Shown: positions 1 through 43,628 of the stretch, piece by piece
Layout: each line of letters starts with the position of its first letter
Position numbering within the stretch: the stretch's first letter is position 1
Source of the DNA: an uncultured Bacillota bacterium
GTDB taxonomy: Bacteria > Bacillota_I > Bacilli_A > RF39 > UBA660
DNA length: 43,628 bases
NCBI GenBank assembly: GCA_947364595.1
Contig: CANATJ010000004.1
Location: forward strand, 1 to 43,628
Direction of reading: 5' to 3'
Translations under genes and position numbers: made by a program
The notes under the pieces: model-generated
The model's input: only the letters and a program-made list of their open reading frames with translations
What the model was told of the DNA's origin: nothing
Databases searched by the model: none

Positions 1-1
1 A

Positions 2-75
2 TGGAGCGGGTGAGGAGAATCGAACTCCCGTAGTCAGCTTGGAAGGCTGGGGTTCTACCATTGAACTACACCCGC
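2..75 (-). tRNA. tRNA-Gly (anticodon UCC)
   Basis: Read on the minus strand, positions 75 to 2 fold as a full cloverleaf. The acceptor stem GCGGGTG pairs with CACCCGC, there is a D arm, and the 7-base anticodon loop CTTCCAA has TCC at positions 34-36. The T arm carries GTTCGATTC. The 3' CCA is encoded (positions 2-4). The TCC anticodon reads GGA/GGG glycine codons. The base pair closing the anticodon stem looks mismatched (C-A), which is tolerable. A near-perfect promoter lies directly upstream. Confidence 0.97.
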
Positions 76-92
76 ATTAGCAGACAACATAA

Positions 93-121
93 ATTATACT
101 AACATTTTTATCTGTTGTCAA
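93..121 (-). promoter_or_regulatory. Promoter of tRNA-Gly
   Basis: On the minus strand there is a perfect TTGACA (positions 121-116), a 17-base spacer and a perfect TATAAT (98-93). The -10 box is about 17 bases upstream of the tRNA 5' end. This is a consensus sigma-A promoter. Confidence 0.9.
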
Positions 122-149
122 CAAATTTTCATAAAAAAATAAAAACAAA

Positions 150-176
150 ATGTAAAAACCTTGAATATCAAGGTTA
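150..176 (-). terminator. Intrinsic terminator of spoVS
   Basis: On the minus strand AACCTTGA and TCAAGGTT form an 8-bp stem (positions 175-157) with a 3-base loop, followed by a T run. The stem begins inside the spoVS stop codon. Confidence 0.8.
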
Positions 177-434
177 TCTAGCTTCTATAATTAATTTAAT
201 AGCCGTTCTTTCCTCGCCATCAATAACGATATCAGTAAAAGCGGGAATACAAATTAAGTTTTTACCACTAGGTGCAACAAACCCTCTAGCAATTGCTACA
301 GCTTTAATTGCTTGATTTAATGCCCCAGCTCCAATTGCTTGGATTTCTACAGTACCTTTTTCTCTAAAAGCATTTGCAAGTGCACCTGCTACAGAATTAG
401 GATTAGATTTAGCTCTTACTTTAAGTGTTTCCAT
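174..434 (-). CDS. spoVS: Stage V sporulation protein S (SpoVS)
   Basis: This 86-residue protein matches SpoVS over its full length. The strongly conserved core is present: SNPNSVAGALANAFR near the N-terminus, then EIQAIGAGALNQAIKA, ARGFVAPSG, and the C-terminal ICIPAFTDI and DGEERTAIKL. SpoVS is a small Alba-like nucleic-acid-binding family protein; in Bacillus it affects septation and coat assembly during sporulation. It is also retained in many non-sporulating Firmicutes and in Deinococcus/Thermus relatives, so it does not prove sporulation by itself. The start ATG (434) follows AAAGGAGG at good spacing. It is monocistronic, with a hairpin terminator over its stop codon. Confidence 0.96.
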   Translation of the reverse strand: METLKVRAKSNPNSVAGALANAFREKGTVEIQAIGAGALNQAIKAVAIARGFVAPSGKNLICIPAFTDIVIDGEERTAIKLIIEAR

Positions 435-494
435 AATTATTTCCTCCTTTTATAATAAAACATATGAAATTACTAAAATTAAAATTCCCACTTA

Positions 495-523
495 TTTACA
501 AATAACTAAAAATAAACTATAAT
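495..523 (+). promoter_or_regulatory. Promoter of the 580-sufUB unit
   Basis: TTTACA (495-500), a 17-base spacer and TATAAT (518-523) lie about 57 bases before the ATG at 580. This likely drives the unknown gene plus sufU, sufB and the small membrane protein, which follow with gaps of 10-15 bases. Confidence 0.75.
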
Positions 524-579
524 GTAAAAAGAAGTTATTATAAAAAACAAAATAGTTCCATATCAAATAGGAGGTTAAA

Positions 580-1275
580 ATGAATAATAAAAAACCTAAG
601 ATTATAGACGTAAATACATTATCACCGGAAGAAAGAAATATTCATTTCCATCAAATGGCTGAAGATTCAAGAACGCTAGAGTTATTATTACATACATGTT
701 TTAATAACGGAATAACTCCAGTATTAGCAAGCAAAGGTCATGGAAAAAACACATTATCATATATTATTTTAACCTTAGATAAAAAACATTTAAATACGAT
801 TGGTAGATTAATAGATTTAGTGGAAGAAATTCCAAATACTGAATTTAATATTAGAAGTAACAATAGTGAAAATCTTTATGCTGAACTATTTTGTGATTGT
901 AAAGATAGTGAGCAATTATTTACTAGAGTAAAAGAAATAGTTGAAGAAGATATTTTAGAAAGTGCCTCATCTCATAATTTAACTTTAATGAATACAATAT
1001 ATAATATTGCTAAAATAGTTTGTACAATTACAGAAGCTAATATTTTATTTGCAACTAATGAATCATTATATTCACAAGGAAAATGTGGAGTATCATTTTA
1101 CAAAGAGGGTCAATCAGTTAAAATAAGCAAGAAAAAAGCAATAGATATAGAAAAAGTAATAAGAACTTTAAAAGAAACTGCTACACTAAATTTACCAACA
1201 GTATTTTTTTGCAGTTTTGAAGAACTTAGGACATTTTATTTTGAATTAGATGAAGTAGTATATGGGCAAGAGTAA
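580..1275 (+). CDS. Hypothetical protein upstream of sufU
   Basis: This is a 231-residue soluble protein that I do not recognise. It has no signal peptide, membrane segment or obvious catalytic motif. The N-terminal half contains GITPVLASKGHGKNTLSY, which superficially resembles a P-loop but does not fit GxxxxGK[ST]. The C-terminal half carries several cysteines (FCDCKD, FFCSF). The ATG follows AGGAGG with a 5-base gap, and a good promoter lies upstream. It ends 12 bases before sufU and is therefore probably co-transcribed with the Fe-S scaffold genes. In Bacillus-type operons this position would hold sufS. A role in Fe-S assembly is only a guess from position. Confidence 0.8.
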   Translation: MNNKKPKIIDVNTLSPEERNIHFHQMAEDSRTLELLLHTCFNNGITPVLASKGHGKNTLSYIILTLDKKHLNTIGRLIDLVEEIPNTEFNIRSNNSENLYAELFCDCKDSEQLFTRVKEIVEEDILESASSHNLTLMNTIYNIAKIVCTITEANILFATNESLYSQGKCGVSFYKEGQSVKISKKKAIDIEKVIRTLKETATLNLPTVFFCSFEELRTFYFELDEVVYGQE

Positions 1276-1287
1276 GGACGTGACAGT

Positions 1288-1719
1288 ATGGATAGTAATT
1301 TAAAAAGAAGCATAATATTAGAAAACTATCAAAATCCTAAGGGAAAAGGATTAATTGAAGACGAAAGTTATATAAAAGTAAACATGAATAATGAAAGCTG
1401 TATTGATGAAATAAATCTTATGGTAAAAATAGAAAATGATATAGTAAAAGATATAAGATTTGATGGAGAAGCATGCGCAATATGTATAAGTTCTGCTTCA
1501 ATCATGGTTGAAACTTTAATCGGAAAAACAACTAAGGAAGTAGAATATATTTTAGAAAATTTCTTAAAGATGTTAGAAGGAAAAGAATATGATGAAGTAG
1601 CTTTAGAAGAAGCTATAGTATATGATGATGTACATAAAAATCCAAATAGGAAAAAATGTGCCTTACTATCTTGGTGGGGAATAGAAAAGGTATTAAATAA
1701 ATTAAAAGATAATAAATAA
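1288..1719 (+). CDS. sufU: Fe-S cluster assembly protein SufU
   Basis: The 143-residue SufU/IscU-fold protein accepts sulfur from the cysteine desulfurase SufS in the Gram-positive SUF pathway. The zinc/sulfur ligands are visible: Cys38-x-Asp40 (ESCIDE), Cys63 in GEACAICISSAS, and a third Cys in the late RKKCALLSWW motif that defines SufU-type proteins. An additional cysteine (Cys66) lies three residues after Cys63. The start is ATG 1288, with a weak GGACGTGA ribosome site overlapping the end of the upstream gene. sufB follows after 15 bases. sufC, sufD and sufS, which normally precede it in Bacilli, are not in this window. Confidence 0.93.
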   Translation: MDSNLKRSIILENYQNPKGKGLIEDESYIKVNMNNESCIDEINLMVKIENDIVKDIRFDGEACAICISSASIMVETLIGKTTKEVEYILENFLKMLEGKEYDEVALEEAIVYDDVHKNPNRKKCALLSWWGIEKVLNKLKDNK

Positions 1720-1734
1720 TAAAGGTGAAGAAAG

Positions 1735-3048
1735 ATGAAATCAACACTAGGATTAAACGAAGATAAAATATTAGAAATTTCAAAACAAAAACAAGAACCA
1801 AAATGGATGACTGAATATAGATTAAAGGCTTATAAGGCGTTTAAGGATATTCCAAATCCAAACTTTGGACCAGAGTTAAAAATAGATTTTGATAAAATAA
1901 ATTATTTTAAAAAAGTGACAGATAAAGTAGAAAAAAGTTGGGATAATGTAGCTTGTCCAATAAAAGAAACTTTTGATCAAGTAGGATTAATAGATGCTGA
2001 AAAAAAATACTTAGATGGTATTGGAGCACAATATGAAAGTGAAGTAGTATATCATAGCATGATAAAAGAACTTGAGGATAAAGGAGTTATATTTTGTAGT
2101 ACCGATGATGCTTTAAAAAATCATCCAGATATATTTAAAAAATATTTTGGAAAGTTAGTAAAGTATAATGAAAATAAATATACAGCTTTAAATACTGCTG
2201 TTTGGAGTGGAGGAACTTTTATATATGTTCCACCTCATGTTACTATAGATAGACCACTTCAAAGCTATTTTAGATTAGATACAAAAAATATGGGACAATT
2301 TGAAAGAACAATGATTATAGTAGATGAAGATAGTCATGTTCATTATATGGAAGGATGTACAGCAACTTATCATACTACCGATTCTCTTCATGCAGCTGTA
2401 GTTGAAATATATGTTGGTAAAAACTCTAGTTGTAGGTATACAACAATTCAAAATTGGGCTGATAACGTTTATAACTTGGTTACAAAAAGATCAATTATTG
2501 AAGAAAATGGGGTTATGCAATGGATTGATGGAAATATTGGCTCAAAAATAAATATGAAATATCCTTCATGTATATTAAAAGGGAAAGGTTCTAAAGGTGA
2601 TTGTATTTCAATTGCTGTAGCAACTAAAGATCAATTTCAAGATGCTGGAGCTAAAATGATTCATTTAGCTCCTGATACAACTAGTAAAATCATTAGTAAA
2701 TCAATATCAGCAAATGGTGGGACATCTAACTATAGAGGAACAGTTCATATAGCGAAAGATGCAAATAATTCAAAAAGTATCGTAAAATGTGATACAATAA
2801 TATTAGATGAAAAATCAAAAAGTGATACTATTCCCAAAAACATTGTTGAAAATAGCACCTCATATTTAGAACACGAAGCAACAGTTTCTAAATTAGATGA
2901 AGAAAAATTATTTTATTTAATGAGTAGAGGTTTAAACGAAGATAAAGCTAAAGAATTATTAATTATTGGTTTTATTGATGAATTTAGAGAAAATTTACCA
3001 ATGGAATATGCTGTTGAATTAAATGCCTTACTTAAAAATTATTTTTAG
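1735..3048 (+). CDS. sufB: Fe-S cluster assembly scaffold SufB
   Basis: At 437 residues this is slightly shorter than the roughly 465 of Bacillus SufB. It has the SufB/SufD beta-helix signatures: an N-terminal helical part with KKYLDGIGAQYESEVVYH, the core AVWSGGTFIYVPPHV, IIVDEDSHVHYMEGCTA, TIQNWADNVYNLVTKR, and the C-terminal FxSRGLNEDKAKELLIIGF-type ending. The conserved late cysteine (VKCDTIILDE) and a glutamate-rich region are retained, consistent with nascent cluster binding on a SufBCD complex. Its partners SufC (ATPase) and SufD must be encoded elsewhere. The ribosome site AAAGGTGAAG precedes ATG 1735. Confidence 0.95.
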   Translation: MKSTLGLNEDKILEISKQKQEPKWMTEYRLKAYKAFKDIPNPNFGPELKIDFDKINYFKKVTDKVEKSWDNVACPIKETFDQVGLIDAEKKYLDGIGAQYESEVVYHSMIKELEDKGVIFCSTDDALKNHPDIFKKYFGKLVKYNENKYTALNTAVWSGGTFIYVPPHVTIDRPLQSYFRLDTKNMGQFERTMIIVDEDSHVHYMEGCTATYHTTDSLHAAVVEIYVGKNSSCRYTTIQNWADNVYNLVTKRSIIEENGVMQWIDGNIGSKINMKYPSCILKGKGSKGDCISIAVATKDQFQDAGAKMIHLAPDTTSKIISKSISANGGTSNYRGTVHIAKDANNSKSIVKCDTIILDEKSKSDTIPKNIVENSTSYLEHEATVSKLDEEKLFYLMSRGLNEDKAKELLIIGFIDEFRENLPMEYAVELNALLKNYF

Positions 3049-3058
3049 GAGGAAGAAA

Positions 3059-3400
3059 ATGAAGAATAAAAAAGTATTATTTATAATTATTTCAATTGTT
3101 ATCTTAATTGCTATAGCTATAGTAGGATATTTTCTTATAACTAGTAATCAAAATAATAAGAATTTAGAAAAGAAAATGATTACTGCTAGTACAAGTTACT
3201 TTGAAGATTATATGAGTACAAACTCTAGTTCATCAGTTTATGTCGTAACTTTGGATATGCTAAATAAAGCAAATGAAGAAGGCGATGAATATGATTTAAA
3301 AGGATTAGAAAAATGTAGTAAACAAACAACTCTTACAAGAATAACTATCGATTTTAATACAGGAAAAGCTGCAAAAACAGAAGTTGAATTAAATTGTTAA
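3059..3400 (+). CDS. Small single-pass membrane-anchored protein
   Basis: This is a 113-residue protein. A short basic start (MKNKK) is followed by one strongly hydrophobic helix (about residues 5-25), then an extracytoplasmic, Ser/Thr/Asn-rich soluble domain of about 85 residues with two cysteines (one in EKCSKQ, the other at the C-terminus), which could form a disulfide. The ATG at 3059 is chosen over an in-frame ATG at 3023 because AGGAGGAA sits just before it and directly after the sufB stop. It is translationally linked to sufB but has no recognisable connection to Fe-S assembly. The domain has a pseudopilin-like layout, but no prepilin cleavage motif (G-F-x4-E) is seen. Function unknown. 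Confidence 0.78.
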   Translation: MKNKKVLFIIISIVILIAIAIVGYFLITSNQNNKNLEKKMITASTSYFEDYMSTNSSSSVYVVTLDMLNKANEEGDEYDLKGLEKCSKQTTLTRITIDFNTGKAAKTEVELNC

Positions 3401-3418
3401 AACTTCTGTTTTTCTTTT
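3373..3418 (+). terminator. Terminator of the sufUB unit
   Basis: A perfect 13-bp inverted repeat (3373-3385 with 3401-3413) has a 15-base loop and a T-rich tail. The left arm lies inside the last codons of the preceding gene. Confidence 0.85.
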
Positions 3419-3512
3419 TGACTTGAAAATTTAAAATCAAAACCGGAAAATTTATTAGATAAAAATAGTAAAATTCATAAAAAATATCAGAAAAAATACC
3501 CAAAATATTCAT

Positions 3513-3541
3513 TTGCGTGCAAAAAAACAAACGTGTATAGT
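3513..3541 (+). promoter_or_regulatory. Putative promoter of ssb
   Basis: TTGCGT (3513-3518), 17 bases, and TG-TATAGT (3536-3541, extended -10) lie 24 bases before the TTG start. No obvious competence-regulator box was recognised. Confidence 0.5.
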
Positions 3542-3565
3542 AACCCTTCGAAAGGAGGAAAACAA

Positions 3566-3892
3566 TTGTTAAATCAAATTGTTTTAGTTGGTAGATTAGC
3601 CAATGACCCTGAATTATATGAAACAGAAACAGGGAGAAAAGTAACACGTATCGTTCTTGCAGTACCAAGAACATATAAAAATCAAGATGGGGAGTATGAT
3701 ACAGATTTTATAGGTTGTAAATTATGGCAAGCAATTGCTCAAAATACAACTGATTATTGCAAAAAAGGAGATTTGGTTGGAATTAAAGGCCGCTTAGAAA
3801 CTCATAATTATGAAACAGAAAATGGTATGCGTTACTTAACAGAAGTAGTAGCTGAAAAAGTTACATTTCTTTCAAATAAAAATAAAAGTTAA
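3566..3892 (+). CDS. ssb: Single-stranded DNA-binding protein, short (SsbB-like)
   Basis: This 108-residue OB-fold SSB begins LNQIVLVGRLANDPEL and contains the family strand motifs DFIGCKLWQAIAQNT, CKKGDLVGIKGRLET and YLTEVVAEKVTFL. The TTG at 3566 is the likely start: AAAGGAGGAA precedes it at the right distance, and the protein then aligns with the SSB N-terminus. It ends right after the OB fold and lacks the disordered linker and acidic DDDIPF-type tail that recruits replication partners in housekeeping SSBs. That layout matches Bacillus SsbB, the competence-linked SSB, rather than SsbA. It is monocistronic, between a promoter and a hairpin terminator. Confidence 0.92.
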   Translation: MLNQIVLVGRLANDPELYETETGRKVTRIVLAVPRTYKNQDGEYDTDFIGCKLWQAIAQNTTDYCKKGDLVGIKGRLETHNYETENGMRYLTEVVAEKVTFLSNKNKS

Positions 3893-3897
3893 AAATA

Positions 3898-3927
3898 AAA
3901 ATTACTCTAAAACAAAGAGTAATTTTT
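3898..3927 (+). terminator. Terminator of ssb
   Basis: ATTACTCT (3901-3908) pairs with AGAGTAAT (3916-3923), with A-T pairs extending the stem, a 7-base loop and a T run. Confidence 0.85.
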
Positions 3928-4047
3928 AATTATTAAACAAATATTTTCATTTAAAATTTGTTAGAGCATTTACAATTCTATGAAAATATTGTATATTAAA
4001 TTTGTAATAATCAACTGTGATATTTAATTAAAAAGAAGGTGAATTAT

Positions 4048-4581
4048 ATGGAAATGAAAGATATAAAAAGACAAATTGAAAAGGGAAAAATTGTATCACT
4101 TTATGTAGATGAAGATTTAACGACAACATTTACTGTTGGAAAATACCTATATATAAGTGATGAACATATTTTATACAATGAAATAACAACTGATGGACAA
4201 GATAATGGATTAGCTTGTTTACCACTAGAAGAAATATACAGGGTAAGTTTAGATGGAAAATATGAGAAGGCAATAGAAAGTTTATATGAGCAAACGAACG
4301 AATATGATGATTTAACAGTGAATTCTAATTTGGTCTCTAGTTTGCTAAGCTATGCCAAAAATAAAGATTATATAGTAAACATTGAATTATTGGGAAGCAA
4401 TAATACTGATGAAATGGGATTTGTTCAAGATATCACTGATGATATTGTAACAATAAAATCGATAGATGATTATGGAAAAGAAAATGGAATATCATTTTTT
4501 AACATTAATGATATAAGTTATTTAGCTTGTAAAACAAGTGCAACAAACAAAATACATAATTTATATAAAATTAACAATTAG
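4048..4581 (+). CDS. Hypothetical protein with two tandem beta-barrel-like repeats
   Basis: This 177-residue acidic soluble protein looks like a tandem duplication. The first half (about residues 10-80) runs GKIVSLYV ... VGKYLYISDEHILYNEI ... LPLEEIYRVSL. The second half (about 100-175) runs DYIVNIEL ... VQDITDDIVTIKSID ... FNINDISYLAC. Spacing and hydrophobic pattern correspond, and both halves end in an A-x-x-SLY or I-HNLY-like segment. The strand pattern suggests two small Sm- or SH3-like barrels; that is inference. The ATG at 4048 is preferred because AAGAAGGTGA precedes it; an upstream GTG lies inside that ribosome site. It is monocistronic, function unknown. Confidence 0.8.
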   Translation: MEMKDIKRQIEKGKIVSLYVDEDLTTTFTVGKYLYISDEHILYNEITTDGQDNGLACLPLEEIYRVSLDGKYEKAIESLYEQTNEYDDLTVNSNLVSSLLSYAKNKDYIVNIELLGSNNTDEMGFVQDITDDIVTIKSIDDYGKENGISFFNINDISYLACKTSATNKIHNLYKINN

Positions 4582-4600
4582 AATTTTAATATTCATATAA

Positions 4601-4637
4601 AAGAGAGCTTTTTAAAAACAAAAAGTTCTTTTTTATT
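4601..4637 (+). terminator. Probable terminator
   Basis: An AAAGAG...CTTTTT arm pairs with AAAAAG-TTCTTT across a short loop with a 2-base bulge, followed by TTTTTT. It lies 20 bases after the stop of the preceding gene. Confidence 0.65.
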
Positions 4638-4671
4638 TAAATCTGTTGTATAATGAAAGCAAGGTGATAGT

Positions 4672-5355
4672 ATGTTTGATCGATTAGAAATATTAATAGG
4701 AGAAAAAATAAATATTTTAAAGAATAAAACGGTTATGCTTGTTGGACTAGGAGGAGTAGGTGGAAGTGCTTTTGAATCTCTAGTAAGAAGTGGTATTGGA
4801 AAAATAATAGTTGTTGATAATGACATGGTAGATATAACTAATTTAAATAGGCAAGTCTTAGCTTTTCAAAGTACGATAAATAAAAGTAAGGTGGATGTTG
4901 CAAAATCTTTAGCTAAAAATATTAATCCAGATTGCGAAATCATAACAATTAAAGAATTTATCAATGAAGAAAATTTTAATAAATTATTTGATTATAAAAT
5001 AGATTTTCTAATTGATGCTATTGATACTATTAAAACAAAAAAATTATTAATTAAAAAAAGTTTAGAAAAGCAAACACCTTTTATATCTATAATGGGAACA
5101 GGAAATAAAATGCATCCTGAATTATTAGAAATAACGGATATTAGAAAAACTTCATATGATCCAATTGCTAAAATAATTAGAAAAATGATAAATGAAGAAA
5201 AAATAAAAGGGAAAATTCCTGTTATATATTCAAAAGAAAAACCTTTTATAAAAAACAAAGTAGGATCAAATGCTTTTGTACCAAATTCTGCTGGGTTAAT
5301 GGCTACTAGCTATGTTATTAATACCTTATTAAAGGAGGAAGGAAATGGAAAATAA
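4672..5355 (+). CDS. tcdA: tRNA threonylcarbamoyladenosine dehydratase (TcdA/YrvM type)
   Basis: This 227-residue member of the ThiF/E1-like family catalyses ATP-dependent cyclisation of t6A37 to ct6A37 in tRNA. The nucleotide-binding glycine motif GLGGVGG is at about residues 24-30. The acidic end of the second strand is VVDNDMVDITNLNRQ, with the conserved NRQ. There is also DAIDTIKTK, and the family-specific TSYDPIAKIIRK segment that separates TcdA from MoeB/ThiF. The zinc-binding CxxC pairs of MoeB/ThiF are absent, as expected. It is a little shorter than B. subtilis YrvM. ATG 4672 follows AAGGTGATA, and TATAAT sits 20 bases upstream. The 3' end overlaps the next gene by 11 bases. Confidence 0.9.
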   Translation: MFDRLEILIGEKINILKNKTVMLVGLGGVGGSAFESLVRSGIGKIIVVDNDMVDITNLNRQVLAFQSTINKSKVDVAKSLAKNINPDCEIITIKEFINEENFNKLFDYKIDFLIDAIDTIKTKKLLIKKSLEKQTPFISIMGTGNKMHPELLEITDIRKTSYDPIAKIIRKMINEEKIKGKIPVIYSKEKPFIKNKVGSNAFVPNSAGLMATSYVINTLLKEEGNGK

Positions 5356-5875
5356 AATAATTAAACTTTTAAAGGGATTAAATGGTTCTTTGCTTGGTAT
5401 AGGTCTTGATAATGAACTTATGCTAGATGCTATAAATGAAAATGATAATATTGATTTATGTTATTTATTTAGTAATGCAAAAATAAGGGGAAAGAAATTT
5501 AATTCTTATGGAAAAGGGAAAAATAAAACGGTAAATATTAAAAAATTAAGAAAATATTTTAAGAAAAAATCGCTTGATAATGTTGTTTGCAACTATGAAG
5601 TTATTAAAAAATATATTAGAGGTTTTGTTAGTAATAGTGTATATATAAATAGAAATAAATTATATATATATGGCAATTTAAAAGATTTAGAAAGTTTAGA
5701 AGAAAAATATAAAAGATATACAGATGACATAGAAATAAAAAAAGAAAAAGATTGTTTTTTACTAACAGTTAATAATAAAAATACCAAAGTAAATTTTTTT
5801 AAAGATACAAAATATAAGGTAATAGATTTTGTAAATGATACGATTGAATTTATTACAGATTTACTTGTAAATTAA
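5345..5875 (+). CDS. Hypothetical protein coupled to tcdA
   Basis: This is a 176-residue, very lysine- and asparagine-rich cytoplasmic protein. The start ATG lies inside the 3' end of tcdA (11-base overlap) behind AAGGAGGAAGG, so translation is probably coupled. The N-terminus, KIIKLLKGLNGSLLGIGLDNELMLDAI followed by NIDLCYLFSNA, has the rhythm of the first strand-helix of a Rossmann-like fold, and the region around CNYEVIKKY could be a second strand. No complete SAM- or NAD-binding motif is present. It might be a degenerate methyltransferase-like protein; I do not recognise the family. Confidence 0.75.
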   Translation: MENKIIKLLKGLNGSLLGIGLDNELMLDAINENDNIDLCYLFSNAKIRGKKFNSYGKGKNKTVNIKKLRKYFKKKSLDNVVCNYEVIKKYIRGFVSNSVYINRNKLYIYGNLKDLESLEEKYKRYTDDIEIKKEKDCFLLTVNNKNTKVNFFKDTKYKVIDFVNDTIEFITDLLVN

Positions 5876-5879
5876 ACTA

Positions 5880-5908
5880 TTGACAAGTATAAATATACAT
5901 GTTATTAT
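5880..5908 (+). promoter_or_regulatory. Promoter of secE-nusG
   Basis: A perfect TTGACA (5880-5885), a 17-base spacer and TATTAT (5903-5908) precede secE by 64 bases. A small hairpin (AAACAC/GTGTTT, 5914-5931) followed by T residues lies in the leader and might act as a weak attenuator. Confidence 0.85.
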
Positions 5909-5971
5909 GAAATAAACACAACGAGGTGTTTTTTCTTTGGAAAAACATAAATATTAAAGTAGGTGAAGGAA

Positions 5972-6148
5972 ATGAAAAAATTTTTAAAAGGTGTTAAAAA
6001 TGAAATGAAGAAAGTAAGATGGCCTAAAAAGAAAGAAATGGTTAAATATTCATTAGCTGTCTTAATATGTATTGTAGTATTTGCAGTATTTTTTATTGCA
6101 TCAGATTTTATAATAGCTGGTGCTAGAACATTAATAGAGGGGCTATAG
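5972..6148 (+). CDS. secE: Preprotein translocase subunit SecE
   Basis: The 58-residue SecE is the essential single-helix subunit that clamps SecY in the membrane translocon. The cytoplasmic amphipathic motif EMKKVRWPKKKEMVKYS is the family hallmark, followed by one transmembrane helix (about residues 28-50). ATG 5972 follows AGGTGAAGGA; an in-frame GTG at 5963 is part of that ribosome site and is rejected as start. One base separates it from nusG. The rpmG gene that often precedes secE in Bacilli is absent here. Confidence 0.96.
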   Translation: MKKFLKGVKNEMKKVRWPKKKEMVKYSLAVLICIVVFAVFFIASDFIIAGARTLIEGL

Positions 6149-6149
6149 T

Positions 6150-6674
6150 ATGGAAAAAGAATGGTATGTAGTTAACACTTATTCTGGGCATGAGAATAAA
6201 GTAAAAGAAAAATTGGAAATGCGTGCTAGTTCAATGGGAATGGAAGATCATATTTTAAGAGTGGTGGTTCCAGAACAAAAAGAAATAGATGCAAATGGAA
6301 AAGAAAAGATTAAAAAACTTTTCCCTGGATATATTTTAGTAGAAATGATTATGACAGATGAAGCTTGGTTTATTGTTCGTAATACACCTGGTGTAACTGG
6401 ATTTATTGGATCATCAGGTAAGGGGGCAAAACCTTTCCCATTAACTCCAGCAGAAGTAGATAGAATATTAGGATCAATGGGCATGAGCAGATTAGATGCT
6501 GATAGTGATCTTAAAGAAGGCGAAAAGGTTAAAGTTATTAGTGGACCATTTGATGGAATGTATGGAACTATCAAATCAGTTGATATTGAAAAAGCTTTAT
6601 TAGAAGTATCATTAGATTTATTTGGGCAAGAAACAATTGTTGAATTGGAATTTTCACAAATTAGTAAGTCTTAA
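6150..6674 (+). CDS. nusG: Transcription elongation/termination factor NusG
   Basis: The 174-residue protein has the usual two-domain layout. The N-terminal RNAP-binding NGN domain (about 1-110) has EWYVVNTYSGHENKVKE, FPGYILVEM, NTPGVTGFIG and PFPLTPAEV. The C-terminal KOW domain (about 122-174) has GEKVKVISGPFDGMYGTI. It binds the RNAP clamp to modulate pausing and couples to ribosomal S10 or Rho. Its ATG lies one base after secE, and a hairpin terminator overlaps its stop. Unlike the usual Bacilli order, rplK does not follow directly. Confidence 0.97.
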   Translation: MEKEWYVVNTYSGHENKVKEKLEMRASSMGMEDHILRVVVPEQKEIDANGKEKIKKLFPGYILVEMIMTDEAWFIVRNTPGVTGFIGSSGKGAKPFPLTPAEVDRILGSMGMSRLDADSDLKEGEKVKVISGPFDGMYGTIKSVDIEKALLEVSLDLFGQETIVELEFSQISKS

Positions 6675-6698
6675 GCACAACAAAAAGTTGTGCTTTTA
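6673..6698 (+). terminator. Terminator of secE-nusG
   Basis: AAGCACAAC (6673-6681) pairs perfectly with GTTGTGCTT (6687-6695) around AAAAA, followed by TTTA. The left arm starts at the end of the nusG stop codon. Confidence 0.9.
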
Positions 6699-6779
6699 TC
6701 ATGAAATTATTTTATACAATTATTGATATTTTAAATTATACATGTTAAAATTAAATTAAAATAAAAGAAGTGGGTATAT

Positions 6780-7463
6780 ATGAATAAAGAAATGAAAAAA
6801 CGTAGAATAATTATCATTGTATCTTTCATTGGTCTATTATTAGGAATAGGTTTACTTTCATATAATTTTATTTTAATAAAAATAAACCTTACATTTGAAA
6901 CAATTAATTTAGAACTTTATAATAATAAGCAACCTAAAAAAATTGAAAAAGAAGAGCAACCTAAACAGCAAGCGACGGAAAATGAAAAATCTGAAAGTCA
7001 AAATACACCTTCAGAACCGCAAGTTAAAAATGAAGGGCCAAAGATGCCGACATATAATTATATTGGTTATCTAGAAATACCTAAAATAAATTTAAAACAA
7101 GGCTTAGTTTCAGTAGATTCAAAATATAATAATGTTGATTTGAATATTCAAACTATAAGACCTTCGAATTATCCAAATGTTGATAAAGGAAATTTAATAC
7201 TAGCTTCTCATTCGGGATCTAGTTCAATAAGTTATTTTAAGCATTTATACAAATTAGTAAAAGGGGATTTAGTAAAGGTAGATTATAATGGTTATAGATA
7301 TACATATCAAATAGTAAATATTTATACGACTCCTAAAAATGGACAAGTTCCAATTTATCGTGATACAAATATAACGACAATAACATTAATTACATGTACA
7401 AGAAATGATGAAACAACTCAAACAGTATATATAGGACAATTAAAGAATAAAGAGGCGATTTGA
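6780..7463 (+). CDS. Sortase family transpeptidase
   Basis: This is a 227-residue membrane-anchored sortase. Residues 10-32 form one transmembrane signal-anchor. A Lys/Glu/Gln-rich linker (about 48-90) follows, then the beta-barrel domain beginning YIGYLEIPKINL. The catalytic His is seen as His144 (LASHSG) and the catalytic Cys as Cys206 in TLITCT. The arginine normally located just before strand 8 is not seen; that position reads TTQTVYIG, while an Arg (Arg208) instead directly follows the TC. Sortases attach proteins to the wall or to each other at LPxTG-like signals; no substrate is encoded in this window. It is paired by a 1-base stop-start overlap with the next membrane protein, and sits between nusG and rplK. 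Confidence 0.9.
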   Translation: MNKEMKKRRIIIIVSFIGLLLGIGLLSYNFILIKINLTFETINLELYNNKQPKKIEKEEQPKQQATENEKSESQNTPSEPQVKNEGPKMPTYNYIGYLEIPKINLKQGLVSVDSKYNNVDLNIQTIRPSNYPNVDKGNLILASHSGSSSISYFKHLYKLVKGDLVKVDYNGYRYTYQIVNIYTTPKNGQVPIYRDTNITTITLITCTRNDETTQTVYIGQLKNKEAI

Positions 7464-8227
7464 TGATAAAATTAACTCCAAGTAATTTTATTGAAATTTT
7501 ATATGATACTATTATGTCTTCACCTACGACTTTTGTTACAATATTATTAGGAATAGTTTTCTTGATAATAATGATAGTTAATATGAAAAGGCATAAAAAA
7601 ATTGGTAAAATTCCATTCATAATTGGATGGATATTTATCATAGCTTTTGTCGTATTTAAATATAGCCCTCATTTAACTACATTGTTTGATAATTTAATTA
7701 ATAATATATTTATGCAAGTGTTTTTTCCAAATTTAGCATCTTATATTATATTACTTGCACTAACTAATTTTATATTTCTTTTTACAATATTAAAAAAGGA
7801 TACAAAGACAATTGATAAGATAATTAATTCTATATTTTTCTTAATTATAATGCTATTTTTCATATTATCTTTAGAAAGAGTTACACAAAAGAATATCAAT
7901 ATATATGAAACTTTAACTGTTTATTCAGATAAAAAACTTTTAATATTAATAGAAGCGACAACTATAACTTTTGTTATATGGATGATTATTTTGATAAGTA
8001 AAATGATTATAATTAAATTGATTCAAAAAAGCGATGATAAGGTAAAAGGTGAATATCAAATAAATGGTGAAGGCGAAGATAATAATGTAAGTGTGATAAA
8101 TGAAGAAATAAATACAGATAGTAATGTGAATTTGGTAGATGAGGAAATAAATGCAAGTAACAAAAAAGAATCTACAAATAATAAACACGACGAGGAGGAA
8201 ATAGAATATTTATTTCCTGAACAATAA
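7463..8227 (+). CDS. Polytopic membrane protein paired with sortase
   Basis: This is a 254-residue protein. Its first about 190 residues contain roughly six hydrophobic helices (near residues 22-40, 48-66, 72-112 as two, 122-142 and 164-186). A hydrophilic acidic, Asn/Glu-rich cytoplasmic or surface tail (about 195-254) ends EEEIEYLFPEQ. The ATG at 7463 overlaps the sortase stop by one base (TGATG), indicating coupled translation. I do not recognise the family. The tight pairing suggests that it assists, positions or regulates the sortase, but that is inference from position only. Confidence 0.78.
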   Translation: MIKLTPSNFIEILYDTIMSSPTTFVTILLGIVFLIIMIVNMKRHKKIGKIPFIIGWIFIIAFVVFKYSPHLTTLFDNLINNIFMQVFFPNLASYIILLALTNFIFLFTILKKDTKTIDKIINSIFFLIIMLFFILSLERVTQKNINIYETLTVYSDKKLLILIEATTITFVIWMIILISKMIIIKLIQKSDDKVKGEYQINGEGEDNNVSVINEEINTDSNVNLVDEEINASNKKESTNNKHDEEEIEYLFPEQ

Positions 8228-8239
8228 AGAGTAATGAAG

Positions 8240-8268
8240 AAAATCTACATGAAAATTGTAGATTTTTA
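8240..8268 (+). terminator. Terminator of the sortase unit
   Basis: AAAATCTACA (8240-8249) pairs with TGTAGATTTT (8257-8266) around a 7-base loop, with a T tail. Confidence 0.85.
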
Positions 8269-8339
8269 AATTTTACACTATATCTTTCTACTTTAAGTAA
8301 AAATATAAATATTTACTAAAATAAGAATATAAAAAAGTG

Positions 8340-8368
8340 TTTACAAATAAAATAAAATATGATAATAT
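8340..8368 (+). promoter_or_regulatory. Putative promoter of rplK-rplA
   Basis: TTTACA (8340-8345), 17 bases, and TAATAT (8363-8368) lie upstream of the rplK leader. An overlapping GATAAT could serve as an alternative -10. Confidence 0.6.
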
Positions 8369-8402
8369 TAAAGAGCTATATTGTTTTAAATATAGTTTTA
8401 AA

Positions 8403-8439
8403 AGTGGGAGATTGAAATGCGGATATCATTTGAACCACT
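8403..8439 (+). promoter_or_regulatory. L1-type autoregulatory leader hairpin before rplK
   Basis: AGTGG (8403-8407) pairs with CCACT (8435-8439). An inner stem AAATG/CATTT is separated from it by an asymmetric internal loop beginning GAG. Ribosomal protein L1 is known to repress its own operon by binding an mRNA mimic of its 23S site in the rplK or rplA leader. The same GTGGGAG...CCAC signature recurs before rplA. Assignment to L1 is inference from position and shape. Confidence 0.6.
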
Positions 8440-8467
8440 CGCGAAAAAAATATAGGAGGTGTTTTTC

Positions 8468-8890
8468 GTGGCAAATATCATGAAGAAAATTAAAATTCAA
8501 ATTCCTGCAGGAAAGGCTACACCAGCTCCACCAGTTGGAACTGTATTAGGACCAGCCGGAATTAATTTACAAGATTTTTGTACTAAATATAATGATGCTA
8601 CAAGAGATAAAATGGGAGATATCTTACCTGTTGAAATAACAGTATATGAAGATAGAAGTTTCGATTTTGTTATCAAAACTCCACCAACTCCATTTTTAAT
8701 TAAGAAAGCTTGTAAAATCAAAAAAGGTTCAGTAAAAGGAGCTAACGAAACAGTTGCAACTTTAACTGAAGAACAATTAAAAGAGATTGCTGAAACAAAA
8801 CTTCCAGATTTAAACTGTTATACTGTTGAAGATGCAATGAAGACAGTAGAAGGAACAGCTTTAAATATGGGTGTTAAAGTAGAAAAATAA
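8468..8890 (+). CDS. rplK: 50S ribosomal protein L11
   Basis: The 140-residue L11 binds the GTPase-associated centre of 23S rRNA. The N-terminal motif IKIQIPAGKATPAPPVG, then AGINLQDFCTKYN, PVEITVYEDRSFDF, KTPPTPFLIKKA and the C-terminal RNA-binding AETKLPDLNCYTVEDAMKTVEGTALNMG are all family-typical. A GTG start at 8468 is chosen because TAGGAGGTG lies 6 bases upstream and it matches the usual N-terminus. It is co-transcribed with rplA. Confidence 0.96.
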   Translation: MANIMKKIKIQIPAGKATPAPPVGTVLGPAGINLQDFCTKYNDATRDKMGDILPVEITVYEDRSFDFVIKTPPTPFLIKKACKIKKGSVKGANETVATLTEEQLKEIAETKLPDLNCYTVEDAMKTVEGTALNMGVKVEK

Positions 8891-8903
8891 AATAATTACC
8901 AAA

Positions 8904-8948
8904 ACATAGGTTAAACCTATGTGGGAGGAAATATCCGCAAAACCACAT
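8904..8948 (+). promoter_or_regulatory. rplK-rplA intergenic hairpins (L1-like site)
   Basis: Two stems compete for the same four bases. ACATAGGT/ACCTATGT spans 8904-8922, and ATGTGG/CCACAT spans 8919-8948 and encloses GAGGAAATATCCGC. The second resembles the leader site before rplK (GTGGGAG...CCAC). It ends immediately before the rplA ribosome site AAGGAGGT, so L1 binding could block rplA translation. Confidence 0.6.
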
Positions 8949-8963
8949 AAGGAGGTAAAAACA

Positions 8964-9659
8964 ATGAAGAAAGGTAAAAAATACTTAGAAGCTGCTAAAA
9001 AAGTAGAAAAAAATAAATTATATACAAAAGAAGAAGCTGTTGCTTTAGTTAAAGAAACTTCAACTACAAGTTTTGATAGCACTGTTGAATTAGCTATGCG
9101 TCTAAATTTAGATACTAAAAAAGCTGATCAACAATTAAGAGGTGCTGTTGTATTACCTAAAGGAACTGGTAAGACAAAAAAGGTTTTAGTTATTGCTAAA
9201 GGAGATGCAGCAAAAGCTGCTAAAGATGCTGGAGCAGATTATGTAGGAGATAATGATTTACTAGAAAAAATCCAAAAAGAAAATTGGTTTGATTTCGATG
9301 TAATGATTGCTACTCCAGATATGATGCCAGCATTAGGTAAAATCGGTCGTATTTTAGGACCTAAAGGTTTAATGCCAAACCCTAAAACTGGAACAGTAAC
9401 ATTAGATACTAAAAAAGCAGTAGAAGAAGTTAAAAAAGGACGTGTTGAATACCGTACAGATTCATATGGTAATGTACATGTTATAATTGGTAAAACTTCA
9501 TTTAGCGATGAAGACTTACTTGAAAACTTAAAAACTTTTGTTACATTAATAGTAAAATCAAAACCAGCTGTTGTTAAAGGAACATATGTAAAAAACATTT
9601 CAATTTCTTCAACAATGGGACCTGGTGTTAAAGTTGATTTAAATAGTTTTGACTTTTAA
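8964..9659 (+). CDS. rplA: 50S ribosomal protein L1
   Basis: The 231-residue L1 forms the mobile L1 stalk at the E site and is the expected repressor of this operon. Family motifs include [62 protein letters not shown] and [14 protein letters not shown]. The ATG at 8964 follows AAGGAGGTAAAAACA; an in-frame ATG at 8919 lies inside the regulatory hairpin and is rejected. A promoter for the next unit is embedded in its last codons. Confidence 0.97.
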
Positions 9660-9677
9660 AAACTAATATGTTATAAT
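9649..9677 (+). promoter_or_regulatory. Promoter of rplJ-rplL
   Basis: TTGACT (9649-9654), a 17-base spacer and TATAAT (9672-9677) overlap the 3' end of rplA. The same TTGACTTTTAA string forms the -35 region of the rpoB promoter. Confidence 0.85.
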
Positions 9678-9684
9678 CAAAATG

Positions 9685-9805
9685 TTGATGAAAAAATGCC
9701 GTAGACAGTAGGTGCTAAAAAGCTTAATTTCCTACCGAGGATGAATTATTCAAATCCTTTTAGCTCTGCGCCATGCAGAGCTTTTATATTGCGGCCTAGA
9801 AAAAA
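9685..9805 (+). promoter_or_regulatory. L10 ribosomal protein leader
   Basis: The conserved elements of the bacterial L10(L12)4-binding leader are recognisable. CCGTAGACAGTAGGTGC (from about 9699) is followed by TTAATTTCCTACCGAGG (from 9724), with GTAGG/CCTAC forming a stem. A strong hairpin follows, AGCTCTGC/GCAGAGCT (9762-9782, loop GCCAT), with a T-rich tail that could work as an attenuator. The L10-L12 complex is known to bind this motif and repress its own genes. Confidence 0.88.
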
Positions 9806-9818
9806 GGAGGTGCTATCT

Positions 9819-10319
9819 TTGGCTAATCAAAAAATCTTAGACCAAAAACAACAAATCATCGATGAGATCGCTGAAAGAACTCAAAATGCAAATTCAACTG
9901 TATTATTTGAATATCAAGGATTAACAGTTGAAGAAACAAATGAACTTAGAAGAACATTAAGAGAAAATGATGCAGAGTTCAAAATTTACAAGAACACTTT
10001 AGTTAAAAGAGCGTTCGACACTATAAAAGTAGATTTAGATGAACACCTAAAAGGTCCAAAAGCTATTGCGTTTTCAAATGATGCTGTAGCTCCAATTAAA
10101 GTACTTAGCGAATTTGCTAAAAAACATCCAGCACTAGAATTAAAAGTTGGATTAGTAGATGGACAAATAGCTGATCAAGCAAAATTAAAAGAATTATCAA
10201 CAATCCCATCAAGAGAAGGATTACTTACAATGCTTGCTGGTGGCTTAATTGGTGTTGTAAAAGATTTATCAATTTGCTTAGACTTATACAGTCAAGATAT
10301 GGAAAAAGAAGAAAATTAA
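9819..10319 (+). CDS. rplJ: 50S ribosomal protein L10
   Basis: The 166-residue L10 anchors L7/L12 dimers to the ribosome stalk. The start is TTG 9819, behind AAAAAGGAGGTGC; an in-frame ATG at 9741 lies in the middle of the leader RNA and would add 26 residues absent from L10 proteins. From the TTG the protein reads ANQKILDQKQQIIDEIAE, then NSTVLFEYQGLTVEETNELRR, FKIYKNTLVKRAF, GPKAIAFS and a C-terminal L12-binding helix ending DMEKEEN. It is regulated through the L10 leader. Confidence 0.95.
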   Translation: MANQKILDQKQQIIDEIAERTQNANSTVLFEYQGLTVEETNELRRTLRENDAEFKIYKNTLVKRAFDTIKVDLDEHLKGPKAIAFSNDAVAPIKVLSEFAKKHPALELKVGLVDGQIADQAKLKELSTIPSREGLLTMLAGGLIGVVKDLSICLDLYSQDMEKEEN

Positions 10320-10338
10320 TTAAGAAAGGAATGATATT

Positions 10339-10707
10339 ATGGCAAAATTTACAAAAGATGAATTTATTAGTGGATTAAAAGAAATGACAATTCTTGAAGT
10401 TAAAGAATTAGTAGATGCAATGAAAGAGGAATTTGGTGTAGACCCAAGTGCTGTAGCTGTAGCTGCTGCTCCAGCTGCTGCTGAAGAAGCTGCTGGACCA
10501 AGTGTTGTTACATTAGTACTTACAAGTGCTGGTGCAAACAAGATCCCAGTTATTAAATTAGTACGTGAAGTTACTGGTTTAGGATTAAAAGAAGCTAAAG
10601 AAATCGCTGATAACGGTGGTAACGTTAAAGAAAACATTTCAAGTGACGAAGCTAATGAATTAAAAGCTAAATTCGAAGAAGCTGGTGCTTCAGTAGAAGT
10701 TAAATAA
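10339..10707 (+). CDS. rplL: 50S ribosomal protein L7/L12
   Basis: This is a 122-residue stalk protein. The N-terminal dimerisation helices (MTILEVKELVDAMKEEFGV) are followed by an Ala-rich hinge (AVAAAPAAAEEAAG) and the C-terminal factor-binding domain, with NKIPVIKLVREVTGLGLKEAK and the final EEAGASVEVK. The ribosome site AGAAAGGA precedes ATG 10339. The codons look optimised (GCT, GTT, CCA), typical of a highly expressed gene. Confidence 0.98.
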   Translation: MAKFTKDEFISGLKEMTILEVKELVDAMKEEFGVDPSAVAVAAAPAAAEEAAGPSVVTLVLTSAGANKIPVIKLVREVTGLGLKEAKEIADNGGNVKENISSDEANELKAKFEEAGASVEVK

Positions 10708-10726
10708 TTAAAAATTAATTCAAGGT

Positions 10727-10759
10727 AAGCCTGCATTATAAAAATAGTGCGGGCTTTAG
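10727..10759 (+). terminator. Terminator/attenuator after rplL
   Basis: AAGCCTGCA (10727-10735) pairs with TGCGGGCTT (10748-10756), including one G-U pair, around a 12-base loop, with only a short T run. Because the U tract is weak, partial readthrough into the methyltransferase gene is plausible. Confidence 0.65.
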
Positions 10760-10782
10760 CCGTTTATAAAAAGGAGAAAATT

Positions 10783-11367
10783 ATGTCACATTATTTTACT
10801 AATGAAAATATTGAAAGTGACGAGCAAGAAATAATTGCTATTATTAGAAATCAAAAATTAAAATTTATTACTGATAATGGCGTTTTTTCAAAAAAAGGAT
10901 TAGACTTTGGTACCAGAACTCTTTTGGAAAGTATTGATTTAAATGCTATTAAAGGCAAGGTATTAGATTTTGGCTGTGGGTATGGTCCAATTGGAATTTT
11001 CCTTAAAAAAATGACAGATGCTGATATTGATATGGTAGATGTTAATAAAAGAGCAATTAATTTGGCCATGAAAAACGCTAAGTTAAACAATGTAAAAGTA
11101 AATGTATTTGAAAGTGATATATATCAAAACGTAAAAGATAGTTACGATTTTATTATTACTAATCCTCCAATTAGAGTTGGGAAGAAAATACTATATGAAA
11201 TATTATTTGATGCTCAAAAATGCTTAAATGATGAGGGTCAATTAATGTTAGTTGTAAATAAAAACCAAGGGGCAAAAACCTTACTAAAAGATTTAAGTGA
11301 GGTGTATGATGCAAAGGTAATTGCAAAAAATAAAGGTTTTTATATAATAGTCGCGCAAAAGCGTTGA
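10783..11367 (+). CDS. Class I SAM-dependent methyltransferase (RsmC/YbxB family)
   Basis: This 194-residue protein matches the YbxB-type methyltransferase normally found between rplL and rpoB in Bacilli. Motif I is VLDFGCGYGPIGI, the second acidic strand is DIDMVDVNKRA, and the substrate motif is NPPIR (family N-P-P-[FIL]). The N-terminus SHYFTNENIESDE and the FITDNGVFSKKGLDFGT segment are family-typical. It is probably an rRNA guanine-N2 methyltransferase (RsmC-like), but the substrate is unproven. The ATG at 10783 follows AAAGGAG; the earlier in-frame ATG at 10747 lies inside the preceding terminator. The rpoB promoter overlaps its stop. Confidence 0.9.
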   Translation: MSHYFTNENIESDEQEIIAIIRNQKLKFITDNGVFSKKGLDFGTRTLLESIDLNAIKGKVLDFGCGYGPIGIFLKKMTDADIDMVDVNKRAINLAMKNAKLNNVKVNVFESDIYQNVKDSYDFIITNPPIRVGKKILYEILFDAQKCLNDEGQLMLVVNKNQGAKTLLKDLSEVYDAKVIAKNKGFYIIVAQKR

Positions 11368-11392
11368 CTTTTAATAAAAAAACCATTATAAT
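11364..11392 (+). promoter_or_regulatory. Promoter of rpoB-rpoC
   Basis: TTGACT (11364-11369), 17 bases, and a perfect TATAAT (11387-11392) give a strong sigma-A promoter overlapping the stop codon of the methyltransferase gene. Confidence 0.9.
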
Positions 11393-11462
11393 TATAAATT
11401 GGCGACGTGTACTTTCATAAAGCATGAAACAATCTAAAAATCTAGTTTATAGGGGTGAAATA

Positions 11463-14400
11463 TTGGCTTACAAAACGCAAAAAATCAACGATAAACGTGA
11501 GAGAAGAAATTACGCAAAAACAAAAAACGCTATTGAACTTTCTAATTTATTAGAAATTCAAAAAAAATCATATGAGTGGTTTTTAACTGAAGGAATTAAA
11601 GAAGTATTTGAGGATATTTTTCCAGTGGAGAGTTTCACTGGTAATTTGTCGTTAGAATTTGGTGACTACAGTTTTGAAGAACCAAGATACAGTATAAAGC
11701 AATGTAAAGAAAGATATTCTACTTATGCTGCGCCACTAAAAGTAGAAGCAAGACTTTTCAATGTTGAAACTGGAGAAGTAAAAGAACAAGAAATTTTCTT
11801 AGGTGATTTACCTATAATGACAGAAAGTGGCTCATTTATTGTAAATGGTGCTGAAAGAGTAATTGTATCACAATTAGTAAGATCACCATCTGTTTACTTT
11901 GGTAAAGAAGTAGATAAGAAAAACGGAAAAGTAACCGTTGGGGCACAAATAATTCCAACCAGAGGAACATGGCTTGAATTAGAAACCGATGCACGTGATA
12001 TTATTTATGTTCGTATCGATAGAACAAGAAAAGTTCCAGTAACAACTTTATTAAGAGCTGTAGGTCTTTCAAGTGATAATGATATAGTAGACTTATTTGG
12101 TGAAAATGATTATATCTTAAAAACAATTGAAAAAGATGCTAACAAAAACACTGATGAAGCTTTAATTGATATTCATTCAAAATTAAGACCAGGTGAACCT
12201 TCAACTTTAGAAAGTGCGAAAAACCAATTAATTACAAGATTTTTCGATGCTTTTCGCTATGATTTAGCAAAAGTAGGAAGATATAAATTTAATAAAAAAT
12301 TAAATGTAATTGATCGTTTACTAGGATGCACTTTAGCTGAAGATATTAAAGTAGATGGAAAATTAATTGCTGAAAAAGGTCAAGAAGTTACAAAGGAATT
12401 ACTTGAAACATTAAAACCAGTATTTGCAAATGGTTATGGTAAAAAAGAAGTTTTAATTAATCAAGATTTAGATACTTATGGTGAAGTTCAAATTGTTAAA
12501 GTATATTCAAAATACAATAAAGACCAAGTAGTAAGTATTATTGGTAATGATCAATCAATTGATATTAAAAGACTTACAATTTCAGATATTTATGCATCAC
12601 TTTCATACTATTTAAACCTATTAGATGGTATTGGACATTTTGATGAAATCGATCATTTATCTAATAGACGTGTTCGTCAAGTTGGAGAACTTTTACAAAA
12701 TCAATTTAGAATTGGTATAAGCCGTATCGAAAGAATGGTTAGAGATCGTATGAGTACTCAAGAAATAGCTGAAGTAACTCCAAAAAGTTTAATTAATATT
12801 AGACCACTTACTGCTGCTATTAAAGAATTCTTCGGTAGTAGCCAACTTTCACAATTTATGGATCAAATTAATCCGATTGCAGAACTTACAAATAAAAGAA
12901 GATTATCTTCATTAGGACCAGGAGGTTTATCAAAAGATAGAGCTGGAATGGAAGTTCGTGACGTTAATCCATCACACTATGGTAGATTATGTCCAGTAGA
13001 ATCTCCAGAAGGACCTAACATTGGTTTGATCACTTCACTTGCTAGTTATGCAAGAATAAATGAATATGGTTTCATTATGACTCCATATCGTAAGGTTAAA
13101 GAATGTAAATTAACAGATGAAATTGTTTATATGACAGCTGATGAAGAATTAGAATACTATATTGCTCCAGCAACTGTTAAAGTAAACGAAAAAGATGAAA
13201 TAATTGAAGATAGAGTTCCAGTAAGATATCAAAATGATAACTTAATTGTTTCAAAAGAACAAATTGATTATATGGATGTATCACCACAACAAATTATTTC
13301 AATTACAACAAGTGGAATTCCATTCCTAGAACACGATGATGGAAAAAGAGCATTGATGGGTGCTAACATGCAACGTCAAGCAATCCCACTTTTAAAAGCA
13401 GAAGCACCATTCGTTGGAACTGGTGTAGAAGCTATTGCAGCTAAAGATTCAGGAGCCGTTATTATTGCTAAGGCTGATGGAATAGTTGACTATGTAGATG
13501 CTAAAAAAATCATTGTAAAAAATGCTAAAGCTACAGATACATATTATTTAGATGGATTTGAAAGAAGTAATATGGGAACATGTTATCATCAAATTCCAAT
13601 TGTTAGAAAAGGCGATAAAATTAAAGCTGGCGATGTTATAGCTGATGGACCAAGTACTGAACAAGGAGAAATGGCTTTAGGTAAAAACTTAACAGTTGCC
13701 TTTGTTAACTTTGAAGGTTATAACTATGAAGATGCTGTAATTTTAAATGAAAGATTAGTAAAAGATGATGTATTCACTTCAATTCATATTAAGGATTATG
13801 AAATTGAATGTCGTGATACTAAATTAGGATCAGAAGAATTTACAAGAGATATTCCAAACATTAGTGAAGAAGCTCGTAAAAACTTAGATGAAAACGGAAT
13901 AATCCGTATTGGAACAGAAGTAAAAGATGATGATATCTTAGTTGGTAAGGTAACGCCTAAAGGAATGGCTGAACTTACTAGTGAGGAAAAATTATTACAC
14001 GCTATTTTTGGTGAAAAAACTCGTGAAGTTAGAGATACTTCATTAAGAGTACAACACGGTGGCGGAGGTATCGTTCACGATGTTCAAATATTATCAAAAG
14101 AAGACAGTGATGAATTACCAGCTGGTGTAAGTAAAAAAATACGTGTTTATATTGCTCAAAAAAGAAAAATTTCTGTAGGTGATAAAATTGCTGGTCGTCA
14201 CGGAAACAAGGGTGTTGTTTCATTAGTATTACCAGAAGAAGATATGCCTTATACAGAAGAAGGTAAAACAGTTGATATCTTATTAAATCCACTTGGAGTT
14301 CCATCTCGTATGAACATCGGACAAATCTTAGAGTTACACTTAGGTATGGCTGCTAAAAGTTTAAATATTCATGTTGCAACTCCAGTATTTGACGGCGCTA

Positions 14401-15083
14401 CTAGAGAAGAAATATTAGATGCTTTAGATGAAGCAGGATTATCAAAAGATGGAAAAATGGTTTTATATGATGGTCGTACTGGTGAACCATTTGATAATAG
14501 AATCAGTGTTGGTGTTATGTATATGATCAAACTTGACCACATGGTTGATGATAAATTACATGCTCGTTCAACTGGACCATATTCATTAGTAACTCAACAA
14601 CCACTTGGAGGAAAAGCTCAATTTGGTGGACAACGTTTAGGAGAAATGGAAGTTTGGGCATTATATGCATATGGTGCTGCTCATATCTTACAAGAAATGA
14701 TGACTGTTAAATCTGATGATGTTACAGGAAGAGTAAAGGTTTATGAAGCTTTAGTAAAAGGTGAAGAATTACCAAAATCTGGAGTTCCAGAGAGCTTTAG
14801 AGTTGTAATCAAAGAGTTCCAAGCATTAGGACTTGATATTACAGTATTAAATGACGAAGGTCGTTTTGTTGAACTTAAAGAATTAGAAGAAGCTGAAAAG
14901 GACAGTTTCATACCAGATACTGACTTAGAAAGCGAAATATTAAAAGAAAAAGAACCTGAAAAAGAGGAAAAACCTGAAGAGAAAAAAACCGAATTAGAAG
15001 GTGAATTAGATGATTTTGAAGAATTTGGTTTAAAAGAACCAACTGCTGAAGAATTAGAACATTTGGAAGGGGAGGATAATTAA
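11463..15083 (+). CDS. rpoB: DNA-directed RNA polymerase subunit beta
   Basis: This is 1206 residues from a TTG start at 11463, supported by AGGGGTGAA just upstream; an earlier ATG at 11424 lacks a ribosome site. Conserved blocks run in order: [40 protein letters not shown], the rifampicin region [15 protein letters not shown] to [32 protein letters not shown], and the late [11 protein letters not shown] and [22 protein letters not shown]. Asn477 (codon 12891-12893) occupies the place of E. coli His526, a change linked to rifampicin resistance. The C-terminus adds an acidic Lys/Glu-rich tail of roughly 60 residues. The stop overlaps the rpoC start by one base. Confidence 0.98.
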
Positions 15084-18000
15084 TGGACGCAAATAGCTTT
15101 GAAGGCTTAAGAATAGCCATTGCCTCACCAGAAAAAATACGTTCATGGTCTTATGGTGAAGTAAAAAAAGCCGAAACAATGAATTACCGTACCTTGAAAC
15201 CAGAACGTGATGGATTATTTTGTGAAAAAATCTTTGGACCAACAAAGGACTTTGAATGTGCTTGTGGTAAATATAAAAGATTAAGATATAAAAATATTAT
15301 ATGTGATAGATGTGGAGTTGAAGTTACAAAATCAAAAGTACGTCGTGAACGTATGGGACACATTGAACTTGCAACTCCAGTGTCTCACATTTGGTTCTTT
15401 AAAGGTGTTCCATCAAGAATGGGATTAGTATTAGATATGTCTCCAAGAGACTTAGAAGAAGTATTATACTTCGTTTCATATGTAGTATTAGACCCAGGTG
15501 ATACACCACTTGAGAAAAAACAAACAATCAGTGATAAAGATTACCGTACTTATTATGAAAAATATGGAAACACATTTAGAGTAGGTATGGGTGCTGAAGC
15601 AATTAAAGAATTATTATCAGAAGTAGATCTTGAAAAAGAAGTAAAAGAAATTAAACAAGAAATTGATGAAATTAAAGATTCATCAAGTCAAAAACGTGTA
15701 CGTTTAATAAAAAGATTAGATGTATTAGATGCTTTCTTAGAATCAGGAAATCGCCCTGAATGGATGATTATGGATGCTCTTCCAGTTATTCCGCCAGAGC
15801 TTAGACCAATGATTCAATTAGATGGTGGACGTTTTGCTACATCTGATTTAAATGATTTATATAGAAGGGTAATAAATCGTAATAATCGTTTGAAAAAATT
15901 AATCGATTTAGGAGCTCCATCTATTATCATTCAAAATGAAAAACGTATGTTACAAGAAGCTGTTGATGCGTTATTCGATAATGGTCGTCGTGGTAAAAAT
16001 ATCACTGGACCAGGAAATAGAGCTTTAAAATCATTATCAAGTATGCTTAAAGGTAAACAAGGACGTTTCCGTCAAAACTTACTTGGTAAACGTGTTGATT
16101 ACTCAGCTCGTTCAGTTATCGTTGTTGGACCATCATTAAAAATGTATGAATGTGGTATTCCAAAAGAAATGGCTTTAGAATTATTTAAGCCACATGTAAT
16201 TAACGGTTTAGTTAGTAAGGAAATTGCCAGCAATATTAAAGCTGCAAAACGTATGATTGAAAATCAAGACGAAAGAGTATGGGATATTGTTGAAGAAAAG
16301 ATCAAAGAACATCCAGTACTTTTAAACAGAGCGCCTACGCTTCATAGATTAGGTATTCAAGCATTTGAACCTAAGTTAATTGAAGGTAAAGCTATAAGAC
16401 TTCATCCGTTAGTTTGTGAAGGATTTAATGCTGACTTCGATGGTGACCAAATGGCTGTTCACGTACCAATCAGTGAAGAAGCTCAAGCTGAAGCTAGAAT
16501 TTTAATGTTAGGTGCAAACAACATTCTTTCACCAAAAGATGGATCACCAATTGTTACTCCAGGACAAGATATGGTCTTAGGAAATTACTATTTAACAATT
16601 GAAAAGGCCGGATTAGAAGGTGAAGGTAGGGTATTTAAAAATAGTAATGATGTTATTATGGCATATGAAAGAAGAGAAATAACTCTTCATACGAGAATTG
16701 CCTTACCAGTAAAATCATTTAAACATAAAATTTTCCCAGATAAATACATGGATAAATATTTAGTAACTACTCCAGGAAAATTAATTTTCAATGATGTTTT
16801 CCCAGATACATTCCAATACATTAACGATGGAAGTGTTCAAAACGCTACTAAAATAACTCCAGCAAAATATTTCATTGATAAAGGAAAAAATATCAAAGAA
16901 GAAATAGAAAAAATGGAGCCAACTAGTGCTTTAAATAAAAGTGCTATTAGTAGATTAATTGCTCAAATTTATAAGAGATATCAAACAACTGAAACATCAG
17001 TAATGTTAGATGCTATTAAAGATTTAGGATTTAAATATTCAACTCTTTCAGGTATTAGTATTTCAATTGATGATATCAAGGAAAGCTCAATAAAAAAAGA
17101 AGTAATAGCAGAAGCTCAAAATAAAGTTGATTTAATCAATAAACAATTTAGACGTGGTTTAATAACTGATAAAGAAAGATATGATAGAGTTGTTCAAACT
17201 TGGTTTGATGTAAAATCTACAATCTATAATGATTTAAATGAACAATTAAAAGCAAATCCAACATCATCAATTTCAATGATGATTGATTCAAAAGCCCGTG
17301 GTTCAATTGACCAATATGGACAAATGGCTGGTATGCGTGGTTTATTTAATAAACCAAACGGAGAATATACAGAAGTACCAGTATTATCTTCATTTAGTGA
17401 GGGTGTTACAATTTCTGAGTTCTTCATTTCAACTCACGGAACTCGTAAGGGAGCCGTTGATACAGCGCTTAAAACAGCTGATGCTGGATATTTAACTCGT
17501 CGTTTAGTTGATGTTGTTCAAGATGTAATTGTTAAAAAAGACGATTGTGGAACAGATCAAGGCGTAGTTGTAGAAGCGTTCTATAATACAGATGGAACTT
17601 TAATTGAATCTCTTGAAGATCGTATTATTGGTAGATATACTAGTAAGAAAGTATTAAACCCAGAAACTAAAGAAGTAATAGTTGATAAAGACACATATAT
17701 TAACGAAAAAATTGCTGAAAAAATTATCAAAGCTGGAGTTACAAAAGTATCAATTAGAAGTGTACTTACTTGTAAAATCGAGCATGGTGTATGTCGTAAA
17801 TGTTACGGAAGAAACTTGGCAACTGGATTTGAAGTTGAACCAGGTGAAGCTGTTGGTATTATGGCTGCCCAATCAATTGGAGAACCAGGTACACAACTTA
17901 CCATGCGTAACTTCAACACAGGTGGAGTTGCCGGTGGAGATGATATTACACAAGGTCTTCCTCGTGTTACTGAAATTTTTGAAGCTCGTAACCCTAAAGG

Positions 18001-18718
18001 AAAAGCTACAATTTCAGAAATCAATGGTGTTGTTGATAAAATCGAAGAAGATGGTGGAAGCTTTAAAATTTACGTTAAAAATGATGTTGAATCAAAAGAA
18101 CATGTTACAAACTATGGCGCTAAATTAGCTGTAGAAGTAGGAATGGAAGTAAAAGCCGGAGACAGATTAACTCACGGTGCAATAAGTCCTAAAGAATTAC
18201 TAGTTGTAACTGACCCTATAACGGTTCAACAATATATCTTATTTGAAATTCAAAAAGTTTACCGTTCTCAAGGTGTTGACATTAGTGATAAACACGTTGA
18301 AATAATGGCTAGACGTATGATTTCAAAAATAAAAATTATTGATTCAGGTGACTCATTATTCTTACCAGGAACAATGGTAAGTATTAATCACTTTACTGAC
18401 GAAAATAAAAAACTTATTCTTGAAGGAAAGAAACCAGCAACTGGTAAACCAGTACTTCTAGGTATTACAAAAGCATCATTAGAAACTGACTCATTCTTAT
18501 CAGCTGCTTCATTCCAAGAAACAACAAGAATATTAACAGATGCTGCTGTTCATGGAAAAGTAGACCACTTAAACGGATTAAAAGAAAACGTTATTATAGG
18601 TAAACTTATCCCAGCAGGAACAGGTGCTAAAAAGTATCGTGATGCAGATTTTACATTAGAAAATGATTTGTTAAATGACGAACCTTTAGAAGCTTTAGAA
18701 CAAGAACTAATGGATTAA
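15083..18718 (+). CDS. rpoC: DNA-directed RNA polymerase subunit beta'
   Basis: The 1211-residue catalytic subunit starts with ATG 15083, overlapping the rpoB stop (TAATG). The N-terminal zinc ribbon has [11 protein letters not shown] and ICDRCG (about residues 58-78). The active-site Mg triad is in [12 protein letters not shown] (Asp451, Asp453, Asp455). The bridge/trigger region has [19 protein letters not shown] and [30 protein letters not shown]. The second zinc site uses DDCGTDQG and the cluster [15 protein letters not shown]. The C-terminal [17 protein letters not shown] is intact. The terminator stem starts before and includes the stop codon. Confidence 0.98.
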
Positions 18719-18732
18719 TCCATTAGTTTTTT
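18705..18732 (+). terminator. Terminator of rpoBC
   Basis: AACTAATGGA (18705-18714) and TCCATTAGTT (18719-18728) form a perfect 10-bp stem around TTAA, followed by TTTT. The rpoC stop codon lies in the loop and right arm. Confidence 0.92.
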
Positions 18733-18816
18733 AATGCAAAATTATAGCAAAAAATATAATTTTCATATAATAATTAGGGGGAAGAATTAACACGAAAATA
18801 AAATTTTAAAAAGGTG

Positions 18817-18845
18817 TTGACAAAAACATAAAACTTTGTTAAACT
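18817..18845 (+). promoter_or_regulatory. Promoter of the 49-residue gene
   Basis: A perfect TTGACA (18817-18822), a 17-base spacer and TAAACT (18840-18845) lie 28 bases before the ATG of the small gene. Confidence 0.75.
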
Positions 18846-18873
18846 ACTGGTGCATTAAAAAAAGGCGGTGAAA

Positions 18874-19023
18874 ATGATGAGCGAGATGAAACAATACTAT
18901 TATGAATATTTTGCTACACACAAATTTATTGATATCAATTCAGAAAGTAAGGATAAAAAGAAATCAAAAAAATCAGCAAAGAAGACAAAAGTAAAAAAAC
19001 TTGTTAAAGATACTCAAAACTAA
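18874..19023 (+). CDS. Small Lys-rich hypothetical protein (49 residues)
   Basis: This short reading frame has its own promoter, an AAGGCGGTGAA ribosome site and a terminator stem covering its stop, so it is very probably a real gene. The protein starts MMSEMKQYYYEYFATHKF (the second ATG at 18877 is also possible). It continues IDINSESKDKKKSKK, then SAKKTKVKKLVKDTQN. It combines an aromatic N-terminus with a strongly basic, disordered C-terminus (17 Lys in 49 residues). This could bind RNA, DNA or an acidic partner such as RNAP; nothing specific is recognised. It sits between rpoC and smc. Confidence 0.75.
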   Translation: MMSEMKQYYYEYFATHKFIDINSESKDKKKSKKSAKKTKVKKLVKDTQN

Positions 19024-19045
19024 TGGGGCGGCCCATTAGTTTTTG
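19018..19045 (+). terminator. Terminator of the 49-residue gene
   Basis: AACTAATGGG (19018-19027) pairs with CCCATTAGTT (19032-19041) around GCGG, followed by TTT. The stop codon is within the left arm. The downstream arm and flank (19034-19053) are copied exactly at 19479-19498. Confidence 0.92.
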
Positions 19046-19081
19046 TATATAAAATTATTATTAATAAAAATCTGTTAACGA

Positions 19082-19113
19082 TTGACAAAATATGGAAATA
19101 TTTATAATATAAT
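19082..19113 (+). promoter_or_regulatory. Promoter of the 19132 gene
   Basis: A perfect TTGACA (19082-19087) is followed by an AT-rich -10 region with overlapping TATAAT (19103-19108), TAATAT (19105-19110, 17-base spacing) and a second TATAAT. The exact -10 is uncertain. Confidence 0.7.
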
Positions 19114-19131
19114 CAAAGAAGGAAGGTAATT

Positions 19132-19440
19132 ATGAAAGGATCTATAGAAAATAAAATAATAACATTATATAGAAAAATTATTTCTTCATTAGTTTGTATT
19201 GAAAAGAGATCAAAAGATAATGTTATAGCAGATAAAGCTAATATATATTTAAATGATTTTATCAATCAATATGAATTATATAGAAATAAGAAAAATATTA
19301 ATAATTTTAAGTTTTCGTGTAATTTAGAAGATATAATTAATTTTTGCAATGAATGTTATAGTAAAGTTGAAATTTTTGATTTTGCTGAAGATGTTGAATA
19401 TGGAATTAAGGAATTATTAGAGGTAATTAATAAGAAGTGA
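19132..19440 (+). CDS. Hypothetical protein (102 residues)
   Basis: This is a small, predominantly helical cytoplasmic protein with an alternating Lys/Glu pattern and several cysteines (LVCIEKR, FSCNLED, NFCNECY). ATG 19132 follows GAAGGAAGG and a good promoter, and a hairpin terminator comes 24 bases after the stop. No family is recognised. It is flanked by two terminators that share a 20-base identical segment, so it forms a discrete transcription unit between rpoC and smc. Confidence 0.72.
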   Translation: MKGSIENKIITLYRKIISSLVCIEKRSKDNVIADKANIYLNDFINQYELYRNKKNINNFKFSCNLEDIINFCNECYSKVEIFDFAEDVEYGIKELLEVINKK

Positions 19441-19463
19441 AAAAACGAAGATAATTGGTATAG

Positions 19464-19490
19464 GCTAATGGATCATTCCATTAGTTTTTG
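19464..19490 (+). terminator. Terminator of the 19132 gene
   Basis: CTAATGGA (19465-19472) pairs with TCCATTAG (19477-19484) around TCAT, followed by TTTTT. It is the third member of a series of near-identical terminators (18705, 19018, 19464). Confidence 0.9.
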
Positions 19491-19500
19491 TATATAAACA

Positions 19501-19529
19501 TTGCGAAAAACGTCAAATTAATGTATAAT
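19501..19529 (+). promoter_or_regulatory. Promoter of smc
   Basis: TTGCGA (19501-19506), 17 bases, and TG-TATAAT (19524-19529, extended -10) lie 27 bases before the smc ATG. Confidence 0.8.
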
Positions 19530-19555
19530 TAATATTAGCGTAGGGTGATGATAAT

Positions 19556-22498
19556 ATGTATTTAAAACAAATAAAAGCACATGGATTTAAATCATTTGCT
19601 GATAAAATTAATTTTGAATTCACAGATCAAATAAATGGAATAGTTGGACCTAATGGTTCAGGGAAAAGTAATGTTGTAGATGCCGTAAGATGGGTGCTTG
19701 GAGAACAATCAGTTAAATCTCTTCGTGGAGATGGAACAATGACTGATGTTATTTTTTCTGGTAGTAAAAGCCGTAATCCAATGAATGTTGCTTCAGTAAC
19801 ACTAGTGTTTGATAATAAAGATAAATACTTTCCTTTAGAATATGATGAAGTTGAAATAAAAAGAAGAGTTTATAAAGACGGATCTAATGAATATTTTTTA
19901 AATAAAGAAAGAGTAAGATTAAAGGATATAACCAATATTTTATTGGATAGTGGTATTGCTAAGGAAAGTTTTAATATAATTTCACAAGGAAAAATAGAAT
20001 CGATAATTGGCAGTAAACCAAATGAAAGAAGAGTAATTTTTGAAGAAGCTGCTGGAGTATTAAAGTATAAAAAAAGAAAAGAACAAGCTATTAAAAAACT
20101 TGAAAAAACTCATGATAACAAAAATAGAATAAATGATATAATTAAAGAATTAGATGGACGTTTAGAACCTTTGAAAATTGCTAAAGATAAAGCTTTGGAA
20201 TATAAAGATGTAAAGGAAAAATTAGAAAATATTGAGGTAGCATTAATAACTGAAGAAATAACAAAAATAAATTTTGAATATCAAAATAATAAAGATAAAA
20301 TAGAAATTTTAAATAAAGAATTATTATCTATATCTACTAATAATAATTTAGAAGAAGCAAAATCTTTGGAATATAAAACTAAAATAACTAAATTAGATGA
20401 TCAAATAAAATCAATGCAAAATCAAATTTTAGAATTAACTACACTTTGCGAAAGATTAAATAGTAGAAAAGCTATTATTACTGAAAGGCAAAAATATAAA
20501 GTTGACGATACGAAATTGCATCAAATGATATTTGATTTAAAAGAACAAGAGTTAAGTTTAAATAACGAAATTAATAGTTTAGAGACAGATATTATTAATT
20601 TAAATAAAGAAATGACGATGCTTCAGGAAAAAATTAATACTCAATCAAAAGAGTTTAATAATCAAAAGCAAATTAAAAATAGTTTTGAAAATAATCTTAC
20701 AAATCTTATTAGACAAAGGCATAATATTGAAATAAAAATAGAAAATTTAAAGGAAAATATAAATAATGGTGGTTCATTACCCCTTGCTGTAAAAAGTGTT
20801 TTAAATAATCCAAAATTAAGAGGAGTACATAATGCTTTAGGAAATATTATCGAAACTAATGAAGAATATAGTTTAGCCTTATCAACTGCGCTAGGATATA
20901 ATACAAATACAATTATCGTTGATAATAGTAATTGCGCTAAAGAAGCAATTTATTATTTAAAAACCATTGGAAGAGCAACGTTTTTTCCACTAGATGTTAT
21001 TAAACCAAAGTATATTGATGGTGAAACATTAAATATATTAAAAAACTTACCAGGATTTATTGGTATAGCTAGTGATTTAGTAAAATATGATAACTTATAT
21101 AAAAATATAGTGTTAAATCAACTTGGTAATATAATTATTGCTCAAAACTTGAATGATGCTACTAATATTAGTAAGAGGATTAACAACAGGTATCGTGTTG
21201 TAACTATTGATGGAGAAATAATTCATGTTGGTGGATCAATGACAGGTGGTAAGCAAAATAAACCAAGAAATGTTATAGCAGATAAGTATGAATTAGAATC
21301 TTTAATTAAAGACAAAGAAAAATTAATAAATGAATCTAAAGAATTAGAAAATAAAATTAATGAAGTAGATTATAAATTAAAATCCATCGAAGATAAAGTA
21401 TATTTATTTGATAAAGATAAAAAATTAAAAGAAGCTTTAATTGTTGATAATCAAAATAAAATAAAAGTTATAAAAGAAAAGTTAGAAAAAGTAAGATTAG
21501 ATATTCGTGGAACAGATAATATTATTAATGGAAAACTTACTTCTGAAGAAGAGGAAATAATTCAAAAATATTATTCGGCTTTAAAAACCAAAGATGAGGC
21601 AATTAAAGAGTTAGAAAATTTAAACAAAGATAAAATTAATTTAAATGAACAACTTGAAGAATATGAATTATCGATAAAAAAAGAAAATAGTATATATACC
21701 ACTAAATCAAACGAATTAAAGGATTTAGAAATAAAAGTAAATCGTATGGATGTAAAACTTGATAATCTATTAAATAGTTTAACAACTCAATATAATATGA
21801 CATATGAAAAAGCTAAACAATCATATAAACTAGAAATAGATTATAATGAAGCAAAATCTGAAGTAAACCGTTTAAAGAAAAAGGAAAAAGAACTTGGAAT
21901 AGTTAATTTGGCTGCTCCAGAGGAATATGAAGAAGTTAATGAGAGATATACTTTTTTAATTAACCAAATGAATGATTTAGATAATGCTGAAAATACTTTG
22001 TTAGAGATAATTAAGCAAATGGATAAAATAATGATAAAAGAATTTTCAGAATCATTTGAAAAGATTAATAGCAATTTTAAACAAACCTTTAAAGAATTAT
22101 TTAAGGGTGGTAATGCTTCTTTAAAACTAACCGATCCAAATAATATGTTAGAAACTGGTGTTGAAATTATTGCTAGTCCTCCAGGTAAAAAACTAAGTAG
22201 TATTTCATTACTTTCTGGTGGTGAAAAAACTTTAACGGCAATTAGTTTGTTATTCGCAATAATTAAATCAAAAGAAACGCCATTTTGTATATTAGATGAA
22301 GTAGAGGCTGCATTAGATGAAGCAAATGTTGATACTTTTGGTAAATATGTAACTACTTTGAAAGAAAAATCACAATTTATTATAATAACTCATAAAAAGA
22401 AAACTATGGAATATGCTAATATTTTATATGGGGTTACAATGCAAGAATCTGGTGTTAGTAAACTAGTAAGTGTTAGTTTAGAAGAAATTGAAAAATAA
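19556..22498 (+). CDS. smc: Chromosome segregation protein SMC (short arms)
   Basis: This 980-residue SMC ATPase is the core of bacterial condensin (with ScpA/ScpB). The N-head (about 1-165) has FKSFADK, Walker A GPNGSGKSN and the Q-loop region VRWVLGEQS. Coiled coil runs from about 170-400. The hinge (about 404-560) has LRGVHNALGNIIE and ends near MTGGKQN. The return coil spans about 570-790. The C-head has the signature LLSGGEKTLTAISLLFAI (about 884) and Walker B FCILDEVEAALDEAN (about 909). B. subtilis SMC has about 1186 residues, so each arm here is roughly 100 residues shorter while both heads and the hinge are complete. ATG 19556 follows AGGGTGATG. rnc and ftsY, the usual neighbours, are absent. 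Confidence 0.95.
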   Translation: MYLKQIKAHGFKSFADKINFEFTDQINGIVGPNGSGKSNVVDAVRWVLGEQSVKSLRGDGTMTDVIFSGSKSRNPMNVASVTLVFDNKDKYFPLEYDEVEIKRRVYKDGSNEYFLNKERVRLKDITNILLDSGIAKESFNIISQGKIESIIGSKPNERRVIFEEAAGVLKYKKRKEQAIKKLEKTHDNKNRINDIIKELDGRLEPLKIAKDKALEYKDVKEKLENIEVALITEEITKINFEYQNNKDKIEILNKELLSISTNNNLEEAKSLEYKTKITKLDDQIKSMQNQILELTTLCERLNSRKAIITERQKYKVDDTKLHQMIFDLKEQELSLNNEINSLETDIINLNKEMTMLQEKINTQSKEFNNQKQIKNSFENNLTNLIRQRHNIEIKIENLKENINNGGSLPLAVKSVLNNPKLRGVHNALGNIIETNEEYSLALSTALGYNTNTIIVDNSNCAKEAIYYLKTIGRATFFPLDVIKPKYIDGETLNILKNLPGFIGIASDLVKYDNLYKNIVLNQLGNIIIAQNLNDATNISKRINNRYRVVTIDGEIIHVGGSMTGGKQNKPRNVIADKYELESLIKDKEKLINESKELENKINEVDYKLKSIEDKVYLFDKDKKLKEALIVDNQNKIKVIKEKLEKVRLDIRGTDNIINGKLTSEEEEIIQKYYSALKTKDEAIKELENLNKDKINLNEQLEEYELSIKKENSIYTTKSNELKDLEIKVNRMDVKLDNLLNSLTTQYNMTYEKAKQSYKLEIDYNEAKSEVNRLKKKEKELGIVNLAAPEEYEEVNERYTFLINQMNDLDNAENTLLEIIKQMDKIMIKEFSESFEKINSNFKQTFKELFKGGNASLKLTDPNNMLETGVEIIASPPGKKLSSISLLSGGEKTLTAISLLFAIIKSKETPFCILDEVEAALDEANVDTFGKYVTTLKEKSQFIIITHKKKTMEYANILYGVTMQESGVSKLVSVSLEEIEK

Positions 22499-22526
22499 AA
22501 CATATAAAATTAATTATATGTTTTTT
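22497..22526 (+). terminator. Terminator of smc
   Basis: AAAACATATAA (22497-22507) pairs with TTATATGTTTT (22514-22524), followed by TT and a T-rich stretch. Confidence 0.8.
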
Positions 22527-22567
22527 CTTTTAATCAATATATGTTATAATTTATAAAGGTGATATTT

Positions 22568-24160
22568 ATGTTAAAAGTAATTAATGTAAGTCTTAGATAT
22601 GGAAAAAGAGTATTATTTGATAATGTTAATGTCGAATTTAACGGAAATAATTGTTATGGCGTTATTGGTGCAAATGGTGCTGGAAAATCGACGTTTTTAA
22701 AGATTTTAACAGGTCAAATAGAAGCTAGTACTGGAGAAATAATAAAAGATAAGTATGAAAGACTTTCTTTCTTAAAACAGGATCATAATGCTTATAATGA
22801 TCATACTGTTTTAGAAACAGTAATTATGGGTAACGAAAAACTTTATAGCATTATGAAAGAAAAAGAAGCTTTATATATGAAACCAGATTTTACTGAGGCT
22901 GATGGTATAGCGGTAGGAAAATTAGAAGCCGATTTTGAAGCTTTAAATGGATGGGAAGCGGAAAGTGAAGCTGCAATATTGCTATCTGGACTTGGAATTG
23001 ATAATACATATCATGAAAGACAAATGAGCGAGTTAAAAGATAAGGAAAAAGTAAAAGTTTTACTAGCTTCAGCTTTATTTGGTAAACCAGACATTCTTTT
23101 ATTAGATGAACCAACTAATGGACTTGATATAAAAAGTAAAATGTGGCTAGAAGATTTTTTGATTGATTTTCAAGGAACTGTTATTTTAGTATCTCATGAT
23201 CGACATTTTTTAAATAAGGTGTGTACTCACATGGTAGATATTGATAGAGAAAAAATCACTTTATCAGTAGGTAACTATGATTTTTGGTATAAATCTAATG
23301 AACTTATGCAAAAACAATTAAAAGATTCAAATAAAAAGAAAGAAGAAAAAATCAAGGAATTACAAACGTTTGTTGCAAGATTTTCAGCAAATGCAGCAAA
23401 ATCAAAACAAGCAACAAGTAGAAAGAAATTATTAGAAAAAATAACATTAGATGAACTAAAACCATCTTCAAGAAAATATCCATATATTAATTTTGAATAC
23501 GAAAAAAGGTTAGGAAAAGAAGTTATAACTTTAAGTAAAATCAATTATAGTAAAGATGGTGTAGAAATATTAAAAAATTTTAGTATGCATGTAAGACCAG
23601 GGGATAGAATTGCTCTAATAGGTGAAAATGAAATAGCTAAAACGACTATATTTAAAATTATTACTGGTGAATTAAAACCAGATAGTGGAGAAATAAAAAT
23701 AGGAACAACAGTTAAACTTTCATATTATCCTAAAAATCATGATAAATATTTTGAAAATAATGATACGCTAATAGATTGGCTTCGAAATTATTCTGAAGAC
23801 AAAGATGAGTCATTTATAAGAGGATTTTTAGGAAGAATGCTTTTCTCTGGTGAAGAAGCTTTAAAAAAGGTATCTGTATTATCAGGGGGAGAAAAAGTTA
23901 GAACTATGTTTTCTAAAATGATGTTAAATAAAGGTAATGTATTATTACTAGATGAACCAACTAATCATTTAGATATTGAGTCAATTACATCATTAAATAA
24001 TGGGCTTAATAAATTTGATGGCCCAATAATTTTTTCAACATTTGATACTGAATTAATAGAATCAATTTCTAATAGATTAATTTATATAAATCCAGATGGA
24101 ACATATATTGATAAGGAAATATCATACGAACAATTTATTGAAAAATATGGTAAAATGTAA
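22568..24160 (+). CDS. ABC-F ATPase, YbiT/YkpA type, one composite ATP site degenerate
   Basis: This 530-residue protein has two ABC domains and no membrane helices, the layout of ABC-F proteins that act on the ribosome. NERFSANAAKSKQATSR-like linker text (FVARFSANAAKSKQATSRKK) and VCTHMVDID/VGNYDFWY match the YbiT/YkpA subgroup. Domain 1 has Walker A GANGAGKST (34-42), a normal H-loop VSHDRHFL, an aberrant signature SELKDKE (154-160) and a D-loop DEPTNGLD. Domain 2 has an aberrant Walker A GENEIAKTT (352-360), an intact LSGGE (438-442) and DEPTNHLD, and an H-loop reading FSTFD (Phe492 for His). Site I is therefore intact and site II looks non-catalytic. ATG 22568 follows AAAGGTGAT. Confidence 0.93.
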   Translation: MLKVINVSLRYGKRVLFDNVNVEFNGNNCYGVIGANGAGKSTFLKILTGQIEASTGEIIKDKYERLSFLKQDHNAYNDHTVLETVIMGNEKLYSIMKEKEALYMKPDFTEADGIAVGKLEADFEALNGWEAESEAAILLSGLGIDNTYHERQMSELKDKEKVKVLLASALFGKPDILLLDEPTNGLDIKSKMWLEDFLIDFQGTVILVSHDRHFLNKVCTHMVDIDREKITLSVGNYDFWYKSNELMQKQLKDSNKKKEEKIKELQTFVARFSANAAKSKQATSRKKLLEKITLDELKPSSRKYPYINFEYEKRLGKEVITLSKINYSKDGVEILKNFSMHVRPGDRIALIGENEIAKTTIFKIITGELKPDSGEIKIGTTVKLSYYPKNHDKYFENNDTLIDWLRNYSEDKDESFIRGFLGRMLFSGEEALKKVSVLSGGEKVRTMFSKMMLNKGNVLLLDEPTNHLDIESITSLNNGLNKFDGPIIFSTFDTELIESISNRLIYINPDGTYIDKEISYEQFIEKYGKM

Positions 24161-24186
24161 AAAACGCTTTTAAAGCGCTTTTTTAA
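24158..24186. terminator. Bidirectional terminator
   Basis: CGCTT/AAGCG with a 3-base loop is flanked by an A run on the left and a T run on the right (one bulged C). It lies between the convergent ABC-F gene and the arylsulfotransferase-like gene and serves both. Confidence 0.75.
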
Positions 24187-25904
24187 TAAAATATTACATA
24201 TTTTTGAAGTTTATAGATTTTTCCATTTATATTTAAATAAATATAATATTTACCTTTTATATTAGTTTCACTGATATATCTATATGCTCTTTTACCGTCT
24301 TTTGGAATATCTAAATCATATGTATTTTTATCTAAAACATTATCTAAGATAATTTGAACTTTATCGTTTTTATCAAAAATACCACTAAATCTTAAACCAT
24401 AGACATCTTTGTAAAGTGAAATATCATATTTTTTAGTAATATTTTTATCTGTTTTAGTTCCTATAAGCCAAGAATTTTTAACACTTTTAGATTCTCCTAA
24501 ATTACCAAGTCTTATACCTTGAACACCTGTGTACATATCGTTAGCATATAAACTCATTTTTTTAGTATTGTATAAAATACCATTAGTTTTTAAACTAAAT
24601 ACTTTATTTTTATCTTCTAATTCATAAATAGAGTCGTATTGTGTTATTAAATAATTGTTATTATCTAAAACATCTAAATAGGCATCTTTATCATTTAAAA
24701 GCATATAAGATTCTAATTGCTCAACAGTTTTATTAGAATAATCAAATTTATAAGTGGTTAAATAACGTTTTCCATCTTTTTCATTAACAAATATAATTTT
24801 ATCTTTAGCAATTAAATTTACAGATTGTGGTTTAGTAGGGTAGTCAATTTCATTTATATTTTTAAGTAGATATTTTCTATATTTTTTAGGAGTATTTTTT
24901 TTATCAGCAATAATCCAGTTAATATCTAAAGTTTGACAATCGATATTTACGATCATATTACTATTATATCCAGATACAGTAATTGAATTAGTACTATTAT
25001 CATAATAAAGGGAAGTCATTTTAAACCAATTACCTTTGTTTTTATTAGACATAATTTTATTTAAATCAATAGAATTGATAATTTCGCCAGTAGAGCGATT
25101 AACAATAATGGCTAAATCTTCTTTTGTGTTACCTTCAAAATTATTAGAAGCAAAAAGTAAATTACCGTTATTAAGTTCAAATGCATCATGGTGGTATCCA
25201 CCAGGAACAGTATATTCATAATAAATTTTACCTAATAAATCCATCTCTACGAGACCAACACTATAATTTTCTTTTACTGCTTTATTATTAGCAAGTAAAA
25301 TATGTCCATTATTTAATCTTTGAATATCCCATTTATAATCACCAATTAAATACCATCTTACATTTCCATCATCATCATAAGCTGCTGTATAACCTGTATT
25401 TTCAGGGGTTGTAAAATAAAATTCATCGGTGTTAAAATCTTTTTTTTCTAAATTAGTAACTTTAGTAAAATCATCAGGTAATTTATCTGTTTTAATTGTA
25501 AGTTCTTTTGAATTTCCGCTAGCACTGATAATAACTTTATTTTCATAATCAGGGTAAAGTCCATAAATTGGTAATATATGAACTTTGGCAGGTGCGAAAG
25601 TATGTGTTAAATCTTTACTATTATCTTTACCTTTAACTGTAACAGTAACTGTAGTTAAATCATTAGTTTGAAAAATAACCATTGCTGTTAGTGGAGAATT
25701 ATCATACGGATTAACAATAACGTTTGGATCATTAATTGTAAAATTAGTATTTCCTAAATAAGATTCTTCTTTATATTTTTGATAATAAATAATATCAGTT
25801 TCTGTATCAATCGGTGTTGAAGATTCAATATAATTATAAATAAATATTGAAGTAGCAAATGTAACAGCAATTAAAATAATATATTTTGTAATACCTTTTT
25901 TCAT
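24183..25904 (-). CDS. Divergent arylsulfotransferase (ASST) family protein
   Basis: This is a 573-residue exported or membrane-anchored protein. Residues 7-26 form a hydrophobic signal anchor. An Ig-like N-terminal domain follows (about 35-145: NPYDNSPLTAMVIFQT, TVTVKGKD, LPIYGLYPDYENKV), then a beta-propeller with repeated D-x-N/G-N blades (RLNNGHILLANN, ELNNGNLLFASNN, VLDNNNYLITQYD). This is the ASST (PF05935-like) architecture of enzymes that move sulfate between aryl compounds. One His pair remains (GGYHHDAFE, about 238-239). The position where homologs carry a GQHA-type histidine reads TKPQSV (about 358), and no later active-site His is evident. It may therefore be non-catalytic. GGAGGAAAA precedes the ATG. 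It follows def on the same strand by 9 bases. Confidence 0.78.
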   Translation of the reverse strand: MKKGITKYIILIAVTFATSIFIYNYIESSTPIDTETDIIYYQKYKEESYLGNTNFTINDPNVIVNPYDNSPLTAMVIFQTNDLTTVTVTVKGKDNSKDLTHTFAPAKVHILPIYGLYPDYENKVIISASGNSKELTIKTDKLPDDFTKVTNLEKKDFNTDEFYFTTPENTGYTAAYDDDGNVRWYLIGDYKWDIQRLNNGHILLANNKAVKENYSVGLVEMDLLGKIYYEYTVPGGYHHDAFELNNGNLLFASNNFEGNTKEDLAIIVNRSTGEIINSIDLNKIMSNKNKGNWFKMTSLYYDNSTNSITVSGYNSNMIVNIDCQTLDINWIIADKKNTPKKYRKYLLKNINEIDYPTKPQSVNLIAKDKIIFVNEKDGKRYLTTYKFDYSNKTVEQLESYMLLNDKDAYLDVLDNNNYLITQYDSIYELEDKNKVFSLKTNGILYNTKKMSLYANDMYTGVQGIRLGNLGESKSVKNSWLIGTKTDKNITKKYDISLYKDVYGLRFSGIFDKNDKVQIILDNVLDKNTYDLDIPKDGKRAYRYISETNIKGKYYIYLNINGKIYKLQKYVIFY

Positions 25905-25913
25905 GTTTTCCTC

Positions 25914-26462
25914 CTAAATAAGTCTTATTTCATTCTCACCAAAAAATGGCTTATCTTTATTGATTCTATCGTAAAACAAAATTCCATTTAAATGATCAAT
26001 TTCGTGTTGAAAAGCGACAGCTAATTCTTCACGGACACGAAGTTTAATGGGATTGCCATCAACGTCAAATCCACTAATGGTGATACGAGCATGTCTTGGT
26101 ACATGCCCCTCAACTTCACGATTAATACTAAGGCATCCTTCGCCAGTTTCTAATGCAACCATTTCCTCAGAACTACTGATAATTTTTGGATTAATAACTA
26201 CATAATTATCAAATTTACCATCTTCATATTCATGAACAATAACAATGATTTTTTTAAGCATTCCAAGTTGTGGAAAAGCAAGGCCCATTCCTGGTCTTAA
26301 ATTATATTGTTTTTCATATTTTTCAATTTGACTGTAAGTTAAATGCTTAATGATGTTTTCGATTGTTTTTTTATCAGATTCTGAAAGCGGGAATTCTACA
26401 TCTTTACTATGCATCCTTAAGATTTTATTTTTTTCGTCTAAGATTTTTAATGGTTTAAACAT
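25914..26462 (-). CDS. def: Peptide deformylase
   Basis: The 182-residue type 2 (Gram-positive length) deformylase removes the formyl group from nascent N-terminal methionine. Motif I reads GMGLAFPQLG (usual GxGxAAPQ, here Phe for the second Ala). Motif II is EGCLS, with the metal-ligand Cys. Motif III is QHEIDHLNG, with the two metal His and the catalytic Glu. The ATG at 26462 follows GGAGTGATAAGG; a longer in-frame start at 26519 is not supported by a ribosome site or by family length. It is transcribed with the arylsulfotransferase-like gene. Confidence 0.95.
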   Translation of the reverse strand: MFKPLKILDEKNKILRMHSKDVEFPLSESDKKTIENIIKHLTYSQIEKYEKQYNLRPGMGLAFPQLGMLKKIIVIVHEYEDGKFDNYVVINPKIISSSEEMVALETGEGCLSINREVEGHVPRHARITISGFDVDGNPIKLRVREELAVAFQHEIDHLNGILFYDRINKDKPFFGENEIRLI

Positions 26463-26602
26463 CCTTATCACTCCATATATATATTTTACCATAATTACAT
26501 TTAGGTAACTTAAAAACATTATTATTTTACAGTGAAATTAACACTTAAAAACAAATAGTATTATACACCAAAATAGAGTATTTAACAAATTATTTGTAAC
26601 TA

Positions 26603-26630
26603 AAAAACAAGGTTTTAGCCTTGCTTTTTG
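26603..26630 (-). terminator. Terminator of the YjcZ-like gene
   Basis: On the minus strand GCAAGG and CCTTG(T) form a short stem around CTAAAA with A residues before and TTTTTT after. It lies 4 bases beyond the stop codon. Confidence 0.8.
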
Positions 26631-26633
26631 TTA

Positions 26634-26789
26634 TTAGTTATTATTCCAAGCTCTAGCACCAATTATAATAACTAATAAGATAAATAATACTAAAATGATA
26701 GCTGCACCGTATCCAGCACCATAGCCACCGCCTTGGCCGCCACAAGGAGCGCCACAGCCATAACCTTGGTATCCGCCGTAGTAATACAT
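26634..26789 (-). CDS. YjcZ-family tiny sporulation-type membrane protein
   Basis: This is a 51-residue protein. Residues 1-28 are Gly/Tyr-rich with two cysteines (YYYGGYQGYGCGAPCGG). Residues 29-45 form a single hydrophobic helix (AAIILVLFILLVIIIGA), ending RAWNNN. Gly/Tyr-rich start plus F/VLFILLVIIG helix is the hallmark of the YjcZ/tiny transmembrane family found in Bacillus and relatives, often expressed in the mother cell during sporulation. The ATG follows GGAGGGATTGT. The GC-rich, glycine-biased composition differs from its neighbours but is dictated by the protein. The exact function of the family is unknown. Confidence 0.85.
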   Translation of the reverse strand: MYYYGGYQGYGCGAPCGGQGGGYGAGYGAAIILVLFILLVIIIGARAWNNN

Positions 26790-26809
26790 ACAATCCCTCC
26801 TATCTAGTA

Positions 26810-26835
26810 TAGTTTATGATGAGATGAAAAAACGT
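26810..26835 (-). promoter_or_regulatory. Possible SigK-like promoter of the YjcZ-like gene
   Basis: On the minus strand AC (26835-26834), a 15-base spacer and CATAAACTA (26818-26810) resemble the SigK consensus AC-16/17-CATAnnnTA. The motif is short and the spacing is one base off, so this is tentative. No sigma-A promoter is evident at this spot. Confidence 0.35.
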
Positions 26836-26929
26836 ATATTAAAAATACCTAATTTTATTTTTTTAAAGGCTAATACTTTCAAAACATTTAATAATATGCT
26901 ATTATATTATTAAGATAAGAGGTAGAAAG

Positions 26930-28102
26930 ATGCAGACAAAAACTAGTTTAAGAAAAATAATAAAAGATGTCGATAAGCCGCTTTTGATTGTAACAATAGC
27001 GTTTTTTGTCTTTGGCCTTTTAAACATAGTTACTGCATCGAGTAGAGCAGCAGTAGTTAATTATGATGTTTCAATATATTATTATTTTTATCGCCAATTA
27101 GCTTTTATAGGTGTTGGCCTTATAATTAGTTATTTTGTATTAAAAATAGATACAAAATATTACAAATTGATTGTTCCAGCATTATTTTTATTAGCCATTG
27201 TATTAAATCTTTGGGCGTTAACTTCTGAGGAATTAGCTGGTTCTAGAAACTGGATTGATTTAAAATTATTAAAGTTACAACCTAGTGAAATTTCTAAACC
27301 AATAATTATTGCTTTATTAGCTATTTTATTTGAAAAATATTATCGAAAATTAAGAACGGTTAATATAGCACATTACGAAATGATTGGGAAATTGTTATTT
27401 ATTTCAATGATAATTCCTGCTATTATTATTTTGCAAAAGGACTTTGGAACTTTATTAATAACGTTATTTATAATTTTCATGATGTTTTTAGCAAGTCCGA
27501 TTTTAAGAATTGATAAATTGAAAACTTTTCTTTTTATGGTAGGCTTACTATTATTTGCTTTATTAGTAGTCTTTAAAGTTCAAGGATATATATTAAATGA
27601 GGCTCGTATGACCCGTTTTACAACTTTTTTGGATCCATGTGGCAATTATGAAAAGGGTGGATATCAAGTATGTAATAGTTATATAGCTATAAATGATGGC
27701 GGATTATGGGGACTTGGAATTGGAAAAAGCAAGCAAAAATATTCATATATCCCAGAACCTCATACTGATTCAGCTTTTGCTATAATTGCAGAAGAATATG
27801 GTATATATAGAACAGTATTTATATTTCTTGGATATATAATTATTTTACAAAGAATATTATTAATATCATCAACTGCTTCTACGTTAAGGGGAAGATATAT
27901 GTGCCTAGGCGTTGCTAGCTATTTATTCATTCATATATTTGTAAACTTAGGTGGAATGTTTGGAATAATTCCATTAACGGGAGTTCCATTGCCATTTTTA
28001 TCATATGGAGGAAGTTTTGTAATCTCATTAACAGCTTCTTTAGCTATAGTCCAAAGAGTATGTGTAGAAAGCAAAAATAAAAAAATAAAAATTACAAATT
28101 AA
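26930..28102 (+). CDS. ftsW: SEDS peptidoglycan polymerase (FtsW/RodA family)
   Basis: The 390-residue polytopic membrane protein has about ten helices. SEDS motifs are AGSRNWIDLKLLKLQPSE, GGLWGLGIGKSKQKYSYIPEPHTDSAFAIIAEE (with the catalytic-type Asp of the TDSAF segment) and PLTGVPLPFLSYGGS. SEDS proteins polymerise lipid II glycan strands together with a class B PBP. The order PEPHTDSAFAIIAEE plus GVPLPFLSYGG suits FtsW, but RodA cannot be excluded from sequence alone. The region between the helices includes a Cys pair (DPCGNYEKGGYQVC) that may be disulfide-linked. ATG 26930 follows AGAGGTAGAA. It is monocistronic with a terminator. Confidence 0.9.
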   Translation: MQTKTSLRKIIKDVDKPLLIVTIAFFVFGLLNIVTASSRAAVVNYDVSIYYYFYRQLAFIGVGLIISYFVLKIDTKYYKLIVPALFLLAIVLNLWALTSEELAGSRNWIDLKLLKLQPSEISKPIIIALLAILFEKYYRKLRTVNIAHYEMIGKLLFISMIIPAIIILQKDFGTLLITLFIIFMMFLASPILRIDKLKTFLFMVGLLLFALLVVFKVQGYILNEARMTRFTTFLDPCGNYEKGGYQVCNSYIAINDGGLWGLGIGKSKQKYSYIPEPHTDSAFAIIAEEYGIYRTVFIFLGYIIILQRILLISSTASTLRGRYMCLGVASYLFIHIFVNLGGMFGIIPLTGVPLPFLSYGGSFVISLTASLAIVQRVCVESKNKKIKITN

Positions 28103-28123
28103 GACACAAAAGTGTCTTTTTTT
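28101..28123 (+). terminator. Terminator of ftsW
   Basis: AAGACAC (28101-28107) pairs with GTGTCTT (28112-28118) around AAAA, followed by TTTTT. The stem begins in the stop codon region. Confidence 0.9.
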
Positions 28124-28174
28124 AAAGGAAAAAATTAATAGATATAGTATCTTATTAATAGGGAGGTAAGATAA

Positions 28175-28825
28175 ATGAACTTTTTAAAAGAAAATTCCGC
28201 TAAAATATTTACTATAATTTTCATAATTATAACAGTTTATATTATTTATATAACAATAAATGAACCAGAAGAAAAGTTAGAAGAAGTAGATGAAGTTGAA
28301 ATAAAAGAAACCAAAAAAGAAGAAAAGAAGGATGAAAAAGTTATTGTAGATGTAAAAGGTGAAGTAACAACTCCTGGAGTTTATGAATTAACAAGTAAAA
28401 ATACTGTAATAGATGCGATTAATAAAGCGGGGGGACTTACTAAAAATAGTGATACAAGTAATATAAATTTAAGCAAAAAACTAACGAGCGAGATGGTTAT
28501 CATTGTTTATAGTAAATTACAAATCAAAAAAATGAATACTCAAAATGAAATAACATGTCCTCCATGTAATAATGCTTGTATTCAAAAGGCAGATGAAAAA
28601 AGTAAATTAAACATTAATGAAACAAACAAAATAAATGGTCAGGTAAACATTAATAGTGCTTCTTTAGAACAACTACAAACTTTAACAGGAATAGGACCTT
28701 CAAAAGCTTCGGCAATTATAGAGTATAGGCAAAAAACAACATTTAAAACTATAGAAGACATTAAAAATGTTCCTGGTATTGGACAAAGTGCCTTTGAAAA
28801 AATCAAAGATCAAATCACCGTTTAA
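28175..28825 (+). CDS. comEA: Competence protein ComEA (DNA receptor)
   Basis: This is a 216-residue protein with one N-terminal membrane anchor (about 10-28) and a Glu/Lys-rich spacer (30-58). A SLBB-type domain follows (VDVKGEVTTPGVYELTSKNTVIDAINKAGGLT), then a Cys-containing insertion (ITCPPCNNACI). The C-terminal helix-hairpin-helix DNA-binding domain has VNINSASLEQLQTLTGIGPSKASAIIEYR and IKNVPGIGQSAFEKIK. ComEA binds incoming DNA at the membrane and hands it to the ComEC channel. ATG 28175 follows GGGAGGTAAG. The comEC reading frame starts inside its 3' end. Confidence 0.95.
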   Translation: MNFLKENSAKIFTIIFIIITVYIIYITINEPEEKLEEVDEVEIKETKKEEKKDEKVIVDVKGEVTTPGVYELTSKNTVIDAINKAGGLTKNSDTSNINLSKKLTSEMVIIVYSKLQIKKMNTQNEITCPPCNNACIQKADEKSKLNINETNKINGQVNINSASLEQLQTLTGIGPSKASAIIEYRQKTTFKTIEDIKNVPGIGQSAFEKIKDQITV

Positions 28826-30853
28826 AGTATTTACTATATTTCTTCTTGTTTTAAGTGTTATATATGTAATTATCAATATAAATAAATCAAATATAAGCAT
28901 ATACAATAATCAAAAAAAATAAATGGTAAAGTAATACAATGTGCTTCAAAACAAAATAAAACACAATATATAATAAAAAATAAAGAAAAAGTATTAATAA
29001 ATTATGATCAGAAAACACTTTGCCAATTAGGAAGTATAATAAAAGTTACTGGAAAAACAGAATTGCCAAAACCCAATACTAATTTTTTTCTATTTAACTA
29101 TAAAAACTATTTATTAAGTAAAAACATAAAAATAACATTTAAAGCTGAAAAAATAGAAATAATAAAAAACAATAAACAATTTAAATATAAAATAATTAAT
29201 AAACTTAATAAAAAAATAGATAATTATAAGTCTAAAAAATATATGCAATCATTAATACTAGGAAACAACATTATAGATGAAGAAATAAAAGAAAGTTATC
29301 AGAAAAACGGAATAAGCCATTTACTGGCAATTTCAGGAATGCATATATTAATTTTATCTGGGACTTTACTATTTATTTTAAATAAAATTTTGAAAAACCA
29401 AAATATATCATATATAGTTATAATGCTTTTTTTAATAATATATATGAGTATAACTAATTTTACTCCATCTATTGTAAGAGCTATTTTAATGTTTATTGTA
29501 ATGACAATAAAAAAACAATTAAATTTAAAAATAGAAAGCAAAATGGTGCTAATCCTAATTTTTAGTGTTTTTTTATTAATAAATCCATATTATATATATA
29601 ATTTAGGGTTTCTTTTATCATTTATTACATCGTTTTATATAATGTTATTTAATAAAATAACAAAACAATATAATACAAAATCACAAAAATCATTTGTAAT
29701 TTCTTTAATTGCTTTTTTGGCAAGTAGTCCAATTATAATAAATAATTTCTTTTCATTAAATTTATTATCACCACTTATAAATCTTGTTTTAGCGCCTTTA
29801 ATTAGTGACCTAATTTATCCATTATCACTAATTAGTTTAGTAATAAAACCAGTAGATGATATATTATTTTTACTAATAACTTTTTTTGAGAATATATCAT
29901 TAAAACTAAATAAAATAAATTTTCTAACTATAACATTGTGTCACATAAATATAATTTTTATTATTTTATATTATATTTTAATAACTTTTATATTACATAA
30001 ATGGGACAAACAAAAACCATATTTTTTAATATTTTTTTTACTTACTCTTATAATTCATAGTAGTATTAATATATTAAATCCATATACAAGTTTAACTATG
30101 ATAGATGTAGGTCAAGGAGATAGTCTTTTGATAAAATTAAAACATAATCAGGGCAATATATTAGTAGATACAGGTGGACAAAAAAGATATGATGGTAAAA
30201 AGGAGTTTGATATAGCAAAAAAAATTACTATTCCTTATTTAAAAGCTGAAGGAATAAGAGAAATAGACTATTTAATTTTAACACATGGGGATTATGACCA
30301 TATGGGTCAAGCTTTTAATTTGATAAATAGTTTTAAAGTAGATAAAGTTATACTTAATAATGACAAATTAAATGAATTGGAATTAAAACTTATCAAAATT
30401 CTTGAAGAAAGAAATATTCCATATTATCAAAATATAAAAAAATTAAATATAGATAATAATAAATTATATTTTTTAAATGACAAACTTTATGATAGTGAAA
30501 ATGATAATTCCAATGTAATATATACAAAGTTTAATAAAATTAAATTATTATTGATGGGTGATGCCGGAGTAAATGTAGAAAAGGATATATTAAATAAATA
30601 TATTATCGAGAACATTGATATTTTAAAAGTAGGCCATCATGGCTCTAATACAAGTTCTAGTGAAGAATTTATAAATAAAGTTAATCCTAAATACAGTTTA
30701 ATATCAGTAGGTAAAAATAATAGATATGGACATCCTAAAAAAGAAGTTTTAAATAATTTAAGATATACTAAAATATATAGAACAGATACAAATGGTAGTA
30801 TTAAAATTATATTAAATAGGCAAAATTATAAAATTAAAACATGTGTGTCATAA
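28794..30853 (+). CDS. comEC: ComEC DNA-uptake channel, reading frame broken at an A8 run
   Basis: ComEC pulls single-stranded DNA across the membrane during competence. From a TTG at about 28794 (overlapping comEA) one frame encodes a basic start and one membrane helix (VFTIFLLVLSVIYVIININ). It then stops at 28920-28922, just after an 8-A run (28912-28919). The next frame continues directly with INGKVIQCASKQNK, the N-terminal OB-like region (LINYD, LGSIIKVTGKTELP), the competence domain (SHLLAISGMHILILSG, multiple helices to about 30060), and a metallo-beta-lactamase-like domain (MIDVGQGDSLLI, THGDYDHMG, VGHHGSNTSSSEEF). One extra A would restore a single protein of about 686 residues, near the family length. 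This is a mutation, polyA slippage or a sequencing error. Its last 30 bases are repeated at 31898. Confidence 0.88.
28912..28919 (+). other. A8 homopolymer at the comEC frame break
   Basis: Eight consecutive A residues lie exactly at the point where the upstream and downstream comEC frames meet. A ninth A, or a -1 ribosomal slip, would join them. Confidence 0.85.
30823..30852 (+). repeat. Direct repeat copy 1 (comEC 3' end)
   Basis: A 30-base stretch ending in the comEC stop region is identical to 31898-31927. The repeat ends ...CATGTGTGTCATA. The two copies are 1075 bases apart and bracket dinD. Confidence 0.92.
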
Positions 30854-30869
30854 AAAGGAGAATAATAAA

Positions 30870-31715
30870 ATGAATGAAATAAAAGAATATACAGAAAAGT
30901 TATTTGAAGATATAAAACATATAGAAGGAAATGGAGATGAGTACTGGTTTGCGCGTGAATTGATGCCTTTACTTGAATACAGTAAATGGGAGAATTTTAA
31001 TAATGTAATTCAAAAAGCTGTGATAGCTTATAAAAATAGTAATAATGATGATTCATATTGGCTTCCCGAGATTAGGAAGCCAATAATAACTGGTAAGGGA
31101 AGAAAAGAATTTATTAAAGATTATAAATTGTCTAGATATATATGTTATTTAATAGTTCAAAATGCTAATCCTAAAAAGAAGATGGTAGCTTTAGGTCAAA
31201 CATATTTTGCTATTCAAACAAGAAAACAAGAGTTAAATAAAAAAGATTATAGTGAGCTTACTGAAGATGAGAAAAGATTTTACCAAAGGGATTTGACCAA
31301 AAAAGGAAATTATTCTTTGAATATTGCTGCTAGGAATGCAGGAGTAAAAAATTTTGACAAATTTCATAATAGTGGTTATAGGGGATTATACAATGGTGAA
31401 ACTGCAGATGATATAGCTAAAAGAAAGAATTTAAGATATAGAGAAGATATTTTAGATAATATGGGTAGTGCAGAACTTGCTGCCAATTTATTTAGGATAA
31501 CGCAAACAGAGGAAAAACTTAACAACGATAATATTAAAGGCGAAAACAAAGCGAACACAATACATTATAATATTGGAAAAAATATTAGAGAGGTTATAGC
31601 TAAAAATGGTGGTATTATGCCAGAAAACTTGCTAACACCAAATAAAAGTTTAAAAGAATTAGAAAAAGAGAGAAAAAATAATAGTAAACGACTTCACAGT
31701 AAGAATATCGATTAA
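30870..31715 (+). CDS. dinD: DNA damage-inducible protein DinD
   Basis: The 281-residue protein is close in length to E. coli DinD (274) and matches it along its length. It has an N-terminal BRO/antirepressor-like domain (EYWFARELMPLLEYSKWENF), SRYICYLIVQNANPKKKMVALGQTYFAIQTRKQEL, the middle GVKNFDKFHNSGYRGLYNGETADDI, LDNMGSAELAANLFRITQTEEKL and the C-terminal IAKNGGIMPENL. DinD is known as an SOS-induced modulator of RecA filaments; related genes travel on phages and islands. ATG 30870 follows AAAGGAG. No LexA operator was recognised upstream. It sits between two copies of the comEC 3' end. Confidence 0.94.
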   Translation: MNEIKEYTEKLFEDIKHIEGNGDEYWFARELMPLLEYSKWENFNNVIQKAVIAYKNSNNDDSYWLPEIRKPIITGKGRKEFIKDYKLSRYICYLIVQNANPKKKMVALGQTYFAIQTRKQELNKKDYSELTEDEKRFYQRDLTKKGNYSLNIAARNAGVKNFDKFHNSGYRGLYNGETADDIAKRKNLRYREDILDNMGSAELAANLFRITQTEEKLNNDNIKGENKANTIHYNIGKNIREVIAKNGGIMPENLLTPNKSLKELEKERKNNSKRLHSKNID

Positions 31716-31754
31716 TGCTTTATAATATAGATGTGAAAGTGATAAGAGATAACC

Positions 31755-31895
31755 ATGATTTATTTTATGAGACATTCAGAAGCATTAAAATATAATAATG
31801 TAAACAATAGTGATTCATTACAAATTCAAAATGAAAATGGTCCACAGTTGGACCAAATTATTCTGGAGTGGATGAGAAGAGGATATATAAAATAA
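31755..31895 (+). pseudogene. Truncated histidine phosphatase remnant
   Basis: A 46-codon frame begins MIYFMRHSEALKYNNVNNSD, the start of histidine phosphatase (phosphoglycerate-mutase-like) proteins with the catalytic RHS/RHG motif. After QIQNENG the expected body of about 150 residues is missing, and the frame ends with LDQIILEWMRRGYIK. It lies inside the repeat-bracketed segment, downstream of dinD. Confidence 0.7.
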
Positions 31896-31897
31896 GC

Positions 31898-31927
31898 AAA
31901 TTATAAAATTAAAACATGTGTGTCATA
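31898..31927 (+). repeat. Direct repeat copy 2 (comEC 3' end)
   Basis: This is identical over 30 bases to 30823-30852. It also preserves the comEC ending: the same frame would end in TAG here instead of TAA, so either copy could complete comEC. Confidence 0.92.
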
Positions 31928-31982
31928 GGGATATATTTTATTATTTAATAATAAAAACAAATGGGTTAAACCATTCTAATTA

Positions 31983-32298
31983 AAATAACGATAGTTTAAT
32001 TATATATACAATAATAAAATATGAGAATATATTATAATGGAGAGGCACCAAGAAGAAGTGAAAAATTTATAATAAATACATATAATTTAAAATAATTGGA
32101 TATACTAAAAGTAGGTCATAATGGTTTAAATACCATCACTTCTTTAGATTTTATAAATATTAGGCCTAAGTATAATTTTAATCTCCAAATAAAATAATTT
32201 ATATGGTCACCCCCATAAAACAACTCTTAATAATTTAAAAGGTAGTAAAATCCTAATTACCCAAATAGATGGTTAATATTAAAAATAAAACCATCTAT
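31983..32298 (+). pseudogene. Decayed comEC C-terminal remnant
   Basis: Interrupted by stops and frameshifts, this stretch still reads like the ComEC metallo-beta-lactamase end. NDSLIIYT is followed by RRSEKFIINTYN, then LDILKVGHNGLNT (compare VGHHGSNT in the intact gene), FINIRPKYNF, then in another frame GHPHKTTLNNLKGSKIL. It corresponds to roughly the last 110 residues of the intact ComEC. It is clearly diverged from the intact gene and so is not a recent copy. Confidence 0.8.
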
Positions 32299-32337
32299 AA
32301 AGCCGCCCGCTAATGCATTTAGCGTTTTATATAGATT

Positions 32338-32357
32338 GGCCCTTAAGGGGCCTTTTT
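32338..32357 (+). terminator. Terminator after the comEC remnant
   Basis: GGCCC (32338-32342) pairs with GGGCC (32348-32352), followed by TTTTT. A longer imperfect stem around it (CCATCTATAAA with TTTATATAGATTGG) encloses another small hairpin at about 32305-32325. Confidence 0.8.
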
Positions 32358-32385
32358 GGTTTTTATTGGAAATATAAAAATTTAA

Positions 32386-32413
32386 TTGACAAAAAAAAGA
32401 AACAGTATATAAT
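32386..32413 (+). promoter_or_regulatory. Promoter of the 32439 gene
   Basis: A perfect TTGACA (32386-32391), a 16-base spacer and a perfect TATAAT (32408-32413) lie 26 bases before the ATG. Confidence 0.85.
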
Positions 32414-32438
32414 ACTAATCATGAATGGAGGAAGCCTT

Positions 32439-32780
32439 ATGTCAAAAGAACTTCAATATGCGTTTATTCCCGTTGATTCATTAGAAATAAATTTTCAAGA
32501 TTTAGATTCTTATAAATCATTTTCTACTTTAAAATTACAAAAAATATCACCATATAACAATATTGAAACTAAAAATATAGCTATTCAAATAAGTAAAGAC
32601 GATACTCCATATGTTGAAGAAGTAATAACTAAAAATAAAATTGGCTTAAATAAAAACGGTACATATAAAGTATATCTTCCAGGGGAAATCATTTATTATA
32701 AATGCACAGAAAATCAAGTTTATCAAATTATAAAGCAAGAAAATTATTTAAAAGAGGTAAATCAGATATTTGAAAATTAG
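32439..32780 (+). CDS. Hypothetical protein (113 residues)
   Basis: This is a small soluble protein starting MSKELQYAFIPVDSLEINF. It has a mixed strand/helix pattern and no recognisable motif. ATG 32439 follows ATGGAGGAAG and a consensus promoter; longer in-frame starts lie inside the upstream terminator and are rejected. It is the first intact gene after the comEC-dinD junction. It converges with, and overlaps by 4 bases, the membrane protein on the other strand, with no terminator between them. Confidence 0.75.
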   Translation: MSKELQYAFIPVDSLEINFQDLDSYKSFSTLKLQKISPYNNIETKNIAIQISKDDTPYVEEVITKNKIGLNKNGTYKVYLPGEIIYYKCTENQVYQIIKQENYLKEVNQIFEN

Positions 32781-33313
32781 ATGGCATAAGTATTAATACC
32801 ATATTTATTTTCTAAAGGGTCAAGAAACAAATTATTTTCTAAAGGAAAATAGGTAAGTAGTCCAAAAAGAATATATAAAAATATAATGCCAATAATAGAT
32901 GCATAGTTTAAATATTTAAGACTATTATTTGATAAAATATAATAACCGATTATAGATACTAAACATATAGAAATAAAAAGACATAGTAAATTGATAAAAA
33001 ATAACGAACCAGTTAAAAGATAAATGGGATAATATATAATTAAAAAAATTGGAATTACTAAAATAGCCATACTAAAACAATTTGCCATAAAATTATTGTG
33101 ATTTATACGATACTTTTTAAGCAAAAAATATTCGATAATTTGCCATATTAAAATAGATGTACATATCATTTTAATGTGTTCCCAAATACTTTCATTTATT
33201 GGAAAGAAGATACTAAATATGAAATTTGGAAACCAATTATACATAAAATGAGAAATAAAACAAATAGCAAAAATTCCAAAAACTCCAATTATTTTAATTT
33301 TTTTTAAAGACAT
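32777..33313 (-). CDS. DUF6512-like six-helix membrane protein
   Basis: The 178-residue protein has about six transmembrane helices. The N-terminal signature FISHFMYNWFPNFIFSIFFPINESIWEHIKM matches a family of uncharacterised Firmicutes membrane proteins (DUF6512-like: H-F-x-Y-x-W, P-[IV]-N-E-S-[IV]-W-E-H). The ATG at 33313 follows GTGGAGGTTTT; the longer in-frame start at 33385 lacks a ribosome site. Function unknown. Confidence 0.8.
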   Translation of the reverse strand: MSLKKIKIIGVFGIFAICFISHFMYNWFPNFIFSIFFPINESIWEHIKMICTSILIWQIIEYFLLKKYRINHNNFMANCFSMAILVIPIFLIIYYPIYLLTGSLFFINLLCLFISICLVSIIGYYILSNNSLKYLNYASIIGIIFLYILFGLLTYFPLENNLFLDPLENKYGINTYAI

Positions 33314-33454
33314 AAAAACCTCCACTTTTTTATAAATATGATATGTAAATATCAAAAAAATATGCTTTTTTGCAAATTTTTTCATTTTTTTTCAAATAAA
33401 AAAAGGAAATTTAAAATAAATGTCGTATATTAATATATAGAGGAGTATGATACT

Positions 33455-35182
33455 ATGAATTCACTTAGTCAAGAAAAAATTAATGAAATTCGTAATAGCG
33501 TAAATATAGTTGATGTGATTTCTTCATATGTATCATTAATTCCTAAAGGTAAAAATTATTTTGGGGTTTGTCCTTTTCACGATGACAACAATCCTAGTAT
33601 GAGCGTTAGCCCAAGCAGACAAATATATAAATGTTTTTCTTGTGGAGCAACAGGAACAGTTTTTAAATTTGTAATGGATTATGAAAATATATCATTTAAA
33701 GAAGCGGTAAAAAAAATAGCGGATTTAGGTGGCGTTAGTGTTGATGTTGGAAGTATTAAAAAAGTAAAAGACCATAAATCACTTCATGATTTATATGACC
33801 TAAGTTTAAAATTTTATACTAATAATATAAATGTTGCTGGGGGAAAAGAAGCTAAAAAATATCTTGAAAATCGAAATATTAATGATGAAGTTATTAAAGA
33901 GTTTCAAATTGGACTAGCTTTAAATAGTAAAGATGGTTTAAGTTCTATTTTAACAAAAAAATTTAATAACGATGATATTATGAAAAGTGGATTAATTGGA
34001 AAAAATGAATATGGTTATTTTGACCTTTTCTTTGATAGAATAATGTTTCCACTTTATGATTTGGATGGACAAGTTGTGGCATATAGTGGACGTATTTATA
34101 ATCGAAAAGATAATTCAAAATATTTTAATACTAAAGAAACAGAAATATTTAGAAAAGGTGAATTACTATATAATTATCATCGAGCTAAACAAAGTGCTAG
34201 ACAAAAAAATCAAATTATCGTTATGGAAGGTTTTATGGATGTTATTAGGTCGTATACGATTGATGTTAAAAATGTAATAGCGACAATGGGGACAGCTGTA
34301 ACTCAAAACCAAGCTCATTTAATTAAGAGAATGGCTAAAAATGTTATTCTTTGTTTTGATGGCGATGCGGCTGGTGAAAAAGCCACTATGGCTTGCAGTG
34401 ATATTTTAATGAATATTGGAGTAACGCCTCAAATTGTTAGACTTGAAGATGGATTAGATCCTGATGAATATATCCAAAAATATGGTAAAGAAGCATTTAA
34501 CAAAAAATTGGAAAATCCAATTAGTGTAATGGACTTTAAAATTTCTTATTTAAAAAATGGAAAGAATTTAAATAATAGTGTTGATAAGGCCCAATATATA
34601 GAAGAAATAATTAAAGAAATTGCCAAAATAGAAGACGAAATATTAAAGGATATAACAATTAAAAAAGTGGCTACAGATATTTCTATTGATGAAGATTTAA
34701 TTAAAAATCATTTAAATCAAAAACCAAAAGAAGTTAGAAAAGAAAAAAAGTTAGTTATTGAAAATATAAAAGAGACTAAATATGAAAAAGCTGAAAAAAG
34801 TTTGCTTTATTATATGTTACAAAGTCCAGAAGTTATAAAGATGTATAAGAAAAAGGTGCCATATTTACCAACTACTGAATACAGACTTTTAGCAAGAGAA
34901 ATCAGTGCATTTTATGAAAAAAGTGGGTTTATAAATGAAGCCGATTTTATTGATTATATTGAATGTGATGAAGAGTTGATGGATACAATAAGCAAAGTAA
35001 GCAAAAATAAAACAAGTGCAAAATATAGCTTAGAAGAAATAGAAGATTATATAAATGTTATTAAAGAATATAACATAAATAATGAAATTAAACGTTTAAA
35101 AAAACAGATGAATGAAAAGCAAACACCATCTGAAAAAGTCAAAATAGCTACAAAAATTATTGAATTGAAAAAAGGAGTGTAA
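33455..35182 (+). CDS. dnaG: DNA primase DnaG
   Basis: This is a 575-residue primase. The N-terminal zinc-binding domain has CPFHDDNNPSM and CFSCGATG. The RNA polymerase core has QIGLALNSKDGL and FFDRIMFPLYDLDGQVVAYSGR, and the TOPRIM segment has IVMEGFMDVIRSY, IATMGTAVTQNQ and ILCFDGDAAGEKA. The C-terminal helicase-interaction domain is diverged. ATG 33455 follows AGAGGAGTATGA. It forms the macromolecular-synthesis operon with rpoD (4-base gap), as in B. subtilis dnaG-sigA. Confidence 0.96.
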   Translation: MNSLSQEKINEIRNSVNIVDVISSYVSLIPKGKNYFGVCPFHDDNNPSMSVSPSRQIYKCFSCGATGTVFKFVMDYENISFKEAVKKIADLGGVSVDVGSIKKVKDHKSLHDLYDLSLKFYTNNINVAGGKEAKKYLENRNINDEVIKEFQIGLALNSKDGLSSILTKKFNNDDIMKSGLIGKNEYGYFDLFFDRIMFPLYDLDGQVVAYSGRIYNRKDNSKYFNTKETEIFRKGELLYNYHRAKQSARQKNQIIVMEGFMDVIRSYTIDVKNVIATMGTAVTQNQAHLIKRMAKNVILCFDGDAAGEKATMACSDILMNIGVTPQIVRLEDGLDPDEYIQKYGKEAFNKKLENPISVMDFKISYLKNGKNLNNSVDKAQYIEEIIKEIAKIEDEILKDITIKKVATDISIDEDLIKNHLNQKPKEVRKEKKLVIENIKETKYEKAEKSLLYYMLQSPEVIKMYKKKVPYLPTTEYRLLAREISAFYEKSGFINEADFIDYIECDEELMDTISKVSKNKTSAKYSLEEIEDYINVIKEYNINNEIKRLKKQMNEKQTPSEKVKIATKIIELKKGV

Positions 35183-35185
35183 ACA

Positions 35186-36259
35186 ATGTTTGAAGAAATG
35201 AAAACTTTTGAAGAAAGAAAAAAGGAATTAATTAAATTAGGAAAGAAAAAAGGAACAATAACATATGAACAATTGGCTGAAAATTTAAAAAACTTAGAAT
35301 TAGATGCTGATTCATTAGATGATTTATATAATTCTTTTAGAGAAAATAATATTACTGTAGTATCAGAACATGAAGAAGATGATGAAATTGATACAAGTTC
35401 TGATACTGAACTTTTAACAAAAGATTTAACTATTAATGACCCAGTAAGAATGTATCTAAAAGAAATAGGACAAATTAAATTATTGACTACTGAGGAGGAA
35501 TTAGAATTAGCTGATCGTATTGTTGAAGGCGATGAAATGGCGAAAGCTACATTAGCTGAGGCTAATTTGCGTTTAGTTGTTAGTATTGCTAAAAGATATG
35601 TTGGAAGAGGAATGCTATTTTTAGATTTAATTCAAGAAGGAAATATTGGCCTTATGAAAGCCGTTGAAAAATTTGATGTTACAAAAGGATATAAATTTTC
35701 AACATATGCTACATGGTGGATTAGACAAGCTATTACTAGAGCTATAGCTGATCAAGCAAGAACAATAAGAGTTCCAGTACATATGGTTGAAACTATTAAT
35801 AAATTGGCTAGAATTGAAAGACAATTAACTTTGGAATTGAATAGAGAACCTACTGAGGAAGAACTTTCTAAAAAAATGGGTACAAGTGTTGAAAAGATTC
35901 GTGACATTTATAAAATTAGTCAAGAACCAGTTAGTTTAGAAATACCAATAGGAGAAGAAGATGATTCGCATTTAGGTGATTTTATTCCTGATGAAACTAA
36001 TATGAGTCCAGAAGATTATGCTGTAAATGAATTATTAAAAGATGAAATTTCTGAAGTGTTGTTAACACTTACTGAAAGGGAAGAAAAAGTAATAAGATTA
36101 CGTTTTGGACTTGAAGATGGTAGACCTAGAACCTTAGAAGAGGTAGGACAATTATTTGGGGTTACCAGAGAACGTATAAGACAAATAGAAGCTAAAGCTT
36201 TAAGGAAATTACGTCATCCATCTAGAAGTCGTAAGTTAAAAGATTATTTGGGTGATTAA
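35186..36259 (+). CDS. rpoD: Primary sigma factor RpoD (SigA)
   Basis: The 357-residue sigma-70 is close in size to B. subtilis SigA (371). Region 1.1 is [21 protein letters not shown] to about residue 70. Region 1.2 is [18 protein letters not shown]. Region 2 has [38 protein letters not shown] and the -10 reading [28 protein letters not shown]. Region 3 has [16 protein letters not shown]. Region 4.2 is [32 protein letters not shown]. No large non-conserved insertion is present. ATG 35186 follows AAAGGAGTG. Confidence 0.98.
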
Positions 36260-36260
36260 T

Positions 36261-36716
36261 TTGAAAATTAGTCAAAGATTAAAAGAAATTAGTGACTTTA
36301 TTCCAGAAGGTAGTGAAATTATAGATATAGGTGCCGACCATGGTTTACTAGATATATATTTAAATAAATATAAGAACTGTAATTGTTTAGCTACCGATAT
36401 ATCAGAAAATTGTATTGAAACAGCTAAAAAGAATATAAACAAATATGAGGCAACAGTTCAAACTTTAGTAACAGATGGTTTAAATGGAATAAATCTTAAA
36501 GATGAAATAATAATTATTTCTGGTATGGGTACAAATAATATTAAAAAAATATTAAATAAAGATATAAACAATGATTTGGTGATATCTAGTCATACAAATA
36601 TATCAGATTTAAAAGAATTTTTAATTGATAAAAATTATATAGTGTATAAAGAAAAAATAATTACAGAAAAAAAGCAATATCATATTATATATTTTAAACA
36701 AAAAACAACCGTATAA
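36261..36716 (+). CDS. trmK: tRNA (adenine-22-N1)-methyltransferase TrmK, short form
   Basis: This 151-residue class I methyltransferase has LKISQRLKEISDFIPEGSEIIDIGADHGLLDIYL, ATDISENCIETAK, the substrate motif IIISGMGTNNI, and SSHTNISDLKEFL near the end. These match TrmK (YqfN), which methylates A22 in the tRNA D-loop. The protein ends about 80 residues earlier than B. subtilis TrmK, whose C-terminal helical coiled-coil arm is missing here. The start is uncertain: TTG 36261 has GGGTGATTAA in front, and GTG 36252 overlaps the rpoD stop. The dnaG-rpoD-trmK order is conserved with Bacillus. Confidence 0.88.
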   Translation: MKISQRLKEISDFIPEGSEIIDIGADHGLLDIYLNKYKNCNCLATDISENCIETAKKNINKYEATVQTLVTDGLNGINLKDEIIIISGMGTNNIKKILNKDINNDLVISSHTNISDLKEFLIDKNYIVYKEKIITEKKQYHIIYFKQKTTV

Positions 36717-36730
36717 AGGTTGTTTTTATA
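36702..36730. terminator. Bidirectional terminator between trmK and yqfQ-like
   Basis: AAAACAACC (36702-36710) pairs with GGTTGTTTT (36718-36726) around GTATAAA, with A/T-rich tails on both sides. It overlaps both convergent stop codons. Confidence 0.88.
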
Positions 36731-37073
36731 TAAAGAAAGTTGGGCCTTCATTACTATAATTATTATCTTCACTTACTATATCATTATTATCATTATTTGT
36801 TGTTTGAGTATTTATATTTGCATTACTAGATGAAGGAGCATCAACTTTTTTAAATTCGTTCATAACTCTAAACATGGTTTTTGCATTACGAACCATTGGT
36901 GCTGCTTGTTTAATAAGAGGAATTGTTTGATTTACAAGTCCTAGTGTTCTTTGGGCTCCATTAAGTAATGTTCCAAGGTTAAATCCATTACGAGCAAATA
37001 AACCTAAGCCGCTACGTGTAGGAGAAACCATACTAACTGGATTTATCATATAATAAGGGTTAAAATAGTTCAT
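36726..37073 (-). CDS. YqfQ/VrrA-like protein
   Basis: This is a 115-residue protein. The N-terminus is Asn/Tyr/Phe- and Met-rich (MNYFNPYYMINPVSM). A conserved helical core follows (about 33-75): TLLNGAQRTLGLVNQTIPLIKQAAPMVRNAKTMFRVMNEFKK, which matches the YqfQ family. The tail is disordered and Asn/Ser/Asp-rich. In Bacillus, yqfQ lies close downstream of sigA and yqfN (trmK), and the same neighbourhood here supports the call. Family members have been linked to spores, but the role is unclear. GGAGCAGG precedes the ATG. Confidence 0.75.
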   Translation of the reverse strand: MNYFNPYYMINPVSMVSPTRSGLGLFARNGFNLGTLLNGAQRTLGLVNQTIPLIKQAAPMVRNAKTMFRVMNEFKKVDAPSSSNANINTQTTNNDNNDIVSEDNNYSNEGPTFFI

Positions 37074-37192
37074 ATACCTGCTCCTTTCTAAACTATTATA
37101 TGCATTTTAAATAAAAATGTTTTATTTTTGACATTATATGTGATATAATATCAATAGTTATAATAAAAGAATAGGAAGGTGGCGAGGTATAC

Positions 37193-39052
37193 TTGAAATT
37201 TGTACTTTTATCATGCAATTTTGTTTATAAAACAGTTGTCCTATTTTTGAATTTTATATCTAAACTTTGTAAATATATTTTCCAAGGATTTATCACCACC
37301 ATTAAAGTTATTCTAGAATTTTTTAATTATGCCTTAATTGGTGTAAAAAGTTTATTAATTTTAATATTATTAATGCTTTCGTATGCATTATTTACTATTA
37401 AAATTTTAATTGGTTTTATTAAACACAGAAATTATGAAAATAAAAAACTTAAAGCTCAAAAACAAAAAGAAGAAGCTTTAAGGAGACATGAAATTTTATT
37501 AGCTAAGGCTAAAGAAAAAGAGGCAAAAAAGGCCAAAGCTGAAGCTGCTCTTCGTGATAAAATGAATGCAGCTGCTGAGAAAAAAAGGCAAAGAGAATTA
37601 AATACTTATGTTAATGATAAAGAAAAAATTGAGAAAAAGACTTTTGCTGATAGATTAGATAGTTTAGGAAACAAAATTATTGCTTTTCCTAAAAAAGTTA
37701 AAAGAAACATAAAAAACAAATGGAACAATTTAACATTTGTAAAAGAAGCCCATAATAGACGTGATATCAACAGAGAAGTTTTGTTGATAAATTTTGATGG
37801 GGAAGATGCAAAAAAATCAAAAATTAAGCTTACATATGAATATGTAATTAAAAATCCTGAAGGTAAAATAGTTAAAGGATATTTTGATGCTTTTTCGAAA
37901 GTAGAAGTTCATTCATTTTTGCTTAGTGAAGGAAATACAGTATATAGTATTAAAACGTCTAAATGGATTCAATTAGTACATGGACATCGTGGCCAAGCAC
38001 ATACAAAATTTAAAATGAAGGATTTAACATTTTTCTTAGCTCAACTTTCAACTTATATTAAAGCAGGTATTCCGTTAGTTGACTCAATAAAAATACTAAT
38101 TAAACAATTTAAAAACACTAAATATAAAAGCATTTTAAAAAATATTGTATATGATTTAAGTACAGGTCAAAGTTTTAGTGAAGCTTTAGAAAAACAAGGT
38201 AATGCTTTTCCAAATATTTTAATAAATATGATTAAATCAGCCGAAATGACTGGAGAACTTCCAGAGGCCTTAGATGATATGGAAGAGTATTTTTCAGAAG
38301 CTGAAGCAACTAGAAAAGCTATGGTAACAGCAATGATGTATCCAGCTATAATATTTATTATTGCTATTGGAGTTGGAACATTTATAATGTTATTTGTTGT
38401 TCCAAAATTTGTTGATATATATAAAACGATGGATAATGCTGATATACCTGGTATTACAATGGCTGTATTGGCTTTAAGTGATTTTTTACAAAAATATATA
38501 ATATGGATATTTGCTGTATTTATAATTTTGTTGTTAATATTCTTATATTTGTATAAAAATGTTAAATCATTTAGAGGTGTAGTTCAATGGACATTAATGC
38601 ACTTACCAGTATTTGGCAATGTTATCATTTATAATGAAGTAACGATGTTTTCAAAAACATTTGCTTCATTATTATCACATAATGTATTTATAACTGATAG
38701 TATGGAAATTTTAAATAAAGTAACGAATAACGAAATATACAAAATGATGATATTTGATTCAATAAATAATATTGCTAAAGGAAAAACAATTTCTGCAGCT
38801 TTTAAAGATCAATGGGCTTTTCCAATTCCAGCATATGAAATGATAGTTACAGGTGAAAAAACTGGTCAACTTTCAGAAATGATGAAAAAGGTATCAACAT
38901 ATTATCAAGATTTACATAAAAATGCGGTTGCTCGTATTAAGACATTTATTGAGCCTGCATTAATTATAACTTTAGCTATTATGGTTGGTGTTATTGTTTT
39001 AGCGATAGTTATTCCAATGTTCAATATTTATGGTACAATTCAAGCTCAATAG
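37193..39052 (+). CDS. pilC: Type IV pilus/T2SS inner-membrane platform protein PilC with long N-terminal extension
   Basis: The 619-residue PilC/GspF family protein is about 200 residues longer than usual. Residues 1-80 hold two or three hydrophobic segments. Residues 82-150 form a Lys/Glu/Ala-rich coiled coil (KLKAQKQKEEALRRHE and following). A basic linker comes next. The normal PilC start appears only at about residue 210 (KLTYEYVIKNPEGKIVKGYFDAFS). Two GspF domains follow: FFLAQLSTYIKAGIPLVDSIKIL with SAEMTGELPEALDDM (about 275-395), and FSKTFASLLSHNVFITDSMEIL with VTGEKTGQLSEMM (about 485-605), each followed by membrane helices. A TTG start at 37193 follows GCGAGGTATAC. pilD follows after 11 bases. 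Confidence 0.92.
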   Translation: MKFVLLSCNFVYKTVVLFLNFISKLCKYIFQGFITTIKVILEFFNYALIGVKSLLILILLMLSYALFTIKILIGFIKHRNYENKKLKAQKQKEEALRRHEILLAKAKEKEAKKAKAEAALRDKMNAAAEKKRQRELNTYVNDKEKIEKKTFADRLDSLGNKIIAFPKKVKRNIKNKWNNLTFVKEAHNRRDINREVLLINFDGEDAKKSKIKLTYEYVIKNPEGKIVKGYFDAFSKVEVHSFLLSEGNTVYSIKTSKWIQLVHGHRGQAHTKFKMKDLTFFLAQLSTYIKAGIPLVDSIKILIKQFKNTKYKSILKNIVYDLSTGQSFSEALEKQGNAFPNILINMIKSAEMTGELPEALDDMEEYFSEAEATRKAMVTAMMYPAIIFIIAIGVGTFIMLFVVPKFVDIYKTMDNADIPGITMAVLALSDFLQKYIIWIFAVFIILLLIFLYLYKNVKSFRGVVQWTLMHLPVFGNVIIYNEVTMFSKTFASLLSHNVFITDSMEILNKVTNNEIYKMMIFDSINNIAKGKTISAAFKDQWAFPIPAYEMIVTGEKTGQLSEMMKKVSTYYQDLHKNAVARIKTFIEPALIITLAIMVGVIVLAIVIPMFNIYGTIQAQ

Positions 39053-39063
39053 GGGGAATATAT

Positions 39064-39825
39064 ATGGAAGTACTTATATCAATTTATTTATTTATAATAG
39101 GAACTGTTTTCGGTTCCTTTTACAACGTTGTAGGATATCGACTTCCAAATGGTGATTCAATTGCCTTTCCACCTAGTCATTGTCCAAATTGCAATTATAA
39201 GTTAAAATTTTGGGAATTAATTCCAATAATTTCATTTATATTTCAAAAAGGAAAATGTACTAATTGTAAAGAAAAAATATCATTTATATATCCTTTCTTT
39301 GAAGGCTTAACTGGAATTTTGTTTGTCTTATCATATTTATCGTTTGGATTAACACCTAAACTTATAATAGCATTAACCTTTATCTCAATGTTAATAATAA
39401 TTATTGTAAGTGATTATGAATATATGATAATTCCAGATGAGGTATTAATTTTCTTTGGTATACTTTTATTTATAGAGATATTATTAATAAATGGACCACT
39501 AATTGCATTAAAGTCAATTTTTCATGGTTTAATTGCTTTTTTAATAATGTTTTTACTAAAAAAATTTGGAGATTTTATTTTTAAAAAAGAGTCAATGGGT
39601 GGAGGAGATATAAAACTATTATTTATTTTCGGGATGGTTTTAACTTCTCCAATAGCTATATTATCAATATTTTTGGGGTCGTTAATTGGCCTTCCAATTT
39701 CCCTTGTTATGCTAAAAAAAGATAATAGCCATATAATTCCATTTGGACCATTTTTGGCTGCTGGAGCTATTATACTTTTATTAATGCATATAGATTTAAA
39801 TACAATAATAAGCTGGTATATATAA
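39064..39825 (+). CDS. pilD: Type IV prepilin peptidase (PilD/ComC)
   Basis: This 253-residue membrane aspartic protease processes prepilins and can methylate them. The first signature is VFGSFYNVVGYRLPNGDSIAFPPSHCPNC, followed by a second CxxC (CTNCKEKI), the zinc-binding pairs of the N-terminal domain. The catalytic Asp residues lie in VSDYEYMIIPDE and MGGGDIKLL, the GxGD-type active site. About eight hydrophobic helices are present. ATG 39064 follows GGGGGAATATAT. Together with pilC it indicates a pseudopilus for DNA uptake or a type IV pilus; the pilin and the ATPase are not in this window. Confidence 0.95.
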   Translation: MEVLISIYLFIIGTVFGSFYNVVGYRLPNGDSIAFPPSHCPNCNYKLKFWELIPIISFIFQKGKCTNCKEKISFIYPFFEGLTGILFVLSYLSFGLTPKLIIALTFISMLIIIIVSDYEYMIIPDEVLIFFGILLFIEILLINGPLIALKSIFHGLIAFLIMFLLKKFGDFIFKKESMGGGDIKLLFIFGMVLTSPIAILSIFLGSLIGLPISLVMLKKDNSHIIPFGPFLAAGAIILLLMHIDLNTIISWYI

Positions 39826-39836
39826 CAGCTTATTTT
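39807..39836 (+). terminator. Terminator of pilCD
   Basis: AATAAGCTG (39807-39815) pairs with CAGCTTATT (39826-39834) around a 10-base loop that holds the pilD stop codon, followed by TT. Confidence 0.85.
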
Positions 39837-39880
39837 CTGTATAATTGTGGTATAATATTTTTTAAAGAAAAGGAGAAAAT

Positions 39881-40486
39881 ATGAAAACGAATTATCAAAT
39901 AGTGATGGAAAATATAATAAAAAATTTAGATCATAAACCAACTTTATTATTGCACGCATGTTGTGGTGTATGTAGCAGTAGTGTTTTAGAAAAATTAAAT
40001 AATTACTTTAATACTACTATTTTATATTATAATCCTAATATATATCCAGAAGAAGAGTACCAAAAAAGATTACAAACGCAAAAAGAAATAATCAAAAAAA
40101 TGAAATTAAATACGGAAATTTTAGAAATCGGTTATGATAGTAAAGAATTTGAAAAAATAGCTATAGGTTTAGAAAATGAAAAAGAAGGCGGTAGTAGATG
40201 CGCAAAATGTTTTTATTTAAGATTAGAAAAAACTGCACAATTAGCTAAAGAAAATGATTTTGAATATTTTACTACTACATTATCTGTAAGCCCTCATAAA
40301 GATTCACAGGTATTAAATAAAATTGGTAAAATACTAGAAGAAAAATATCAAATAAAATATTTATATTCAGATTTTAAGAAAAAAGAGGGATATAAAAGGA
40401 GCAATGAACTTGCTAAAGAATATAATCTTTATAGGCAAAATTATTGTGGTTGTAAATACTCTATACCAAAAGTAAGTATAAAATAA
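39881..40486 (+). CDS. queH: Epoxyqueuosine reductase QueH
   Basis: The 201-residue QueH catalyses the last step of queuosine synthesis in tRNA, non-orthologous to QueG. It carries the family's Cys motifs: LLHACCGVCSSSVL near the N-terminus, SRCAKCFYLRL in the middle and NYCGCKYS at the C-terminus, which bind an Fe-S cluster and an additional iron. SVSPHKDSQVLNKIG and YSDFKKKEGYKRS are also diagnostic. ATG 39881 follows AAAGGAGAAA; a TATAAT at 39851-39856 may be its -10. It is monocistronic, flanked by terminators. Confidence 0.95.
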   Translation: MKTNYQIVMENIIKNLDHKPTLLLHACCGVCSSSVLEKLNNYFNTTILYYNPNIYPEEEYQKRLQTQKEIIKKMKLNTEILEIGYDSKEFEKIAIGLENEKEGGSRCAKCFYLRLEKTAQLAKENDFEYFTTTLSVSPHKDSQVLNKIGKILEEKYQIKYLYSDFKKKEGYKRSNELAKEYNLYRQNYCGCKYSIPKVSIK

Positions 40487-40508
40487 AACACATAAGTATG
40501 TGTTTTTA
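40485..40508 (+). terminator. Terminator of queH
   Basis: AAAACACATA and TATGTGTTTT pair almost immediately across AG, followed by TATG. The stop codon is in the left flank. Confidence 0.75.
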
Positions 40509-40592
40509 TGTGAAAGTGACTTATTTTATAGTATTATATTTATTCTTTTGATACAATATTAAAAGCATTATAAAAGAAAGGAAAATGAATAA

Positions 40593-42356
40593 ATGTTAAA
40601 ACTTTTTAAAAATTTTAAGAAAAAAGATATATTTTTAATTCTTATATCTATAATTCTAATTGTATTTCAAGTGTGGCTTGATTTAAGAATGCCTGATTAT
40701 ATGTCAGAAATAACCGTATTAGTACAAACAGAGGGTAGTGAATTAAAAGATATATTATTAAACGGTGGCTATATGATGCTTTGTGCACTGGGAAGTTTAA
40801 TATCTGCAATTATTGTAGGATATTTAGCATCCAATATATCTGCAAGTTTTTCTATGAAGGTAAGAAAAAAATTATTTGATAAAATTGAAAATTTAGGAAT
40901 TAATGAAGTAAAACAATTTTCTACAAGTAGTTTAATTACTAGAACAACTAATGATATTACTCAAATACAAATGTTAATATCTATGGGGTTACAATTAATG
41001 ATTAAAGCTCCTATAACTGCGATTTGGGCAATAACTAAAATTTTAAACAAATCATGGCAGTGGAGTGCTATTACAGCAGTAGCAGTAGTAATTTTACTTT
41101 CAACGATTATTACTTTAATGGTTATTGTATTACCAAGATTTAAAAAGGTACAAAAATTAATTGATAAAATTAATGGTGTTACAAGAGAAAACTTAACAGG
41201 AATTCGTGTAGTTCGTGCTTTTAATGCTGAAAAATATCAAGAAGAAAAATTTGAAAAAACAAATACAGAATTAACAAATATGCAATTATTTAATCAAAAA
41301 GCATTTTCTGTAATGTCGCCAGTTATGTATTTAATTATGTATTTTTTAACATTATCAATTTATTTTGTTGGAGCTTATTTAATAAAAGGAGCTTTAATGA
41401 GCGATAAATTAATATTATTTGGTGATATGGTAGTATTTTCAAGTTATGCTATGCAAGTGATAATGTCATTTTTAATGTTAGCTATGATATTTATGATGTT
41501 ACCAAGAGCTCAAGTTTCAGCAGTTCGTATTAATGAAGTTTTAGATACAGAAATTAGTATCAAAGATGGCCTTTTGGAAAATATAAATACAAATCAAACT
41601 GGCACAGTAGAGTTTAAAAATGTATCATTTAAATATCCAGATGCTGAAGAATATTTATTAAAAAATATTTCATTTAAAGCTAATAAAGGAGAAACTGTTG
41701 CTTTTATTGGCTCAACTGGTTCTGGCAAGTCTACTTTAATAAATTTAGTACCAAGATTTTATGATGTTACCGATGGTGAGATATTAGTTGATGGTATAAA
41801 TGTAAAAGACTATAAGCAAAATGAATTAAGAAATAAGATGGGTTATGTTCCACAAAAAGCTGTTATTTTTAATGGAACGGTAAATTCAAATGTAGCTTAT
41901 GGTGATAATGGAAAAGAAAAAATAACTAAAGAAAAAATAAAAGAAGCGATTAATGTTGCTCAAGCTACAGAATTTATAGAAAAAATGAAAAATAAATATG
42001 ATTCACATATTGCCCAAGGAGGTAGCAATATAAGTGGTGGTCAAAAACAAAGAATAGCTATAGCTAGAGCTATTGCAAAAGATCCTGAAATATATATATT
42101 TGATGATTCATTTAGCGCCTTGGATTATAAAACAGATGCAACATTACGTCATGAATTAAAAAAATATACAAAAGATGCTACAAGTTTAATTGTTGCTCAA
42201 AGAATTGGAACAATTATGAATGCTGATAAAATTATTGTGCTTGATAATGGTAATTGTGTTGGAATTGGAACGCATAAACAGTTATTAAAAAGTTGCGAAG
42301 TTTATAAACAAATAGCAATGTCACAACTTTCAAAGGAGGAACTAGAAAATGCATAA
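40593..42356 (+). CDS. Heterodimeric ABC exporter, subunit with degenerate catalytic residue
   Basis: This is a 587-residue half-transporter. The membrane domain (about 1-320) includes the coupling segment ITRTTNDITQIQ, typical of multidrug-type exporters. The nucleotide-binding domain has Walker A IGSTGSGKST (about 371-380), Q-loop GYVPQKAVIF, signature NISGGQKQRIAIARA and Walker B IYIFDDSFSALD. The catalytic Glu after Walker B is Asp, as in the non-canonical partner of BmrC/D-type heterodimers. The switch residue is Gln (LIVAQRIGT) instead of His. ATG 40593 follows AGAAAGGAAAATG. Its 3' end overlaps the partner gene by 8 bases. The substrate is unknown. Confidence 0.93.
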   Translation: MLKLFKNFKKKDIFLILISIILIVFQVWLDLRMPDYMSEITVLVQTEGSELKDILLNGGYMMLCALGSLISAIIVGYLASNISASFSMKVRKKLFDKIENLGINEVKQFSTSSLITRTTNDITQIQMLISMGLQLMIKAPITAIWAITKILNKSWQWSAITAVAVVILLSTIITLMVIVLPRFKKVQKLIDKINGVTRENLTGIRVVRAFNAEKYQEEKFEKTNTELTNMQLFNQKAFSVMSPVMYLIMYFLTLSIYFVGAYLIKGALMSDKLILFGDMVVFSSYAMQVIMSFLMLAMIFMMLPRAQVSAVRINEVLDTEISIKDGLLENINTNQTGTVEFKNVSFKYPDAEEYLLKNISFKANKGETVAFIGSTGSGKSTLINLVPRFYDVTDGEILVDGINVKDYKQNELRNKMGYVPQKAVIFNGTVNSNVAYGDNGKEKITKEKIKEAINVAQATEFIEKMKNKYDSHIAQGGSNISGGQKQRIAIARAIAKDPEIYIFDDSFSALDYKTDATLRHELKKYTKDATSLIVAQRIGTIMNADKIIVLDNGNCVGIGTHKQLLKSCEVYKQIAMSQLSKEELENA

Positions 42357-43628
42357 TAGGGGAAATTCAACAGAAAGATCAAAAGACTTTGTTGGTTCTA
42401 TAAAAAGGTTACTAAAAGAGTTAAAAAGTTTTAAAATATTCATTTTTGTAGCTTTAATATTAGCGACTACTGGTTCTATACTTTCAATCATTGCTCCAAA
42501 TCAATTATCAAAACTTACAGATACTATATCTCAGGGATTAATTGTAAAGACTGAGAATATCAAACAAATTACTGAAATGACAACTAAAAATTTGTCAAAT
42601 CTTGATCCTAAAATTATTATGACAAGTTCAAAACTAAGTGCTCAAGAAAAATCACAATTTATGAATATATTAAAGGATATAGATAAAAATGATCAGAAAA
42701 AATTATTAAAAAATTTATCATCCCTTTCAAATAATACTTTAAATTTAGTATTACCAGAAATAAAAGTAGATGGACAAAAAATATCTTCAAAAGATCAATT
42801 AGAATATTTAAATATTTTAAGTAATTTGGATGAGAAATCATCTGCTGAAAAATTATATAAAAATATTGATAAAATGCCAAAATCTATTCAAAAGGTTATA
42901 AAACCATATATGAATATGAACAAAATAAAGAATATATCTTTGTTCTTAGCAATAATGTATTTAATTAGTGCTTTATTCGAATTTATAGAATCAATATTAA
43001 TGACTGATGTATCAAATAATTTTGCTAAAAAATTAAGATCAAGAATTTCAGTCAAAATAAATAAACTACCACTTAAATATTTTGATAAACATCAAACTGG
43101 TGATATACTTTCAAGAGTTACAAACGATGTTGATACTATAGCACAGTCGATGAATCAATCATTATCGACCTTAGTTAGTGCTATTACATTATTTGTTGGG
43201 ACTATTATAATGATGTTTTATACAAACTGGATTATGGCTTTAACAGCAATTATTGCCAGTTTAATAGGGTTTGTATTTATGTTTATTATTCTTGGAAAAT
43301 CACAAAAATATTTTGTACAAAGACAAGTAGAATTAGGTAAATTAAATTCCCATATTGAAGAAACATATTCAGGTTTATTAGTAGTAAAAGCATATAATGG
43401 TAAAAATGATTCAGATAAAAAATTTGATAAATATAATAGAAGCGTATATGAAGCAAATAGAAAAAGCCAATTTTTATCAGGTTTAATGATGCCACTTATG
43501 AATTTTATTGGAAACTTTGGTTATGTGGCAGTATGTATAGTAGGAGCTATTTTAACAACTAATAATATTATTACTTTTGGTGTAATAGTAGCATTTATTA
43601 CTTATGTTAGATTATTTACATCACCACT
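42349..43628 (+). CDS. Heterodimeric ABC exporter, partner subunit (partial, runs off window)
   Basis: An open frame starts at ATG 42349 behind AAAGGAGGAACT, overlapping the previous gene by 8 bases. It stays open to the end of the window (426 codons seen). TM1 covers about residues 28-52 (FIFVALILATTGSILSIIAP). A hydrophilic stretch of about 140 residues with Lys/Asn/Ser follows (about 53-194), far longer than a normal first loop. Then come TM2 (SLFLAIMYLISALFEFIE), the typical PLKYFDKHQTGDILSRVTNDVDTI coupling region and further helices. The nucleotide-binding domain lies outside the window. It should carry the complete catalytic site, to complement the degenerate partner. Confidence 0.92.
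   Translation, partial: MHNRGNSTERSKDFVGSIKRLLKELKSFKIFIFVALILATTGSILSIIAPNQLSKLTDTISQGLIVKTENIKQITEMTTKNLSNLDPKIIMTSSKLSAQEKSQFMNILKDIDKNDQKKLLKNLSSLSNNTLNLVLPEIKVDGQKISSKDQLEYLNILSNLDEKSSAEKLYKNIDKMPKSIQKVIKPYMNMNKIKNISLFLAIMYLISALFEFIESILMTDVSNNFAKKLRSRISVKINKLPLKYFDKHQTGDILSRVTNDVDTIAQSMNQSLSTLVSAITLFVGTIIMMFYTNWIMALTAIIASLIGFVFMFIILGKSQKYFVQRQVELGKLNSHIEETYSGLLVVKAYNGKNDSDKKFDKYNRSVYEANRKSQFLSGLMMPLMNFIGNFGYVAVCIVGAILTTNNIITFGVIVAFITYVRLFTSP

Follow-up and report, generated by a model that had tools for sequence, protein, structure and literature searches.

A PilC platform protein with a long, variable N-terminal extension in a seemingly reduced type IV pilus machine of the uncultured order RF39

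Platform proteins of the PilC/GspF family (T2SSF; 3jc8, 2whn) serve type IVa pili and type II secretion and are usually about 400 residues long with no extra N-terminal segment, a length that is customary rather than strictly defining. In Firmicutes the MNO proteins have been described as part of type IVa pilus (T4aP) assembly (PMC6916266, accessible part), and for the Com pilus of monoderms (ComGA/ComGB) a platform protein and an ATPase have been described as sufficient (PMC10191384, accessible part). The accessible parts of both papers pose as open questions the role of PilM/N/O in assembling the filament and the means by which platform and ATPase stay joined in their absence. Type IV pili have been mentioned in UBA9783 by a paper that names RF39 separately (PMC12306168, in the portion available), and genome reduction has been described in RF39 (PMC6784871), the available portion of which makes no mention of 'pili' or 'type IV'. 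Organisms of this order are known here from metagenome assemblies alone. No PilC extension of the type reported below was described in the literature searched (titles and abstract openings).

We analysed a stretch of 43,628 nucleotides (the window) from an uncultured member of this order (contig CANATJ010000004.1) carrying a pilC gene of 619 codons (37193..39052, + strand), identified by its open reading frame and by domain and structure-homologue matches. The PilC/GspF core (37823..39049, + strand; Pfam, PDB, NCBIfam and Foldseek) consists of a cytoplasmic N-domain and two T2SSF domains. PF00482 matched two stretches with 167.6 bits, the first from residue 281, and Foldseek matched the N-domain to the PilC/EpsF fold (3jc8, 2whn, 2vmb, 3c1q). 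On account of the T2SSF domains and of a resemblance to solved PilC that begins at residue 213, we place the normal protein at approximately residues 211-619, leaving 210 extra residues ahead of it; this agrees with the original prediction of an extension of about 200 residues before a PilC starting near residue 210. Alignments to TIGR02120 (GspF) and two PilC models begin at residues 207-215, each scoring under its curated cut-off. Because the core features are present, the protein is filed as a variant of the known PilC/GspF family despite its 619 residues, one that shares the N-domain fold and both T2SSF domains and differs by a 210-residue membrane and charged-helix extension. Against ComGB it scores 143.6 bits, under the cut-off of 240, and it is closer to T4aP PilC; to our knowledge no such N-terminal extension exists in ComGB. 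Genome G056 holds both a 406-aa PilC relative (E 4.5e-54) and a shorter one of ComGB size (E 7.5e-10). The nearest homologous PilC proteins, at 25-32% identity, belong to T4aP operons of other Bacilli (L098, L099, L101, L102, L105), where, unlike in the order, PilC has about 405 aa, PilB carries MshEN (L098) and M/N/O-type genes lie downstream.

The pilC frame begins with TTG and contains no internal stops. A Shine-Dalgarno-like stretch, GGAAGGTGGCGAGG (37174..37187, + strand), can be read in the sequence 5′ of the TTG, with GAGG 5 bases upstream of the start codon (GGTGG/GAGG at 5-10 bases). The TTG itself, and two relatives in which an ATG near residue 154 is preceded by a Shine-Dalgarno-like word (AGGAG in L043, GAGG in L040), would fit a misplaced start, with the true PilC beginning at about residue 200, behind a frame that is separate or untranslated. 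The window pilC, unlike these two relatives, lacks such a word with an ATG near residue 154. A word-list scan found none ahead of the in-frame ATGs at extension residues 61 and 124, and a strong start near 37800, the internal start singled out in the original prediction, was looked for in the window and not found. Most relatives of the same genus have an ATG with an AGGA-type site at the position matching the window TTG. Across 20 species pairs picked by hand, dN/dS of the extension was 0.06-0.48 in all 20 (0.03-0.13 for the core) and identity in the extension was below that of the core in every pair, a combination which indicates that the extension is translated, constrained and fast-evolving. 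On the sequence evidence the extension is a genuine translated part of PilC under purifying selection, and the fusion originally proposed from the uninterrupted frame is borne out. The ribosome site before the TTG, the starts of the relatives, the frame without a stop and the purifying selection effectively rule out the artefact of a wrong start, to which we attach a very small probability. Only two AGG codons occur in the window pilC; an AGG-to-Met code change has been reported for the order RFN20 (PMC8629427, accessible part).

Residues 1-45 (37193..37327, + strand; motif count, alignment and hydropathy) form a predicted basic amphipathic helix containing the first copy of an [RKHN]Y...G motif (KYIFQGF). 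Within it residues ~9-45 are both amphipathic and basic, with a moment of 0.46-0.52 in most 18-residue steps. The second copy (NYALIGV) falls within residues 45-78 (37325..37426, + strand; the same three lines of evidence), together with a segment at residues ~49-74 that is, by hydropathy, the only clear transmembrane-grade one of the extension (H ~0.7, moment ~0.15). Two or three hydrophobic segments had been expected; hydropathy shows one of transmembrane grade (49-74) and the amphipathic stretch 9-45. The following residues 79-135 (37427..37597, + strand; AlphaFold models, heptad test and composition) make up a charged helix with 20 K/R and 10 D/E, which had been taken for a KE/A-rich coiled coil. 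That assignment does not hold: in the best register, hydrophobic residues at heptad positions a and d showed no excess over shuffles among 65 charged segments of the family (mean z -0.11, three of them above z 2), the window segment itself scoring z -0.57, and a classical coiled coil is excluded for want of a heptad signal. Charge pairing at i+3/i+4 was slightly above shuffles (mean z 0.96, with 10 of the 65 segments above 2). 'Charged helix' seems to us the better term for this part, which may be a rod of the single alpha-helix type. The basic linker foreseen ahead of the core was recovered at residues 136-210 (37598..37822, + strand; AlphaFold models, alignment and composition), which are mostly of low confidence or disordered in the models; within the genus, conservation is highest in the final ~17 residues of the linker (NREVLLINFDGEDAKKS).

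Structure prediction with AlphaFold2, built on 19-23 related sequences and reaching low pTM values (0.33-0.50), gave one helix over residues 2-134 in the full model, with pLDDT per ten-residue block mostly ~67-79 and lower at both ends. Modelled by itself, as the original prediction had suggested, the extension gave one helix over residues 2-152, with blocks mostly above 90, followed by a low-confidence linker; in both models confidence was low from the end of the helix up to the PilC core. A helix of either modelled length is too long and cannot be a single membrane crossing. The positive-inside rule, applied with the one clear transmembrane segment, gave no single consistent topology for the extension. 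The charged part is nevertheless predicted to be cytoplasmic, because no hydrophobic segment separates it from the cytoplasmic N-domain of PilC, and on this topology binding of the extension to the cell wall is disfavoured. No Pfam domain matched the extension above its cut-off, a PDB sequence search with it gave no match, and none of the Foldseek fold matches at E <= 0.001 fell on it. The extension of a relative, L119, likewise gave no match in an NCBIfam search, and a search with it in ten family genomes retrieved nothing beyond its own gene and the pilC of G127, itself extended, by which a hydrophobic module common to other proteins was ruled out.

Two motif rules, both written after inspecting the sequences, were counted against shuffles: the [RKHN]Y...G-hydrophobic motif, located in the hydrophobic parts, was found 91 times in 109 sequences (6.8 +/- 2.5 in shuffles), and an N-terminal motif of the P[FC]..[VI]Y[RKH] type in 55 of 122 (2.0 by shuffling), the window extension having only a variant form of the latter. 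A shorter Y...G-hydrophobic form occurred 158 times as against 48 in shuffles, the commonest spacings being 18, 22 and 26. The motif glycines of the window, Gly32 and Gly50, are invariant in an alignment of 19 extensions of the genus that omits the four shortest (L048, L051, L053, L056).

A PilC match was present in 176 of the 193 genomes of the order (one family, f1). We compiled 122 distinct PilC sequences of the family, a set weighted to the genus of the window and to high-scoring matches, plus about one each from many other genera. BLAST matches were kept at E <= 1e-40, by which L088 (2.78e-38) was dropped, identical cores were merged, and a 380-residue limit removed no row. All 122 have an extension, of 20-492 residues, these lengths being estimates since starts were taken from the first Shine-Dalgarno-like word; 85 extensions contain a transmembrane-grade segment, 16 are amphipathic and 21 are neither. 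Homologs sharing the extension were thus found as anticipated, and none of the 122 lacks one. Nine outgroup PilCs have from -1 to 5 residues at the same place, and the PilC frames that a search across the class gave beyond the family measured ~400-460 aa, with a few longer stop-to-stop outliers that include upstream sequence; absence of the extension from the rest of the class is here judged by frame length only.

Length and make-up of the extension are highly variable and fast-changing across the family, some tails having only ~20-40 residues. A tree of PilC cores was made by a quick method that leaves 38 of its 128 inner branches open. In its two deepest clades most rows have tails devoid of a transmembrane segment (one is present in 0 of 8 and 2 of 18 rows), and the transmembrane label changes at least 16 times over the tree. 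Asn-rich disordered tails serve as the PilC extension in several genera, and those of L061 and L154 are long charged helices or arrays, the charged part of L061 being an in-frame tandem repeat with a 120-bp unit in 4.4 copies. The L149 extension (the PilC of G217) resembles a degenerate N-terminal half of PilC fused ahead of PilC. The great speed at which length and composition change, the repeated switching of the transmembrane label, tandem growth in L061, the Asn-rich tails and the degenerate half in L149 could all be accommodated by a near-neutral, loosely constrained accretion that membrane insertion tolerates, that does PilC no harm and that has little function. The low dN/dS in all 20 pairs, the two invariant glycines, motif counts far above shuffles and the retention of an extension in 122 of 122 sequences from reduced genomes speak against this, and we consider it rather unlikely.

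The prepilin peptidase gene pilD (39064..39825, + strand; ORF and Pfam, A24_N plus Peptidase_A24) starts 11 bases past the pilC stop. The pilB of the same genome lies on another contig (L095) and encodes 449 aa with T2SSE; at L115 and L119 pilC-pilD converge on pilB. The order keeps PilB and PilC, with PilD in the genome of the window, L115 and L119 and pilin-like genes in the genome of the window and L119. In its class-mates L098, L099, L101, L102 and L105 the genes stand consecutively as pilB-pilC-pilin-pilD-pilM-pilN-pilO, PilM being labelled by PF11104 (L098) and PilN and PilO by position and size. A PilM profile built from seven class-mates identified PilM in none of the 193 order genomes, its five weak matches there (E 1e-4 to 1e-3) all lying in frames of 412-418 aa, the size of FtsA. 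The same profile was positive in 20 of 27 control genomes of the class that have a short PilC and stand outside the profile set. The remaining seven (G265, G275, G294, G335, G363, G376, G393) were dropped as counter-examples; of the five inspected, G275 and G376 are on short contigs, and G265, G294 and G363 have unassigned operon ORFs that might be divergent PilM/N/O. A PilM_2 match in the genome of the window, considered as a PilM remnant, lies in a 413-aa protein beside an FtsZ-like ORF and was assigned to FtsA.

PilT was likewise absent from all 193 order genomes at E <= 1e-60 or over the cut-off (control: 5 of 14 genomes positive), and the MshEN domain (GspE_N) of PilB from 34 of 34 family genomes as against its presence in 27 of 27 class genomes; the window genome's own PilB also lacks it. 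PilN and PilO of the class are too divergent for a profile search, and in gene neighbourhoods no genes of these types stand beside pilB or pilC in L095, L115 or L119; nor does a PilM/N/O set occur beside the own pilB (L095) or at the pilC-pilD-pilB loci of L115 and L119. Judged by gene position at these loci, PilN and PilO have probably been lost. The original prediction had proposed that genomes with the extension might lack pilMNO, and this stands for PilM (0 of 193 as against 20 of 27), with PilN and PilO covered by neighbourhood only. The genome of the window is 89% complete, so that single absences are weak and the order-wide counts carry the claim of loss. In this order a machine of T4aP type seems to have been cut back to a Com-like set; it resembles the Com pilus in its minimal complement without PilM and PilT, in an ATPase without MshEN and in the ComEC encoded in the window.

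PilM/N/O would share the platform-ATPase junction with the extension, and it had been proposed that the extension replaces them. Direct substitution for this assembly sub-complex would account for the order-wide absence of PilM where PilC is extended, for a PilB also lacking MshEN and for the finding of the largest hydrophobic extensions in the same order. The short-tail genomes of the order do not bear this out. Several PilCs (for example L107, L108, L109, L110, L111, L113, L135) have tails of 20-64 residues and no hydrophobic segment, among them tails of 23 (L107, G083), 30 (L108, G079), 26 (L109, G177), 38 (L110, G206) and 49 residues (L111, G192), and their genomes are without PilM and PilT; MshEN was found in none of eight short-tail genomes (G063, G078, G079, G083, G148, G177, G192, G206). 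Since short tails dominate the two deepest clades and go with the same losses, the losses appear independent of the long extension. As far as these genomes tell, PilM, MshEN and PilT can be lost without a long extension being present, and such an extension may have been elaborated after the parts were lost. No sequence relation between the extension and PilM/N/O was found; the charged rod is predicted to be cytoplasmic, whereas the globular domains of PilN and PilO lie outside the membrane, and the Com pilus functions without MNO or a substitute (PMC10191384, in the accessible part). As a general rule the replacement idea is unsupported, and for long-form extensions it is weakened but keeps a small probability; we regard direct substitution for PilM/N/O as improbable.

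We tentatively favour, with slightly less than even confidence, a reading in which the extension, particular to this lineage, would serve the platform as membrane tether and rod in a stripped, Com-like pilus of type IVa derivation. Its basic amphipathic and hydrophobic part would insert in the cytoplasmic membrane, or lie on it, alongside the platform, and the charged helix and disordered linker would extend into the cytoplasm close to the PilB hexamer. Tether and rod could then keep platform and ATPase in place, or set their spacing or position, where neither a PilM ring nor an MshEN docking domain is available. Repeat number and rod length would be loosely constrained, as for a spacer or anchor and not for a catalytic or lock-and-key part. 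Against this reading, 21 of the 122 extensions lack a hydrophobic segment and some tails are very short, so that a PilM-less machine can do without the addition. A more far-reaching version, in which PilC became its own scaffold after the loss of PilM, PilT and MshEN (and probably PilN/PilO), the extension holding PilB and repeat number or rod length serving as an evolvable spacer, seems to us doubtful. The basic amphipathic helix followed by a hydrophobic segment, and the repeats combining tyrosine with a basic residue, could also suit an extension that senses curvature or lipids and so localises the machine to a pole, the septum or a special lipid patch instead of holding PilB. Such a role, which we think unlikely, would explain neither the charged rod nor the conserved linker.

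A T4aP-type machine thus appears to have lost PilM, MshEN and PilT across an order whose platform protein gained an addition of 20-492 residues, and this natural length series lets the platform-ATPase question be posed by swapping extensions. If PilC has indeed become its own scaffold, a self-tethered platform-motor complex would be of a kind absent from the literature searched.

The ComEC/Rec2 gene of the window (29063-30853) scores 291.9 bits, over the cut-off, a hint at a possible role of the stripped pilus in DNA uptake. Its end is overlapped by a few bases by the gene of a BRO-N domain protein (30843-31715). Divergent from pilB, at L095:4361-5872, lies a gene for a 503-aa pilin-like protein whose C-terminal region resembles DUF6273 at a score below cut-off; the protein is a candidate large minor pilin or adhesin. 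The genome, of 1.04 Mb, has three type IV filament loci, including two Tad-like clusters. That on contig C11 (L096:171-11132) contains an ATPase, ORFs of TadB/TadC size, pilin-like ORFs and a 708-aa polytopic ORF. That on contig C23 (L035:7224-12250) comprises two TadE-like ORFs, CpaE-like, CpaF/TadA, TadB and TadC; its 497-aa TadB-like protein carries an N-terminal Ig-like region (Bact_surface_Ig-like, 99-166), which makes it, after PilC, the second platform protein of this genome to bear an addition at the N-terminus.
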